Of a DNA stretch of 42,308 nucleotides, positions 1 through 42,308 are shown one piece after another; positions within the stretch are counted from its first letter, which is position 1, and each line of letters starts with the position of its first letter. This DNA comes from Opitutales bacterium (lineage in GTDB: Bacteria > Verrucomicrobiota > Verrucomicrobiia > Opitutales > UBA2995): NCBI GenBank assembly GCA_022824405.1, contig JAJDZZ010000060.1, positions 1 through 42,308 on the forward strand, written 5' to 3'. Made by a program: the position numbers and the translations under genes. A model generated the notes under the pieces. That model ran no database searches and had not been told where the DNA came from. It worked only from the letters and a program-made list of their open reading frames with translations.

Positions 1-47
1 TCCTGGCACTTGCAATCATGACGATTGACACCATCGAAGGCTTTTTC

Positions 48-94
48 GAGCGCTTTCTCCGACGAGTTATTTGGACCCATTCTCGAAAGCGCTC
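48..94. repeat. Short inverted repeat, possible hairpin
   Basis: Positions 48-57 (GAGCGCTTTC) and 85-94 (GAAAGCGCTC) are perfect reverse complements separated by 27 bases. It could be the terminator of a gene lying left of the window or part of the surrounding repeat region. There is no clear run of T after it. No gene is supported in bases 1-187. Confidence 0.4.
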
Positions 95-132
95 AAAAGC
101 CGGTAAATTCATGGTTGGGAGACCTACAAGAT

Positions 133-179
133 CGCCAAGGAATCCGGCTTCGCCGGAACAAGAGTTAACGGAGGGGGGA
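133..179 (+). repeat. Dispersed 47-bp repeat, copy 1
   Basis: This stretch matches 12557-12603 with only two differences over 47 bases. It contains a small hairpin (TCCGGC-TTC-GCCGGA) and ends in a purine-rich run (GGAGGGGGGA). The second copy leads directly into a 28-bp inverted repeat, which this copy lacks. The purine run lies just upstream of an ATG at 188 that is in frame with the following sulfatase. Confidence 0.85.
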
Positions 180-222
180 AGGCCAGGATGGGGGTTGCAA
201 CGCAAAACCCAATTCTCATAAT

Positions 223-306
223 CTTTGTGCCTTTGTGCCTTTGTGCCTTTGTGCCTTTGTGCCTTTGTGCCTTTGTGCCTTTGTGCCTTTGTGCCTTTGT
301 GCCTTT
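223..306 (+). repeat. Octamer tandem repeat (CTTTGTGC, about 10.5 copies)
   Basis: Ten perfect head-to-tail copies of CTTTGTGC span 223-302, followed by a partial CTTT. The array ends four bases before the sulfatase ATG at 311. Because 8 is not a multiple of 3, gain or loss of a unit shifts any reading frame passing through it. The current copy number keeps an upstream ATG at 188 in frame with the sulfatase. A four-unit imperfect version lies at 7689-7721, upstream of the DUF1080 gene. Confidence 0.95.
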
Positions 307-310
307 CAAA

Positions 311-1873
311 ATGAACCGCTTTCTTCCAATCCTGGTAACCACGTTCTTCAGTTGGGCCGTTTTCGGCTGTGGAATCAGCCTGGGAGAGGTTCCATTAATT
401 CCACTTGAGGCGAGTCGATCGAAGCCGAACATCGTCTACATTCTGGCCGATGATTTGGGATACGGGGATTTGGGCTGTTACGGACAACAGAAGATCGAGA
501 CTCCCCACATCGACGAATTGGCCGCCCAGGGAATGCGTTTCACGCAACACTATTCCGGCTCCCCCGTTTGTGCTCCGGCGCGTTGCGTGCTCCTGACCGG
601 GAAACATACCGGTAATGCCCGCATACGTGGCAATGACGAATGGAGTGAACGGGGCGATACCTGGAACTACGCCAAGATGGTGGAAGATCCCAACCTGGAG
701 GGTCAGCGTCCCCTCCTCGCCGGCACTGTTACCATTGGCACGCGGCTGCAATCGGTCGGATACAAAACCGCCATTATCGGCAAGTGGGGCCTGGGAGCCC
801 CCCTGACCGAAGGCATACCCAACAAGCAGGGATTCGACTTTTTTTATGGTTATAATTGCCAGAGACAGGCGCACACTCTCTACCCGAAACACCTGTGGAA
901 AAACCAGGAAAAGCACTGGCTGGACAATGAGTTGGTCGTTCCGGGAACAAAGCTGGATAAAGGGGCGGACCCACATGATCCAAAGAGCTATGCGCTATTC
1001 ACCCTCGAACAATATTCCCCCGAGTTGATGCTCAACGAAGCGGTCGGATTCATTCAGGATAATAAGGATGGACCTTTCTTTCTCTACTTCGCCTCCCCGA
1101 TTCCCCACGTCCCCCTACAGGCCCCAAACAGGTGGGTGAAGTACTACCAAAAGAAATTCGGCCCTGAAGAACCGTACTTGGGCAATAGGGGTTATTTCCC
1201 TCACCGCACCCCGCGCGCGGCTTACGCCGCCATGGTTTCCTACCTGGACGAGAGTGTTGGCGTCCTGGTCGCAACTTTGAAGCGGCTCGGACTTTTCGAG
1301 AACACCTTGATTCTTTTTTCCAGCGACAATGGACCGACTTTCAATGGGGGAAGCGACTCGGCTTTTTTTGACAGCGCCGCTCCCTTCAAAAGTGAGCGAG
1401 GCTGGGCTAAAGGATACGTCCACGAAGGCGGTATTCGCGTTCCCCTGATTACCCACTGGCCCGAAAAAATTTCCGGCGGACAAACCTCGGATCACATTTC
1501 AGCCTTCTGGGACGTCCTGCCAACGCTTTGTGAAATAGGGGGAGCAGAAATTCCACACGGCATCGACGGCATCAGTTTCTCAGCCACCCTTCTGGGAAAT
1601 GCCGAGCAAAAAGAGCATCCGTTTCTTTATTGGGAATTCCCGTCTTACAAGGGGCAACAGGCCGTTCGATTGGGAGACTGGAAAGGAATAAGAAAGAATA
1701 TCTTTGACGGAAATTTGGAGTTGGAGCTTTTCAACCTGAAAGAGGATCCGAGGGAGCAGAACAACCTGGCCGCCGCCAATCCCACCATCGTCGCCCGGAT
1801 CGAAGCAATCATGAGGCGCGAGCACTCGCCCGCTTCCCTGGACAAGTTCAGGATGCCTCAATTGGGTGACTAG
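311..1873 (+). CDS. Type I sulfatase (arylsulfatase A-like), exported
   Basis: Formylglycine-dependent sulfatase of 520 residues that would remove sulfate esters from a carbohydrate outside the cytoplasm. Seen: hydrophobic N-terminal export signal (residues 1-25) with a Cys at 20 in a poor lipobox context (VFGC), a metal-binding Asp pair at 47-48 (LADDLGYGD), and the C-x-P-x-R activation motif with Cys87 (CAPAR). SSDNGP supplies further metal ligands, and the C-terminal segment is typical of the family (FNLKEDPREQNNLA). The ATG at 311 is chosen because the signal peptide begins there; there is no clear Shine-Dalgarno site. The frame stays open back to an ATG at 188 through the octamer array, so a longer repeat-coded N-terminus is possible. 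Substrate cannot be told from sequence alone. Confidence 0.93.
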   Translation: MNRFLPILVTTFFSWAVFGCGISLGEVPLIPLEASRSKPNIVYILADDLGYGDLGCYGQQKIETPHIDELAAQGMRFTQHYSGSPVCAPARCVLLTGKHTGNARIRGNDEWSERGDTWNYAKMVEDPNLEGQRPLLAGTVTIGTRLQSVGYKTAIIGKWGLGAPLTEGIPNKQGFDFFYGYNCQRQAHTLYPKHLWKNQEKHWLDNELVVPGTKLDKGADPHDPKSYALFTLEQYSPELMLNEAVGFIQDNKDGPFFLYFASPIPHVPLQAPNRWVKYYQKKFGPEEPYLGNRGYFPHRTPRAAYAAMVSYLDESVGVLVATLKRLGLFENTLILFSSDNGPTFNGGSDSAFFDSAAPFKSERGWAKGYVHEGGIRVPLITHWPEKISGGQTSDHISAFWDVLPTLCEIGGAEIPHGIDGISFSATLLGNAEQKEHPFLYWEFPSYKGQQAVRLGDWKGIRKNIFDGNLELELFNLKEDPREQNNLAAANPTIVARIEAIMRREHSPASLDKFRMPQLGD

Positions 1874-1882
1874 GGGTTACCC

Positions 1883-2014
1883 AAAGGGGTCAAACGTAGA
1901 AAATAGAATTTCCCTTCACTATAGTCATCGTGAATTGATTGGAATGGCTCTGGTTGTTGGCCGTTCAGACATCGGTTAATAAGGGAAATTCTATTTTCTA
2001 CGTTTGACCCCTTT
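1883..2014. mobile_element. MITE-like element with 34-bp terminal inverted repeats
   Basis: Arms 1883-1916 and 1981-2014 are perfect 34-bp reverse complements (inner core GGGGTCAAACGTAGAAAA) enclosing 64 bases with no open frame. The element starts ten bases after the sulfatase stop codon. Length (132 bp), perfect arms and lack of coding capacity fit a non-autonomous transposon or a REP-type element mobilised in trans. As RNA it would form a long stem that could also end transcription. No obvious target-site duplication was seen. Confidence 0.7.
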
Positions 2015-2027
2015 TAAGGATGCCGCC

Positions 2028-2080
2028 GCCCTACCGCTTACGTTTTGAAATGGTAGGGCAATCGCGTCCCCGCGATGCCG
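2028..2080. repeat. REP-like double-hairpin element (partial)
   Basis: GCCCTACC (2028-2035) pairs with GGTAGGGC (2052-2059). Directly after comes a second hairpin: ATCGCG (2061-2066), loop TCCC, CGCGAT (2071-2076), then GCCG. The same architecture with a different stem sequence but the same loop recurs at 15561-15612. The left outer hairpin present there is missing here, where the unit abuts the MITE-like element. Confidence 0.75.
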
Positions 2081-2112
2081 TAACCTCTTCTATATCCGGG
2101 TTTTTCCCTTCC

Positions 2113-2236
2113 ATCGATCACGATCATGATCACGATTAATTTCAGCACCTTTAACCTTTAGCCTTCTTCCTTCATCCTTCTTCCTTTTCTTCCCATCCGT
2201 GTAATCCGTGGTTTCTCCATCTCCCCTTGCAAAGTG
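2113..2236. repeat. Intergenic mosaic repeat block (gap 1874-2313)
   Basis: This block holds the modules CGATCACGATCATGATCACGATT (about 2115-2137), pyrimidine-rich CCTTCTTCC runs, and ATCCGTGTAATCCGTGG (about 2195-2211). Each module also occurs in other gaps of the window (7508-7640, 12699-12709, 25818-25873). No gene is supported here. The remaining bases to 2313 form the leader of the following operon, with a GGAG about 12 bases before its ATG. Confidence 0.7.
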
Positions 2237-2313
2237 GCGCCGAACCGCACGAAAATAGTTTCCTCGTTGGTTCTGTATCGATAACCGTCGATTAACCCGG
2301 AGTTGCAACTTTT

Positions 2314-3558
2314 ATGATACGCATAGGCATAGTGGGCTGCGGACGAATCCTGGCCGCTCATTTACGGGGTTATCGCGCCATGCGTGAAGCGGGTATCGAT
2401 AACTTCCGCATCACCGCGCTCTGCGCCCGCAAGATTGAAGACGCGCAAATGTATGCCAAGCGGGGTGAAGGGCCTCCCCAACGCCCCGCCGTCAGCCAAA
2501 CTCCGGGCGATCCCCTGGCCATCGGCGATGAATACGTATCCGATTTTCAGAATGATCCGGAGGTGACGCTCTACGATGATTATCGAGAGATGATGGCCCA
2601 TGGGCCCATCGATGCGGTCAACGACTTTACCACCCATGGAATGCATCACCTCGTTGCCGATGCCGCCTGTCGATCCGGCAAACACCTGCTGACGCAGAAA
2701 CCCCTTGCCGTAACGGTAGGGGCCGCCCGCGCCATGTGCCAACAGTTCGAATCCACCGGTCTCACCCTGGGAGTGTTTGAGAACTGGCGCTATCGGGACC
2801 AGGCGCGTTACCTGCGCTGGCTGATCGACGCCGGTTTCCTTGGAATCCCCCAGATGTTTCTATTTGGCAATGTGGGCAACTGGTGGACGCCCGACAAGGT
2901 GGTGGCGCACACCCCCTGGCGGCACGTCAGGAAATTGGGGGGCGGAATAACCCTCGATCTGGGGGTGCATCAACTCCATTTGGTCCGCTTCCTCCTGGGT
3001 GAAATTACCTCAATCGCGGGAACCACCGCAGTCATCGAACCCAAACGGCGCTTTGTCAACTCCGAGGGTGATGCGGAGACCATGGATTGCGATGCGGATG
3101 ATGTTTTCAGCGCGTCCTTTACCGCCAGCAATGGCGCTTTCGGGACTCTGACCGCAAGTTGGGCCGGACACGGAGGGGGCGTCCATTTCGGTGGAGGGCC
3201 CGTGCTCTACGGGAGCAAGGGGCGCGTCCTGGGCGATACCTTGACCCTCGATGACGGCTCAACCCACCCCATCGAATCTTTTTACAGGGAAAATTGCCCT
3301 CCTCACCGACAGGAACGTGAATTTCCACTCGGTATGACCGACGAGTTTGCTGTCGCCCAACTCGATTGGCTGAACGCCATCGAGGAAGGTCGGCAACCCC
3401 AAGCCAGCGGATGGGAAGGACTGGCCGATCTGGCCTCCGCCTTCGCCATCCTGGAATCTGACTTGGCCGGCCGGCGCATTGCCGTCGAGGACGTCATCGA
3501 CGGGACCGTATCGGAGTATCAAGAGCCCATAGCCCGACACTTCGGACTACCCGACTGA
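2314..3558 (+). CDS. Gfo/Idh/MocA family oxidoreductase
   Basis: NAD(P)-dependent sugar or polyol dehydrogenase family protein of 414 residues, cytoplasmic. The N-terminal Rossmann fold opens with GIVGCGRI. The usual EKP motif reads LTQKPLAV, so the Glu before the conserved Lys-Pro is Gln. The C-terminal alpha/beta domain carries the substrate-side segment GGGITLDLGVHQLHLVRFLLG. An insertion around residues 47-72 is longer than in the shorter paralogues of this window. It is first in a four-gene operon (25 bases to the MFS gene). Substrate unknown; the neighbouring permease and a second Gfo/Idh/MocA suggest a small catabolic module for one sugar or nucleoside-like compound. Confidence 0.9.
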   Translation: MIRIGIVGCGRILAAHLRGYRAMREAGIDNFRITALCARKIEDAQMYAKRGEGPPQRPAVSQTPGDPLAIGDEYVSDFQNDPEVTLYDDYREMMAHGPIDAVNDFTTHGMHHLVADAACRSGKHLLTQKPLAVTVGAARAMCQQFESTGLTLGVFENWRYRDQARYLRWLIDAGFLGIPQMFLFGNVGNWWTPDKVVAHTPWRHVRKLGGGITLDLGVHQLHLVRFLLGEITSIAGTTAVIEPKRRFVNSEGDAETMDCDADDVFSASFTASNGAFGTLTASWAGHGGGVHFGGGPVLYGSKGRVLGDTLTLDDGSTHPIESFYRENCPPHRQEREFPLGMTDEFAVAQLDWLNAIEEGRQPQASGWEGLADLASAFAILESDLAGRRIAVEDVIDGTVSEYQEPIARHFGLPD

Positions 3559-3583
3559 AACGAAACTTATTCCCCACAGAATC

Positions 3584-4906
3584 ATGTCTCCATCAACCCC
3601 CGCATCCACCAAGGGAAAAGGCATCGATGCACGGCTCTGCCTGATGATGTTCATGGAATACGGGGTCAAGGGTTTGTGGATGCCGCTGGCCGGAATCTTT
3701 CTCGTGGCCGAAATTTCCGAAGGCGGATTGGGATTCACGGAATCGGAGAAAGGCATGATAATCGGCATTCCGTTGGCGGTGGGTTCTTTCCTCGCCCCCT
3801 TTATCGCCGGCCAACTGACCGACCGGATGTTTTCCACCCAGAAATGCCTGGGCATCATGTTGCTTATCGCCGGCATCCTGAAATGGGCCACGGCGTATCA
3901 GACTACCTTGGCCATGTGGATGGCGCTTTCCATTTTTTTCGCCATTCTCTACGTGCCGACCATTGCCCTGACCAACTCGCTGGCCATGCAGCACCTGAGC
4001 GACCCCAAGAGCCAGTTTCCCAAGGTGCGGGTCTGGGGAACAGTAGCCTGGATTGTCGTCTCCTGGGTCTTCCCCATGATCTGGCTCCAGACCAACTTGC
4101 AGTTTCAGGTTCTACCGCCCTTCTTCAAGGGAGACAACGTGCCCGACGTAACCGCACGCATGCTCGACAGCCTGAAATTTGCCGGAGGTTTGGCCATCGT
4201 CTACGCCCTCTTCTGCTGGTTTATTCTGCCCCATACTCCTCCCTCGGACAAGAACCGCAAGAAACTGGCTTTTGTGGAAGCCATGGGGTTGTTTCGCAAA
4301 CGGTCCTTCAGGGTGCTTCTGATCCTGACATTGCCGGTGAGCATTCTCCACACCCTCTACATGATGAATACCAGCCCCTTTCTCAAAGAGAGCGGATTGC
4401 AGGCCAGTTACATCATGCCGGCCATGTCTCTGGGGCAATTCTCCGAAATCGTGGCCTTGATTTTACTGGGTAAATTTCTCACCCGATTCGGCTTCCGCAA
4501 GATCATGACTTTCGGCATGGCTTGCTACGGCGTCCGCTACGCCATTTTCGGAATTCCGGGACTGCCGGTGGAAGTCCATGTAGCCGTTCAACTCATGCAC
4601 GGGCTCTGCTTCGGCTGTTTCTACGCCGGCGCTTTCATTTACGTTGAGCGCATTTCCCCGAAAGCGATCCACCACACCGCTCAGATCCTGTTCTTCTTCG
4701 TCATGATGGGGCTGGCTCCGGCCATTACCGGAGCATTCCTGAACGGTTGGCTGGCCGATTTGGCGGGCGCGCCAAATGGCGTTCTCGACCTGCCATCCTA
4801 TGTCCGGTTTTGGCAGTATGCCGCGGCAATCGGCATCGTGTCAGCCATACTATTCTGGGTGTTTTTTCGGGATGAAACCCAAGGAGATCAACCCGCTGCG
4901 GGCTAA
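3584..4906 (+). CDS. MFS permease, nucleoside:H+ symporter-like (NupG/XapB type)
   Basis: Inner-membrane transporter of 440 residues with the hydrophobic pattern of about 12 transmembrane helices. The N-terminus (RLCLMMFMEYGVKGLWMPLAG) and the GQLTDRMFSTQKCLG loop after the second helix resemble the nucleoside:proton symporter branch of the major facilitator superfamily. In this phylum similar proteins are often found in sugar-catabolism operons, so the cargo need not be a nucleoside. The ATG at 3584 leaves 25 bases after the upstream gene; the next gene starts nine bases after its stop. Confidence 0.85.
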   Translation: MSPSTPASTKGKGIDARLCLMMFMEYGVKGLWMPLAGIFLVAEISEGGLGFTESEKGMIIGIPLAVGSFLAPFIAGQLTDRMFSTQKCLGIMLLIAGILKWATAYQTTLAMWMALSIFFAILYVPTIALTNSLAMQHLSDPKSQFPKVRVWGTVAWIVVSWVFPMIWLQTNLQFQVLPPFFKGDNVPDVTARMLDSLKFAGGLAIVYALFCWFILPHTPPSDKNRKKLAFVEAMGLFRKRSFRVLLILTLPVSILHTLYMMNTSPFLKESGLQASYIMPAMSLGQFSEIVALILLGKFLTRFGFRKIMTFGMACYGVRYAIFGIPGLPVEVHVAVQLMHGLCFGCFYAGAFIYVERISPKAIHHTAQILFFFVMMGLAPAITGAFLNGWLADLAGAPNGVLDLPSYVRFWQYAAAIGIVSAILFWVFFRDETQGDQPAAG

Positions 4907-4915
4907 GGACAAACC

Positions 4916-6415
4916 ATGAGCTACGACCTGTATTGGGGGGACCTGCATAGCCATTGCTCGATCAGTTACGGGCATGGCAACATTGAACAGGCCCTGGAAC
5001 GCGCCAGGCAACAGCTCGACTTCTGCTCCATCACGGGTCACGCATTCTGGCCCGACATGCCCACCGACCGCAATAGCTACGCCGAGATCATCGATTACCA
5101 CAACGAAGGATTCGCCCGCTGTGCCAAAAATTGGGATAAACTTATCGAAGCCCATAAAAAAGCAACCAAAGCAGGTGAGTTTGTCGCCCTGCCCAGCTAC
5201 GAATGGCATTCCCTCCAGTACGGCGATCACAACGTGTATTGCCCCAGGGCCGATCTGACCTTGCGGGATGCTCCCAATCTGCCCTCCCTGCGGAAATTGG
5301 CACAAGCCGTGGATGGAATTGCCGTCCCCCACCACATCGGTTACCGCAAAGGATACCGCGGAATAAATTGGGATGCCTACCGGGAGGATGTGTCCCCATT
5401 CGTGGAAATATTTTCGCTGCACGGATGCTCCCTAAGCTCCGACGCGGCCTATCCCATGCTGCACGATATGGGGCCACGTGATTTCGGCTCCACTGCGGAG
5501 GAAGGTTGGCGAAGGGGGCATAAATTCGGGATCGTCGGCGGCACGGACCACCACGCGGCCTATCCTGGGAGCCATGGGGATGGCCGGATGGGCGTATTCG
5601 CCGAATCATTGACCCGACAAGGATTGATGGATGCTTTCAAAGCACGCCGGGTCTACGCCGCTACCGGAGACAAAATCGACGCCCGTCTTTTCATCGACGA
5701 TGCCGTGATCGGCCAGACGGTGAGGGCTCCCGGCGCCAGGAATCTTCAAATCTCCGTGCTGGGAATGGATGAGTTGGACCAGGTCCGTCTGTTGAAAAAT
5801 GGCCGTATCCTAGGGCGATATTTTCCAACGGATGACGCGGCGGATTCCAACCGTTACCGCTTGCGCCTGACCTGGGGTTGGGGACGCAAAACCGAACGGG
5901 TCAAATGGTTGGCGAGCCTGGCTTTATCCGAGGGAGCGATCCGGTCCGTCGACACCTGCTTCTCCGGTCAGGCCGTGGTGGCGCCAAAAAGAGATGCCGA
6001 GGATTTGCCTGCCGATACGGATGGGGAACTTCTGCCCCATGCCGTAATGGAAAGAATCGATAATTCCCTCACCTGGCGAAGTGTGACCAGCGGAAATCTC
6101 TCCATGCGGCATGCCACTACCCAGGGAATCTCTCTGGAAATTGAAGCATCCCGGGACGCTGAAATTCGAGTAAACGTAAACGGTCACACCTTTCGGCATA
6201 AGCTGACTGAAATTCTGGAAGGTGGTCGCAGCCATTTTCTGAGAGGCTGGCTGACCGAGGCTATCCAGATTGGACCCGCCGTACCCCTGAACCATTGCCG
6301 GGTCGAGGAAACAGTGACGGACCTGCCGGAAAAGAACAGGGATATCTATCGGCTGGAAGTAGCTCAAAAGAACGGTCAGTGGGCCTGGCTGACCCCCATT
6401 TGGGCTGAAGCATAA
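4916..6415 (+). CDS. PHP-like metal-dependent protein, DUF3604 family
   Basis: Probable metal-dependent phosphoesterase-like protein of 499 residues. The N-terminal half carries the histidine/acidic ligands expected of a PHP-type barrel: WGDLHSHCS (His11, His13), SITGH (His42), SYEWHS (Glu96, His98), VPHHIGY (His139/140), FVEIFS (Glu164) and GGTDHHA (Asp211, His212/213). The C-terminal half (about 260-499) looks like one or two beta-rich domains. No export signal is visible. The reaction is unknown for the family. AAGGA lies seven bases before the ATG. It sits between the MFS permease and a Gfo/Idh/MocA oxidoreductase, suggesting action on an imported compound. Confidence 0.82.
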   Translation: MSYDLYWGDLHSHCSISYGHGNIEQALERARQQLDFCSITGHAFWPDMPTDRNSYAEIIDYHNEGFARCAKNWDKLIEAHKKATKAGEFVALPSYEWHSLQYGDHNVYCPRADLTLRDAPNLPSLRKLAQAVDGIAVPHHIGYRKGYRGINWDAYREDVSPFVEIFSLHGCSLSSDAAYPMLHDMGPRDFGSTAEEGWRRGHKFGIVGGTDHHAAYPGSHGDGRMGVFAESLTRQGLMDAFKARRVYAATGDKIDARLFIDDAVIGQTVRAPGARNLQISVLGMDELDQVRLLKNGRILGRYFPTDDAADSNRYRLRLTWGWGRKTERVKWLASLALSEGAIRSVDTCFSGQAVVAPKRDAEDLPADTDGELLPHAVMERIDNSLTWRSVTSGNLSMRHATTQGISLEIEASRDAEIRVNVNGHTFRHKLTEILEGGRSHFLRGWLTEAIQIGPAVPLNHCRVEETVTDLPEKNRDIYRLEVAQKNGQWAWLTPIWAEA

Positions 6416-6450
6416 CCATAACGGGCGAAGAAACCTTTAATCAGTATTCA

Positions 6451-7479
6451 ATGAGCGAAACCCTTAGAATCGGAGTCCTCGGCCTCATCCATGACCACGT
6501 GTGGAGCAACCTGGCAGCGCTGGCCGACTGTGACCGCGCCGAACTGGTGGCGGCCTCGGACCCAAACCTACCACTGACGGCGCGTGTTTCCCGCGAATAC
6601 GGCTGCAGGACCTATTCCACCCATCGGGAACTCCTCGATTCCGAGCAATTGGATGCGGTATACGTGTTCAGCAGCAATGCCGAGGGCGCTGAACTGGCCA
6701 TACGGTCCATGGAACGGAAACTCCACGTCCTGAGTGAGAAACCCATGGCCGCCCGTCTCGATCAGGCCGACCGCATGCTGGCCGCAGCGGCGAAAAACCA
6801 AGTGAAGTTGGTCATTAACTGGCCCTTCGCCTGGTGGCCGCAACTCCGGGTTGCCCTGACCATGGCTAAGGACGGAGCCATCGGGAAACTTTGGGGCGTC
6901 AAATACCGGGCCGCCCACGCCGGACCCAAGGAGTTGGGTTGCTCGGAGTATTTTTGCAACTGGCTCTTCGACCGGGAACTGAACGGCGGCGGCGCCCTGC
7001 TGGACTATTGCGGTTATGGGTGCCTGCTTTCCGCCGCAATGCTGGGTCAACCCGAAAAAGTGACCGGAATCACGGGAGGACAGATCAAGGATTCTCTTGC
7101 CGTGGAAGATAACGCCCTCATTGCCATGACCTATCCCTTTGGCATTGCCACCGCCGAAGCCTCTTGGACCCAGATCGGCAAACTGACCAGTTATACGACT
7201 GCGATCTACGGCACGGAGGGAACGTTACTGGTAGAACCACGATTGGGGGGAAAGCTTTACATGGCCACGTCCGATGACCCCAATGGCCGTGAAATTGCCT
7301 TGCCGGACCAAGAGCCCCGCCTGCGCGATTCAGCCACCCATTTTGTCAGCGTGGTCTCCGATGGGGCTGAACCATGGCTGCTCTGCCGACCCGGTCTGGG
7401 CCGCGACGCCCAGGAAATAATGGAAGCTGGACTGAAATCGTCCCTGCAGGGAAACCACATTTCCCTTCCCCTCGATTAA
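6451..7479 (+). CDS. Gfo/Idh/MocA family oxidoreductase
   Basis: Cytoplasmic 342-residue NAD(P)-dependent dehydrogenase-family protein. The Rossmann glycine motif is the histidine-containing variant GVLGLIHDHVW rather than GxGxxG, a feature of one Gfo/Idh/MocA subgroup. The EKP motif is intact (LSEKPMAARL). The C-terminal domain contains GGGALLDYCGYG. It is last in the four-gene operon that begins at 2314, 35 bases after the DUF3604 gene. Two divergent paralogues in one operon suggest consecutive or reverse oxidation-reduction steps; the substrate is not identifiable. Confidence 0.88.
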   Translation: MSETLRIGVLGLIHDHVWSNLAALADCDRAELVAASDPNLPLTARVSREYGCRTYSTHRELLDSEQLDAVYVFSSNAEGAELAIRSMERKLHVLSEKPMAARLDQADRMLAAAAKNQVKLVINWPFAWWPQLRVALTMAKDGAIGKLWGVKYRAAHAGPKELGCSEYFCNWLFDRELNGGGALLDYCGYGCLLSAAMLGQPEKVTGITGGQIKDSLAVEDNALIAMTYPFGIATAEASWTQIGKLTSYTTAIYGTEGTLLVEPRLGGKLYMATSDDPNGREIALPDQEPRLRDSATHFVSVVSDGAEPWLLCRPGLGRDAQEIMEAGLKSSLQGNHISLPLD

Positions 7480-7499
7480 CCGAATAGCATCCAGTCACC

Positions 7500-7768
7500 C
7501 CATTCCTTATCCGTGTGATCCGTGTAATCCGTGGTCACTCTTCTCTCCACTCCATTACTCCACCACTCCCTCGATCACGATCACGATTAATCTCTGTGCT
7601 CTCTGTGGTTAATCCCCCATCCGTGTAATTCGTGGTTTCAGCCTTTCGCCTTTCGCCTTTTCCCCACTCCCTCACTCCCTTCTTCAACCTTTGTGCCTTT
7701 GTGCCTCTGTGCCTTTGTGCCATCTCGCCTTGGCGAGATCCCATTCCTCATTGGCGCCCTTGGGCGCC
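7500..7768. repeat. Intergenic mosaic repeat block (gap 7480-7824)
   Basis: The richest mosaic in the window. In order: ATCCGTGTGATCCGTGTAATCCGTGG, a CCACTCC run, CGATCACGATCACGATT (7572-7588), CTCTGTGCTCTCTGTGG, a second ATCCGTGTAATTCGTGG, GCCTTTCGCCTTTCGCC, four imperfect TTTGTGCC units (7689-7721), a perfect hairpin ATCTCGCC-TT-GGCGAGAT (7722-7739), ATTCCTCATT, and the hairpin GGCGCCC-TT-GGGCGCC (7753-7768). No gene is supported in it. Confidence 0.85.
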
Positions 7769-7824
7769 TTAGGCAGTTTTGTGTGGCCAAGTCATCTTGG
7801 TGTCCCGAAAATATGAGAATAGAA

Positions 7825-8574
7825 ATGAAAAAGCTGATCGTATTCCTCCTGCTCTTTCTCCCCATCTGGATGGGGGGAAATACCTCCAAAGAAGATCCGT
7901 CCGCGGACGATGGCTGGATTACCTTGTTCAATGGGAAGGACCTTACCGGCTGGGAAGTAAAAACGGACGCCGCCAAAGGCATCTGGACGGTTCGGGACGG
8001 GGTCATCGATTGCCAGCCGCGGCTTCAACCCCGAGGAGACAAGAGCCTGTGGGGAACGAAAAGCTACCGGGATTTCGAGCTCCTGGTGGATTGGCGCATC
8101 AAGGAAAAAAAAGGCATTTACCGGGTGCCGGTGGTGCTGCCGGATGGAAGTTATCAATTGGACGATGAGGGCAACCGGGTTGTGCATCCGCAACCCGGGG
8201 CCGATTCCGGGATTTACCTGCGGGGCACCAACCGGGCCCAGATCAATATCTGGTGCTGGCCCATCGGGTCCGGAGAAGTCTACGCTTACCGAAACAACCA
8301 GAAGGATCCCGTGATCCGCGCCGGAGTTACGCCCAAGGTAAAGGCGGACCATCCGGTGGGGGAATGGAATACGTTCCACATCACCATGAAGGGCGACCGG
8401 CTAACCGTGGCGCTCAATGGCCGGACCGTGCTGGATAACGCCCAATTGCCCGGGGTACCGGATGAAGGTCCCATTGCCCTGCAACACCACGGAGGATACG
8501 ATGAGGAAAAAGATGAATGGAACGGAGCTTCCAGCCTGGTTCAATTTCGCAACATCCGTATCAAACCCCTCTGA
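7825..8574 (+). CDS. DUF1080 protein (3-keto-disaccharide hydrolase-like domain), exported
   Basis: Secreted 249-residue protein with a signal peptide (MKKLIVFLLLFLPIW) followed directly by the DUF1080 lectin-like jelly-roll fold: GWITLFNGKDLTGWEV, IWTVRDGVIDCQP, DSGIYLRGTNRAQI, and the C-terminal IALQHHGG...VQFRNIRIKPL. Members are described as 3-keto-glycoside hydrolases or carbohydrate-binding proteins. Start: ATG at 7825 gives the best signal peptide; an in-frame ATG at 7813 adds four residues. It lies 43 bases before a sulfatase and is probably co-transcribed with it, pointing to shared work on an extracytoplasmic carbohydrate. The frame is open further upstream through the TTTGTGCC repeats, which is probably not meaningful. 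Confidence 0.88.
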   Translation: MKKLIVFLLLFLPIWMGGNTSKEDPSADDGWITLFNGKDLTGWEVKTDAAKGIWTVRDGVIDCQPRLQPRGDKSLWGTKSYRDFELLVDWRIKEKKGIYRVPVVLPDGSYQLDDEGNRVVHPQPGADSGIYLRGTNRAQINIWCWPIGSGEVYAYRNNQKDPVIRAGVTPKVKADHPVGEWNTFHITMKGDRLTVALNGRTVLDNAQLPGVPDEGPIALQHHGGYDEEKDEWNGASSLVQFRNIRIKPL

Positions 8575-8617
8575 AGTAACCCGGTAAAAGCTTCTCCAAA
8601 CCCATTCGGTCTTTCTC

Positions 8618-10015
8618 ATGAAGCGCGTTACAGCACTATTTCTCCTGTCAGTTTTCTTTACCGTCGTCCAGGTTCGCGCGGACCAGGATCCACCCAACTT
8701 CGTGGTCATTTTCTGTGACGATCTCGGCTATGGCGACCTGGGCAGTTTCGGGCATCCCACCATTCGAACCCCCCACCTCGACCGGATGGCAGAGGAAGGA
8801 CAAAAGTGGACCCAATTTTATTCCGCCGATCCGGTTTGCACCCCCAGCCGGGCCGGCCTGTTGACGGGTCGATATCCCGTCCGCAATGGCATGAGTTCAG
8901 TCGCGCGAGTGGTGCTTTTCCCGAATTCATCGGGCGGTCTGCCGCAGGAGGAAGTTACCATTGCCGAAATGCTCAAACAGAAAAATTACGCCACTGCCGC
9001 GGTTGGCAAGTGGCACCTCGGACACCTGCCCCGGCACCTGCCCATGACCCAGGGGTTCGATTCCTATTACGGCATCCCTTATTCCAACGATATGGACAAG
9101 GTTTCCGGCTCCGCCAGATACCTGAGCAGCGACCCGGACTTTTATCCGGACACCACAAATTACAATGTCCCGCTCTTGGAGGGAGACCGGGAAATTGAAC
9201 GACCGGCCGATCAGAACACCATAACCCGTCGTTTCACCGAAAAAGCGGTTGCGTTTATCAAAGCCAACCGGGATAGGCCGTTCTTCCTCTACCTGGCTCA
9301 TTCCATGCCCCACATCCCGCTCTTTACGGGGGAGAAATTCAGGGGAAAAAGCATTCGCGGAGTGTATGGGGACGTCATCGAGGAGATCGATTGGAGCGTG
9401 GGCCAAGTCCTGGACTCCTTGCGGGAGTTGCAACTGGACAAAAAAACCGTGGCCGTATTTTCCTCCGATAACGGCCCCTGGCTCGCTTTCAAAACCCACG
9501 GAGGATCCGCCGGCCCGCTAAGGGCGGGAAAAGGCACCAACTTCGAGGGCGGTCAGCGCGTTCCCACCATCTTCTGGGGTCCCGGCCACATCAAACCGGG
9601 TGTAGTGGACGGAATGGGATCCGCCATCGACCTGATGAGCACATTCGCCAGCCTGGCCAAGGTCCAAACGCCCGAGGACCGAAAAATGGACAGCTACGAT
9701 CTTTCCCCGGCTTTGCTGGGCACGGGAAAGAGCCCGCGCCACGAGTTTTTCTACTGGAATCGCGGCGTGCTTCACGCCGTGCGTTCGGGACCCTGGAAAT
9801 TGCACATGCAGCAACGCCATTTCATTAATTACGGCAGAGTGGTTCATCTGGATAAACCTGAGCTCTACAACGTGGAAAAGGACATTTCGGAGGCCTATGA
9901 CGTAGCCGACACCCACCCCGATATCGTAGCCCGCCTTTTAGAGAAATTTCGCAAACATGAGCTGGACGCCGAGGATTCCCTGCCCGACCAACTCGCAGCC
10001 AGGATTGCGAAATAA
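8618..10015 (+). CDS. Type I sulfatase (arylsulfatase A-like), exported
   Basis: Formylglycine sulfatase of 465 residues. A Sec signal occupies residues 1-21 (ending VQVRA). The metal-binding Asp pair is at 34-35 (CDDLGYGD), the canonical activation motif CTPSR has Cys74, and GKWHLG and SSDNGP supply the usual active-site His/Lys and metal ligands. The C-terminal ELYNVEKDISEAYDVADTHP is characteristic. It would act in the periplasm or outside the cell on a sulfated carbohydrate. It follows the DUF1080 gene. Its TAA stop (10013-10015) runs straight into one arm of a repeat shared with the convergent gene at 10188. Confidence 0.94.
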   Translation: MKRVTALFLLSVFFTVVQVRADQDPPNFVVIFCDDLGYGDLGSFGHPTIRTPHLDRMAEEGQKWTQFYSADPVCTPSRAGLLTGRYPVRNGMSSVARVVLFPNSSGGLPQEEVTIAEMLKQKNYATAAVGKWHLGHLPRHLPMTQGFDSYYGIPYSNDMDKVSGSARYLSSDPDFYPDTTNYNVPLLEGDREIERPADQNTITRRFTEKAVAFIKANRDRPFFLYLAHSMPHIPLFTGEKFRGKSIRGVYGDVIEEIDWSVGQVLDSLRELQLDKKTVAVFSSDNGPWLAFKTHGGSAGPLRAGKGTNFEGGQRVPTIFWGPGHIKPGVVDGMGSAIDLMSTFASLAKVQTPEDRKMDSYDLSPALLGTGKSPRHEFFYWNRGVLHAVRSGPWKLHMQQRHFINYGRVVHLDKPELYNVEKDISEAYDVADTHPDIVARLLEKFRKHELDAEDSLPDQLAARIAK

Positions 10016-10219
10016 CCACAAAATGCACAAAAGGCGCAAAATTGAGGTATCGGAAATTACTGAATAAATTTTCGAATTTGGAGTTTTTTAGAACCAAAAT
10101 TTATTAGTAACCCATGACACATTTCAGAGGCTCTCAAATTTGTCATCTTCCTAACCATATCTGCTAACCTATTGATTTCAGATACATTCATTTTGTGTCT
10201 TTTGTGCTTTTTGTGGTTT
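10014..10219. repeat. Inverted pair of ACCACAAAAnGCACAAAAG repeats between convergent genes
   Basis: Arm 10014-10043 and the reverse complement of arm 10190-10219 agree at 27 of 30 bases (core CCACAAAAnGCACAAAAG). The left arm starts inside the stop codon of the sulfatase. The right arm lies inside the 3' end of the minus-strand PLP enzyme gene and encodes its last residues. About 146 bases of AT-rich, gene-free sequence separate them. The pair could form a bidirectional terminator-like stem. Confidence 0.8.
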
Positions 10220-11330
10220 CAGAAAAGGCATCAAACCGGTAACGGGCGGAAACCTTCCAGCGCTTGGTAACCGTGCCATTTTCGACAATATTCACATGGT
10301 CGTAAAGCGCGACCGTGGGACAAATGTGGTTGGGGATGCCCAGGTAGGCATCGCCGACTCTGATTTCATCCCATCGATCGGTCTTTGCCACCAAATGCTC
10401 TTCGCTATGACCGACGTATTCAGCATCTTCCAAACCCAACAGCCGGACTCGTGGGTGTGGCATTTCAGAGGCAACCGCCTTATGACCAAGATCGAAGCAC
10501 ACGTATTGCGGGGCCGGTTTGCTCACCACGCGGGTCAATAGTAGCGCGGCGCAATGGAAGGGAAGATCGGTCAGATTATCCAGGTTCTTGAAATCCCAAA
10601 GCAAAGTTGTTCCGGGACTCAACTCCACACCCTCCCGCCGGGCATGAACGGGAAACGAGGTAGAACCTCCAGCTACGATTTGAGGTGGAAAAAATCCAAA
10701 TCGCTGCAACTGGAGAATCAATTCCTTGACCGGAGCGAAGGCCTTATCGACCCGTTTTGTCCGAACATCCATGGGTAATCCAAAAATATGCCCGTCGTAA
10801 ACGTGCAGGCCGCGGACATCCAGAAAAGGCATTTCGTGGAGGAGCTTGTAGCGCGCGATTGCTTCCGGACCGGGTAGCGCCCCGGTGCGGTTCATGCCGA
10901 CATTGACGTCGAGAAAAGCGCCCAATCTTATGGATTCCGCAGCACAGGCCCGGTTCAATTTTCGGATGATCCCGGTGTCGTCCAGGACCACCGAAAACGT
11001 GGCGTCCGGAAACGTCTTGGCCAATTGCACATACCGGGTAATTTCAGGCCCGACGGGTTGTATGGCCAGAAGGATGTCCCCGGCCTTCTCCTTTCCCAGC
11101 ATTTCCGCTTCCGCCAAAGTAGCGCATTTGAATTTTCCGATCCCCGCTGCCATTTGCATGCGAACGATTTCGGCCAGCTTGTGGGTTTTTACGTGGGGCC
11201 GCAGGCGCCGGGCATCACCGGCAATCTCGAGCATCGACCGAATGTTGTCTCTTACCCGGTCGGGATAAATGAGCAATGCGGGAGAGGAAACCCGGTCGAC
11301 CTGGGGCAGCGCTTTTGGCAAGGAAGACAT
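10188..11330 (-). CDS. D-threonine aldolase/D-serine dehydratase-like PLP enzyme (alanine racemase N-terminal fold)
   Basis: Cytoplasmic fold-type III PLP enzyme of 380 residues, probably acting on a D-3-hydroxyamino acid. Seen: PLP-lysine motif RPHVKTHK (Lys48), the barrel segment FLDVNVGMNRTG, GGSTSFPVHA, and the C-terminal metal-site motif NHICPTVALYD with paired His and Cys typical of the DSD1/D-TA family. Start: ATG at 11330 matches the family N-terminus (SSPALLIYPDRVRDNI); the frame is open further but overlaps the divergent gene at 11424. Odd: the last residues (SETTKSTKDTK) and the stop codon are encoded by the intergenic repeat arm 10190-10219, so the gene tail has been replaced or extended by the repeat. 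Confidence 0.88.
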   Translation of the reverse strand: MSSLPKALPQVDRVSSPALLIYPDRVRDNIRSMLEIAGDARRLRPHVKTHKLAEIVRMQMAAGIGKFKCATLAEAEMLGKEKAGDILLAIQPVGPEITRYVQLAKTFPDATFSVVLDDTGIIRKLNRACAAESIRLGAFLDVNVGMNRTGALPGPEAIARYKLLHEMPFLDVRGLHVYDGHIFGLPMDVRTKRVDKAFAPVKELILQLQRFGFFPPQIVAGGSTSFPVHARREGVELSPGTTLLWDFKNLDNLTDLPFHCAALLLTRVVSKPAPQYVCFDLGHKAVASEMPHPRVRLLGLEDAEYVGHSEEHLVAKTDRWDEIRVGDAYLGIPNHICPTVALYDHVNIVENGTVTKRWKVSARYRFDAFSETTKSTKDTK

Positions 11331-11423
11331 TGCAGCCAAGATGGTTGAAAAAAGTCCATAGGACAAGACGTAAGAAGCTATTCCGGACTTCCCAAACCCC
11401 TTTGAATCCACCACTCTTTTCCC

Positions 11424-12452
11424 ATGGCTACCCCTTCTTACAACGTCGGAATCATCGGATATGGCTGGGCCGCCACCGCCCATATCGATGCCATCAACGC
11501 AACAAGGCAGGCATCGGTCGGAGCTGTTTATTCTTCCCGCAAGCTTGATGCGGGAGAATTGAGCGCCCGCTACGGCTCTACCATCAAGGCCTACCGGGAT
11601 TTGGACCACTTGTTATCGGATCCGGCCATCGACACCGTCTCCATCACTTCCTATCCCAGTCAGCACAAGGATCAGGCCGTGGCCGCGGCGGGCGCCGGGA
11701 AAAACCTCATCATCGAAAAGCCCTTGGCCCTGACCCTGGAGGATTGCAGAGCCATTCAGAAGGCCGTGCATAGAGCGGGGGTCAAGGCCTGCGTCTGTTT
11801 TGAGGTGCGGTTTATCAGCCAGTTTCAGACCACTCGCCAAATCATCGATGAAGGCCTGCTGGGAAAGCTTCACTACGGAGAGGTCGACTATTACCACGGC
11901 ATCGGTCCCTGGTATGGGCAATACCGCTGGAATACGAGCAGGGAAGAGGGAGGGTCCAGTCTTCTTTCCGCCGGTTGTCACGCCTTGGATGCCCTGCTGC
12001 TGTGCTTGGGCGACGACGTAACCACGGTGTCGTCCATGTCGACCCAATCCAATCACGGTATTTTTTCCAAGTACGCCTACCCTACCACTTCCGTCACTCT
12101 GCTCCAATTTGCCAGCGGAGCGGTGGGAAAGGTCGCTTCCGTGATCGATTGCTTTCAGCCCTACTATTTTCACACCCACCTGGTAGGCAGCGAAGGGAGC
12201 TTGTTGGATAACAAACTCTACTCCAACAAACTTCATCTCCGGGACAAAAAATGGTCGCAACTTCCCATGGCTCTGGCCGACTCGGGCGACGTATCGGACC
12301 ATCCTTACCAAGCCCAGTTTCAGGCCTTTTTCGACGCGCTGGATAAGGGCGAAGACATGCCCCTCACCTCCCTGGATCAATCCCTGAAATCCTTCGAGGT
12401 CATCTTTGCGGCGGACAAATCAGCCGAAATAGGAAGGCCGATTTCACTGTAA
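11424..12452 (+). CDS. Gfo/Idh/MocA family oxidoreductase
   Basis: NAD(P)-dependent dehydrogenase-family protein of 342 residues. The Rossmann motif is VGIIGYGWAATAH, EKP is intact (IIEKPLALTL), and the C-terminal domain motif GGSSLLSAGCHALDALLLCLG carries the conserved catalytic-region His. It is transcribed away from the PLP enzyme gene with 93 bases between the two starts, which must hold both promoters. It is followed by a repeat-filled gap and then a convergent TIM-barrel isomerase/epimerase, a common partner family in sugar inversion. Substrate unknown. Confidence 0.9.
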   Translation: MATPSYNVGIIGYGWAATAHIDAINATRQASVGAVYSSRKLDAGELSARYGSTIKAYRDLDHLLSDPAIDTVSITSYPSQHKDQAVAAAGAGKNLIIEKPLALTLEDCRAIQKAVHRAGVKACVCFEVRFISQFQTTRQIIDEGLLGKLHYGEVDYYHGIGPWYGQYRWNTSREEGGSSLLSAGCHALDALLLCLGDDVTTVSSMSTQSNHGIFSKYAYPTTSVTLLQFASGAVGKVASVIDCFQPYYFHTHLVGSEGSLLDNKLYSNKLHLRDKKWSQLPMALADSGDVSDHPYQAQFQAFFDALDKGEDMPLTSLDQSLKSFEVIFAADKSAEIGRPISL

Positions 12453-12534
12453 CAACCAGCCCTGTCCTGCCGTAGCCTTCACACGAACCAGGATCCGTGG
12501 TCCATTCCTCATTATCGCCCCCGACACCCCTGCC

Positions 12535-12603
12535 TCTCGCAAAGGTCGCCAAGAAACGCCAAGGAATCCGGCTTTGCCGGAGCAAGAGTTAACGGAGGGG
12601 GGA
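12535..12603 (+). repeat. CTCGCAAAGGTCGCCAAG module plus 47-bp repeat copy 2
   Basis: CTCTCGCAAAGGTCGCCAAGAAACGC (about 12536-12560) is a module also seen, diverged, at about 18610-18635, 36153-36172 and 42180-42210. It runs into 12557-12603, which repeats 133-179 with two differences over 47 bases and contains the hairpin TCCGGC-TTT-GCCGGA. Confidence 0.8.
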
Positions 12604-12694
12604 CATTCCTGTCCCCCACCACGCCGTAGACCTCTGGCGAAGGCGGGTCCCTCACTCGAAATACAAGGGGGACAGGAATGTCCCCCCTCCGTTA
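12590..12694. mobile_element. 105-bp element with perfect 28-bp inverted repeats, each containing its own hairpin
   Basis: Arms 12590-12617 and 12667-12694 are perfect 28-bp reverse complements (core GGGGGGACATTCCTGTCCCC). Each arm also folds on itself (GGGGACA..TGTCCCC), so the element is nested. The 49-base centre has no gene. Half of the left flank is shared with position 133-179, where the hairpin arms are absent. This fits a REP/MITE-type structured repeat. Confidence 0.75.
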
Positions 12695-12814
12695 TTTTCG
12701 ATCACGATTTATCTCTGAAATTCTTCTCCCCCATTCCATCACTCCCCCATTCCTAATTGCGCCCTTGGGCGCTTCTCCCCCTCTGTGTTCTCTGTGTCCT
12801 CTGTGGTTTCTTAT
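12695..12814. repeat. Intergenic mosaic repeat block (rest of gap 12453-12814)
   Basis: Contains CGATCACGATT (12699-12709), CCATTCCATCACTCCCCCATTCCTAATT, the hairpin GCGCCC-TT-GGGCGC (12759-12772) and CTCTGTGTTCTCTGTGTCCTCTGTGG (about 12780-12806). The last module sits directly against the 3' end of the minus-strand gene at 12815. No gene is supported here. Confidence 0.75.
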
Positions 12815-13666
12815 TCAGGCCGTCACCAGATTTTCCAGCCGCTTGGCATATTCGACCCAAACCCGGCGGGCTTCACCCGACTCATCGATATCCTGCCCGG
12901 CATGAATGGCGGCCTTCAGGTGGGGTTCGATGGACAGCCAGCCGTCGTAGCCGGTTGCTTCCAGATCATCCAATATCCGCTTTTGCAGGGGATCTTCATC
13001 GACGTAGCAAGCCACCAATTTCCCTTCTTCCAGGCCGGGTTTGGCCGCTTTTATGTGAACGTGGGTAATATGGCTTCGGCAGGCTTGGTAATAGGCCCAG
13101 GTGGCCTTAAGGTCCTGCTCGTGCAGGCTGTTGTTTCCCGTATCGAAAATCAACTGAAAGCAGGAATTATCCACCGCCTCCACCAGTTCCAAAAAACCCT
13201 CGGCTGTCTCACCGTATCCGGAACAATTTTCGTGGCCGAGGATTATCCCCTCCCCTTCGGCCATGGTTGCCAATTCTTTCAAGCGCCTGACCGTCTCCGC
13301 TTTCCATTCCGACCGACTGAGGGGATTGTTGGCGGAATTCGGATACGACATGATCCGTAAAAACTTGCATTGGGCCTGACGCATGCGGGGAGCGGCGCGT
13401 TTCAGTTCATCGATATCCAATTGAAAATCAGTATTGATGGCCCGGGCCCAGTTTCCGATTTGTCCCCCAAAACCAACCACCGAAATGCCTTCGGACTGCA
13501 ATTGCTCCCACGTCTTCTTCCACTCGTCATCCGTCTGGTCGCAGACGTTTTTCCCATCGATCAACCGAAGCTCGATGGCGTCCCACCCAACCTCCTTGAG
13601 AGTGGAAATTTGTTCTGCCAGGGTCTTCTCCGCTTCGTCGGTAAATCCGGTCAATTTAAAGGGCAT
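12815..13666 (-). CDS. Sugar phosphate isomerase/epimerase (xylose isomerase-like TIM barrel)
   Basis: Cytoplasmic AP-endonuclease-2/xylose-isomerase-fold protein of 283 residues. Barrel strands carry the usual metal ligands: WDAIELRLIDG near the N-terminus, IILGHENCSGYG (Glu-Asn), LIFDTGNN, THVHIKA with paired His, and the C-terminal GYDGWLSIEPHL (Glu). Family members isomerise or epimerise sugars, inositols or hydroxypyruvate. It is convergent with the Gfo/Idh/MocA gene at 11424; such pairs often serve the same sugar. A lone HicB-like gene lies 39 bases upstream on the same strand. Confidence 0.86.
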   Translation of the reverse strand: MPFKLTGFTDEAEKTLAEQISTLKEVGWDAIELRLIDGKNVCDQTDDEWKKTWEQLQSEGISVVGFGGQIGNWARAINTDFQLDIDELKRAAPRMRQAQCKFLRIMSYPNSANNPLSRSEWKAETVRRLKELATMAEGEGIILGHENCSGYGETAEGFLELVEAVDNSCFQLIFDTGNNSLHEQDLKATWAYYQACRSHITHVHIKAAKPGLEEGKLVACYVDEDPLQKRILDDLEATGYDGWLSIEPHLKAAIHAGQDIDESGEARRVWVEYAKRLENLVTA

Positions 13667-13705
13667 GGGATCGGATTTATGGGATCGCGCGCCAGAAGGT
13701 CAAAT

Positions 13706-13900
13706 TCAATACACTTCCTCGTGAAGTCGATGCTCGATCTCGGCATTTGAAGCTGTCTCGAAGAACAACTCCAATGCCTCCTGCAAATTTTTTCGAGCCT
13801 CAGCCACCGTAGCGCCCTGACTGGCGATGTCCAACTCGGGGCAGAGGGCGACATAGCCATCGCCTTCGCGTTCGATAATTGCTGTCCACTGTCTGGTCAT
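13706..13900 (-). CDS. HicB-like antitoxin domain protein (no HicA partner)
   Basis: Small 64-residue protein that matches the partial RNase-H-like HicB fold: WTAIIEREGDGYVALCPELDIASQGATVAEARKNLQEALELFF, broken here by the usual glycine-rich turn. It lacks the C-terminal DNA-binding helix-turn-helix of longer HicB antitoxins. No HicA mRNA-interferase frame is present on either side, so it is an orphan or a remnant of a toxin-antitoxin pair. The ATG at 13900 is used; a GTG precedes it. It could share a transcript with the isomerase downstream. The gap 13904-14059 shows nothing else. Confidence 0.75.
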   Translation of the reverse strand: MTRQWTAIIEREGDGYVALCPELDIASQGATVAEARKNLQEALELFFETASNAEIEHRLHEEVY

Positions 13901-14059
13901 CACTAACCTGGATTTCGAAGAAAATAGTCTCCTGGTTTACCTTATCTGCTAATATTCAGGAATATACGAAGAAAAGCAGGTCAAAACCGCGAGGAGAAAA
14001 AACCATCAAACAACACTGCGTCTGACAAGGTTAAAAGGACTGCGAGTAAACATTGATAA

Positions 14060-15514
14060 TTACCCGATCAATTCCTGAATCACTTCCCCCCCGAACTGGG
14101 AGAGTTGCTGGAAGCGCCCGGCGTGGAAGTAGGTCAGGCGATTGTCATCCAGGCCGAGCAGGTGCAAAAGGGTCACGTGCACGTCGCGTATGGGATGCAC
14201 CACGTCCACTGCTTCGGCTCCGATGTCGTCGGTTGCCCCAATGGTGTGGCCTGCATTGATTCCACCCCCGGCAAACCACATGGGCATGGCTTGGGAGTTG
14301 TGATCGCGCCCATAGGTAGTGCCGCCATCGCGGATGCCATTGTCCGGACTGCGGCCAAATTCCCCGCACCAGATTATGAGCGTTTCATCCAGCATGCCAC
14401 GCGCCTTCAGGTCCTTGATCAAACCGGCCATGGGTTTGTCGATGCTGGTGATGCGCGCTCCATGGGCCCTCTCCAGAAAATCGTGGGAATCCCAGCCACC
14501 GGAATAAACTTGAATGAAGCGCACCCCCTTTTCGACGAGACGACGAGCCAGTAGAAGTTTGCGGCCAAATACCTCTGTATCATCATTTCCGATACCATAA
14601 AGTTCCTTGGTCTTCTCATCTTCCTGATCGATATCGAGGATACCCGGCACTTGCATCTGCATGCGGAAAGCCAGTTCGTAGTTGGCCATGCGGGCCTGCA
14701 GGTCATCCTGCCAAGGATGCTTTTCCAGATGGTCGTGATTGAAGCGGCTGAGCAAATCCAGGTTCTTGCGCTGGTGTTCCGTGGTTACCCCAGGCGGAGG
14801 TTTCAGGTCGAGGATGGGGGTGCCCTGGGAACGCAACGGTGTGCCCTGGTAGTGAGCCGGCAAAAATCCGTTGCTCCAATTGGGGGAACCTCCTTGCGGA
14901 TATGCCACCTCAGGCAATACGATAAATCCGGGCAAATCCTGATTCTCAGAGCCCAGACCATAAGTGACCCAGGACCCCATGGCCGGATCTCCGCCAAACC
15001 GGTTTCCCGTATTCATGTGGAACAATGCGGTGGGATGGTTGACCGACTCCGCTTGGCAACCCCGGTAAAAACAGATGTCGTCGGCCACCTCGGCCAAGTG
15101 GACCCATTTTTCCGTCATCCAGGCTCCGGACTGGCCCACTTGCCTCGCATTCCAGGGACTTTGCACGTAGTAGCGAGTGCCGCTCTCCATGGCCGATACA
15201 TTTTCCCCGCTCCGGGTAAAGTTCTGCAGGTGAATTCGGTTGAGCTGCGGTTTCGGATCGAAGGTGTCGATATGACTGGGTCCTCCCTCCATCATGAGGA
15301 AAATGACGTTCTTGGCCCTGGCGGAATGATGCGGTTGCTTAACCGAAAGGGGACCCTTGGTCTTGGCGGCAGATCCGTTCAGGCTCGATGGCAGCATGCT
15401 GGCGAGTGCAATGCTTCCCAAGCTGGCCCCCATACTGTAAATGAAATCGCGGCGGTTCAACTGCTTGGCTGTCGCCATGTTCTGCAGGATTTCCTGTTTC
15501 AGCTTTTTATTCAT
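14060..15514 (-). CDS. DUF1501 family protein, Tat-exported
   Basis: Exported protein of 484 residues from the sulfatase-like alkaline phosphatase superfamily fold, function unknown. A twin-arginine signal is visible (LNRRDFIYSMGASLG, Arg21-Arg22). Family segments follow: NVIFLMMEGGPSHIDTFDPKP, NHPTALFHMNTGNRFGGDPAMGSWVTYGLG, IQVYSGGWDSHD, IIWCGEFGRSPD and TYGRDHNSQAMPMWFAGGGI. In Planctomycetes and Verrucomicrobia it is regularly encoded right after a DUF1549/DUF1553 cytochrome protein, as here (121-base gap holding a REP-like element). The pair is thought to act together on extracellular carbohydrate, but no reaction is established. Confidence 0.93.
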   Translation of the reverse strand: MNKKLKQEILQNMATAKQLNRRDFIYSMGASLGSIALASMLPSSLNGSAAKTKGPLSVKQPHHSARAKNVIFLMMEGGPSHIDTFDPKPQLNRIHLQNFTRSGENVSAMESGTRYYVQSPWNARQVGQSGAWMTEKWVHLAEVADDICFYRGCQAESVNHPTALFHMNTGNRFGGDPAMGSWVTYGLGSENQDLPGFIVLPEVAYPQGGSPNWSNGFLPAHYQGTPLRSQGTPILDLKPPPGVTTEHQRKNLDLLSRFNHDHLEKHPWQDDLQARMANYELAFRMQMQVPGILDIDQEDEKTKELYGIGNDDTEVFGRKLLLARRLVEKGVRFIQVYSGGWDSHDFLERAHGARITSIDKPMAGLIKDLKARGMLDETLIIWCGEFGRSPDNGIRDGGTTYGRDHNSQAMPMWFAGGGINAGHTIGATDDIGAEAVDVVHPIRDVHVTLLHLLGLDDNRLTYFHAGRFQQLSQFGGEVIQELIG

Positions 15515-15540
15515 GACTTCCTAGGTCCTTTCAATAGTTC

Positions 15541-15612
15541 GGCACTGCGAGGACGCAGTAGCCCTACCCCAACCATCAATATCGGTAGGGCAAGAGCATC
15601 CCTGCTCTGCCG
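15541..15612. repeat. REP-like inverted pair with covarying hairpins
   Basis: Two head-to-head units joined through GCCCTACC (15561-15568) and GGTAGGGC (15584-15591). The left unit has hairpin CTGCG-AGGA-CGCAG (15545-15558). The right unit has AGAGCA-TCCC-TGCTCT (15593-15608) followed by GCCG. Compared with 2052-2080, the right-hand stem differs at several positions but pairing and the TCCC loop are kept. It lies between two genes that are probably co-transcribed. Confidence 0.78.
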
Positions 15613-15635
15613 CTATAAGTTCCGATAATTGCGAT

Positions 15636-18440
15636 TCAATACACATATGTAAATTCGTTTGAATTGAATACCACCAGACAGAGGTCGGCCAAGGCCCGCG
15701 TTTTGGCGTCCACGTCCGCCAGACCCGGATCCTGCAAATAATCATCGTAGCCAAAGAGAACCTCCGTAAAAGAAAACTCCTCCCCGCTCATTTCTTCCAC
15801 TGCCGTTCGCACGACTTCTCGCTCAAATTCCCTGGGAGGAAATTCACGGCCTTGGTGGTAACTTTCCATTTCTTTCCAATGATCCAGACTGAGGCCCAAT
15901 TCCTGACGGTCGGGTTTTCTCCCATAGGCCCGCCTAAAGAGATCTTCAACCACCCGCTTGCGACTTTTGTTCTTCTCCAGCAAATCATTGGCTGTTCCAA
16001 TCGAGCGGTAAAGGGTGTCCTCACCGTTAAATAAACTGAAGACCTGGGGGGTTACGGTGGAAGATTGCCGAGCCTCACAGGATTCATCCGGACTCGGTTG
16101 GTTGAATACCTCCAAAAAAGGATTTCTTAAACCGCGAATTTTTTTGGCGTAAACGGAACGGCGGTTGCGTTCCTCAGGTGTCCGGGCCGGCTCATAGGAA
16201 GCGGCAAAAGAGCCCATGACCTGCCGCGGTTGAGTGGCTACGTCGCGATTGATTTCCGGCAAGGCGGGCAATCCGCCGATGCTTTCACTAAGCTCACCGG
16301 AGACGTAAAGCATACTATCCCGGATTTCCTCGGCGCTCAACCGCCTCGGCTTGAATACGGCGTAGGATTTCCCCAACGGATCCTTTTCCGCCAACCGTTC
16401 GCGGTGTTTGTATTCGGTAGAGCGCCGGTAGGTCTCGGATGACATGATCAACCTATGCATTGCTTTGACCGACCAACCGGACTCGATGAAACGCTTGGCC
16501 AGAAAATCCAAGAGTTCAGGGTGACTGGGCTTGCCTCCCATGGCGCCGAAATTATTGGGGGTATCCACAATTCCCTGACCAAAGTGGTAATGCCAGATGC
16601 GGTTGACCATCGATCGGGGAACGAGAGAATTTTTCGGGCTGGCCAGCCATTTTGCGAAAGCCAGACGGCGACCCTCCGGGGTTTCCGGTATGCGGTTGAA
16701 TGCGTTGGCCTCCAACCTGTCATTCGAGTCGGGCAAAGCACTGAGCACACCAGGGGTCACCTCCTCGGCATAGCCAAAAGGATCCCCGCCGGTGAGAATG
16801 TGGGTTTTGCTCCGGTCTCCCTCCGCCATGGGATCGACCGGCATGGTCAACATGCTCCCGGACCGCTGGGGATTCTCGGGCGAGAGCCCACTGTAAACCG
16901 ACAATGCGAAGGGCTTGAATTTGTTCATTTCGAACTCCGTCCGGTTCACATTCTTTGTGCCCACTTTTCTGATCCCGATTTCTTCGAGGGTCAGGCCGAT
17001 GTTGCGTGGCAGTTGGTCTTCCGGCACACCCTGTTCCAACAATTTCTTACGGCTTGCAAACTCGTAGCCGTTCTCCTTGCACCAGGCTTTCAAGGCCTCG
17101 GTCGACTTTTGATTGAGCCGGTACCACATCTCCTGGAAATATTGCAACCGCTTTTCCATGACGACCTTCTCCTCCACCCCCACCAAGTTTTCATTTTCCT
17201 GAAAGGGAACCTCGCGGTCGGCAAAGTGCGTTGTGGCAAAAACCGCCTGGATGCGATAATAGTCCCGGGTCGGAATAGGGTCGAATTTGTGGTCGTGACA
17301 CCGGGCGCATTGCAGGGGATGCGATAGAAATACCTGACCCACACTGTCGGTCACGTCGTCGAGATACTGTTGGCGCGTAATCCGCGCCACCGACATGCTG
17401 GTGTGCTCCCAGGGCCCCATGCGTAAGAATCCCGTGGCCAGCAGAGCTTCGGGATTTTCAGGGTCCCATTCATCCCCGGCCACCTGCTCCACAATGAATC
17501 GGTCGAACGGTTTATCCCGGTTGAAGGAGCGAATCACATAGTCCCGGTAGCGCCAGGCGCTGGGCCGCTCGTAGTCATTGGAAAACCCGGCGGAATCGGC
17601 GTAACGGACCACGTCGAGCCAATGCCTGCCCCATTGCTCCCCGTAACGCGGATCCTCCAGCAAACGATCCACCACTTTTTGGAAGGCCCTGTCATTGGGG
17701 CTGGGATCCTCCACAAAGGCCTCTACCTCTTCCGGCCTCGGCGGTAAACCGATCAAATCGAAGCTGGCGCGGCGTATCAAGGTCCGGCGATCGGCCAAAT
17801 GCCCCGGTTCGAGCCCAATATCGTAAAGCTTTCGGTCGATAAAGGCGTCGACCGGATGTGCCTTCCCTGACTGGGATGGAACCTCGGGCTCCACCACCGG
17901 TTGGTAGGCCCACAGATCCTCTTCTTCATACCGGCGGTAAGTCCAATCGTCATCCAATCCCCCACTGGTTTGAACCACCACTCCCTCGGCATAACGTTCC
18001 TCTATGACCTCGATATCCTCATCCGAAACCCAGGGCGCACCCGCATTGATCCAGTCGCGGATCGACCAGGTCTGCTCCTCCGTCAACCGGTCCGCTTCCT
18101 TGGGCGGCATTTCGTAGTCCTCATCCGTCCAGGTCGTGGCGATATACATCAAGCTCCCCGCCGCATTGCCTGGAACCAGGACGTCATCGGAGGATTCCCC
18201 ACCCAAGAGCATGTCCTCACGGTTGGTCAGAACGAGGTCCCCTTCCAGGTCTTCGTCGTTATGACAGGAGAAACACTTCTGGGCCAGCAACGGCTTGACC
18301 TTCAGGGCAAATAGCTTCTCACCCTCCGTGTAGTCCTCCTGAGCGTTCAAGACAGACCCAACCATCCCCAAAACCATGGCCATTGCGGCAATACGCCGGG
18401 CCACCGTGGAAACTTTCAAGACTGCGGGCAACGAATCCAT
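15636..18440 (-). CDS. Planctomycete-type cytochrome c / DUF1549 / DUF1553 protein
   Basis: Large exported protein of 934 residues. An N-terminal hydrophobic signal (about 15-33) is followed by a single haem-binding motif CFSCH (Cys56, Cys59, His60) in a PSCyt1 domain. DUF1549 covers about 195-400 (HPVDAFIDRKL, RRASFDLIGLPP, WGRHWLDVVRYADSAGF, CARCHDHKFDPI). DUF1553 covers about 590-900 (RLAFAKWLASPKNSLVPRSMV, RRLSAEEIRDSMLYVSGEL, LFRRAYGRKPD). CARCHDHKF holds a second CxxCH. Function is unproven; a role in oxidative handling of extracellular polysaccharide is often proposed. It precedes the DUF1501 gene and follows a sulfatase on the same strand after a 476-base gap that must hold its promoter. 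Confidence 0.94.
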   Translation of the reverse strand: MDSLPAVLKVSTVARRIAAMAMVLGMVGSVLNAQEDYTEGEKLFALKVKPLLAQKCFSCHNDEDLEGDLVLTNREDMLLGGESSDDVLVPGNAAGSLMYIATTWTDEDYEMPPKEADRLTEEQTWSIRDWINAGAPWVSDEDIEVIEERYAEGVVVQTSGGLDDDWTYRRYEEEDLWAYQPVVEPEVPSQSGKAHPVDAFIDRKLYDIGLEPGHLADRRTLIRRASFDLIGLPPRPEEVEAFVEDPSPNDRAFQKVVDRLLEDPRYGEQWGRHWLDVVRYADSAGFSNDYERPSAWRYRDYVIRSFNRDKPFDRFIVEQVAGDEWDPENPEALLATGFLRMGPWEHTSMSVARITRQQYLDDVTDSVGQVFLSHPLQCARCHDHKFDPIPTRDYYRIQAVFATTHFADREVPFQENENLVGVEEKVVMEKRLQYFQEMWYRLNQKSTEALKAWCKENGYEFASRKKLLEQGVPEDQLPRNIGLTLEEIGIRKVGTKNVNRTEFEMNKFKPFALSVYSGLSPENPQRSGSMLTMPVDPMAEGDRSKTHILTGGDPFGYAEEVTPGVLSALPDSNDRLEANAFNRIPETPEGRRLAFAKWLASPKNSLVPRSMVNRIWHYHFGQGIVDTPNNFGAMGGKPSHPELLDFLAKRFIESGWSVKAMHRLIMSSETYRRSTEYKHRERLAEKDPLGKSYAVFKPRRLSAEEIRDSMLYVSGELSESIGGLPALPEINRDVATQPRQVMGSFAASYEPARTPEERNRRSVYAKKIRGLRNPFLEVFNQPSPDESCEARQSSTVTPQVFSLFNGEDTLYRSIGTANDLLEKNKSRKRVVEDLFRRAYGRKPDRQELGLSLDHWKEMESYHQGREFPPREFEREVVRTAVEEMSGEEFSFTEVLFGYDDYLQDPGLADVDAKTRALADLCLVVFNSNEFTYVY

Positions 18441-18600
18441 ACGAAGGTAAAGCTATTTTTATGGTTATAAACCGTCCAATTAAGGTTAACACATTAAACG
18501 GATTTTTCCACTAAAATGATTGGAAGAACCTTAAGGCACTTCCAAAGGTTTTACCTATTGCACGGAGAAACAAACTAGGAAATGCCCGTCCCGGGGCCAT

Positions 18601-18781
18601 TTCATGTAACCGTGGGTCGCAAAGCTCGCCAAGAACGCATTGGGGAAGAGAATAGCCACAGGGGACTCAGAGAGCACAGAGAGATCACGACCAAGATTGC
18701 GATTACGATAATCCTTTGTGCCTCAGTGTCTTTTCATTCCTAATTCCTAATTCTTAATTCTTAATTGGCGCCATCGGCGCC
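18601..18781. repeat. Intergenic mosaic repeat block (gap 18441-18916)
   Basis: Contains GTCGCAAAGCTCGCCAAGAACGC, GACTCAGAGAGCACAGAGAG, a diverged CGATTACGAT run, CCTTTGTGCCTCAGTGTC, an ATTCCTA/ATTCTTA array (18736-18766) and the hairpin GGCGCC-ATC-GGCGCC (18767-18781). Bases 18441-18600 are AT-rich and should hold the promoter of the minus-strand cytochrome-c gene; no convincing -35/-10 pair could be fixed. Confidence 0.78.
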
Positions 18782-18810
18782 TTTCCGCATCCAGATCTCA
18801 GGTCGAAAAC

Positions 18811-18864
18811 CTTGCAGATCTTACATGAAATATTAGATTTGCAAGGAACGGATCGAAAGATCCG
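18811..18864 (-). terminator. Possible transcription terminator after the sulfatase gene
   Basis: Two adjacent hairpins lie 3' of the minus-strand sulfatase. CGGATC-GAAA-GATCCG is at 18849-18864. CTTGCAGATCT (18811-18821) pairs with AGATTTGCAAG (18835-18845) with one mismatch. On the minus strand the second stem is followed by GGTTTTC. The stem is not GC-rich, so termination is only a possibility. Confidence 0.35.
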
Positions 18865-18916
18865 GCTATATTTTGGGTTGCCAACGGATTAAAAAAATAC
18901 CCGGAAGTAGAGCGGG

Positions 18917-20677
18917 CTAGTCCACGGCTCGGTGGAGCTCGAGCGAGTGCACATCGATCACTCCTTTCCCCGGTATGTCTGTTGCGGCGAGGCGCAGAAT
19001 GGTTCTGCCCTTGGTCAGGCTCAGCGTTCCCAGGGAAAGCGGCTTGAAATCTTTAACAAAATAGTGGGATTCTGCCATCCGCTCCAGGGTCTTATCATAG
19101 AGAGGGGGATCAAAAACCTCAGTTACCTTGGCCTGCGTTCGACCTCCCTTGGCAGTAGACAGCTCGATGCCGGCTCCCTGATTTCCTTCCGCACAGGTAT
19201 AAAAGACGGTCACGTCATAATTTCCGGTGGCGACGACATCGACGTCCCAGGTGATTGAATCATCCAACTGGGTCCAGTGCGTGAAGAAGGAGTTGTTGGG
19301 AGCTTTTGCGCTTCTCCGAATGGAGCCGTGTTCAACCCCATCGCGAGCGGGTAAGGTGGTGGAAGGGCCATAACCAACCGTGAAGGGCCTGTCTTCGTAT
19401 CGCCAAAACTCCTTTTGCATGATTTTGTTGTGTTCTTCCGCCTGACGACGCAAATCAGCCACCAGTTTCGGGTGCTCTTTGGCAACATCGTTGCGCTGCC
19501 CTCGATCCGCTTCGATATCGAATAACTTCCCCGCTCCATCCAGGCGGAATCGCTGAGTCCGGACACTGACCTTTTTTCTGTGGACGGAAAACAAGCTGCG
19601 CGGTTTCCAAACGGCATCCTTATCCTTCAGCAATGCTTGCAGGTTCCGACCGTCCAGTGACTTGGGAGTTTGAAATCGGATGCCAGCCAAGCCGGTAAGG
19701 GTCGGTAGAAGATCGATGGCTCCCGTCACTTCCCTGGTGCTTCTTCCGGCCGGGATGCGGCCGGGCCATCGAATAAAAAATGGAGAGCGCAAGCCCCCTT
19801 CATCAATGGTTCCCTTCCGACCCTTCATACCACCGTTCCAGCGGTAGGAATTCGGACCGTTATCGGAAAAGTAAACCACTATGGTGTCATCCTTGAGACC
19901 CAGTTCATCCAAGGTTTTCAAGACGCGTCCAACGTTCCAATCAATGTTCTCACACATGGCGAGCGCCGCTCGGGTCATCATCACGTCCTCCTGTTTCGGA
20001 TCCCGGTAGCGCATCTCGGGATCTTCTCCCGCAAACTTCCCATAGTATTCATCCGAGATCATCATGGGCGAATGAGGCGTATTGTAGGGGAGGTAACAAA
20101 AAAACGGTCTCTCCCTGTTCATCTCGATAAATTCGATGGCCCTATCGGTAAAGTCATCCACCACGTAGCCGTTGCCACGCACCTTCTTTCCGTTGTGATC
20201 GAGAGGCGGACTAAAATAGTGGCCCCAATGCCCGGAGGTGAATCCGTAGAATTCATCAAAGCCACGGTAGTTCGGATGGTAAGGAGGCTGTGTGCCATTG
20301 TGCCATTTGCCAAAGGCCCCGGTGGCATAGCCATTGGCCTGGAACACCTCGGCAATAGTGGTTTCATCCGGATTCAATCTTCCCTGCCCTCGACTTACTC
20401 CACTCACCCCGGTCCGGGGATAGTAACGACCGGTCAGGAACTCGGCGCGGGTCGGAGCACAGACCGCGCACACATAGAAATTGTCGAGCGTCGTCCCTTC
20501 CCGAGCCAATGAGTCGATATTCGGGGTTTCGAGATTTTTATTGCCGGAAATGCTCAAATCTCCCCAACCCTGGTCGTCGGTCAAAAAAACCACCACATTG
20601 GGTTGGCCAGCCCAACTGCCGATCAGCCAACCAAAGAATGAACAAAAAAGATAAAGGGCCGGGAAAATTTTTTTCAT
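18917..20677 (-). CDS. Type I sulfatase with C-terminal carbohydrate-binding-like domain, exported
   Basis: Formylglycine sulfatase of 586 residues. Signal peptide spans residues 1-23. The metal-site Asp pair is at 34-35 (TDDQGWGD), the activation motif CAPTR has Cys73, and AFGKWHNG and YFSDNGP supply active-site residues. The catalytic part ends near residue 430 after LFDIEADRGQRNDVAKEHP. About 150 further residues (SFFTHWTQLDDSITWDVDV ... KGVIDVHSLELHRAVD) resemble an all-beta carbohydrate-binding domain and are absent from the other three sulfatases here. It is divergent from the ABC-transporter operon with 194 bases between starts, so the two could share regulation. Confidence 0.93.
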   Translation of the reverse strand: MKKIFPALYLFCSFFGWLIGSWAGQPNVVVFLTDDQGWGDLSISGNKNLETPNIDSLAREGTTLDNFYVCAVCAPTRAEFLTGRYYPRTGVSGVSRGQGRLNPDETTIAEVFQANGYATGAFGKWHNGTQPPYHPNYRGFDEFYGFTSGHWGHYFSPPLDHNGKKVRGNGYVVDDFTDRAIEFIEMNRERPFFCYLPYNTPHSPMMISDEYYGKFAGEDPEMRYRDPKQEDVMMTRAALAMCENIDWNVGRVLKTLDELGLKDDTIVVYFSDNGPNSYRWNGGMKGRKGTIDEGGLRSPFFIRWPGRIPAGRSTREVTGAIDLLPTLTGLAGIRFQTPKSLDGRNLQALLKDKDAVWKPRSLFSVHRKKVSVRTQRFRLDGAGKLFDIEADRGQRNDVAKEHPKLVADLRRQAEEHNKIMQKEFWRYEDRPFTVGYGPSTTLPARDGVEHGSIRRSAKAPNNSFFTHWTQLDDSITWDVDVVATGNYDVTVFYTCAEGNQGAGIELSTAKGGRTQAKVTEVFDPPLYDKTLERMAESHYFVKDFKPLSLGTLSLTKGRTILRLAATDIPGKGVIDVHSLELHRAVD

Positions 20678-20852
20678 GTAAAACGTTCAGGAAGTAATGC
20701 TCCTGAGCCTTACAAACTCCAACCTGGAATTCAAACTTTGAAGTTACTTCTCCTGGTTAACGGTATCGTTGAACGTATCCAGGGGATAGGAATTGCTCAC
20801 CACGGTCCTTTTCCCAAGAGATTGACACTGTTGAAGGTTTAGACATCCTTTC

Positions 20853-20862
20853 CAAACGTTTG
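20853..20862. promoter_or_regulatory. Candidate LacI-type operator (CAAACGTTTG)
   Basis: A perfect 10-bp palindrome centred on CG, ending nine bases before the ATG of the sugar ABC ATPase gene. Its form (AAACGTTT core) resembles LacI/GalR-family operators. A related half-like AAAACGTT lies at about 20682-20689 next to the divergent sulfatase start. No LacI-family regulator is encoded in the window. Position overlapping the ribosome-binding region would suit repression. Confidence 0.35.
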
Positions 20863-20871
20863 AAAGCCAGT

Positions 20872-22383
20872 ATGCCTCCCTTTATTCGGGTCAGCGGTTT
20901 GAGCAAATCGTATGGAGGAGTGCATGCCTTGAAAAGGGTTTGCATGGACATTGCCAAAGGGGAGATTCACGCCTTGTGCGGGGAGAATGGCGCCGGTAAA
21001 TCTACCCTCATCAAATCCCTCACCGGCGTCGTTATTCCCGAGGAAGGGACTATCTCCATCGACGGCAAACCCCTCCCACCGGGAAACGTCCAGGCATCCG
21101 AAGCGGCCGGGATTGCCGTCATACACCAGGAATCCACCGCTTTTCCAAGTCTCAATACCCTGGACAATATCTTCGTCGGTCGAGAGCCCTTTACGGCGGG
21201 CGGCCTGTTCCTGGACAAGGCACGCATGCGGGGTGAAGCCACAAAAATGTTAAAAAGGCTCGGACAAAATTTCGATATCGATTGCCCCGTCATTGAACTT
21301 TCCGTTGCCCAACGACAAATGGTCGCCATGGCTCGCGCCTTGTCTCAAAAATGCGAGTTCCTCATTCTGGACGAACCCACCGCTTCCCTTTCCGCCAAGG
21401 AGACGGATTCACTTTTGGCCATCGTCCGTCAACTTCGCAATGAGGGGGTCACCATCCTTTACGTCAGCCATCGTCTGGAGGAGATTTTCGAAATCGCCGA
21501 CAGGGTCACCGTTTTGCGAGATGGGGAACGCGTCGACACGCAATCGGTGGCGAATCTGAACCGGAGCGCCCTTATTTTCCTGATGGTCGGCCGGGAGTTG
21601 GAGGAACTCACTCAGCGCCATGAACATGCGGGTGAACCGGGCGAAGTCAGACTGGAGGTCCTCGGTCTCACCAACCCCGGAGTTTTTGAAAACATCGATC
21701 TCAGGATTCAGGCCGGCGAAATTGTAGGTCTTGCCGGCTTGGTCGGCGCGGGCCGCAGTGAGATTGCCCGTGCCATCTTTGGTCTCGACCGCTATTCCAA
21801 GGGCAAAGTGAAGGTGAACGGGCAAATGCTTACCGGCGGTAGCGTTAAACAAGCCATGTCCGCCGGTCTGTCTCTTGTCCCGGAAGACCGTCAACACGAA
21901 GGATTGATTCTCCCCATGTCTGTCGGGGCCAACCTGTCCATGGCCGTCCTCGGCAAGCTGACAAACCGCGGCCTCGTGGACCCTCGCCTCGAACGGGACT
22001 TGGTGGAGAAGCTCATGTCGGATCTTCTCATAAAAGCCGCCAGCCAGGAATTCCCGGCTGAAACCCTGAGTGGAGGTAATCAGCAAAAACTCGTCATCGG
22101 CAAATGGATCGCCGCCAAACCGCAGGTTCTCATTCTGGATGAACCCACCCGAGGTGTGGATATCGCGGCCAAGGCCCAGGTTCATCGCCTCATTCGGAAC
22201 CTCGCATCGAAGGGCTTGGCCACCCTAATCATTTCTTCGGATATGAACGAGGTCCTGTCCATCAGCGATCGCATTATCGTCATGCGGGAAGGACGTATAT
22301 CGGGCGAAATCCGAGGGCGCGAAGCTACCCGGGAATTGGTTCTCGATCTCGCCCTTCCGCAGGAAAAGGAGGTCTTGGCATGA
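20872..22383 (+). CDS. Sugar ABC transporter ATP-binding protein (RbsA/MglA family)
   Basis: Cytoplasmic ATPase of 503 residues with two fused nucleotide-binding domains. Domain 1 has Walker A CGENGAGKST (about 37-45), signature LSVAQRQMVAMARAL (lacking the usual SGG) and Walker B LILDEPTASLS. Domain 2 has a degenerate Walker A GLVGAGRSE, an intact signature LSGGNQQKLV and Walker B LILDEPTRGVD. This asymmetry is normal for monosaccharide importers. The ATG at 20872 is preferred over a TTG at 20860 because the family starts there. Its stop overlaps the next start (ATGA at 22380-22383). Gene order ATPase-permease-permease-binding protein matches lsrACDB. Confidence 0.93.
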   Translation: MPPFIRVSGLSKSYGGVHALKRVCMDIAKGEIHALCGENGAGKSTLIKSLTGVVIPEEGTISIDGKPLPPGNVQASEAAGIAVIHQESTAFPSLNTLDNIFVGREPFTAGGLFLDKARMRGEATKMLKRLGQNFDIDCPVIELSVAQRQMVAMARALSQKCEFLILDEPTASLSAKETDSLLAIVRQLRNEGVTILYVSHRLEEIFEIADRVTVLRDGERVDTQSVANLNRSALIFLMVGRELEELTQRHEHAGEPGEVRLEVLGLTNPGVFENIDLRIQAGEIVGLAGLVGAGRSEIARAIFGLDRYSKGKVKVNGQMLTGGSVKQAMSAGLSLVPEDRQHEGLILPMSVGANLSMAVLGKLTNRGLVDPRLERDLVEKLMSDLLIKAASQEFPAETLSGGNQQKLVIGKWIAAKPQVLILDEPTRGVDIAAKAQVHRLIRNLASKGLATLIISSDMNEVLSISDRIIVMREGRISGEIRGREATRELVLDLALPQEKEVLA

Positions 22384-23360
22384 ACTTCATGAGTCGTCTC
22401 CTGCGGCAAAGGGAATACGGACTTACCGCCGTTATCCTGATCATAGGCGCATCTGTCGCATTCATCGACACCGGATTTCTCGCTGCCGGAAATCTCAAGG
22501 ACCTGATCATCCGCTGCGCCCCGACCGCTATTGTTGCCTGCGGTGTCATGCTCGTGGTCCTCACCGGTGAAATCGATATTTCGGTCGGGTCACTCATGGC
22601 ATTGCTCGCTGCATTGATGGGGATGATGATTTCAGAGACTCGCATGGAAATCTCCATGTGGCTCGGCCTTCCCGCTACCCTGTTGCTGGGCACGCTTGTC
22701 GGGGCATTCACGGGAGCGCTCGTCACCCTTGGCAAGGTCCCGTCGATCATTGTCACTCTCGGACTGTTAACTGCCTTACGCGGCCTGACCACCTTGATCA
22801 TGGGCGGGAACAATATTGACGGTCTACCCGATGGGCTGGGGCAAATGACCAAATACGGCGTCTTGGGAATGCCCATCAGCGTCTGGACCGCGATTGCGGT
22901 CATCATCGTCACGGGCGTAATCATTACCAAAACGGCGCTGGGTCGGCGGCTGTTTGCCGTTGGGAGCAGTCGGTATTCTGCTAAAATGGTCGGCCTCAAT
23001 GAAACCCGGTTGAAACTCTTTGCTTTCGCCTACACCGGTTTCCTGACCGGGCTGGCTACGGTGGTGGACGTTCCCAGGCTCCCCAAAATCGAAGCGGGCA
23101 TCGGAATTGGATTCGAACTTCTGGTCATCACCTGTGTGGTTGTGGGAGGTGTCTCCATTTCCGGAGGCCGGGGCAAGCTTCGGGGTGTCCTACTGGCCGT
23201 CCTGTTGATGACCATGATCCGACCGGCATTGACGTTTATGGATGTAGGCGAATCCGGCGAAAAATGGACGCGCGCCATTCAGGGAATGTTCATTCTGCTC
23301 GCAGTCATTACCGACAGCATCGTCCAACGCCGCAGGAAAAGGAGGCTTCATGACCTTTAA
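22380..23360 (+). CDS. Sugar ABC transporter permease (RbsC-like)
   Basis: Inner-membrane permease of 326 residues in the BPD_transp_2 family, with about eight to ten hydrophobic helices. Typical segments are VVLTGEIDISVGSLMALLAAL, GALVTLGKVPSIIVTLGLLTALRGL and the late loop VVGGVSISGGRGKLRGVLLAVLL, each shortened here. It is translationally coupled to the ATPase by an ATGA overlap and overlaps the second permease by 11 bases. Two non-identical permeases suggest a heterodimeric channel, as in the rhamnose and AI-2 type importers. Confidence 0.92.
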   Translation: MNFMSRLLRQREYGLTAVILIIGASVAFIDTGFLAAGNLKDLIIRCAPTAIVACGVMLVVLTGEIDISVGSLMALLAALMGMMISETRMEISMWLGLPATLLLGTLVGAFTGALVTLGKVPSIIVTLGLLTALRGLTTLIMGGNNIDGLPDGLGQMTKYGVLGMPISVWTAIAVIIVTGVIITKTALGRRLFAVGSSRYSAKMVGLNETRLKLFAFAYTGFLTGLATVVDVPRLPKIEAGIGIGFELLVITCVVVGGVSISGGRGKLRGVLLAVLLMTMIRPALTFMDVGESGEKWTRAIQGMFILLAVITDSIVQRRRKRRLHDL

Positions 23361-24309
23361 AGAACGCCTCAGAACATTCCGATGGTGGCACGAACTCGGG
23401 CTGGTGATTCTCATCATCGGCCTGCTCGCAGTGGCTGGAACCCTCATGCCCAGATTCCTGGACCTCAAGAGCCAGCTTCTCCTTTCACGGCACATCTGGG
23501 AGATGGCCATCCTCGCCCTAGCCATAACCCTCATCATCATAACGGGCGGCATCGATCTCAGCGTTGGCGCCGCCATGGGGCTTTGCGCCGTGGCCTTCGG
23601 TATGACCTTTCAATACACCGGCAGCCTCGTTTTGAGCTGCGTCGCGGCTATGCTGACAGGAGGGCTTGGCGGCGCCGTAAATGGCGCCCTCATTTCAAAG
23701 ATCAAGGTTCACCCGTTGATTGTCACCCTCGCCACATATGCCGCATTCCGGGGTATCGCGGAGGGACTGAGCCAGGGCGTTTCCTATTCCCAGTTCGGGG
23801 AGGAATTTTCCCAAATCGCCCGTGGCAAATGGTTCGGCGTCCCCATCCCGGCTTACCTGTTCCTGGCCATGGCTGTCGCCTGCGCCGTTTTTCTCAGTAA
23901 AACACCTACGGGCCGTTTTATCTATGCCATTGGTCACAATGAAAAGGCCGCCCGGTTCTCCGGTATCGATGTCGACCGCATCAAGTTCTGGCTCTACGCC
24001 AGTTCCGGAATGCTAGCCGGATTGGCCACCCTCGTTTACGTTTCACGTTTCGATACCGCCAAGGCCGATGCCGGCACAGGATTTGAACTCGAAATCATCA
24101 CAGCCGTCGTAGTTGGAGGGACCAGCATTTTCGGCGGAAGAGGGAACATCGCCGGTACCGTCCTGGGACTATTGCTCATTCACGAAACCCGGCTTTTCGT
24201 TGGCCGTTACTGGCAAATGGATGAACTCAAATCCATCATTATTGGAGCATTGCTCATTGCATCGATACTGTTATACCGAATCCTCTCTCCCAAGAAAGGC
24301 CGCGAATGA
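23350..24309 (+). CDS. Sugar ABC transporter permease (RbsC-like, second subunit)
   Basis: Second BPD_transp_2-family permease of 319 residues. It shows the paired family motifs LIIITGGIDLSVGAAMGLCAV, NGALISKIKVHPLIVTLATYA and AVVVGGTSIFGGRGNIAGTVLG. It diverges clearly from the first permease, so it is not a recent duplicate. It overlaps the upstream gene by 11 bases, and its stop overlaps the binding-protein ATG, so all four genes are coupled. Confidence 0.92.
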   Translation: MTFKERLRTFRWWHELGLVILIIGLLAVAGTLMPRFLDLKSQLLLSRHIWEMAILALAITLIIITGGIDLSVGAAMGLCAVAFGMTFQYTGSLVLSCVAAMLTGGLGGAVNGALISKIKVHPLIVTLATYAAFRGIAEGLSQGVSYSQFGEEFSQIARGKWFGVPIPAYLFLAMAVACAVFLSKTPTGRFIYAIGHNEKAARFSGIDVDRIKFWLYASSGMLAGLATLVYVSRFDTAKADAGTGFELEIITAVVVGGTSIFGGRGNIAGTVLGLLLIHETRLFVGRYWQMDELKSIIIGALLIASILLYRILSPKKGRE

Positions 24310-25346
24310 CAACGATTACCCTTATGAAACAGAAACTTCTCATTCTCACCCTGACCGTTGCGGCTATTCTCGCCGGTTGCAGTGGAGACAAGGAAGCGAA
24401 CCCTGATCCAATTCAAGGCCGGGACAATACCGCCAAGACCGTCACGGTAGCCCTTTTGCCCAAGATCAAGGGTATCGCCTATTTCAGTTCCTGTGCAGAA
24501 GGAGCGCGGGAGGCCGCCGACGAGCTGGGAAACATCGAACTCATCTATGACGGACCCACCGATGGCGATCCGAAGAAACAGGCCGAAATGATCGAGAGCT
24601 GGACCGTGGACGGGGTGGACGTCATTGCAGTCAGTCCGAATGCCCCGGATGTGGTTGCCAATGCCATGAGGGAAGCGAGAGCCGAGGGTGTTCAAGTCAT
24701 CACCTGGGATGCGGATGCAGCTGCGGATACCCGGACCTTTTTCGTCAATCAGGCCACTGCACAATCCATTGGAGTGGGCATGGTCAATGCCATGGTTAAC
24801 GATCTCGGCCCGGACACCGAAGGGGACGTCGTCATCGTCAGTTCGGATGCCACCAGCGCGAATCAGAATTCCTGGATCGAGGTCATGAAACCCGCCATCG
24901 AAAACTCCAACCTGAATCTCGCCACCATCAAATATCCGGGAGAGAACGCCAGCCAAGCCCTGGCCGATTCACAGGATGTGATCAAGAAATACCCCAACCT
25001 GAAAGGTCTCTTTGGCATCAGCTCGGTGAGTTTTCCGGGAGCGGCGGAAGCCGTTGAGCAGACCGGCCATTCCGGAAAAATCCTCGTCACGGGCCTGTCC
25101 ACACCGAACGAGATGAAGAAATTCGTCCATTCCGGCACGGTCAGATCCGTCGTCCTCTGGAATACGGTAGATCTGGGTTACCTGACCATTTTCGTGGCCG
25201 AAGCTCTGGCCACGGGAAAACTCAGGGAAGGAGCCACCACCTTTACCGCCGGCCGTCTCGGGGAAAAGGTAATCGCCGGTGACAATGTTCTCCTAGGCGA
25301 CATCCTCGTGTTCACCAAGGACAACATCGACAACTACGATTTCTAA
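24306..25346 (+). CDS. Sugar ABC transporter substrate-binding lipoprotein (RhaS/LsrB-like)
   Basis: Periplasmic-side binding protein of 346 residues, type I fold. It has a clear lipobox (ILAGC) near residue 25, so it would be lipid-anchored. Mature segments AYFSSCAEGAREAADELG, ELIYDGPTDGDPKKQAEMI, VDVIAVSPNAPD, WDADA, TSANQNSWIEVMK, LVTGLSTPNEMKKFV and the tail FTAGRLGEKV...LGDILVFTKDNIDNYDF resemble the rhamnose and autoinducer-2 binding proteins. GAAAGG six bases before the ATG at 24306 supports this start; an internal ATG at 24324 is less likely. Cargo is probably a monosaccharide such as a 6-deoxyhexose; this is inference. Confidence 0.92.
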   Translation: MTTITLMKQKLLILTLTVAAILAGCSGDKEANPDPIQGRDNTAKTVTVALLPKIKGIAYFSSCAEGAREAADELGNIELIYDGPTDGDPKKQAEMIESWTVDGVDVIAVSPNAPDVVANAMREARAEGVQVITWDADAAADTRTFFVNQATAQSIGVGMVNAMVNDLGPDTEGDVVIVSSDATSANQNSWIEVMKPAIENSNLNLATIKYPGENASQALADSQDVIKKYPNLKGLFGISSVSFPGAAEAVEQTGHSGKILVTGLSTPNEMKKFVHSGTVRSVVLWNTVDLGYLTIFVAEALATGKLREGATTFTAGRLGEKVIAGDNVLLGDILVFTKDNIDNYDF

Positions 25347-25349
25347 AAA

Positions 25350-25697
25350 GGGGTTAAAATCAATGACGGAGAACCCGTCGGGATTCCCTGGATCGTGATG
25401 GGCGGTTTCATTCGTCTCATGACCCACCCCCGCGTCCTGGAATACCCCATGCCCATCACCAAGGCAACGGATTGTGTGCAAAGCTGGGTAAACCAGTCCT
25501 CCGTCATTGTCCTCGAACCAGGACAAAACTTTCCCGTCATCTTCTTCCATTTTCTGAAAGAGCTGGGAACGGCGGGAAACATGACTACCGAGGCTCACAT
25601 TGCCGCTTTGGCCGTTGAGAAACAAGCGGAAGTGCACAGTTGCGACGCAGACTTTTCCCGATTTTCGGGTCTCAATTGGAAAAATCCAATCGCCTGA
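25350..25697 (+). pseudogene. vapC-type PIN-domain toxin, 5'-truncated remnant
   Basis: The reading frame beginning right after the binding-protein stop encodes the C-terminal two thirds of a VapC ribonuclease: DGEPVGIPWIVMGGFIRLMTH, PRVLEYPM, VIVLEPGQNF, GNMTTEAHIAALAVEKQAEV, HSCDADFSRFSGLNWKNPI. Expected and missing are the N-terminal 30-40 residues with the first catalytic Asp and a start codon; the usual DAHLAALA reads EAHIAALA. No VapB antitoxin is present. A GTG at 25395 is the only plausible start. It is in the same frame as the binding-protein gene, separated by one stop codon. Confidence 0.8.
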
Positions 25698-25739
25698 GGA
25701 GAATTGCGGGCCAGCCGGCATGTCCATCCAGTTTGTCCT

Positions 25740-25928
25740 TGTTCAATTCCTCATTGCGCCCCCGGCGCCTGCCTCCCCCATTCCATCTTTCCATCACTCC
25801 ACCACTCCTTGCCTTTCGATCACGATCACGATCACGATTTTTCTCGGTGCTCATCCGTGTAATCCATGGTTTTAGCCTTTTTCTCCCTAATTCCTAATTC
25901 CTCATTCCTAATTGGCGCCGCAGGCGCC
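25740..25928. repeat. Intergenic mosaic repeat block
   Basis: Contains ATTCCTCATT with hairpin GCGCC-CCC-GGCGC (25756-25768), CCATCACTCCACCACTCC, CGATCACGATCACGATCACGATT (about 25818-25840), CATCCGTGTAATCCATGG, an ATTCCTA array (about 25886-25913) and hairpin GGCGCC-GCA-GGCGCC (25914-25928). The module order is close to that of the 7500-7768 block. It ends 25 bases before the 3' end of the minus-strand sulfatase. Confidence 0.82.
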
Positions 25929-25953
25929 TGCCCTCCGTCTTTCCAGTTCCAAA

Positions 25954-27489
25954 TTAATTGTAGTCGGGTAAGGTCAACTTTTCCCACGTATTCACATCCT
26001 TATACAAGCGTTGCGTTTCTGAGAGTTGGGCGGTCATCCTTCTGACAACGTTTGCATAGTCGGGGTCCTGGTACACGTTATTCAATTCCAATGGATCTTT
26101 TTGGAGATCGAAGAGTTCCCAATAATCCTGCTCGCTATAATACCGGATCAGCTTATGGCGATCGTCCCGGATGCCCCTGTGAGGGCCGATGCGATGGGCC
26201 GTAAAGAAATTAAAGGAAGGGTCACTCAATTGGGACTGTTCGAATGCCCGCATGGCCCATGTGTTTTCATAATAGGAATAATAGATATGGTCGCGCCATT
26301 CCACATCCCGGCCCAATAACAAGGGTTTGAGGCTTTCTCCCTGCATGACACCCGGGATGGCGACCCCGGCGAAATCAAGTATGGTTGGAGCATAGTCGAT
26401 ATTCATTATCATATGGTTGATTACCTGCCCTGACGCGACCCGTTTGGGAAAACTTACCAGGAGCGGAATTCTCAAGGATGGTTCGTACATGAACCTTTTG
26501 TCGTACCAGCCGTATTCACCAAGGAAAAATCCGTTGTCGGAAGTATAGACGATCAGGGTATTTTCACGCAGCCCCTTTTCTTCCAAGTGGTCCAATACCC
26601 TTCCCAGCCCCTCATCGATACTTTGGATTGCCCGGTAATGGTCTTTGACAAATCGCTGATAGATCCACCTCTTTTTGTCATTATCCGAAAGACCAGGCGG
26701 CAAATCCGCATAATCCCGTTCAAGGCTTTCTTCCAGTCTCATATCCGAGGCTTTCCCCGCAACCAAACGGGTTTCGAAATTGTCGTAAAAAGTTTCCGGA
26801 AAGGGAATTTCTCCATCCTGGTAGAGATCCGTATGTCGTGGGGCAGGTGTGAATGGACGATGAGGGCCCTTATGTTGATAAATGAGGCAAAACGGTTTTT
26901 CCCGGTCGACCCGACTCAAATAGTCCAAGGCCATTTCCGTAATTATATCCGTCACATAGCCATCCCGTTTTATTCGATTACCTCCCTGAATAAACTCGGG
27001 ATCCATGTAGAGCCCCTGTCCCGGTAGAATACTAATGAAGTCAAATCCACGAGGTTCATGGGGAAGGTGCCATTTGCCCACAATCCCGGTTTGGTAGCCC
27101 GCCTCCTGCAAGAGCATCGGAAAAGTCGGCAAATCGGGATCTATTTGCTCAATGCGGCCTTTTCCTTCCGAGTTGCCGCTTATGCCATTCACGTTGGAAA
27201 GACAGCCCGTCAGGACGGTTGCTCGCGCAGGGGCGCAAAGCGAATTGGTGCAGAAAGCGTTTTCAAAAAATACTCCCGTATGGGCTAATCGATCCAGATT
27301 GGGTGTGTGGATCAATGGATTCCCGGCGACACCCAACTGATGGTAGGCGTGATCGTCGGACATGACGAAAAGGATGTTCGGGGGAGAAGTTTGAACGTCC
27401 GCTCCCGATTCTCCCGATGAAAAACCCATCGGCAGTACTAAGCACACCGATAGGAATACCATGGTTCCGGCTTTTTCAGAATGTATCAT
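25954..27489 (-). CDS. Type I sulfatase (heparan/GlcNAc-6-sulfatase-like), exported
   Basis: Formylglycine sulfatase of 511 residues. A hydrophobic N-terminus (about 9-24) acts as signal. The metal-site Asp pair is at 45-46 (MSDDHAYHQLG), the activation motif CAPAR has Cys85, and GIVGKWHLP and YTSDNGFFLGEYGWYDKR follow; the last is typical of the branch including iduronate, glucosamine and heparan-type sulfatases. The C-terminus has WELFDLQKDPLELNNVYQDP. ATG at 27489 is chosen; ATG at 27462 is an alternative, and the open frame upstream overlaps the neighbouring gene and is not coding. It lies 77 bases after the mannonate-dehydratase-like gene, same strand, probably one operon, pointing to a uronate-containing substrate. 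Confidence 0.92.
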   Translation of the reverse strand: MIHSEKAGTMVFLSVCLVLPMGFSSGESGADVQTSPPNILFVMSDDHAYHQLGVAGNPLIHTPNLDRLAHTGVFFENAFCTNSLCAPARATVLTGCLSNVNGISGNSEGKGRIEQIDPDLPTFPMLLQEAGYQTGIVGKWHLPHEPRGFDFISILPGQGLYMDPEFIQGGNRIKRDGYVTDIITEMALDYLSRVDREKPFCLIYQHKGPHRPFTPAPRHTDLYQDGEIPFPETFYDNFETRLVAGKASDMRLEESLERDYADLPPGLSDNDKKRWIYQRFVKDHYRAIQSIDEGLGRVLDHLEEKGLRENTLIVYTSDNGFFLGEYGWYDKRFMYEPSLRIPLLVSFPKRVASGQVINHMIMNIDYAPTILDFAGVAIPGVMQGESLKPLLLGRDVEWRDHIYYSYYENTWAMRAFEQSQLSDPSFNFFTAHRIGPHRGIRDDRHKLIRYYSEQDYWELFDLQKDPLELNNVYQDPDYANVVRRMTAQLSETQRLYKDVNTWEKLTLPDYN

Positions 27490-27566
27490 AAGGCAGTAAT
27501 TTAATCCTTTCTGTTTCCGCACCGCTTTACCTGCCTCGGGGACAGGGTATTCCGCTGCGATGTCTC

Positions 27567-28901
27567 TCAGGGTCGGACCGGGGTTCCATCGGGTCGGCGC
27601 ATAATGGGACGGTACCACGGCTCGCTGGGCAACGGATATTTGGCAGCTTTCTCCTCGTCTATGTCCATACCGAATCCAGGCGCTTCGTGAATGACCATGT
27701 AGCCGTTCTCGAACTTGGGGCAATTGCTGAAGACCTCTTGGGTTTCCGGTGCAAAAAACACCTGTTCCTGAATGCCAAAGTTCCAGATGGCAAGATCCAT
27801 GTGAGCATTGCCCACGTGACCGATGGGAGAAGTATTACCGGGGCCGTGCCAGGCAGTCCGCACATTAAACCACTCGCAGAGCCGGGCTACCTTCATGGCC
27901 GGAGTAATTCCGCCGATCTGGGAAACGTGAATGCGAATGAAATCGATCAGGCGATCCACAATCAGGCCCACCCATTCGTGCGGGTTATTGAAAAGTTCCC
28001 CCATGGCCAAGGCACAGGAAGATTGTTCCCGTAGAATTTTAAAGTACCCGATATCCTCCGGGGCAAAGGGATCTTCGATGAAGAAGGGCCGGTACGGTTC
28101 CAACTCCTTAACGAGATTTATGGCCTCGATGGGGGGAAGCAGCTCATGGATATCGTGCAGAAATTCCGGTTCCTCACCGAATTCGTTGCGCGCCATCTCG
28201 AAAATCTGAGGCACCATTTTCACGTAAGGTCGAATCTCCATGACCGAGTCGGTGGCGACGCCAAATCCACCTTTTCGAAAATCGGGGACGCCTTCAGCCA
28301 GGTGAGGAGATCCATAGCGGCCGAGTTGAATGCGTATGTGACGGAAGCCCTGCTCGCGAAAACTGGCGATACTATCCTTCAACTCTTCCAGGTCATTGCC
28401 ACGGGCATGTCCATAGCAATCCACGGCAAAGCGGCACTTTCCCCCAAGCAACTGGTAAACCGGCAAGCCGGCCCGCTTTCCCTTGATGTCCCATAGAGCT
28501 TGGTCGAGCCCACCCAAAACCGTGTTCAGGATCGGGCCATTTCGCCAATAGGTGCTGACATTCACGGTCTGCCAGATATCCTCTATGTTATCGGGATCCT
28601 TGCCCCGCAATAGGGGATCGAGATACTTTTCCACCGCGGCGGTGAGGGTGGCATAACGGCGAATCCCGGTGGCACAGCCAATGCCCCAAAGCCCCGGCTC
28701 ACTCGTCTCTACCTTGACCACCCCAAATCCGGTTCCATTGGGATAGGTGTGAATAATCTTCACCTTGGTGATTTTGATCGGCTCCATGGCTGGAGTAGCC
28801 TGAACGATGTCCTGGGCCGCCGCGGTCCTTCGACCCAGGCTGGTTCCAAGGATTCCGGCCGATCCCGTAGTTAGAAGAGATAGGGCTCTGCGTCGATTCA
28901 T
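27567..28901 (-). CDS. Mannonate dehydratase family (ManD/RspA) enolase-superfamily protein with export-like N-terminus
   Basis: Enolase-superfamily protein of 444 residues. Family residues are present: Tyr163 (CYGHARG), metal and base motif HDIH (Asp250, His252), Glu276 (FIEDPF), Glu302 (MGELFNN) and His352 (AWHGPGN). The C-terminal GFGMDIDEEKAAKYPL is characteristic of ManD/RspA. Known members dehydrate D-mannonate to 2-keto-3-deoxygluconate or are nearly inactive. Odd: an N-terminal leader MNRRRALSLLTTGSAGILG...AAAQ looks like a Tat or Sec export signal, unexpected for a cytoplasmic step. uxaC and a uxuB-like SDR lie 2-5 kb away. Downstream partner is a sulfatase. Confidence 0.87.
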   Translation of the reverse strand: MNRRRALSLLTTGSAGILGTSLGRRTAAAQDIVQATPAMEPIKITKVKIIHTYPNGTGFGVVKVETSEPGLWGIGCATGIRRYATLTAAVEKYLDPLLRGKDPDNIEDIWQTVNVSTYWRNGPILNTVLGGLDQALWDIKGKRAGLPVYQLLGGKCRFAVDCYGHARGNDLEELKDSIASFREQGFRHIRIQLGRYGSPHLAEGVPDFRKGGFGVATDSVMEIRPYVKMVPQIFEMARNEFGEEPEFLHDIHELLPPIEAINLVKELEPYRPFFIEDPFAPEDIGYFKILREQSSCALAMGELFNNPHEWVGLIVDRLIDFIRIHVSQIGGITPAMKVARLCEWFNVRTAWHGPGNTSPIGHVGNAHMDLAIWNFGIQEQVFFAPETQEVFSNCPKFENGYMVIHEAPGFGMDIDEEKAAKYPLPSEPWYRPIMRRPDGTPVRP

Positions 28902-29123
28902 GGGGAATGGGAACTTGTGATTTTGGGCGTATTATTGGCTTTTATACTGCAAATGGAAAGAACCTCTGATCTCATCAGGGTAGGCCCTCGGCATTTTTTC
29001 AACTTTCATCCGGCGCCTTCCACATCGACCCATCTACCCCCTCCCCATGCGCTCAAAGAAATTCTGGATTTTGCCATCGGCCATGGCCATGATGACCGGA
29101 AACAGCGTAATGCCTTCCAATCG

Positions 29124-30161
29124 ATGAACAGACGGCGGTTTTTGGGCGCCTTGCCTTTCCTTTATACCCTTCCCAAAATGGGATGGGCTGGAGGTGCGGC
29201 ATCACAGCCATCAAATCGGTATTTCTACCTGGTCCGATGCAACGGCAGGTGGTCGCTCCAGGCCCCTTCCTTTCTCCGTCCCGCCGCCAACCCCTTTTTC
29301 GGCCGCCCGGACGGGGATATCCTCAAAACCGGAAAGGAATTTTCCTTCGTCGACGTGTGGGATTCCGCTTTTCAAACGAAAATTGCGGCCTGTGTGAGTG
29401 AAGACGGCCGGCGTTTCAGGAACAATCCCAACCTCATTGGCTGGATTTGGACGGATTCACTTCCCTGGGACCTCGCCACCTCCCGCCTTTCCCTCGAAAC
29501 GGACTGGGTCAGTTTTATCCGGCAACTACCAGCCCAAGCGCCAGGGAAACGACAATACGTCGATTTTCTTTTGCGCCGCTACCAGGGGAATTTCAGGACC
29601 GTCAATCGCCTCTACGGGTCCAATTGCGGAAGCCGCGATGGACTCTTGAACTTTCCTTTTATCAAAGTCGATTGGCAAAACCGGGTCATTTTCGGGGACG
29701 ATGACAGGTTTTTACAACGGATTGCCGGGGAGTATTACCGGCAACTGGCGAAAATGTATCGGCGGCACGATCCCAACCGCCTCATTTTTGGGGATATTTA
29801 TGGGTACCGTCATCACCCGCAAACTGTACTGAGCCAAGCCGTCAAATTCGTTGATGCCTTGTGCCTGAAGACAAGCCCTATGAAGCCCCCCTTTCCCGAG
29901 GAATGGCCTACTTATACCCGGCACGGAAGGAGCCCGGCCATCCCAGCTCTCGAACATCTCCACCGCCTCTACGGGAAACCGATCCTCCTTTTCGGGCATC
30001 CCGACCAAAGGGTATGGGCCATGCGAAAACCCTACCTTATCGGGTTCAGCAGCAGACCGTCCCCTGCCGATTACCCCCGACAAACCACCGGGCAGAAACA
30101 TTTGGTTGAAGTCAAGTCGGGCAACGGCATCCTCCTAGCCCGACTGGCCTCGACTTCCTAA
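29124..30161 (+). CDS. Agarase-like (GH-type TIM barrel) protein, shortened
   Basis: Exported protein of 345 residues, Tat-like leader MNRRRFLGALPFLYTLPKMGWAGG. It holds blocks reminiscent of agarase-type glycoside hydrolases: YFYLVRCNGRWSL, FVDVWDSAFQTKI, NNPNLIGWIWTDSLPWDL, RYQGNFRTVNRLYG, LAKMYRRHDPNRLIFGDIYG, KPILLFGHPD and MRKPYLIGF. Compared with the family as I know it, sequence between the first two blocks and between the last two is much shorter, so it may be a degenerate or reduced enzyme. ATG at 29124 is chosen; an in-frame start at 28917 would add 69 low-complexity residues in the divergent promoter region. It is 13 bases ahead of the FAH gene. Confidence 0.6.
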   Translation: MNRRRFLGALPFLYTLPKMGWAGGAASQPSNRYFYLVRCNGRWSLQAPSFLRPAANPFFGRPDGDILKTGKEFSFVDVWDSAFQTKIAACVSEDGRRFRNNPNLIGWIWTDSLPWDLATSRLSLETDWVSFIRQLPAQAPGKRQYVDFLLRRYQGNFRTVNRLYGSNCGSRDGLLNFPFIKVDWQNRVIFGDDDRFLQRIAGEYYRQLAKMYRRHDPNRLIFGDIYGYRHHPQTVLSQAVKFVDALCLKTSPMKPPFPEEWPTYTRHGRSPAIPALEHLHRLYGKPILLFGHPDQRVWAMRKPYLIGFSSRPSPADYPRQTTGQKHLVEVKSGNGILLARLASTS

Positions 30162-30174
30162 GGCAAAATTTCCG

Positions 30175-31029
30175 GTGAACCCATCCTACAAACTCTATCG
30201 ATTAAGGGAGGGCATCTTCCTGGATCGCGGCACGGACTGCGGGTTCATCGATGCGGAATGGGACGCTATCTTCCAGAAGAGGAACCTGCGCAGGTTCCTG
30301 GCCGAAGCCACTCTGGCCCCGGGCCAGGCCGACTTGGCAAATCCGCTGGCGCCGATCCGGAGCCAGGAGGTCTGGGCTTGCGGAGTAACCTACTACTCCA
30401 GCCGACTGGCCCGGATGGAGGAATCGCGGGATGCGGGAGGAGGAGACTTTTATTCGCGCGTCTATGTAGCAGATCGTCCGGAAATCTTTTTCAAGGCAAC
30501 CCCCGACCGGGTTTCCGGGCCGGGACAACCGCTGCGTATCCGCCGGGACTCGTCCTGGGACGTGCCGGAACCGGAACTCACCCTGGCCATCTCGTCCCAC
30601 GGGAGTATCATCGGTTACACCATCGGCAACGACATGAGTTCGCGCAGTATCGAAGGTGAAAACCCCCTCTATCTTCCCCAGGCGAAAACCTACCAGCAAT
30701 GCGCCGGCCTCGGACCCTGCCTCCTCATTTCCCCCACCCCGCTTCCGCCCGAGACGGAAATGCGCCTGGAGGTCATGAGGCACGGAAAATCCTCCTTTTC
30801 CGGGAGTTGCAAATTGAGCGACATGAAGCGGAGCCAGGAAGAATTGGTCAGCTACCTGACCCGCGAACTGGAGTTTCCCAACGGCGCTTTTCTTATGACG
30901 GGAACCGGTATCGTGCCCGGTAAGGAATTTACCCTGGAAACGGGAGATAATGTCAGCATTACCATCGAACCCATCGGCACCCTGAGCAATCCGGTGGTTC
31001 GAGGGGGGAGAGCGACGTCAGGACGGTAG
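30175..31029 (+). CDS. Fumarylacetoacetate hydrolase family protein (2-keto-3-deoxy sugar acid dehydratase/hydrolase-like)
   Basis: Cytoplasmic 284-residue FAH-fold enzyme. The metal-site Glu motif VPEPELTLAI, then GYTIGNDMSSRSIEGENPLYLPQAKTY, CAGLGPC, FLMTGTGIVPG and the C-terminal GDNVSITIEPIGTLSNPV are visible. ENPLYLPQAK is shared with 2-dehydro-3-deoxy-D-arabinonate dehydratases. 2,4-diketo-3-deoxy-acid hydrolases of the rhamnose or fucose route are an alternative. The start is GTG (30175), 13 bases after the agarase-like gene. Convergent with uxaC; the 105-base gap holds an ATTCCTA array and hairpin. Together with the SDR at 34261 it suggests non-phosphorylative catabolism of a deoxysugar or pentose. 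Confidence 0.85.
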   Translation: MNPSYKLYRLREGIFLDRGTDCGFIDAEWDAIFQKRNLRRFLAEATLAPGQADLANPLAPIRSQEVWACGVTYYSSRLARMEESRDAGGGDFYSRVYVADRPEIFFKATPDRVSGPGQPLRIRRDSSWDVPEPELTLAISSHGSIIGYTIGNDMSSRSIEGENPLYLPQAKTYQQCAGLGPCLLISPTPLPPETEMRLEVMRHGKSSFSGSCKLSDMKRSQEELVSYLTRELEFPNGAFLMTGTGIVPGKEFTLETGDNVSITIEPIGTLSNPVVRGGRATSGR

Positions 31030-31059
31030 AAAGAGGTCAATTCCACCACTCCTTTCCTT

Positions 31060-31127
31060 CTTCCTTCTCCCTCATTCCTCATTCCTAATTCCTAATTCCT
31101 AATTCTTAATTGGCGCTCCCCGGCGCC
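31060..31127. repeat. ATTCCTA array with GGCGC hairpin between convergent genes
   Basis: CCTTCTTCC, then about five ATTCCTA/ATTCTTA units (about 31070-31111), then GGCGC (31112-31116) pairing with GCGCC (31123-31127). It occupies most of the gap between the FAH gene and uxaC, eight bases from the uxaC stop codon. A bidirectional terminator role is possible. Confidence 0.8.
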
Positions 31128-31134
31128 TATGTGG

Positions 31135-32538
31135 TTATTGGGCAAATCCAAAAAAACGCATGGCATTTTGATAGCAGATATTGCGCACCATGGGTCCCAC
31201 CAGGGAGAGATCGTCGGGAATTTCCCCCTTTTCCATGTCGTTCCCGAATAGATTGCAAAGTATCCTGCGAAAGTATTCGTGGCGCGGATAGGACAGAAAA
31301 GACCGCGAGTCCGTCAACATGCCCACGAAGTGGGCGATCAGACCCATATTGGAAAGGGCGTTCATCTGGTCGATCATGCCTTCCTTCTGATCGAGGTGCC
31401 ACCAGCCCGAACCCAGTTGAATTTTTCCGGCCACCGAACCGTCCATGAAATTTCCCAGCATGGAAGCCATGGAATAATAATGGGTATTGTTGTTATTGTA
31501 GATCACCACCTTGGGCAACTGCCCGGTCCGATCCATACTGTCGAAGAAACGACTCATGGCATGGTTCTGCGGATAGTCACCCATTGAATCAAATCCCGTG
31601 TCCGGACCGACTTCGTTTAACTTGCGGGTATTGTTGTTGCGCATGGCGCCGATGTGAAACTGCATGGCCCAATCCTTCTCCGCATTCCAGCGACCCACTT
31701 CCCGCATAAGGTAAAAGGCATATTGTTCCTTTTCCTCGGCCGAGGCGGCTTGGCCATGGCGGGCCCGCCTGAATATTGCCGAAACCGCCTCCCTCGAGGT
31801 TTCGGCATAATAACACCGTTTCAGCCCATGATCAGATAGACGGCCGCCCATTTGGTGGAAAAAGTCGTGGCGCGATTTCAACGCTCTGAGAAAATCGTCA
31901 AGGTCATCGACGTGGGTCCCCGCGACATCCCCCAAGGCGTCTACCCACAAGTTGAAACCCTTTGGATCATCCACCTGGAGGCCCGGGTCCGGACGAAAGG
32001 TCGGAACCACCCGCGTTTCCAGCCCGCTCTGCGCAATGGTGCGGTGATGTTCGAGGGGGTCCGTCGGATCGTCCGTGGTACCGACCACCCTTACTTTGAA
32101 ATGGCTCAGGATGCCATGAGCCCTCAACGCCTCCGATTTCAGCTTGGCGTTGGCCTCCTGCCAGATTTCAGGGGCTGTGTCTTCATTGATAAGAAGGTCT
32201 ATCCCGAAATACCGTTGCAGTTCGAGGTGGCTCCAATGATAGAGCGGGTTGCGCAAGGTATTGGGAACAGTGCGGCACCAAGCCAGGTGTTTTTCATAAG
32301 GATCCGCCTCCCCGGTACAATAGGCCTCCCCAATCCCATTGCTGCGCATGGCCCGCCATTTGTAATGATCCCCTTCCAGCCAGATTTCGGATAGATTCTG
32401 AAACTGTCGGTTCGATGCCACGTCCTGAGGCGGAAGGTGGCAATGATAGTCGCAAATGGGTTCGTCCTTGGCGTAGCGATAGAAAAGCTCGCGGGCAGAA
32501 TCGCTCTGCAATAAAAAGTCTTCGTCGATAAAGGCCAT
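31135..32538 (-). CDS. uxaC: Glucuronate isomerase (uronate isomerase)
   Basis: Cytoplasmic amidohydrolase-superfamily enzyme of 467 residues converting D-glucuronate to D-fructuronate (and galacturonate to tagaturonate). Family landmarks: metal ligands CDYHCHLPPQDVASN (His32, His34), LEGDHYKWRAMRSNGI, the NPLYHWSHLELQRYFGI stretch, VVGTTDDPTDPLEHH, MQFHIGAMRNNN, DSMGDYPQNHAMSRFFD, LGSGWWHLDQKEGMIDQ, and LTDSRSFLSYPRHEYFRRILC. Length matches the family. It is second in a minus-strand operon, 12 bases after the uxuB-like SDR, whose product would reduce its fructuronate. This pair is the clearest pathway evidence in the window. Confidence 0.96.
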   Translation of the reverse strand: MAFIDEDFLLQSDSARELFYRYAKDEPICDYHCHLPPQDVASNRQFQNLSEIWLEGDHYKWRAMRSNGIGEAYCTGEADPYEKHLAWCRTVPNTLRNPLYHWSHLELQRYFGIDLLINEDTAPEIWQEANAKLKSEALRAHGILSHFKVRVVGTTDDPTDPLEHHRTIAQSGLETRVVPTFRPDPGLQVDDPKGFNLWVDALGDVAGTHVDDLDDFLRALKSRHDFFHQMGGRLSDHGLKRCYYAETSREAVSAIFRRARHGQAASAEEKEQYAFYLMREVGRWNAEKDWAMQFHIGAMRNNNTRKLNEVGPDTGFDSMGDYPQNHAMSRFFDSMDRTGQLPKVVIYNNNNTHYYSMASMLGNFMDGSVAGKIQLGSGWWHLDQKEGMIDQMNALSNMGLIAHFVGMLTDSRSFLSYPRHEYFRRILCNLFGNDMEKGEIPDDLSLVGPMVRNICYQNAMRFFGFAQ

Positions 32539-32550
32539 GTTTGAGGGGGA

Positions 32551-33333
32551 TTAGATGGTCATGGCGGCAAAACCGCCGTCCACCACAATTTCAGCTCCCG
32601 TGATGAATGAACCGGCATTATCGGAGGCCAGCAAAAGCGTTGCCCCGATGAGTTCCTCCGCGTCTCCGAAGCGCTTCATGGGAGTATGCCCCATTATAGA
32701 CTTCACCCGATCCTCCGTCAGCACCTTACGGTTCTGTTCCGCCGGGAAGAATCCGGGCACTATGGTATTGACCCGCACCTTGCTCGTGGCCCATTCGCGG
32801 GCCAGGTTTTTGGACAAATTGTGGACGGAGGCCTTGGTCGCAGAATAGGTGAACACCCTGGAGAGCGGGATCAGGCCGGACATCGAACCCACGTTGATGA
32901 TGCTGCCTCCAACACCGCGGTCGACCAGGTATTGGCCAAATACCTGACAGGTCAGAAAGACCGCTTTCATGTTGACGGAAAAAATCCGGTCGAATTCCTC
33001 CTCCTCGATTTCAAAATAAGGAGTCGGAGAATTGGCCCCGGCGCCGTTGACCAGGATGTCCACTTTCCCGGACCGCTCCAACACCTCATCGAGCACGGCC
33101 TGTATTCCCGCCTTGCAGGATAAATCAACCGCAACGAAATAGCCCCGCCCACTGGCATCCTCGATGCGCTGGAGTCTGGCTTCTGCCTTCTCCCGGCTGC
33201 GGCCCACCAGTACCACCTCGGCGCCCGCTTGGGCCATCCCCTCCGCCATGGCCCCGCAAAGCTCGCCCGTGCCTCCGAATACCACGGCAACTTTTCCGCC
33301 GAGACCAAAAAGATCAGTTAGCAAATCCGACAT
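32551..33333 (-). CDS. uxuB: SDR-type D-mannonate oxidoreductase (fructuronate reductase)-like
   Basis: Short-chain dehydrogenase of 260 residues with Rossmann motif [18 protein letters not shown]-equivalent NGAG, catalytic Ser and Tyr-x3-Lys (NVGSMSG, YSATKAS) and C-terminal [29 protein letters not shown] and [15 protein letters not shown] is shared with SDR-type UxuB (YjmF) that interconvert D-fructuronate and D-mannonate with NADH. It stands directly upstream of uxaC with 12 bases between, which supports the call. The unrelated long-chain MDR-type UxuB of Escherichia coli is not meant. Upstream 153 bases are shared with the divergent TonB-like gene. Confidence 0.85.
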
Positions 33334-33486
33334 GTCGCGTATTCGATAGGTATCCCCAGCCGGTCGGCAAGCCCAACCGGAGCCCAGTAGAAAATTTGTG
33401 AGACATGCCGGCTAAAACACTTTCCGATTCAGCATGGCGAACGGGTTGGGTTGCATAACGCGAAACTCCGGTCATGTTCATGTACC

Positions 33487-34194
33487 ATGAATGCACCAGT
33501 ATCCTTCCGCTCTTTAATCCTATTTTTCGTAATTTGGACTCCGCTTATGGGATTGGTCCCATTTCAGCCGCCCGAGGTGGTTCAACCGGCCATGCCCCGC
33601 TACCCCACGGAACTAATGTACGATCCTGTCGGCGGCGAGGCCATTCTCCTGGTCGTCATTGACGAAGAGGGATCGGTCGCCTTCGTCGATATCGAAAGCG
33701 CAACCCATGAAGCCTTCGGGCAAAGCTCCATAATCGCCGCCTACCAATGGAAGTTCGATCCCGCCTACAAAAATGGCGAACCCGTTCGCATCAAGACCCA
33801 CATCCCCTTTCAATTTACACCACCAACCCGTTACAGGATTTTTCAGGCAAATATAAACCCGCTTGTCGGATACGAAGTCTGGATGGAGAACCCGGGGGAA
33901 CCTGTCCCGGGAAACGAACTCACCCAAAAAGCCAGTCCGGCCGACTGGAGAACGCCACCTTACCCGCTATCACTCGAAGGAACCGGCCTTACCCTGGAAG
34001 TGAAGGTGCGTTTTCTGGTGTCTCCCCAAGGCAGGATGCACAATCCAACCCTGGTCGAACCCAATAATACCGGCCTTTATTTGGAAGCGGCACAGTTCCT
34101 GGCCTCCCTCAAATACCATCCAGCTCTGGATTCCGACGGCAATCCCTGTTGGGCCCTCCTGCAGCGGACTGTCCGGTTTCAACCTCCCCAATAG
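33487..34194 (+). CDS. TonB C-terminal-like two-domain protein
   Basis: Exported or membrane-anchored protein of 235 residues: N-terminal hydrophobic segment (about 6-25), then a TonB-C-like domain (PRYPTELMYDPVGGEAILLVVIDEEGSVAFVDIES, here cut by a short gap, ending WKFDPAYKNGEPVRIKTHIPFQF). A second, weaker copy follows (PPYPLSLEGTGLTLEVKVRFLVSPQGRM ... LASLKYHPALDSDGNP). It lacks the proline-rich spacer and the long transmembrane anchor of true TonB, and no ExbB/ExbD is near. In this phylum such proteins are common and of unknown role. ATG at 33487 is chosen over 33451 because the signal starts there. Confidence 0.72.
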   Translation: MNAPVSFRSLILFFVIWTPLMGLVPFQPPEVVQPAMPRYPTELMYDPVGGEAILLVVIDEEGSVAFVDIESATHEAFGQSSIIAAYQWKFDPAYKNGEPVRIKTHIPFQFTPPTRYRIFQANINPLVGYEVWMENPGEPVPGNELTQKASPADWRTPPYPLSLEGTGLTLEVKVRFLVSPQGRMHNPTLVEPNNTGLYLEAAQFLASLKYHPALDSDGNPCWALLQRTVRFQPPQ

Positions 34195-34260
34195 CGCGGA
34201 AAGGTTAATTTAGCCAAATAAGGCACAAAAATCCACAATACGAGTTGGCCTTCGCCGGAT

Positions 34261-35025
34261 CTACCGTAGCAAGGTCGTCCCTCCGTCCAGGTCGTAAGCC
34301 GTGGCGGTGATAAATGCAGCCCGGTCGCTGCACAAAAACGCGGCCAAATCGGCCACTTCCGCGGGCGAAGCCATCCGGCCCATGGGTTGAGCTTGCGATA
34401 GTTTTTTGAACATTTCCTTCTCCCGGCCCGGGTAAGTCTTTTCCAGATAGGCGTCGACAAACGGGGTATGGACCCTGGCCGGACAAATGCAATTGCACCT
34501 GATCCCATGGGAGATGTAATCCCGGGCGATAGAGAGGGTCATGGTCAGGACGGCGCCCTTGCTCATGGAATAGGCAAACCGGTCTTCGACGCCGATTTTG
34601 CTGACCAGGGAGGCAATGTTCAGGATGACCCCTCCCCCCTGTCTCCTCATTATGGGCAAAACGACGTAGCTGCAATGATAGAGGCCCTTGACGTTGATGC
34701 GGTAAATCCGATCCATTTCCTCGGGCGTCGTCTCCTCGATGGAGCCAATGGAGGAGACCCCGGCATTGTTCACCCACACGTCCACTGGCACGCCGGGTTC
34801 AATGGCGCCGCGAACGCTCTCCAGATCGGTGATATCCGCGTGCTTGAAATGAGCCAAACCTCCACCGGCAATTATTTTCTCCACCGTTTCCCGGCCCTTA
34901 CCCTCGTCACGGTCCAATACGAAAACCCGGGCTCCTTCGGCGCTGAATCTCTCCGCTATGGCACGCCCGATGCCGGACCCGCCACCCGTGACGTAGCTAC
35001 ATTTGCCTTGTAGTTGCAGATCCAT
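34261..35025 (-). CDS. SDR family oxidoreductase (sugar/sugar-acid dehydrogenase-like)
   Basis: Cytoplasmic short-chain dehydrogenase of 254 residues. The cofactor motif is TGGGSGIGRAIAERF with acidic VLDRDE favouring NAD(H). NNAGVSSIGSIEE, the catalytic Ser/Tyr-x3-Lys (NIASLVSKIG, YSMSKGAV) and the C-terminal CICPARVHTPFVDAYLEKTYP, PMGRMASPAEVADLAAFLCSD and DLDGGTT follow. Similar SDRs occur near FAH-family enzymes in fucose or rhamnose oxidation; that role is inference. ATG at 35025 has a strong GGGGGAGG site just upstream, ruling against the longer open frame. It follows the rhomboid gene by 55 bases. Confidence 0.87.
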   Translation of the reverse strand: MDLQLQGKCSYVTGGGSGIGRAIAERFSAEGARVFVLDRDEGKGRETVEKIIAGGGLAHFKHADITDLESVRGAIEPGVPVDVWVNNAGVSSIGSIEETTPEEMDRIYRINVKGLYHCSYVVLPIMRRQGGGVILNIASLVSKIGVEDRFAYSMSKGAVLTMTLSIARDYISHGIRCNCICPARVHTPFVDAYLEKTYPGREKEMFKKLSQAQPMGRMASPAEVADLAAFLCSDRAAFITATAYDLDGGTTLLR

Positions 35026-35080
35026 GCCTCCCCCTAACGTGAAACAGCGGGGCAAAGGGTCAACCTCGAAACCTTTTGGG

Positions 35081-36013
35081 CTAATAAAGCTGCCGGAATC
35101 CCAGAGCCAGGATCCAACAAACCAGTACAATGAGTCCGGCCGCAATAAGGCCGGCGGTTTGATGCCTGTGACTCAGTATGGTGTAGACCGCTGAAGAGGC
35201 GATGAGCACGGCCGATACCAACCCATAGAAAAAGGACCAGAGGTGTCCGCCCACGTCGGTTGGGTATTCGCCCCCGCCCATCCAGGCAAAAAGGAAACAA
35301 CCGCCCACAAACGGTATCAACCAGTCCCGACTCAAAATGGGTTCACGGGATCTGAAATAACTCCCGATGGGAAAACCCGTAAGCAGCCCCAAAGCGGCAA
35401 AGACGGCGGTCGATGCGCCCAAGGAATGATAAGCCTCTCCCCAGTGCATATAGACATTGGTCAGGTTGGCAAGGGCGGCCGAGAACAGGATCATCAACCA
35501 GGCCAATCCGTTGCCCATATAACGGCAACAGAGATGGGCAAACACCACAAACCCGAGCAGATTGCCAGCCAAGTGGCCGATGTCGGCGTGTAAGGTAATC
35601 GCGGTGACAAGGCGCCACCATTGCCCCGCCCCAACCTCCTGGACGCTGTTCATTCCGAGGTCGGTAAGGGCTCGGAATTCCTGCTGAAAATAAAAGATCG
35701 AACAAAGCAACGAAACCGCTACCGCGGTGGGAAGCTTGCTGATGCTCTTGCTGGGGAGTTCCAATGAGGGCGGCGGCCAGAACCGATTCCTGATCTCGGC
35801 GATTTCCACTTCCCGCCTCAGCAGGTCGAAGTGCTTCTCCGCAACGACCAGAACATAATTCCCCTGTTTGCGGTCAACCCGGTAAGGGTGCCCGGCGGCC
35901 AATACGGCCAGTCCTGCTTCGTGCGCCTTGCGGGGCGTCGCATAAACCCCGATTTCAGCAAACCCTTCCTCTTTCCATGCATTCTCTTCGGACTGCAAAT
36001 TCCCATCCTTCAT
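35081..36013 (-). CDS. Rhomboid family intramembrane serine protease
   Basis: Inner-membrane protease of 310 residues. A soluble N-terminal part of about 90 residues (IGVYATPRKAHEAGLAVLAAG, YVLVVAEKHFDLLRREVE) precedes six hydrophobic helices. Rhomboid landmarks: WWRLVTAITLHADIGHLAGN (His147, Asn151), the nucleophile GASTAVFAALG (Ser201) and the catalytic His257 in GGHLWSFFYG. Substrate unknown. It probably shares a transcript with the SDR downstream (55-base gap), though the two roles do not obviously connect. Confidence 0.9.
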   Translation of the reverse strand: MKDGNLQSEENAWKEEGFAEIGVYATPRKAHEAGLAVLAAGHPYRVDRKQGNYVLVVAEKHFDLLRREVEIAEIRNRFWPPPSLELPSKSISKLPTAVAVSLLCSIFYFQQEFRALTDLGMNSVQEVGAGQWWRLVTAITLHADIGHLAGNLLGFVVFAHLCCRYMGNGLAWLMILFSAALANLTNVYMHWGEAYHSLGASTAVFAALGLLTGFPIGSYFRSREPILSRDWLIPFVGGCFLFAWMGGGEYPTDVGGHLWSFFYGLVSAVLIASSAVYTILSHRHQTAGLIAAGLIVLVCWILALGFRQLY

Positions 36014-36100
36014 ATTGCCGTTCCGACAGCTAACAAATTAAAGCGGTTTTTAAAATCGTTTTCCCCGCCAACCCGCCTGCCTCACATTATCCCTTCCTGA

Positions 36101-36239
36101 GATCCTATCGATCATGATCGATGGAAACGGATGAAGAAATGACTCTCGCAAAAATCGCCAAGAACGCTGAGAGGGAAGCGCCCAAGGGCGCAGGGAATAG
36201 CCACAAAATTCCTAATTCCTAATTGGCGCCCCAGGCGCC
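36101..36239. repeat. Intergenic mosaic repeat block entering a coding region
   Basis: Contains CGATCATGATCGAT, CTCTCGCAAAAATCGCCAAGAACGCTGAGAG, hairpin GCGCCC-AA-GGGCGC (36178-36191), CCACAAAATTCCTAATTCCTAATT and hairpin GGCGCC-CCA-GGCGCC (36225-36239). The ATTCCTAATT and hairpin portion from 36212 is the 3' end of the minus-strand Gfo/Idh/MocA gene and supplies its stop codon. Confidence 0.85.
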
Positions 36240-37351
36240 TTTTGCCTGCCGTCAAAATCGTCCCGTTCGGTTGAGGTCTGGTAGGGAAACTTTACCGATT
36301 TCCCATCCCGCCCGCTACGATAAATCGCGGTAAAGAGTTCGACCGCCTTACGGCCCTCTCGAACGGTCACGCAGGGGTCCCGGTCAGCCAGCACCGCCTC
36401 GATAAACTCGTCGATCTGGAGTTGATGATAATGCTCCATGGGGTTTATCCGGCTGAATCTTTCCTTGTCCTCCTCACGCCACTTTTCCAGGAGTTTCTCT
36501 TCCCCGGGCACGGTCCAGTAATCGTTCAGGGGCGGTTCCTCGATGGCCGCCATTCCTGGAATGAACATTTGTCCGCCATCGGTCTGGACCCCGACCATTG
36601 CCCCGTTCGATCCCAGAACGCTAACTTTGCCGAAGAGAGCGGGATTGAAGGAGTTGCTCACCAGGATATGACCCAGAGCGCCACTCTTGAACCTGATGGA
36701 GGCAACGGCGGTATCCTCCACTTCGATGCCCGAATGGTTCAGATTGTCCCACATGCCGCAAAGTTCATCGACCTCGCCCATAAACCAGAGCAACAGGTCG
36801 AGTTGGTGCACGGCCTGGTTTACCAAGACGCCTCCGCCCTCTCCATCCCAGGTCCCGCGCCAGGCATCGGAGTCGTAATAATCCTGGTCGCGCCAACCCA
36901 GCATCGTGACCATGCCAAGAATGGGATCCCCGATCTTGCCGGACTCGATGGCCTCCTTGACCCGGAGAACCGGCTCGAAAAATCGCCTCTGAGAAATTAC
37001 GCCTATTCGGGATTTTCCCCGCACCGCAGCCTCCATCATGGCGTCACAATGTTCCAACGAAGAAGCAAGCGGCTTTTCAATCAACAGGTGCACACCCGCT
37101 TCCGCCGCCGCGACGGCGGAGTCGATATGAGCCGGATGGGGCGTGCAAATGGTGCAAACCCGCACGCCCGATTCCCTCAGGAAGGTTCCCAGATCGGTGT
37201 AGGCTTCTACCCCATAATCGCTGGCGAAGGCTTTTACTTTGGACGGTGTCCGGCCCAGCACGGCGGTAAAATCACTGTCGGGATTGCGTTGCAACGCCAA
37301 AGCGTGCAAGTGGGCAACCTTGCCGGTACCGATTATGCCAGATTTTAGCAT
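36212..37351 (-). CDS. Gfo/Idh/MocA family oxidoreductase with repeat-derived C-terminus
   Basis: NAD(P)-dependent dehydrogenase-family protein of 379 residues. It has Rossmann motif SGIIGTGKVAHLHALAL, CTPHPAHIDSAVAAAEAG, intact EKP (LIEKPLASSL), and the C-terminal-domain segment GGGVLVNQAVHQLDLLLWFMGEV. A tail domain to about 365 includes EFIEAVLADRDPCVTVREGRKAVELF, the usual family end. The final residues KAPGAPIRN and the stop codon are encoded by the GGCGCC hairpin/ATTCCTA repeat, so the natural end has been overwritten. It lies 45 bases after the zinc dehydrogenase and is likely co-transcribed with it. Confidence 0.9.
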   Translation of the reverse strand: MLKSGIIGTGKVAHLHALALQRNPDSDFTAVLGRTPSKVKAFASDYGVEAYTDLGTFLRESGVRVCTICTPHPAHIDSAVAAAEAGVHLLIEKPLASSLEHCDAMMEAAVRGKSRIGVISQRRFFEPVLRVKEAIESGKIGDPILGMVTMLGWRDQDYYDSDAWRGTWDGEGGGVLVNQAVHQLDLLLWFMGEVDELCGMWDNLNHSGIEVEDTAVASIRFKSGALGHILVSNSFNPALFGKVSVLGSNGAMVGVQTDGGQMFIPGMAAIEEPPLNDYWTVPGEEKLLEKWREEDKERFSRINPMEHYHQLQIDEFIEAVLADRDPCVTVREGRKAVELFTAIYRSGRDGKSVKFPYQTSTERDDFDGRQKAPGAPIRN

Positions 37352-37396
37352 GGAATTCTGAAGAAGGTTAAACGCGAAGGAAATCTTTCCTCCGGA

Positions 37397-38434
37397 TCAA
37401 GGTTTGAGAATGACTTTGGTGAGACCGGGTTCGCCTCTATGGAGTCTGGCGAACCATTCGGCGCCCTCGGACAACGGCCGGGCCTGACTGATCAGAGGAT
37501 CGACCCGAATAACGCCCCGGGCAATAAGATCGAGAGAGGCCGGGTACTCCCCGGCCGAGGCACAGGTCCCGATCAGGGATAGCTGACGGGTCACAACTTC
37601 CTGCAATGGCAATTCCACTGTTGGGGCGATATTGCCGACCAGTGTGCAACTGCCACCTTTGCGCAAACAGTCGATCGCCAGATTGGCCGTGGGGGATATA
37701 CCCACCGCTTCCATGGAAAGGTCTGCCCCACGGCCCGAGGTCCGCGAACGCACTATCTCCCGTACATCCACCTCCGATGAATTTAGGCAAACATCGGCGC
37801 CCAGTTCCTCGGCCAATTTCAAGCGGGATTCGTCGATGTCCACGACGAAGATTTGGCCGCAACCTGCGGCCCGAACCGCCTGCAGGCAGAGCAATCCGAT
37901 CATACCCGCGCCAACCACCACCACGCTATCGCCCAATGAAACGGGAGAACGGCCCACTGCGTGCACCGCCACCGAAACCGCCTCAACCATGGCTGCCTGC
38001 TCGAAAGTGATGTTGTCCGGCAAGGCGTAGAGAATGCGCTGGGGCACGGCCACAAATTCGGCGAATGCGCCATGGCGTCGGTAATCCCCGCATGATACTC
38101 CCAACACCATGCGGTTATCACACAGGTTGATCTCTCCTCGTCTGCAATACCAACATTTCCCACAATAAACAGTGGAATCGAAAGTCACCCGATCGCCCTG
38201 GCGCCAGCGGGACGGATCGACTTCTTCTCCCACCGCCGCAATCGTGCCCGCCGCTTCGTGTCCCATAACGATGGGAGGTATCCGCCTGCCGCTGGACCCA
38301 TCCATTCCGTGTACGTCGCTCCCGCAAATTCCACAAGCCGCCACACCCACCAGCACTTCATCGGATCGAATCTCGGGAACGGGGAATTCCTTGAATTCAA
38401 ATCTTCCGTACTCCACCAATTCGAGCGCTTTCAT
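37397..38434 (-). CDS. Zinc-dependent medium-chain dehydrogenase (sorbitol/iditol dehydrogenase-like)
   Basis: Cytoplasmic alcohol/polyol dehydrogenase of 345 residues. Catalytic zinc site: GICGSDVH (Cys37) and GHEAAG (His59, Glu60). Structural zinc: four Cys at 91, 94, 97 and 105 (CGKCWYCRRGEINLC). NAD-binding motif VVVVGAGMIGLLCLQAV with acidic VDIDESR indicates NAD+. The family oxidises sugar alcohols or C5/C6 hydroxyls of sugars such as L-iditol, threonine or galactitol phosphate. First gene of a two-gene minus-strand operon with a Gfo/Idh/MocA oxidoreductase, which suggests linked polyol or inositol-like catabolism. Confidence 0.92.
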   Translation of the reverse strand: MKALELVEYGRFEFKEFPVPEIRSDEVLVGVAACGICGSDVHGMDGSSGRRIPPIVMGHEAAGTIAAVGEEVDPSRWRQGDRVTFDSTVYCGKCWYCRRGEINLCDNRMVLGVSCGDYRRHGAFAEFVAVPQRILYALPDNITFEQAAMVEAVSVAVHAVGRSPVSLGDSVVVVGAGMIGLLCLQAVRAAGCGQIFVVDIDESRLKLAEELGADVCLNSSEVDVREIVRSRTSGRGADLSMEAVGISPTANLAIDCLRKGGSCTLVGNIAPTVELPLQEVVTRQLSLIGTCASAGEYPASLDLIARGVIRVDPLISQARPLSEGAEWFARLHRGEPGLTKVILKP

Positions 38435-38755
38435 CGGTTTCTCATCTGTTCTGTGTTGTTAAACAATTGGGATTTACAGGGATTGGTTTTTCAAAGTCAA
38501 AGCGAAGATGCTATTCCCCGAAATATCCCAGGATAAGCGGTTTGACACCGGGGTCGGACAGTTGAACGACAATGTCCCCAAAGCTCGGATTACGAAGCCA
38601 TCGGGTTCAGTCCAACCACGCTCCGAAATGCGCCAGTCGGTTTGGAAACTATTAGATTCCCTTGTTCAACGGATTAACCAGTGAAATAAAGCAATGGGTT
38701 GGTCAGGACTCGCTTGACCGATTTGGGGCCAATTATAAGATTTTTTGAGCTTTCT
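38435..38755. other. Gene-free gap between divergent zinc dehydrogenase and sdhC
   Basis: About 320 bases with none of the mosaic repeat modules found in other long gaps. It must contain divergent promoters. Near sdhC a TTGACC (38714-38719) and a TATAAG (38734-38739) occur, but the 14-base spacing and short leader make them weak candidates. No open frame or RNA gene was recognised. Confidence 0.6.
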
Positions 38756-39541
38756 ATGCCCTCTCAACCGATATCCCTACCCGGTTCACGTTTTCCGGAA
38801 ACGATGCGTCGGGACACGTGGTGGAAGGTCCCGGTCCTGGTGTTTCTGGGGTTGTCGACCTTCATCGTTTACTCGACCTGGGCTGCATTTCAGGGGGTTC
38901 ATTACACCTATGGGCCGTATCTATCCCCCTTTTACTCTCCGGAGCTTTTCGGCACATCGGAGCATGCCTGGTTTGGTCTGAAGCCCAATTTCTGGCCGGG
39001 ATGGCTTCCCTTCTCCCCAGCCTTTCTTGTACTTTGGGCCCCCGCCAGCTTCCGCCTGACCTGCTATTATTATCGCGGCGCCTACTATAAGGCATTCTGG
39101 GCCGATCCTCCCTCCTGCGCTGTCAGCGAGCCACGCAAAAAGTACCGCGGGGAAAACTCCTTTCCGTTGATTCTGCAAAACATCCACCGCTACACGCTCT
39201 ATCTGGCCCTGGCCTTCATGGTCTTCCTCAGTTGGGACGCCATAAAGGGATACTTTTTCGATGGAGGGTTTGGCATTGGCGTCGGTTCCTTGGTGTTGAC
39301 CGTCAACGTCATCCTGTTGGGGGGCTATACCCTGGGGTGTCATTCCCTTCGCCACCTGGTTGGAGGCGGGTTGAACCGCTTTTCCCAATCGCCCTCCCGG
39401 CAATGCGCCTGGAAGGGCGTAACCTGCCTCAACAAAAAACACCAGATGTGGGCCTGGATGAGCCTCTTTTGGGTCGGGTTTACCGATCTTTACGTCCGCC
39501 TTTGTTCGATGGGGGTCTGGACCGATTTTCGAATTCTATAG
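38756..39541 (+). CDS. sdhC: Succinate dehydrogenase/fumarate reductase cytochrome b subunit
   Basis: Membrane anchor of 261 residues with five hydrophobic helices (VPVLVFLGLSTFIVYST, FSPAFLVLWAPASFRLTCYYY, YTLYLALAFMVFLSW, GSLVLTVNVILLGGYTLG, WAWMSLFWVGFTDLYV). His residues in NIHRYT, GCHSLRHLVGG and KHQMWAW are candidate haem ligands, as in single-subunit di-haem anchors. These anchors accept or deliver electrons to quinone. ATG at 38756 fits the family better than the first possible start at 38699. The stop is six bases before sdhA. No sdhD is present, consistent with the single-anchor type. Confidence 0.88.
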   Translation: MPSQPISLPGSRFPETMRRDTWWKVPVLVFLGLSTFIVYSTWAAFQGVHYTYGPYLSPFYSPELFGTSEHAWFGLKPNFWPGWLPFSPAFLVLWAPASFRLTCYYYRGAYYKAFWADPPSCAVSEPRKKYRGENSFPLILQNIHRYTLYLALAFMVFLSWDAIKGYFFDGGFGIGVGSLVLTVNVILLGGYTLGCHSLRHLVGGGLNRFSQSPSRQCAWKGVTCLNKKHQMWAWMSLFWVGFTDLYVRLCSMGVWTDFRIL

Positions 39542-39547
39542 GCAATC

Positions 39548-41365
39548 ATGGAGGCACACGAGACATTCGAGCATGACGTGCTCATCATCGGCGCCGGCGG
39601 AGCCGGTTTGCGCGCTGCCATCGAGGCGTCCGCCACCGGACTGAAGGTGGGCCTGGTCTGCAAATCGATGTTGGGGAAAGCCCATACCGTCATGGCGGAA
39701 GGGGGGATCGCCGCAGCCTTGGCCAACGTGGATGAACGGGACAACTGGAAGGTGCACTTTTCCGACACCATGCGGGGCGGTCATTACATCAACAACTGGC
39801 GCATGGCCGAAATACACGCCAAGGAAGCGCCCGACCGGGTCCGTGAACTGGAGGCCTGGGGCGCGGTTTTCGACCGGACCAAGGATGGACGCATTCTGCA
39901 ACGCAATTTTGGCGGCCACAAATACCCTCGCCTGGCCCACGTGGGCGACCGCACGGGGTTGGAAATGATTCGCACTCTGCAGGACCACGGTATTCACCAG
40001 GGCATCGACGTGCACATGGAAGTAACCGTCGCGCACCTGCTCAAGGATGGAGACCGGATCAGCGGAGCATTGGCCTACGACCGCGAACGGGGACGATTTC
40101 GCGTATTCCACGCCAAAGCCGTCGTCCTCGCCACCGGAGGCATTGGACGAGCTTTCCGTATCACGAGCAACAGTTGGGAATACACCGGCGACGGCCACGC
40201 GCTAGCCTACAACGCCGGAGCCGACCTGGTCGATATGGAGTTTATCCAGTTTCACCCCACCGGCATGGTCTGGCCGCCCAGTGTGCGGGGAATTCTCGTG
40301 ACCGAAGGCGTTCGCGGCGAGGGCGGTATCCTGCTCAACAATAAAGGGGAGCGCTTCCTTTTCGACAATATCCCGGATAATTACAAGGCCCAGACGGCGG
40401 CTGACGCGGAGGAAGGCTGGCGTTACGTGTTGGGCGACAAAGACGCCCATCGTCCTCCCGAGTTGCTGACCCGCGATCACGTCGCTCGCTGCATTGTCGA
40501 GGAGATCAAGGAAGGCCGCGGCAGTCCCCATGGCGGCGTCTTTTTGGATATCGCCTGGATCAAGGAGAAACTCGGCAACGCCGAGGAGCACATCAAGAGG
40601 AAGCTGCCCAGCATGTACCACCAATTCAAACAATTGGCTGGTTTGGATATCACCAAGGAACCGATGGAAGTCGGTCCCACCACCCACTACGTCATGGGCG
40701 GGGTGTTGGTTGAAGCCGACACCCAGATGTCCACCGTGCCCGGATTATTTGCCTGCGGGGAATGCGGAGCGGGAATCAACGGAGCCAATCGGCTGGGGGG
40801 AAATTCGCTTTCCGACCTGCTGGTGTTGGGGCAGCGGGCCGGCCAATATGCCGCCCGGTTCGCCAAGGATAAGGGAGATACTCGCGTGGATATGGAAGAA
40901 ATCGATGCGGCCAAACGCGAAGCCTTGGCGCCCTTCCAACGCCCGGTTCCGGACGCCGGCAATGCTTACCGGATTCAATACGAACTCCAGGACGCCATGC
41001 AGGACCTCGTCGGCATCGTGCGCAATGGGGAAGAGATGGAACAGGCCCTGGTGAAGATTGGGGAACTGAAGGAAAAGGCTGAAAAGGTCGGAGCGGTCGG
41101 TAACCGCGAGTACAATCCGGGTTGGCACACGGTTCTCGACTTGCAAAACCTCCTCATGGTTTCGGAAGCGGTGGCGCGCTCGGCCTTGGAACGAAAGGAA
41201 AGCCGGGGGGCGCAATTCAGGGTGGATTACCCGGAGAAAAGCGAAGAATGGGGGAAATACAACGTTACCGTTCGCCGAGGGCCCGATGGAGCCATGCAAA
41301 TCGACCGGATCCCGATCCCCGAAATGCCGGCGGAGTTGCAGGAGATCATAACGGAAATGGGCTGA
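39548..41365 (+). CDS. sdhA: Succinate dehydrogenase/fumarate reductase flavoprotein subunit
   Basis: Catalytic flavoprotein of 605 residues oxidising succinate to fumarate. FAD-binding VLIIGAGGAGLRAAIEAS (about 11-28), the region of covalent FAD attachment KAHTVMAEGGIAAAL (His46), VVLATGGIGRAF, the active-site stretches FHPTGMVWPP and TEGVRGEGGILLNNKGERFL, HYVMGGVLVE, GECGAGINGANRLGGNSLSDLL and the C-terminal helical domain are all present. Order cytochrome b - flavoprotein - iron-sulfur and close spacing (6 and 11 bases) mark one operon. Length agrees with the non-proteobacterial SdhA type. Confidence 0.96.
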   Translation: MEAHETFEHDVLIIGAGGAGLRAAIEASATGLKVGLVCKSMLGKAHTVMAEGGIAAALANVDERDNWKVHFSDTMRGGHYINNWRMAEIHAKEAPDRVRELEAWGAVFDRTKDGRILQRNFGGHKYPRLAHVGDRTGLEMIRTLQDHGIHQGIDVHMEVTVAHLLKDGDRISGALAYDRERGRFRVFHAKAVVLATGGIGRAFRITSNSWEYTGDGHALAYNAGADLVDMEFIQFHPTGMVWPPSVRGILVTEGVRGEGGILLNNKGERFLFDNIPDNYKAQTAADAEEGWRYVLGDKDAHRPPELLTRDHVARCIVEEIKEGRGSPHGGVFLDIAWIKEKLGNAEEHIKRKLPSMYHQFKQLAGLDITKEPMEVGPTTHYVMGGVLVEADTQMSTVPGLFACGECGAGINGANRLGGNSLSDLLVLGQRAGQYAARFAKDKGDTRVDMEEIDAAKREALAPFQRPVPDAGNAYRIQYELQDAMQDLVGIVRNGEEMEQALVKIGELKEKAEKVGAVGNREYNPGWHTVLDLQNLLMVSEAVARSALERKESRGAQFRVDYPEKSEEWGKYNVTVRRGPDGAMQIDRIPIPEMPAELQEIITEMG

Positions 41366-41376
41366 GGATTGCGATC

Positions 41377-42123
41377 ATGGCGAAAACGAAATTCAAAATC
41401 TGGCGGGGCGACGGAAAGGGCGGCGAGTTCGAGGAATACTCCACCGAAACCAGCGGAGGCATGGTGGTCCTCGACGCGGTACACCAGATACAGGCCGAAA
41501 GCGCCAACGATCTGGCCTGCCGATGGAACTGCAAAGCGGGCAAGTGCGGCTCCTGTTCGGCTGAGGTCAACGGCATGCCCAAGCTCATGTGCATGACCCG
41601 GCTGGACGAACTGCCCCTCGAAGAGGGTGTGACCATTGAGCCAATAAAGACATTTCCCATTATCAAGGACCTGGTTACGGACATTTCCTGGAACTACCGG
41701 GCCAAGAAAAAGATAAAACCGTTCAAACCTCGCCAACCCGACAACGAGGACGGATCCTGGACTTTCTATCAGGAGGACATCGACCGGGTTCAGGAATTTC
41801 GCAAATGCATCGAGTGCTTCCTTTGTCAGAACGTCTGTCACGTCCTGCGTGAACACCATTTGGAGGAGGAATTTATCGGCCCGAGCGCGCTCGTATACAC
41901 GGCGGCTCTGGAAATGCACCCGCTCGATACGGAAGATCGGCTGGAAGACCTGAAAAAAGCCAATGGTATCGGTTATTGCAATATTACCAAGTGCTGCACC
42001 CAGGTCTGTCCCGAACATATCACCATCACGGACAATGCCATCATTCCCTTGAAAGAACGCGTGGTGGACCGGTATTACGATCCCGTGGCTCGGATCTGGA
42101 GCAAGCTGACCAAGAGGTCCTAG
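41377..42123 (+). CDS. sdhB: Succinate dehydrogenase/fumarate reductase iron-sulfur subunit
   Basis: Electron-transfer subunit of 248 residues. The ferredoxin-like [2Fe-2S] site uses Cys52, Cys57, Cys60 and Cys72 (NCKAGKCGSC ... LMC). The C-terminal domain has CIECFLCQNVCHV and NITKCCTQVCPEHI for the [4Fe-4S] and [3Fe-4S] clusters. ATG at 41377, 11 bases after sdhA, gives the family N-terminus MAKTKFKIWRGD; a longer open frame overlapping sdhA is not coding. It completes the sdhCAB operon. A GGCGCC hairpin and repeat modules follow about 30 bases downstream. Confidence 0.96.
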   Translation: MAKTKFKIWRGDGKGGEFEEYSTETSGGMVVLDAVHQIQAESANDLACRWNCKAGKCGSCSAEVNGMPKLMCMTRLDELPLEEGVTIEPIKTFPIIKDLVTDISWNYRAKKKIKPFKPRQPDNEDGSWTFYQEDIDRVQEFRKCIECFLCQNVCHVLREHHLEEEFIGPSALVYTAALEMHPLDTEDRLEDLKKANGIGYCNITKCCTQVCPEHITITDNAIIPLKERVVDRYYDPVARIWSKLTKRS

Positions 42124-42152
42124 CCTCTCCATAGGACGGGGAGAAGGGTTAA

Positions 42153-42246
42153 GGCGCCGGGGGCGCCAATTAGGAATTGACTCTCGCGAAGACCGCTAAG
42201 GTCGCCAAGAGATGAATTAGAAATTTTAACATCGCCGCTTCGCGGC
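42153..42246. repeat. GGCGCC hairpin and mosaic repeat after sdhB
   Basis: Hairpin GGCGCC-GGG-GGCGCC (42153-42167) is followed by AATTAGGAATT, the reverse orientation of the ATTCCTA module elsewhere. Then come CTCTCGCGAAGACCGCTAAGGTCGCCAAGAG and a small hairpin GCCGC-TTC-GCGGC (42234-42246). No gene is supported from 42124 to the window end. Confidence 0.78.
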
Positions 42247-42308
42247 TGGATGCCTGCAGCAACAGGAAAACCCTTACAATAAAATCCTGCTCGCGAAGGG
42301 ATCCTGTT

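Follow-up and report, generated by a model that had tools for sequence, protein, structure and literature searches.

Small dispersed repeats (SDRs) of Nostoc were reportedly described by Elhai et al. in 2008 as hairpins of 21–27 nt embedded in heptamer arrays. REPINs are doublets of REP sequences which form hairpins and are moved by RAYT transposases (PMC3116915). Heptameric SSRs of Xanthomonas and Nostoc have been put down to slippage (PMC4692102), and TAACTGA repeats, heptamers shared across phyla by Beggiatoaceae, Cyanobacteria and Bacteroidetes, are recorded with no mechanism (PMC4679880).

The intergenic blocks studied here represent a short intergenic palindromic repeat family that crosses phyla, in a form which is specific to the genus, scrambled and hyper-expanded; in architecture they resemble small dispersed palindromic repeats of the REPIN and SDR type. 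Like REPINs (PMC3116915), they are short inverted repeats between genes whose ends are conserved and whose loop varies, with compensatory changes, many copies per genome and lineage-specific sequence. Inverted conserved ends around a variable loop were found in other lineages, and in the window's genus the polarity was kept and the arms were not matched. Unlike REPINs, the arms are composed of tandem 7-mer units at 8–10-nt spacing, the ends are CCAC..GTGG and not GTAG, the units occur in many phyla and a Y1 transposase is not required. CCAC..GTGG ends were present in 56/56 hairpins, a count which, with these ends required by the search pattern, excludes a GTAG head only directly at that point. 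The likeness to SDRs lies in a GGCGCC/GCGCGC hairpin that follows ATTCCTA arrays and keeps its pairing as the stem varies, and in the nesting seen in related repeats; compensatory stem changes gave GGCGCC, GGCGCGCC, GCGCGC and GCGCCC. The repeats described here differ from SDRs in being non-cyanobacterial, in the fixed place of the hairpin after ATTCCTA and in a larger vocabulary with polarity. Integron attC sites end in RYYYAAC..GTTRRRY; the hairpin ends here vary by inspection (AACCAC..GTGGTT, TCACCAC..GTGGTGA). Degenerate 7-nt intergenic arrays distributed sporadically across phyla recall the heptameric SSRs and TAACTGA repeats, but those are single words, for which hairpin grammar, phrase order and inward polarity go unreported in the available text of the two papers (PMC4692102, PMC4679880). 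The unit grammar and the inward purine polarity appear to be new, as no description of either was found in the openly accessible literature.

The window, the whole 42,308-nt stretch of DNA analysed, is contig C54 of a 3.39-Mb genome (96% complete, 92 contigs) and encodes sulfatases, PSCyt and GFO_IDH_MocA proteins, a gene complement that would fit a Verrucomicrobiota/Planctomycetota-like host. Its repeat features are listed in Table 1. The original prediction had described a shared intergenic vocabulary of degenerate modules in eight stretches; modules were present in 8/8 of these, and the pieces at 223–302 and 12493–12563 were additional to them.

Table 1. Coordinates and composition of the repeat features of the window
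Position	Strand	Composition	Remark
223..302	+	Tandem array, ten CTTTGTGC units	Upstream of sulfatase gene
2113..2236	+	CGATCACGATCATGATCACGATTA, TTTAGCC/TTCATCC units, ATCCGTGTAATCCGTGGTT	Block
7500..7768	+	ATCCGTG x3 (7509-7534), CACTCCA, CGATCACGATCACGATTA (7572), CTCTGTG x2 (7592, 7601), ATCCGTG (7619), TTTCGCC units; 3' part, CTTTGTGC array 7689-7720 and CTCGCC hairpin 7724-7739; end, ATTCCTCATT + GGCGCC hairpin at 7743-7768	Block under study
12493..12563	.	ATCCGTG, ATTCCTCATT, purine-strand array CGCAAAGGTCGCCAAGAAACGCCAAG	Left, purine side of intergene
12590..12694	.	Perfect inverted repeat (28 nt) around a 49-nt loop (TAACGGAGGGGGGACATTCCTGTCCCCC)	MITE-like insert mid-block
12695..12814	+	CGATCACGATT, CACTCCC units, ATTCCTAATT + GCGCCC hairpin, CTCTGTG x3 ending GTGG	Pyrimidine (right) side
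18601..18781	.	Left, purine-strand words CGCAAAG/CGCCAAG, CACAGAG; right, pyrimidine-strand words CTTTGTGC, ATTCCTA array, GGCGCC hairpin	Block
25740..25928	+	ATTCCTCATT, CACTCCA, CGATCACGATCACGATCACGATT, ATCCGTGTAATCCATGG, ATTCCTA array, GGCGCC hairpin	Block
31060..31127	+	ATTCCTA array (five units) + GGCGCT..GGCGCC hairpin	
36101..36239	.	Left, purine-strand words GGCTGAA, CGCCAAG, CACAAAA; right, ATTCCTA + GGCGCC hairpin	Block
42153..42246	-	GGCGCC hairpin, AATTAGGAAT, CGCTAAGGTCGCCAAGA, purine orientation	At window end

Several near-identical copies of the array at 223..302 were found in the sister genome G001, where the phrase at 12725–12808 was also found again at up to 92%. The MITE-like insert at 12590..12694 has a related copy in L256. 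Another MITE-like structure, whose 34-nt inverted repeat is perfect and encloses a loop of 64 nt (AAAGGGGTCAAACGTAGAAAATAGAATTTCCCTT), was seen at 1883–2014, in the same intergene as the block at 2113–2236. Comparison of L246 1740–1868 (G001:C171) with L253 17978 revealed a 127-nt element with inverted ends GCCCGCATGTCTCA and an apparent TA target duplication; it is missing from the orthologous site in the window's genome and has relatives in several other intergenes. This is an IS630/mariner-like MITE, separate from the word blocks. A separate RAYT-like repeat with a GTAG-type head, REPIN-like CTGTAGGAGGGGGTTTATCCCCC...GGGGGATAAACCCCCTCCTACAG, was observed in the same genus (L151 5706–6379, L241 about 6950–7909).

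Module counts in the window were compared with Markov-1 simulations. CGATCACGAT was counted 7 times (0.10 expected), ATTCCTAATT 11 times (0.37), TTTGTGCC 16 times (1.7), GGCGCC..GGCGCC 5 times (0.06) and ATCCGTGTAATCCGTGG twice (0.00), most modules being one to two orders of magnitude above simulation. The single units CTCTGTG (7 against 2.7) and TCGCCAAG (7 against 1.6) were not significant in the window, and both stood out when counted as tandem units. Nearly all copies were intergenic, although intergenic DNA makes up 12% of the window. As predicted, genes were hardly entered: the repeats reach no further than the closing codons, which word arrays supply in two ORFs (36212–36239, 10191–10215), and the final 28 nt of the block at 36101..36239 are the 3' end of the GFO_IDH_MocA ORF 36212–37351. 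Block turnover can therefore alter protein C termini.

The genome was sampled over ~1.24 Mb (~37%; the window plus 40 and 20 stretches) and G001, of the same genus, over ~0.44 Mb, with gene calls from a simple in-house caller. ATTCCTAATT was intergenic in 73 cases and intragenic in 3 in the first genome sample (intergenic DNA, 12%), and ATCCGTGTAATCCGTGG had 70 exact copies genome-wide against 0 for the reversed control. ATTCCTMATTCCTMATT had 472 copies in the window's genome, 394 in G001 and none in 16 further genomes from the family and order, and ATTCCTA is thus a genus-level expansion. One contig terminates exactly within the phrase ATCCGTGTAATCCGTGG (G000:C35:107175–107191); assembly contigs break at repeats and all copy numbers are therefore lower bounds. 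ATTCCTA preceded the hairpin 54 times and followed it 0 times, TTCAGCC preceded ATTCCTA 15 times against 1, and CTTTGCG preceded GATCAC 13 times against 1, which bears out the predicted partial conservation of module order; both orientations occur, as had also been stated. The genome-wide intergenic vocabulary held, with modules by the hundred and strongly intergenic in the 3.39-Mb genome and its sister species, and the first judgement that this is not a simple IS remnant was supported.

A single degenerate 7-mer, CRCRRAK/MTYYGYG, recurring at intervals of 8–10 nt, accounts with its variants for most of the modules. The tandem 7-mers of the genus at this spacing (CTCTGTG, ATCCGTG, CTTTGTG, CTTTGCG, CTTGGCG and TTTTGTG) all lie close to MTYYGYG, the complement of CRCRRAK. 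Among 114 foreign loci, ascertained by the one word ATCCGTG, tandem units other than that word were found in 36, against 5 for reversed units. The pattern (CTYYGYGN)x3, which the grammar predicts, was present in 111/289 genomes from the phylum, with 363 matches in the window's genome and a reversed control at or near zero in nearly all. It also matched 13 of 24 genomes of other phyla chosen as carriers of ATCCGTGTAATCCGTGG (Acidobacteriota, Chloroflexota, Aminicenantes, Proteobacteria and others), with up to 112 matches and controls of ≤2. The preferred unit variant differs genome by genome among the matches listed. An exact 17-mer scan matched >12 phyla, with isolate genomes (Bacteroides fragilis and Rudaea, for example) among the hits, so that the stated occurrence of the same phrases in several phyla was supported. 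The original prediction was right on the vocabulary; it missed the single grammar, the inward polarity, the hairpin form elsewhere and the turnover between sister species. Spread by plasmids or phages was rejected: plasmid carriage was limited to 8 plasmid records, all Bacteroides/Phocaeicola, and matches to phages were weak.

In other phyla the 17-mer is one arm of a hairpin of 60–130 nt, CCACGGATTACACGGATnnnCACGGAT-loop-ATCCGTGnnnATCCGTGTnATCCGTGG, each arm consisting of 2–4 or more copies of the degenerate 7-mer every 8–10 nt. Arm pairs pointed inward rather than outward at a ratio of 90:15. The closing pair just outside CCAC/GTGG covaried in 46/56 hairpins (21.6 expected), and the unit spacers of the two arms were not mirrored. 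Pairing is thus kept, yet neither arm is a plain duplicate of its partner, and the unmirrored spacers led to the rejection of a fold-back origin in which one arm is copied to make the second.

The hairpins of other phyla lay at a median of 23 nt past the upstream stop codon and in genus g20 0/12 were in divergent intergenes, which would suit structured-RNA or 3'-end elements kept by selection for termination or mRNA protection. Three of three g20 hairpins within aligned stretches were retained at orthologous sites; in two the arms were kept while loop and flanks had diverged, as such a role would predict, and the third stretch was nearly identical throughout. Not every lineage, therefore, turns over its hairpins. 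Blocks in the window's genus are also denser in convergent intergenes, but divergent promoter regions are occupied as well and the change between sister species is almost complete. An intrinsic terminator is a GC-rich hairpin followed by a T run, whereas here, on either strand, the sequence is rich in T ahead of the hairpin and rich in A behind it, with no 3' T tract, and no Rfam family matched above gathering score. The absence of a T tract and the turnover both speak against the termination system suggested by the original prediction. Selection for a 3'-end function is unlikely as the general explanation; in hairpin-keeping lineages such as g20 a 3'-end role is possible.

Hairpin lengths were discrete by lineage, with 64–65 nt in most g20 copies and 92–98 nt in most Bacteroides copies, and near-identical Bacteroides hairpins of 92–93 nt with conserved loops were found at unrelated sites. 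The Bacteroides orthologues L395 and L407 have arms that are one complete 9-nt unit apart in length. A pair of closely related Bacteroides genomes had two hairpins in common that were essentially identical at their sites; at one site a CACAGAG hairpin in one genome corresponded to a CACAGAT hairpin in the other, with a TGA/TAA change of the upstream stop codon. Nested hairpins were seen in L076 4215–4343 and L357 5640–5786, the inner one inverted between two near-identical genomes. Bacteroides hairpins are recombining, dispersing units. A predicted gene of B. fragilis Q1F2 is flanked by two CACAGAG hairpins (L356 431–1430), and a related Bacteroides genome has a single hairpin at this place (L392 about 1500–1600), an arrangement that reads as cassette-like gain or loss at hairpins. 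G180 has a short family hairpin within a larger, nearly identical repeat of many copies (L300–L314), as if captured by an insertion sequence; these identical copies lie inside the larger repeat and consequently give no element borders. L396 in G342 was considered as a clean empty site and rejected, as it proved to be an orthologous diverged copy (L415).

The discrete lengths, the near-identical loops at unrelated sites, the covarying closing pair and the nesting in Bacteroides are what REPIN-like non-autonomous elements would show, with whole hairpins moved in trans by a putative transposase and the window blocks as nested, decayed copies; inverted ends, a variable spacer and compensatory changes are also found in REPINs (PMC3116915). 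However, PF01797 (Y1/RAYT) was absent from G144, G180 and G245, three hairpin-bearing genomes of genus g27, despite 15–100 grammar matches, and RAYT/Y1 was rejected as the required mover. Many Y1-rich genomes were without grammar matches, the GTAG-type head is absent and the arms are class-unmatched in the window's genus. Nor was a target duplication identified; the comparisons yielded no pair of occupied and empty sites for a word block. Mobility of the REPIN kind is a possible, if doubtful, source of the window blocks.

Within the window's genus the purine strand runs 5' to 3' from each flanking gene toward the middle of the intergene. Intergenes with purine-strand arrays on the left and pyrimidine-strand arrays on the right numbered 68 against 6 (39 against 3 in the window's genome and 29 against 3 in G001), and this polarity was alike in convergent, divergent and both codirectional intergenes. 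Purine skew of the left minus the right half, calculated with no word list, was +0.108 ± 0.014 in the window's genome and +0.120 ± 0.023 in G001, compared with +0.030 ± 0.012 in the foreign loci, +0.045 ± 0.020 in g20 and +0.010 ± 0.027 in G180. Ribosome-binding sites or terminator T runs would shift this skew in the opposite direction. Array classes on the left and right matched 25 times against 26.1 expected by chance. The arrays of the two sides are not class-matched, and the halves of an intergene were thus built independently under one geometric rule; nested matched hairpins were rejected as the source of the window blocks on the same count. Between the halves, as connecting sequence, lie heptamer arrays peculiar to the genus (ATTCCTA, TTCAGCC) and the short GGCGCC/GCGCGC hairpin, which comes after ATTCCTA.

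Copying between intergenes was extensive: 675 pairs share ≥50 nt at ≥80% (449 intergenes, 165 involved) and length-matched coding fragments gave 0 such pairs. An 81% copy of window positions 18625–18794 occupies an entire intergene in L150. Purine- or pyrimidine-rich copies keep polarity (376:117), whereas composition-neutral, MITE-like repeats do not (121:108). At the sister-species level, nearly all of 23 orthologous intergenes were replaced between the window's genome and G001, the flanking genes being 85–93% identical and aligning to within a few bases of the blocks. The intergene at 7478–7776, which holds the block under study, measures 299 nt, whereas the corresponding flanking genes of G001 enclose 122 nt of unrelated sequence, and in place of the intergene at 1876–2209 (334 nt) G001 has a different 651-nt sequence. 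At 6418–6444 there are 25 nt against 319 in G001 and at position 10145 there are 0 nt against 240.

The original prediction offered slippage or template copying as the origin. The template-copied character stands, given the 675 pairs against none in coding DNA, and slippage as the main origin does not. Polymerase slippage on short intergenic sequences is the explanation given for heptamer over-representation in earlier work (PMC4692102), and it agrees with tandem units of 6–9 nt and with the change in unit number between L395 and L407. As sole cause it is largely refuted, and very unlikely, since identical 17-mers occur in >12 phyla, copying between intergenes extends to multi-word phrases and entire blocks, and polarity is kept.

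The best explanation overall, a tentative one, is that the blocks, a hyper-expanded form of the hairpin family, are selfish or neutral DNA accreted by copying. The DNA was most likely accreted by repair-coupled copying or recombination, a mechanism we infer. A break or gap in an intergene would expose 3' ends, each of which could anneal through a word to an array elsewhere; the annealed ends would be extended, gaining purine-strand words, and the two extended ends would then be joined. In word-poor lineages the same geometry would persist as simple hairpins able to spread as intact 60–130-nt units. If ends are extended and then joined, purine polarity should be inward, the sides should lack class matching, target duplications should be absent, spacers should be unmirrored and the flanking genes should be left exactly intact. 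Counting against this reading, no break-repair gene could be tied to the repeats. In Bacteroides the near-identical whole hairpins at unrelated sites resemble the movement of elements more than the extension of ends. Polarity without class matching could also arise by recombination between old hairpins, and end extension and whole-hairpin mobility may both operate. It seems quite unlikely that both 3' ends of an intergenic break receive purine-strand words, with telomere-like strand polarity, from an end-extension activity dedicated to this task before they are joined, and that the same activity, inherited or transferred across >12 phyla, makes the CRCRRAK hairpins. Copying of an RNA template by a retron- or telomerase-like reverse transcriptase would add one strand to 3' ends and so give inward purine polarity; RVT_1 was missing from the 96%-complete genome of the window and from 10/18 other genomes tested, about half of the hairpin-rich genomes, and this form of templating was rejected as highly improbable.

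Accretion by copying, if right, would mean that intergenic DNA can be wholly rebuilt between sister species while the genes stay put, and that much of the unexplained repeat DNA between genes in many bacterial phyla rests on a single degenerate unit grammar. Many spurious predicted proteins would then probably stem from the same unit grammar. The inward purine rule provides a concrete, testable signature of how repeat DNA is made.
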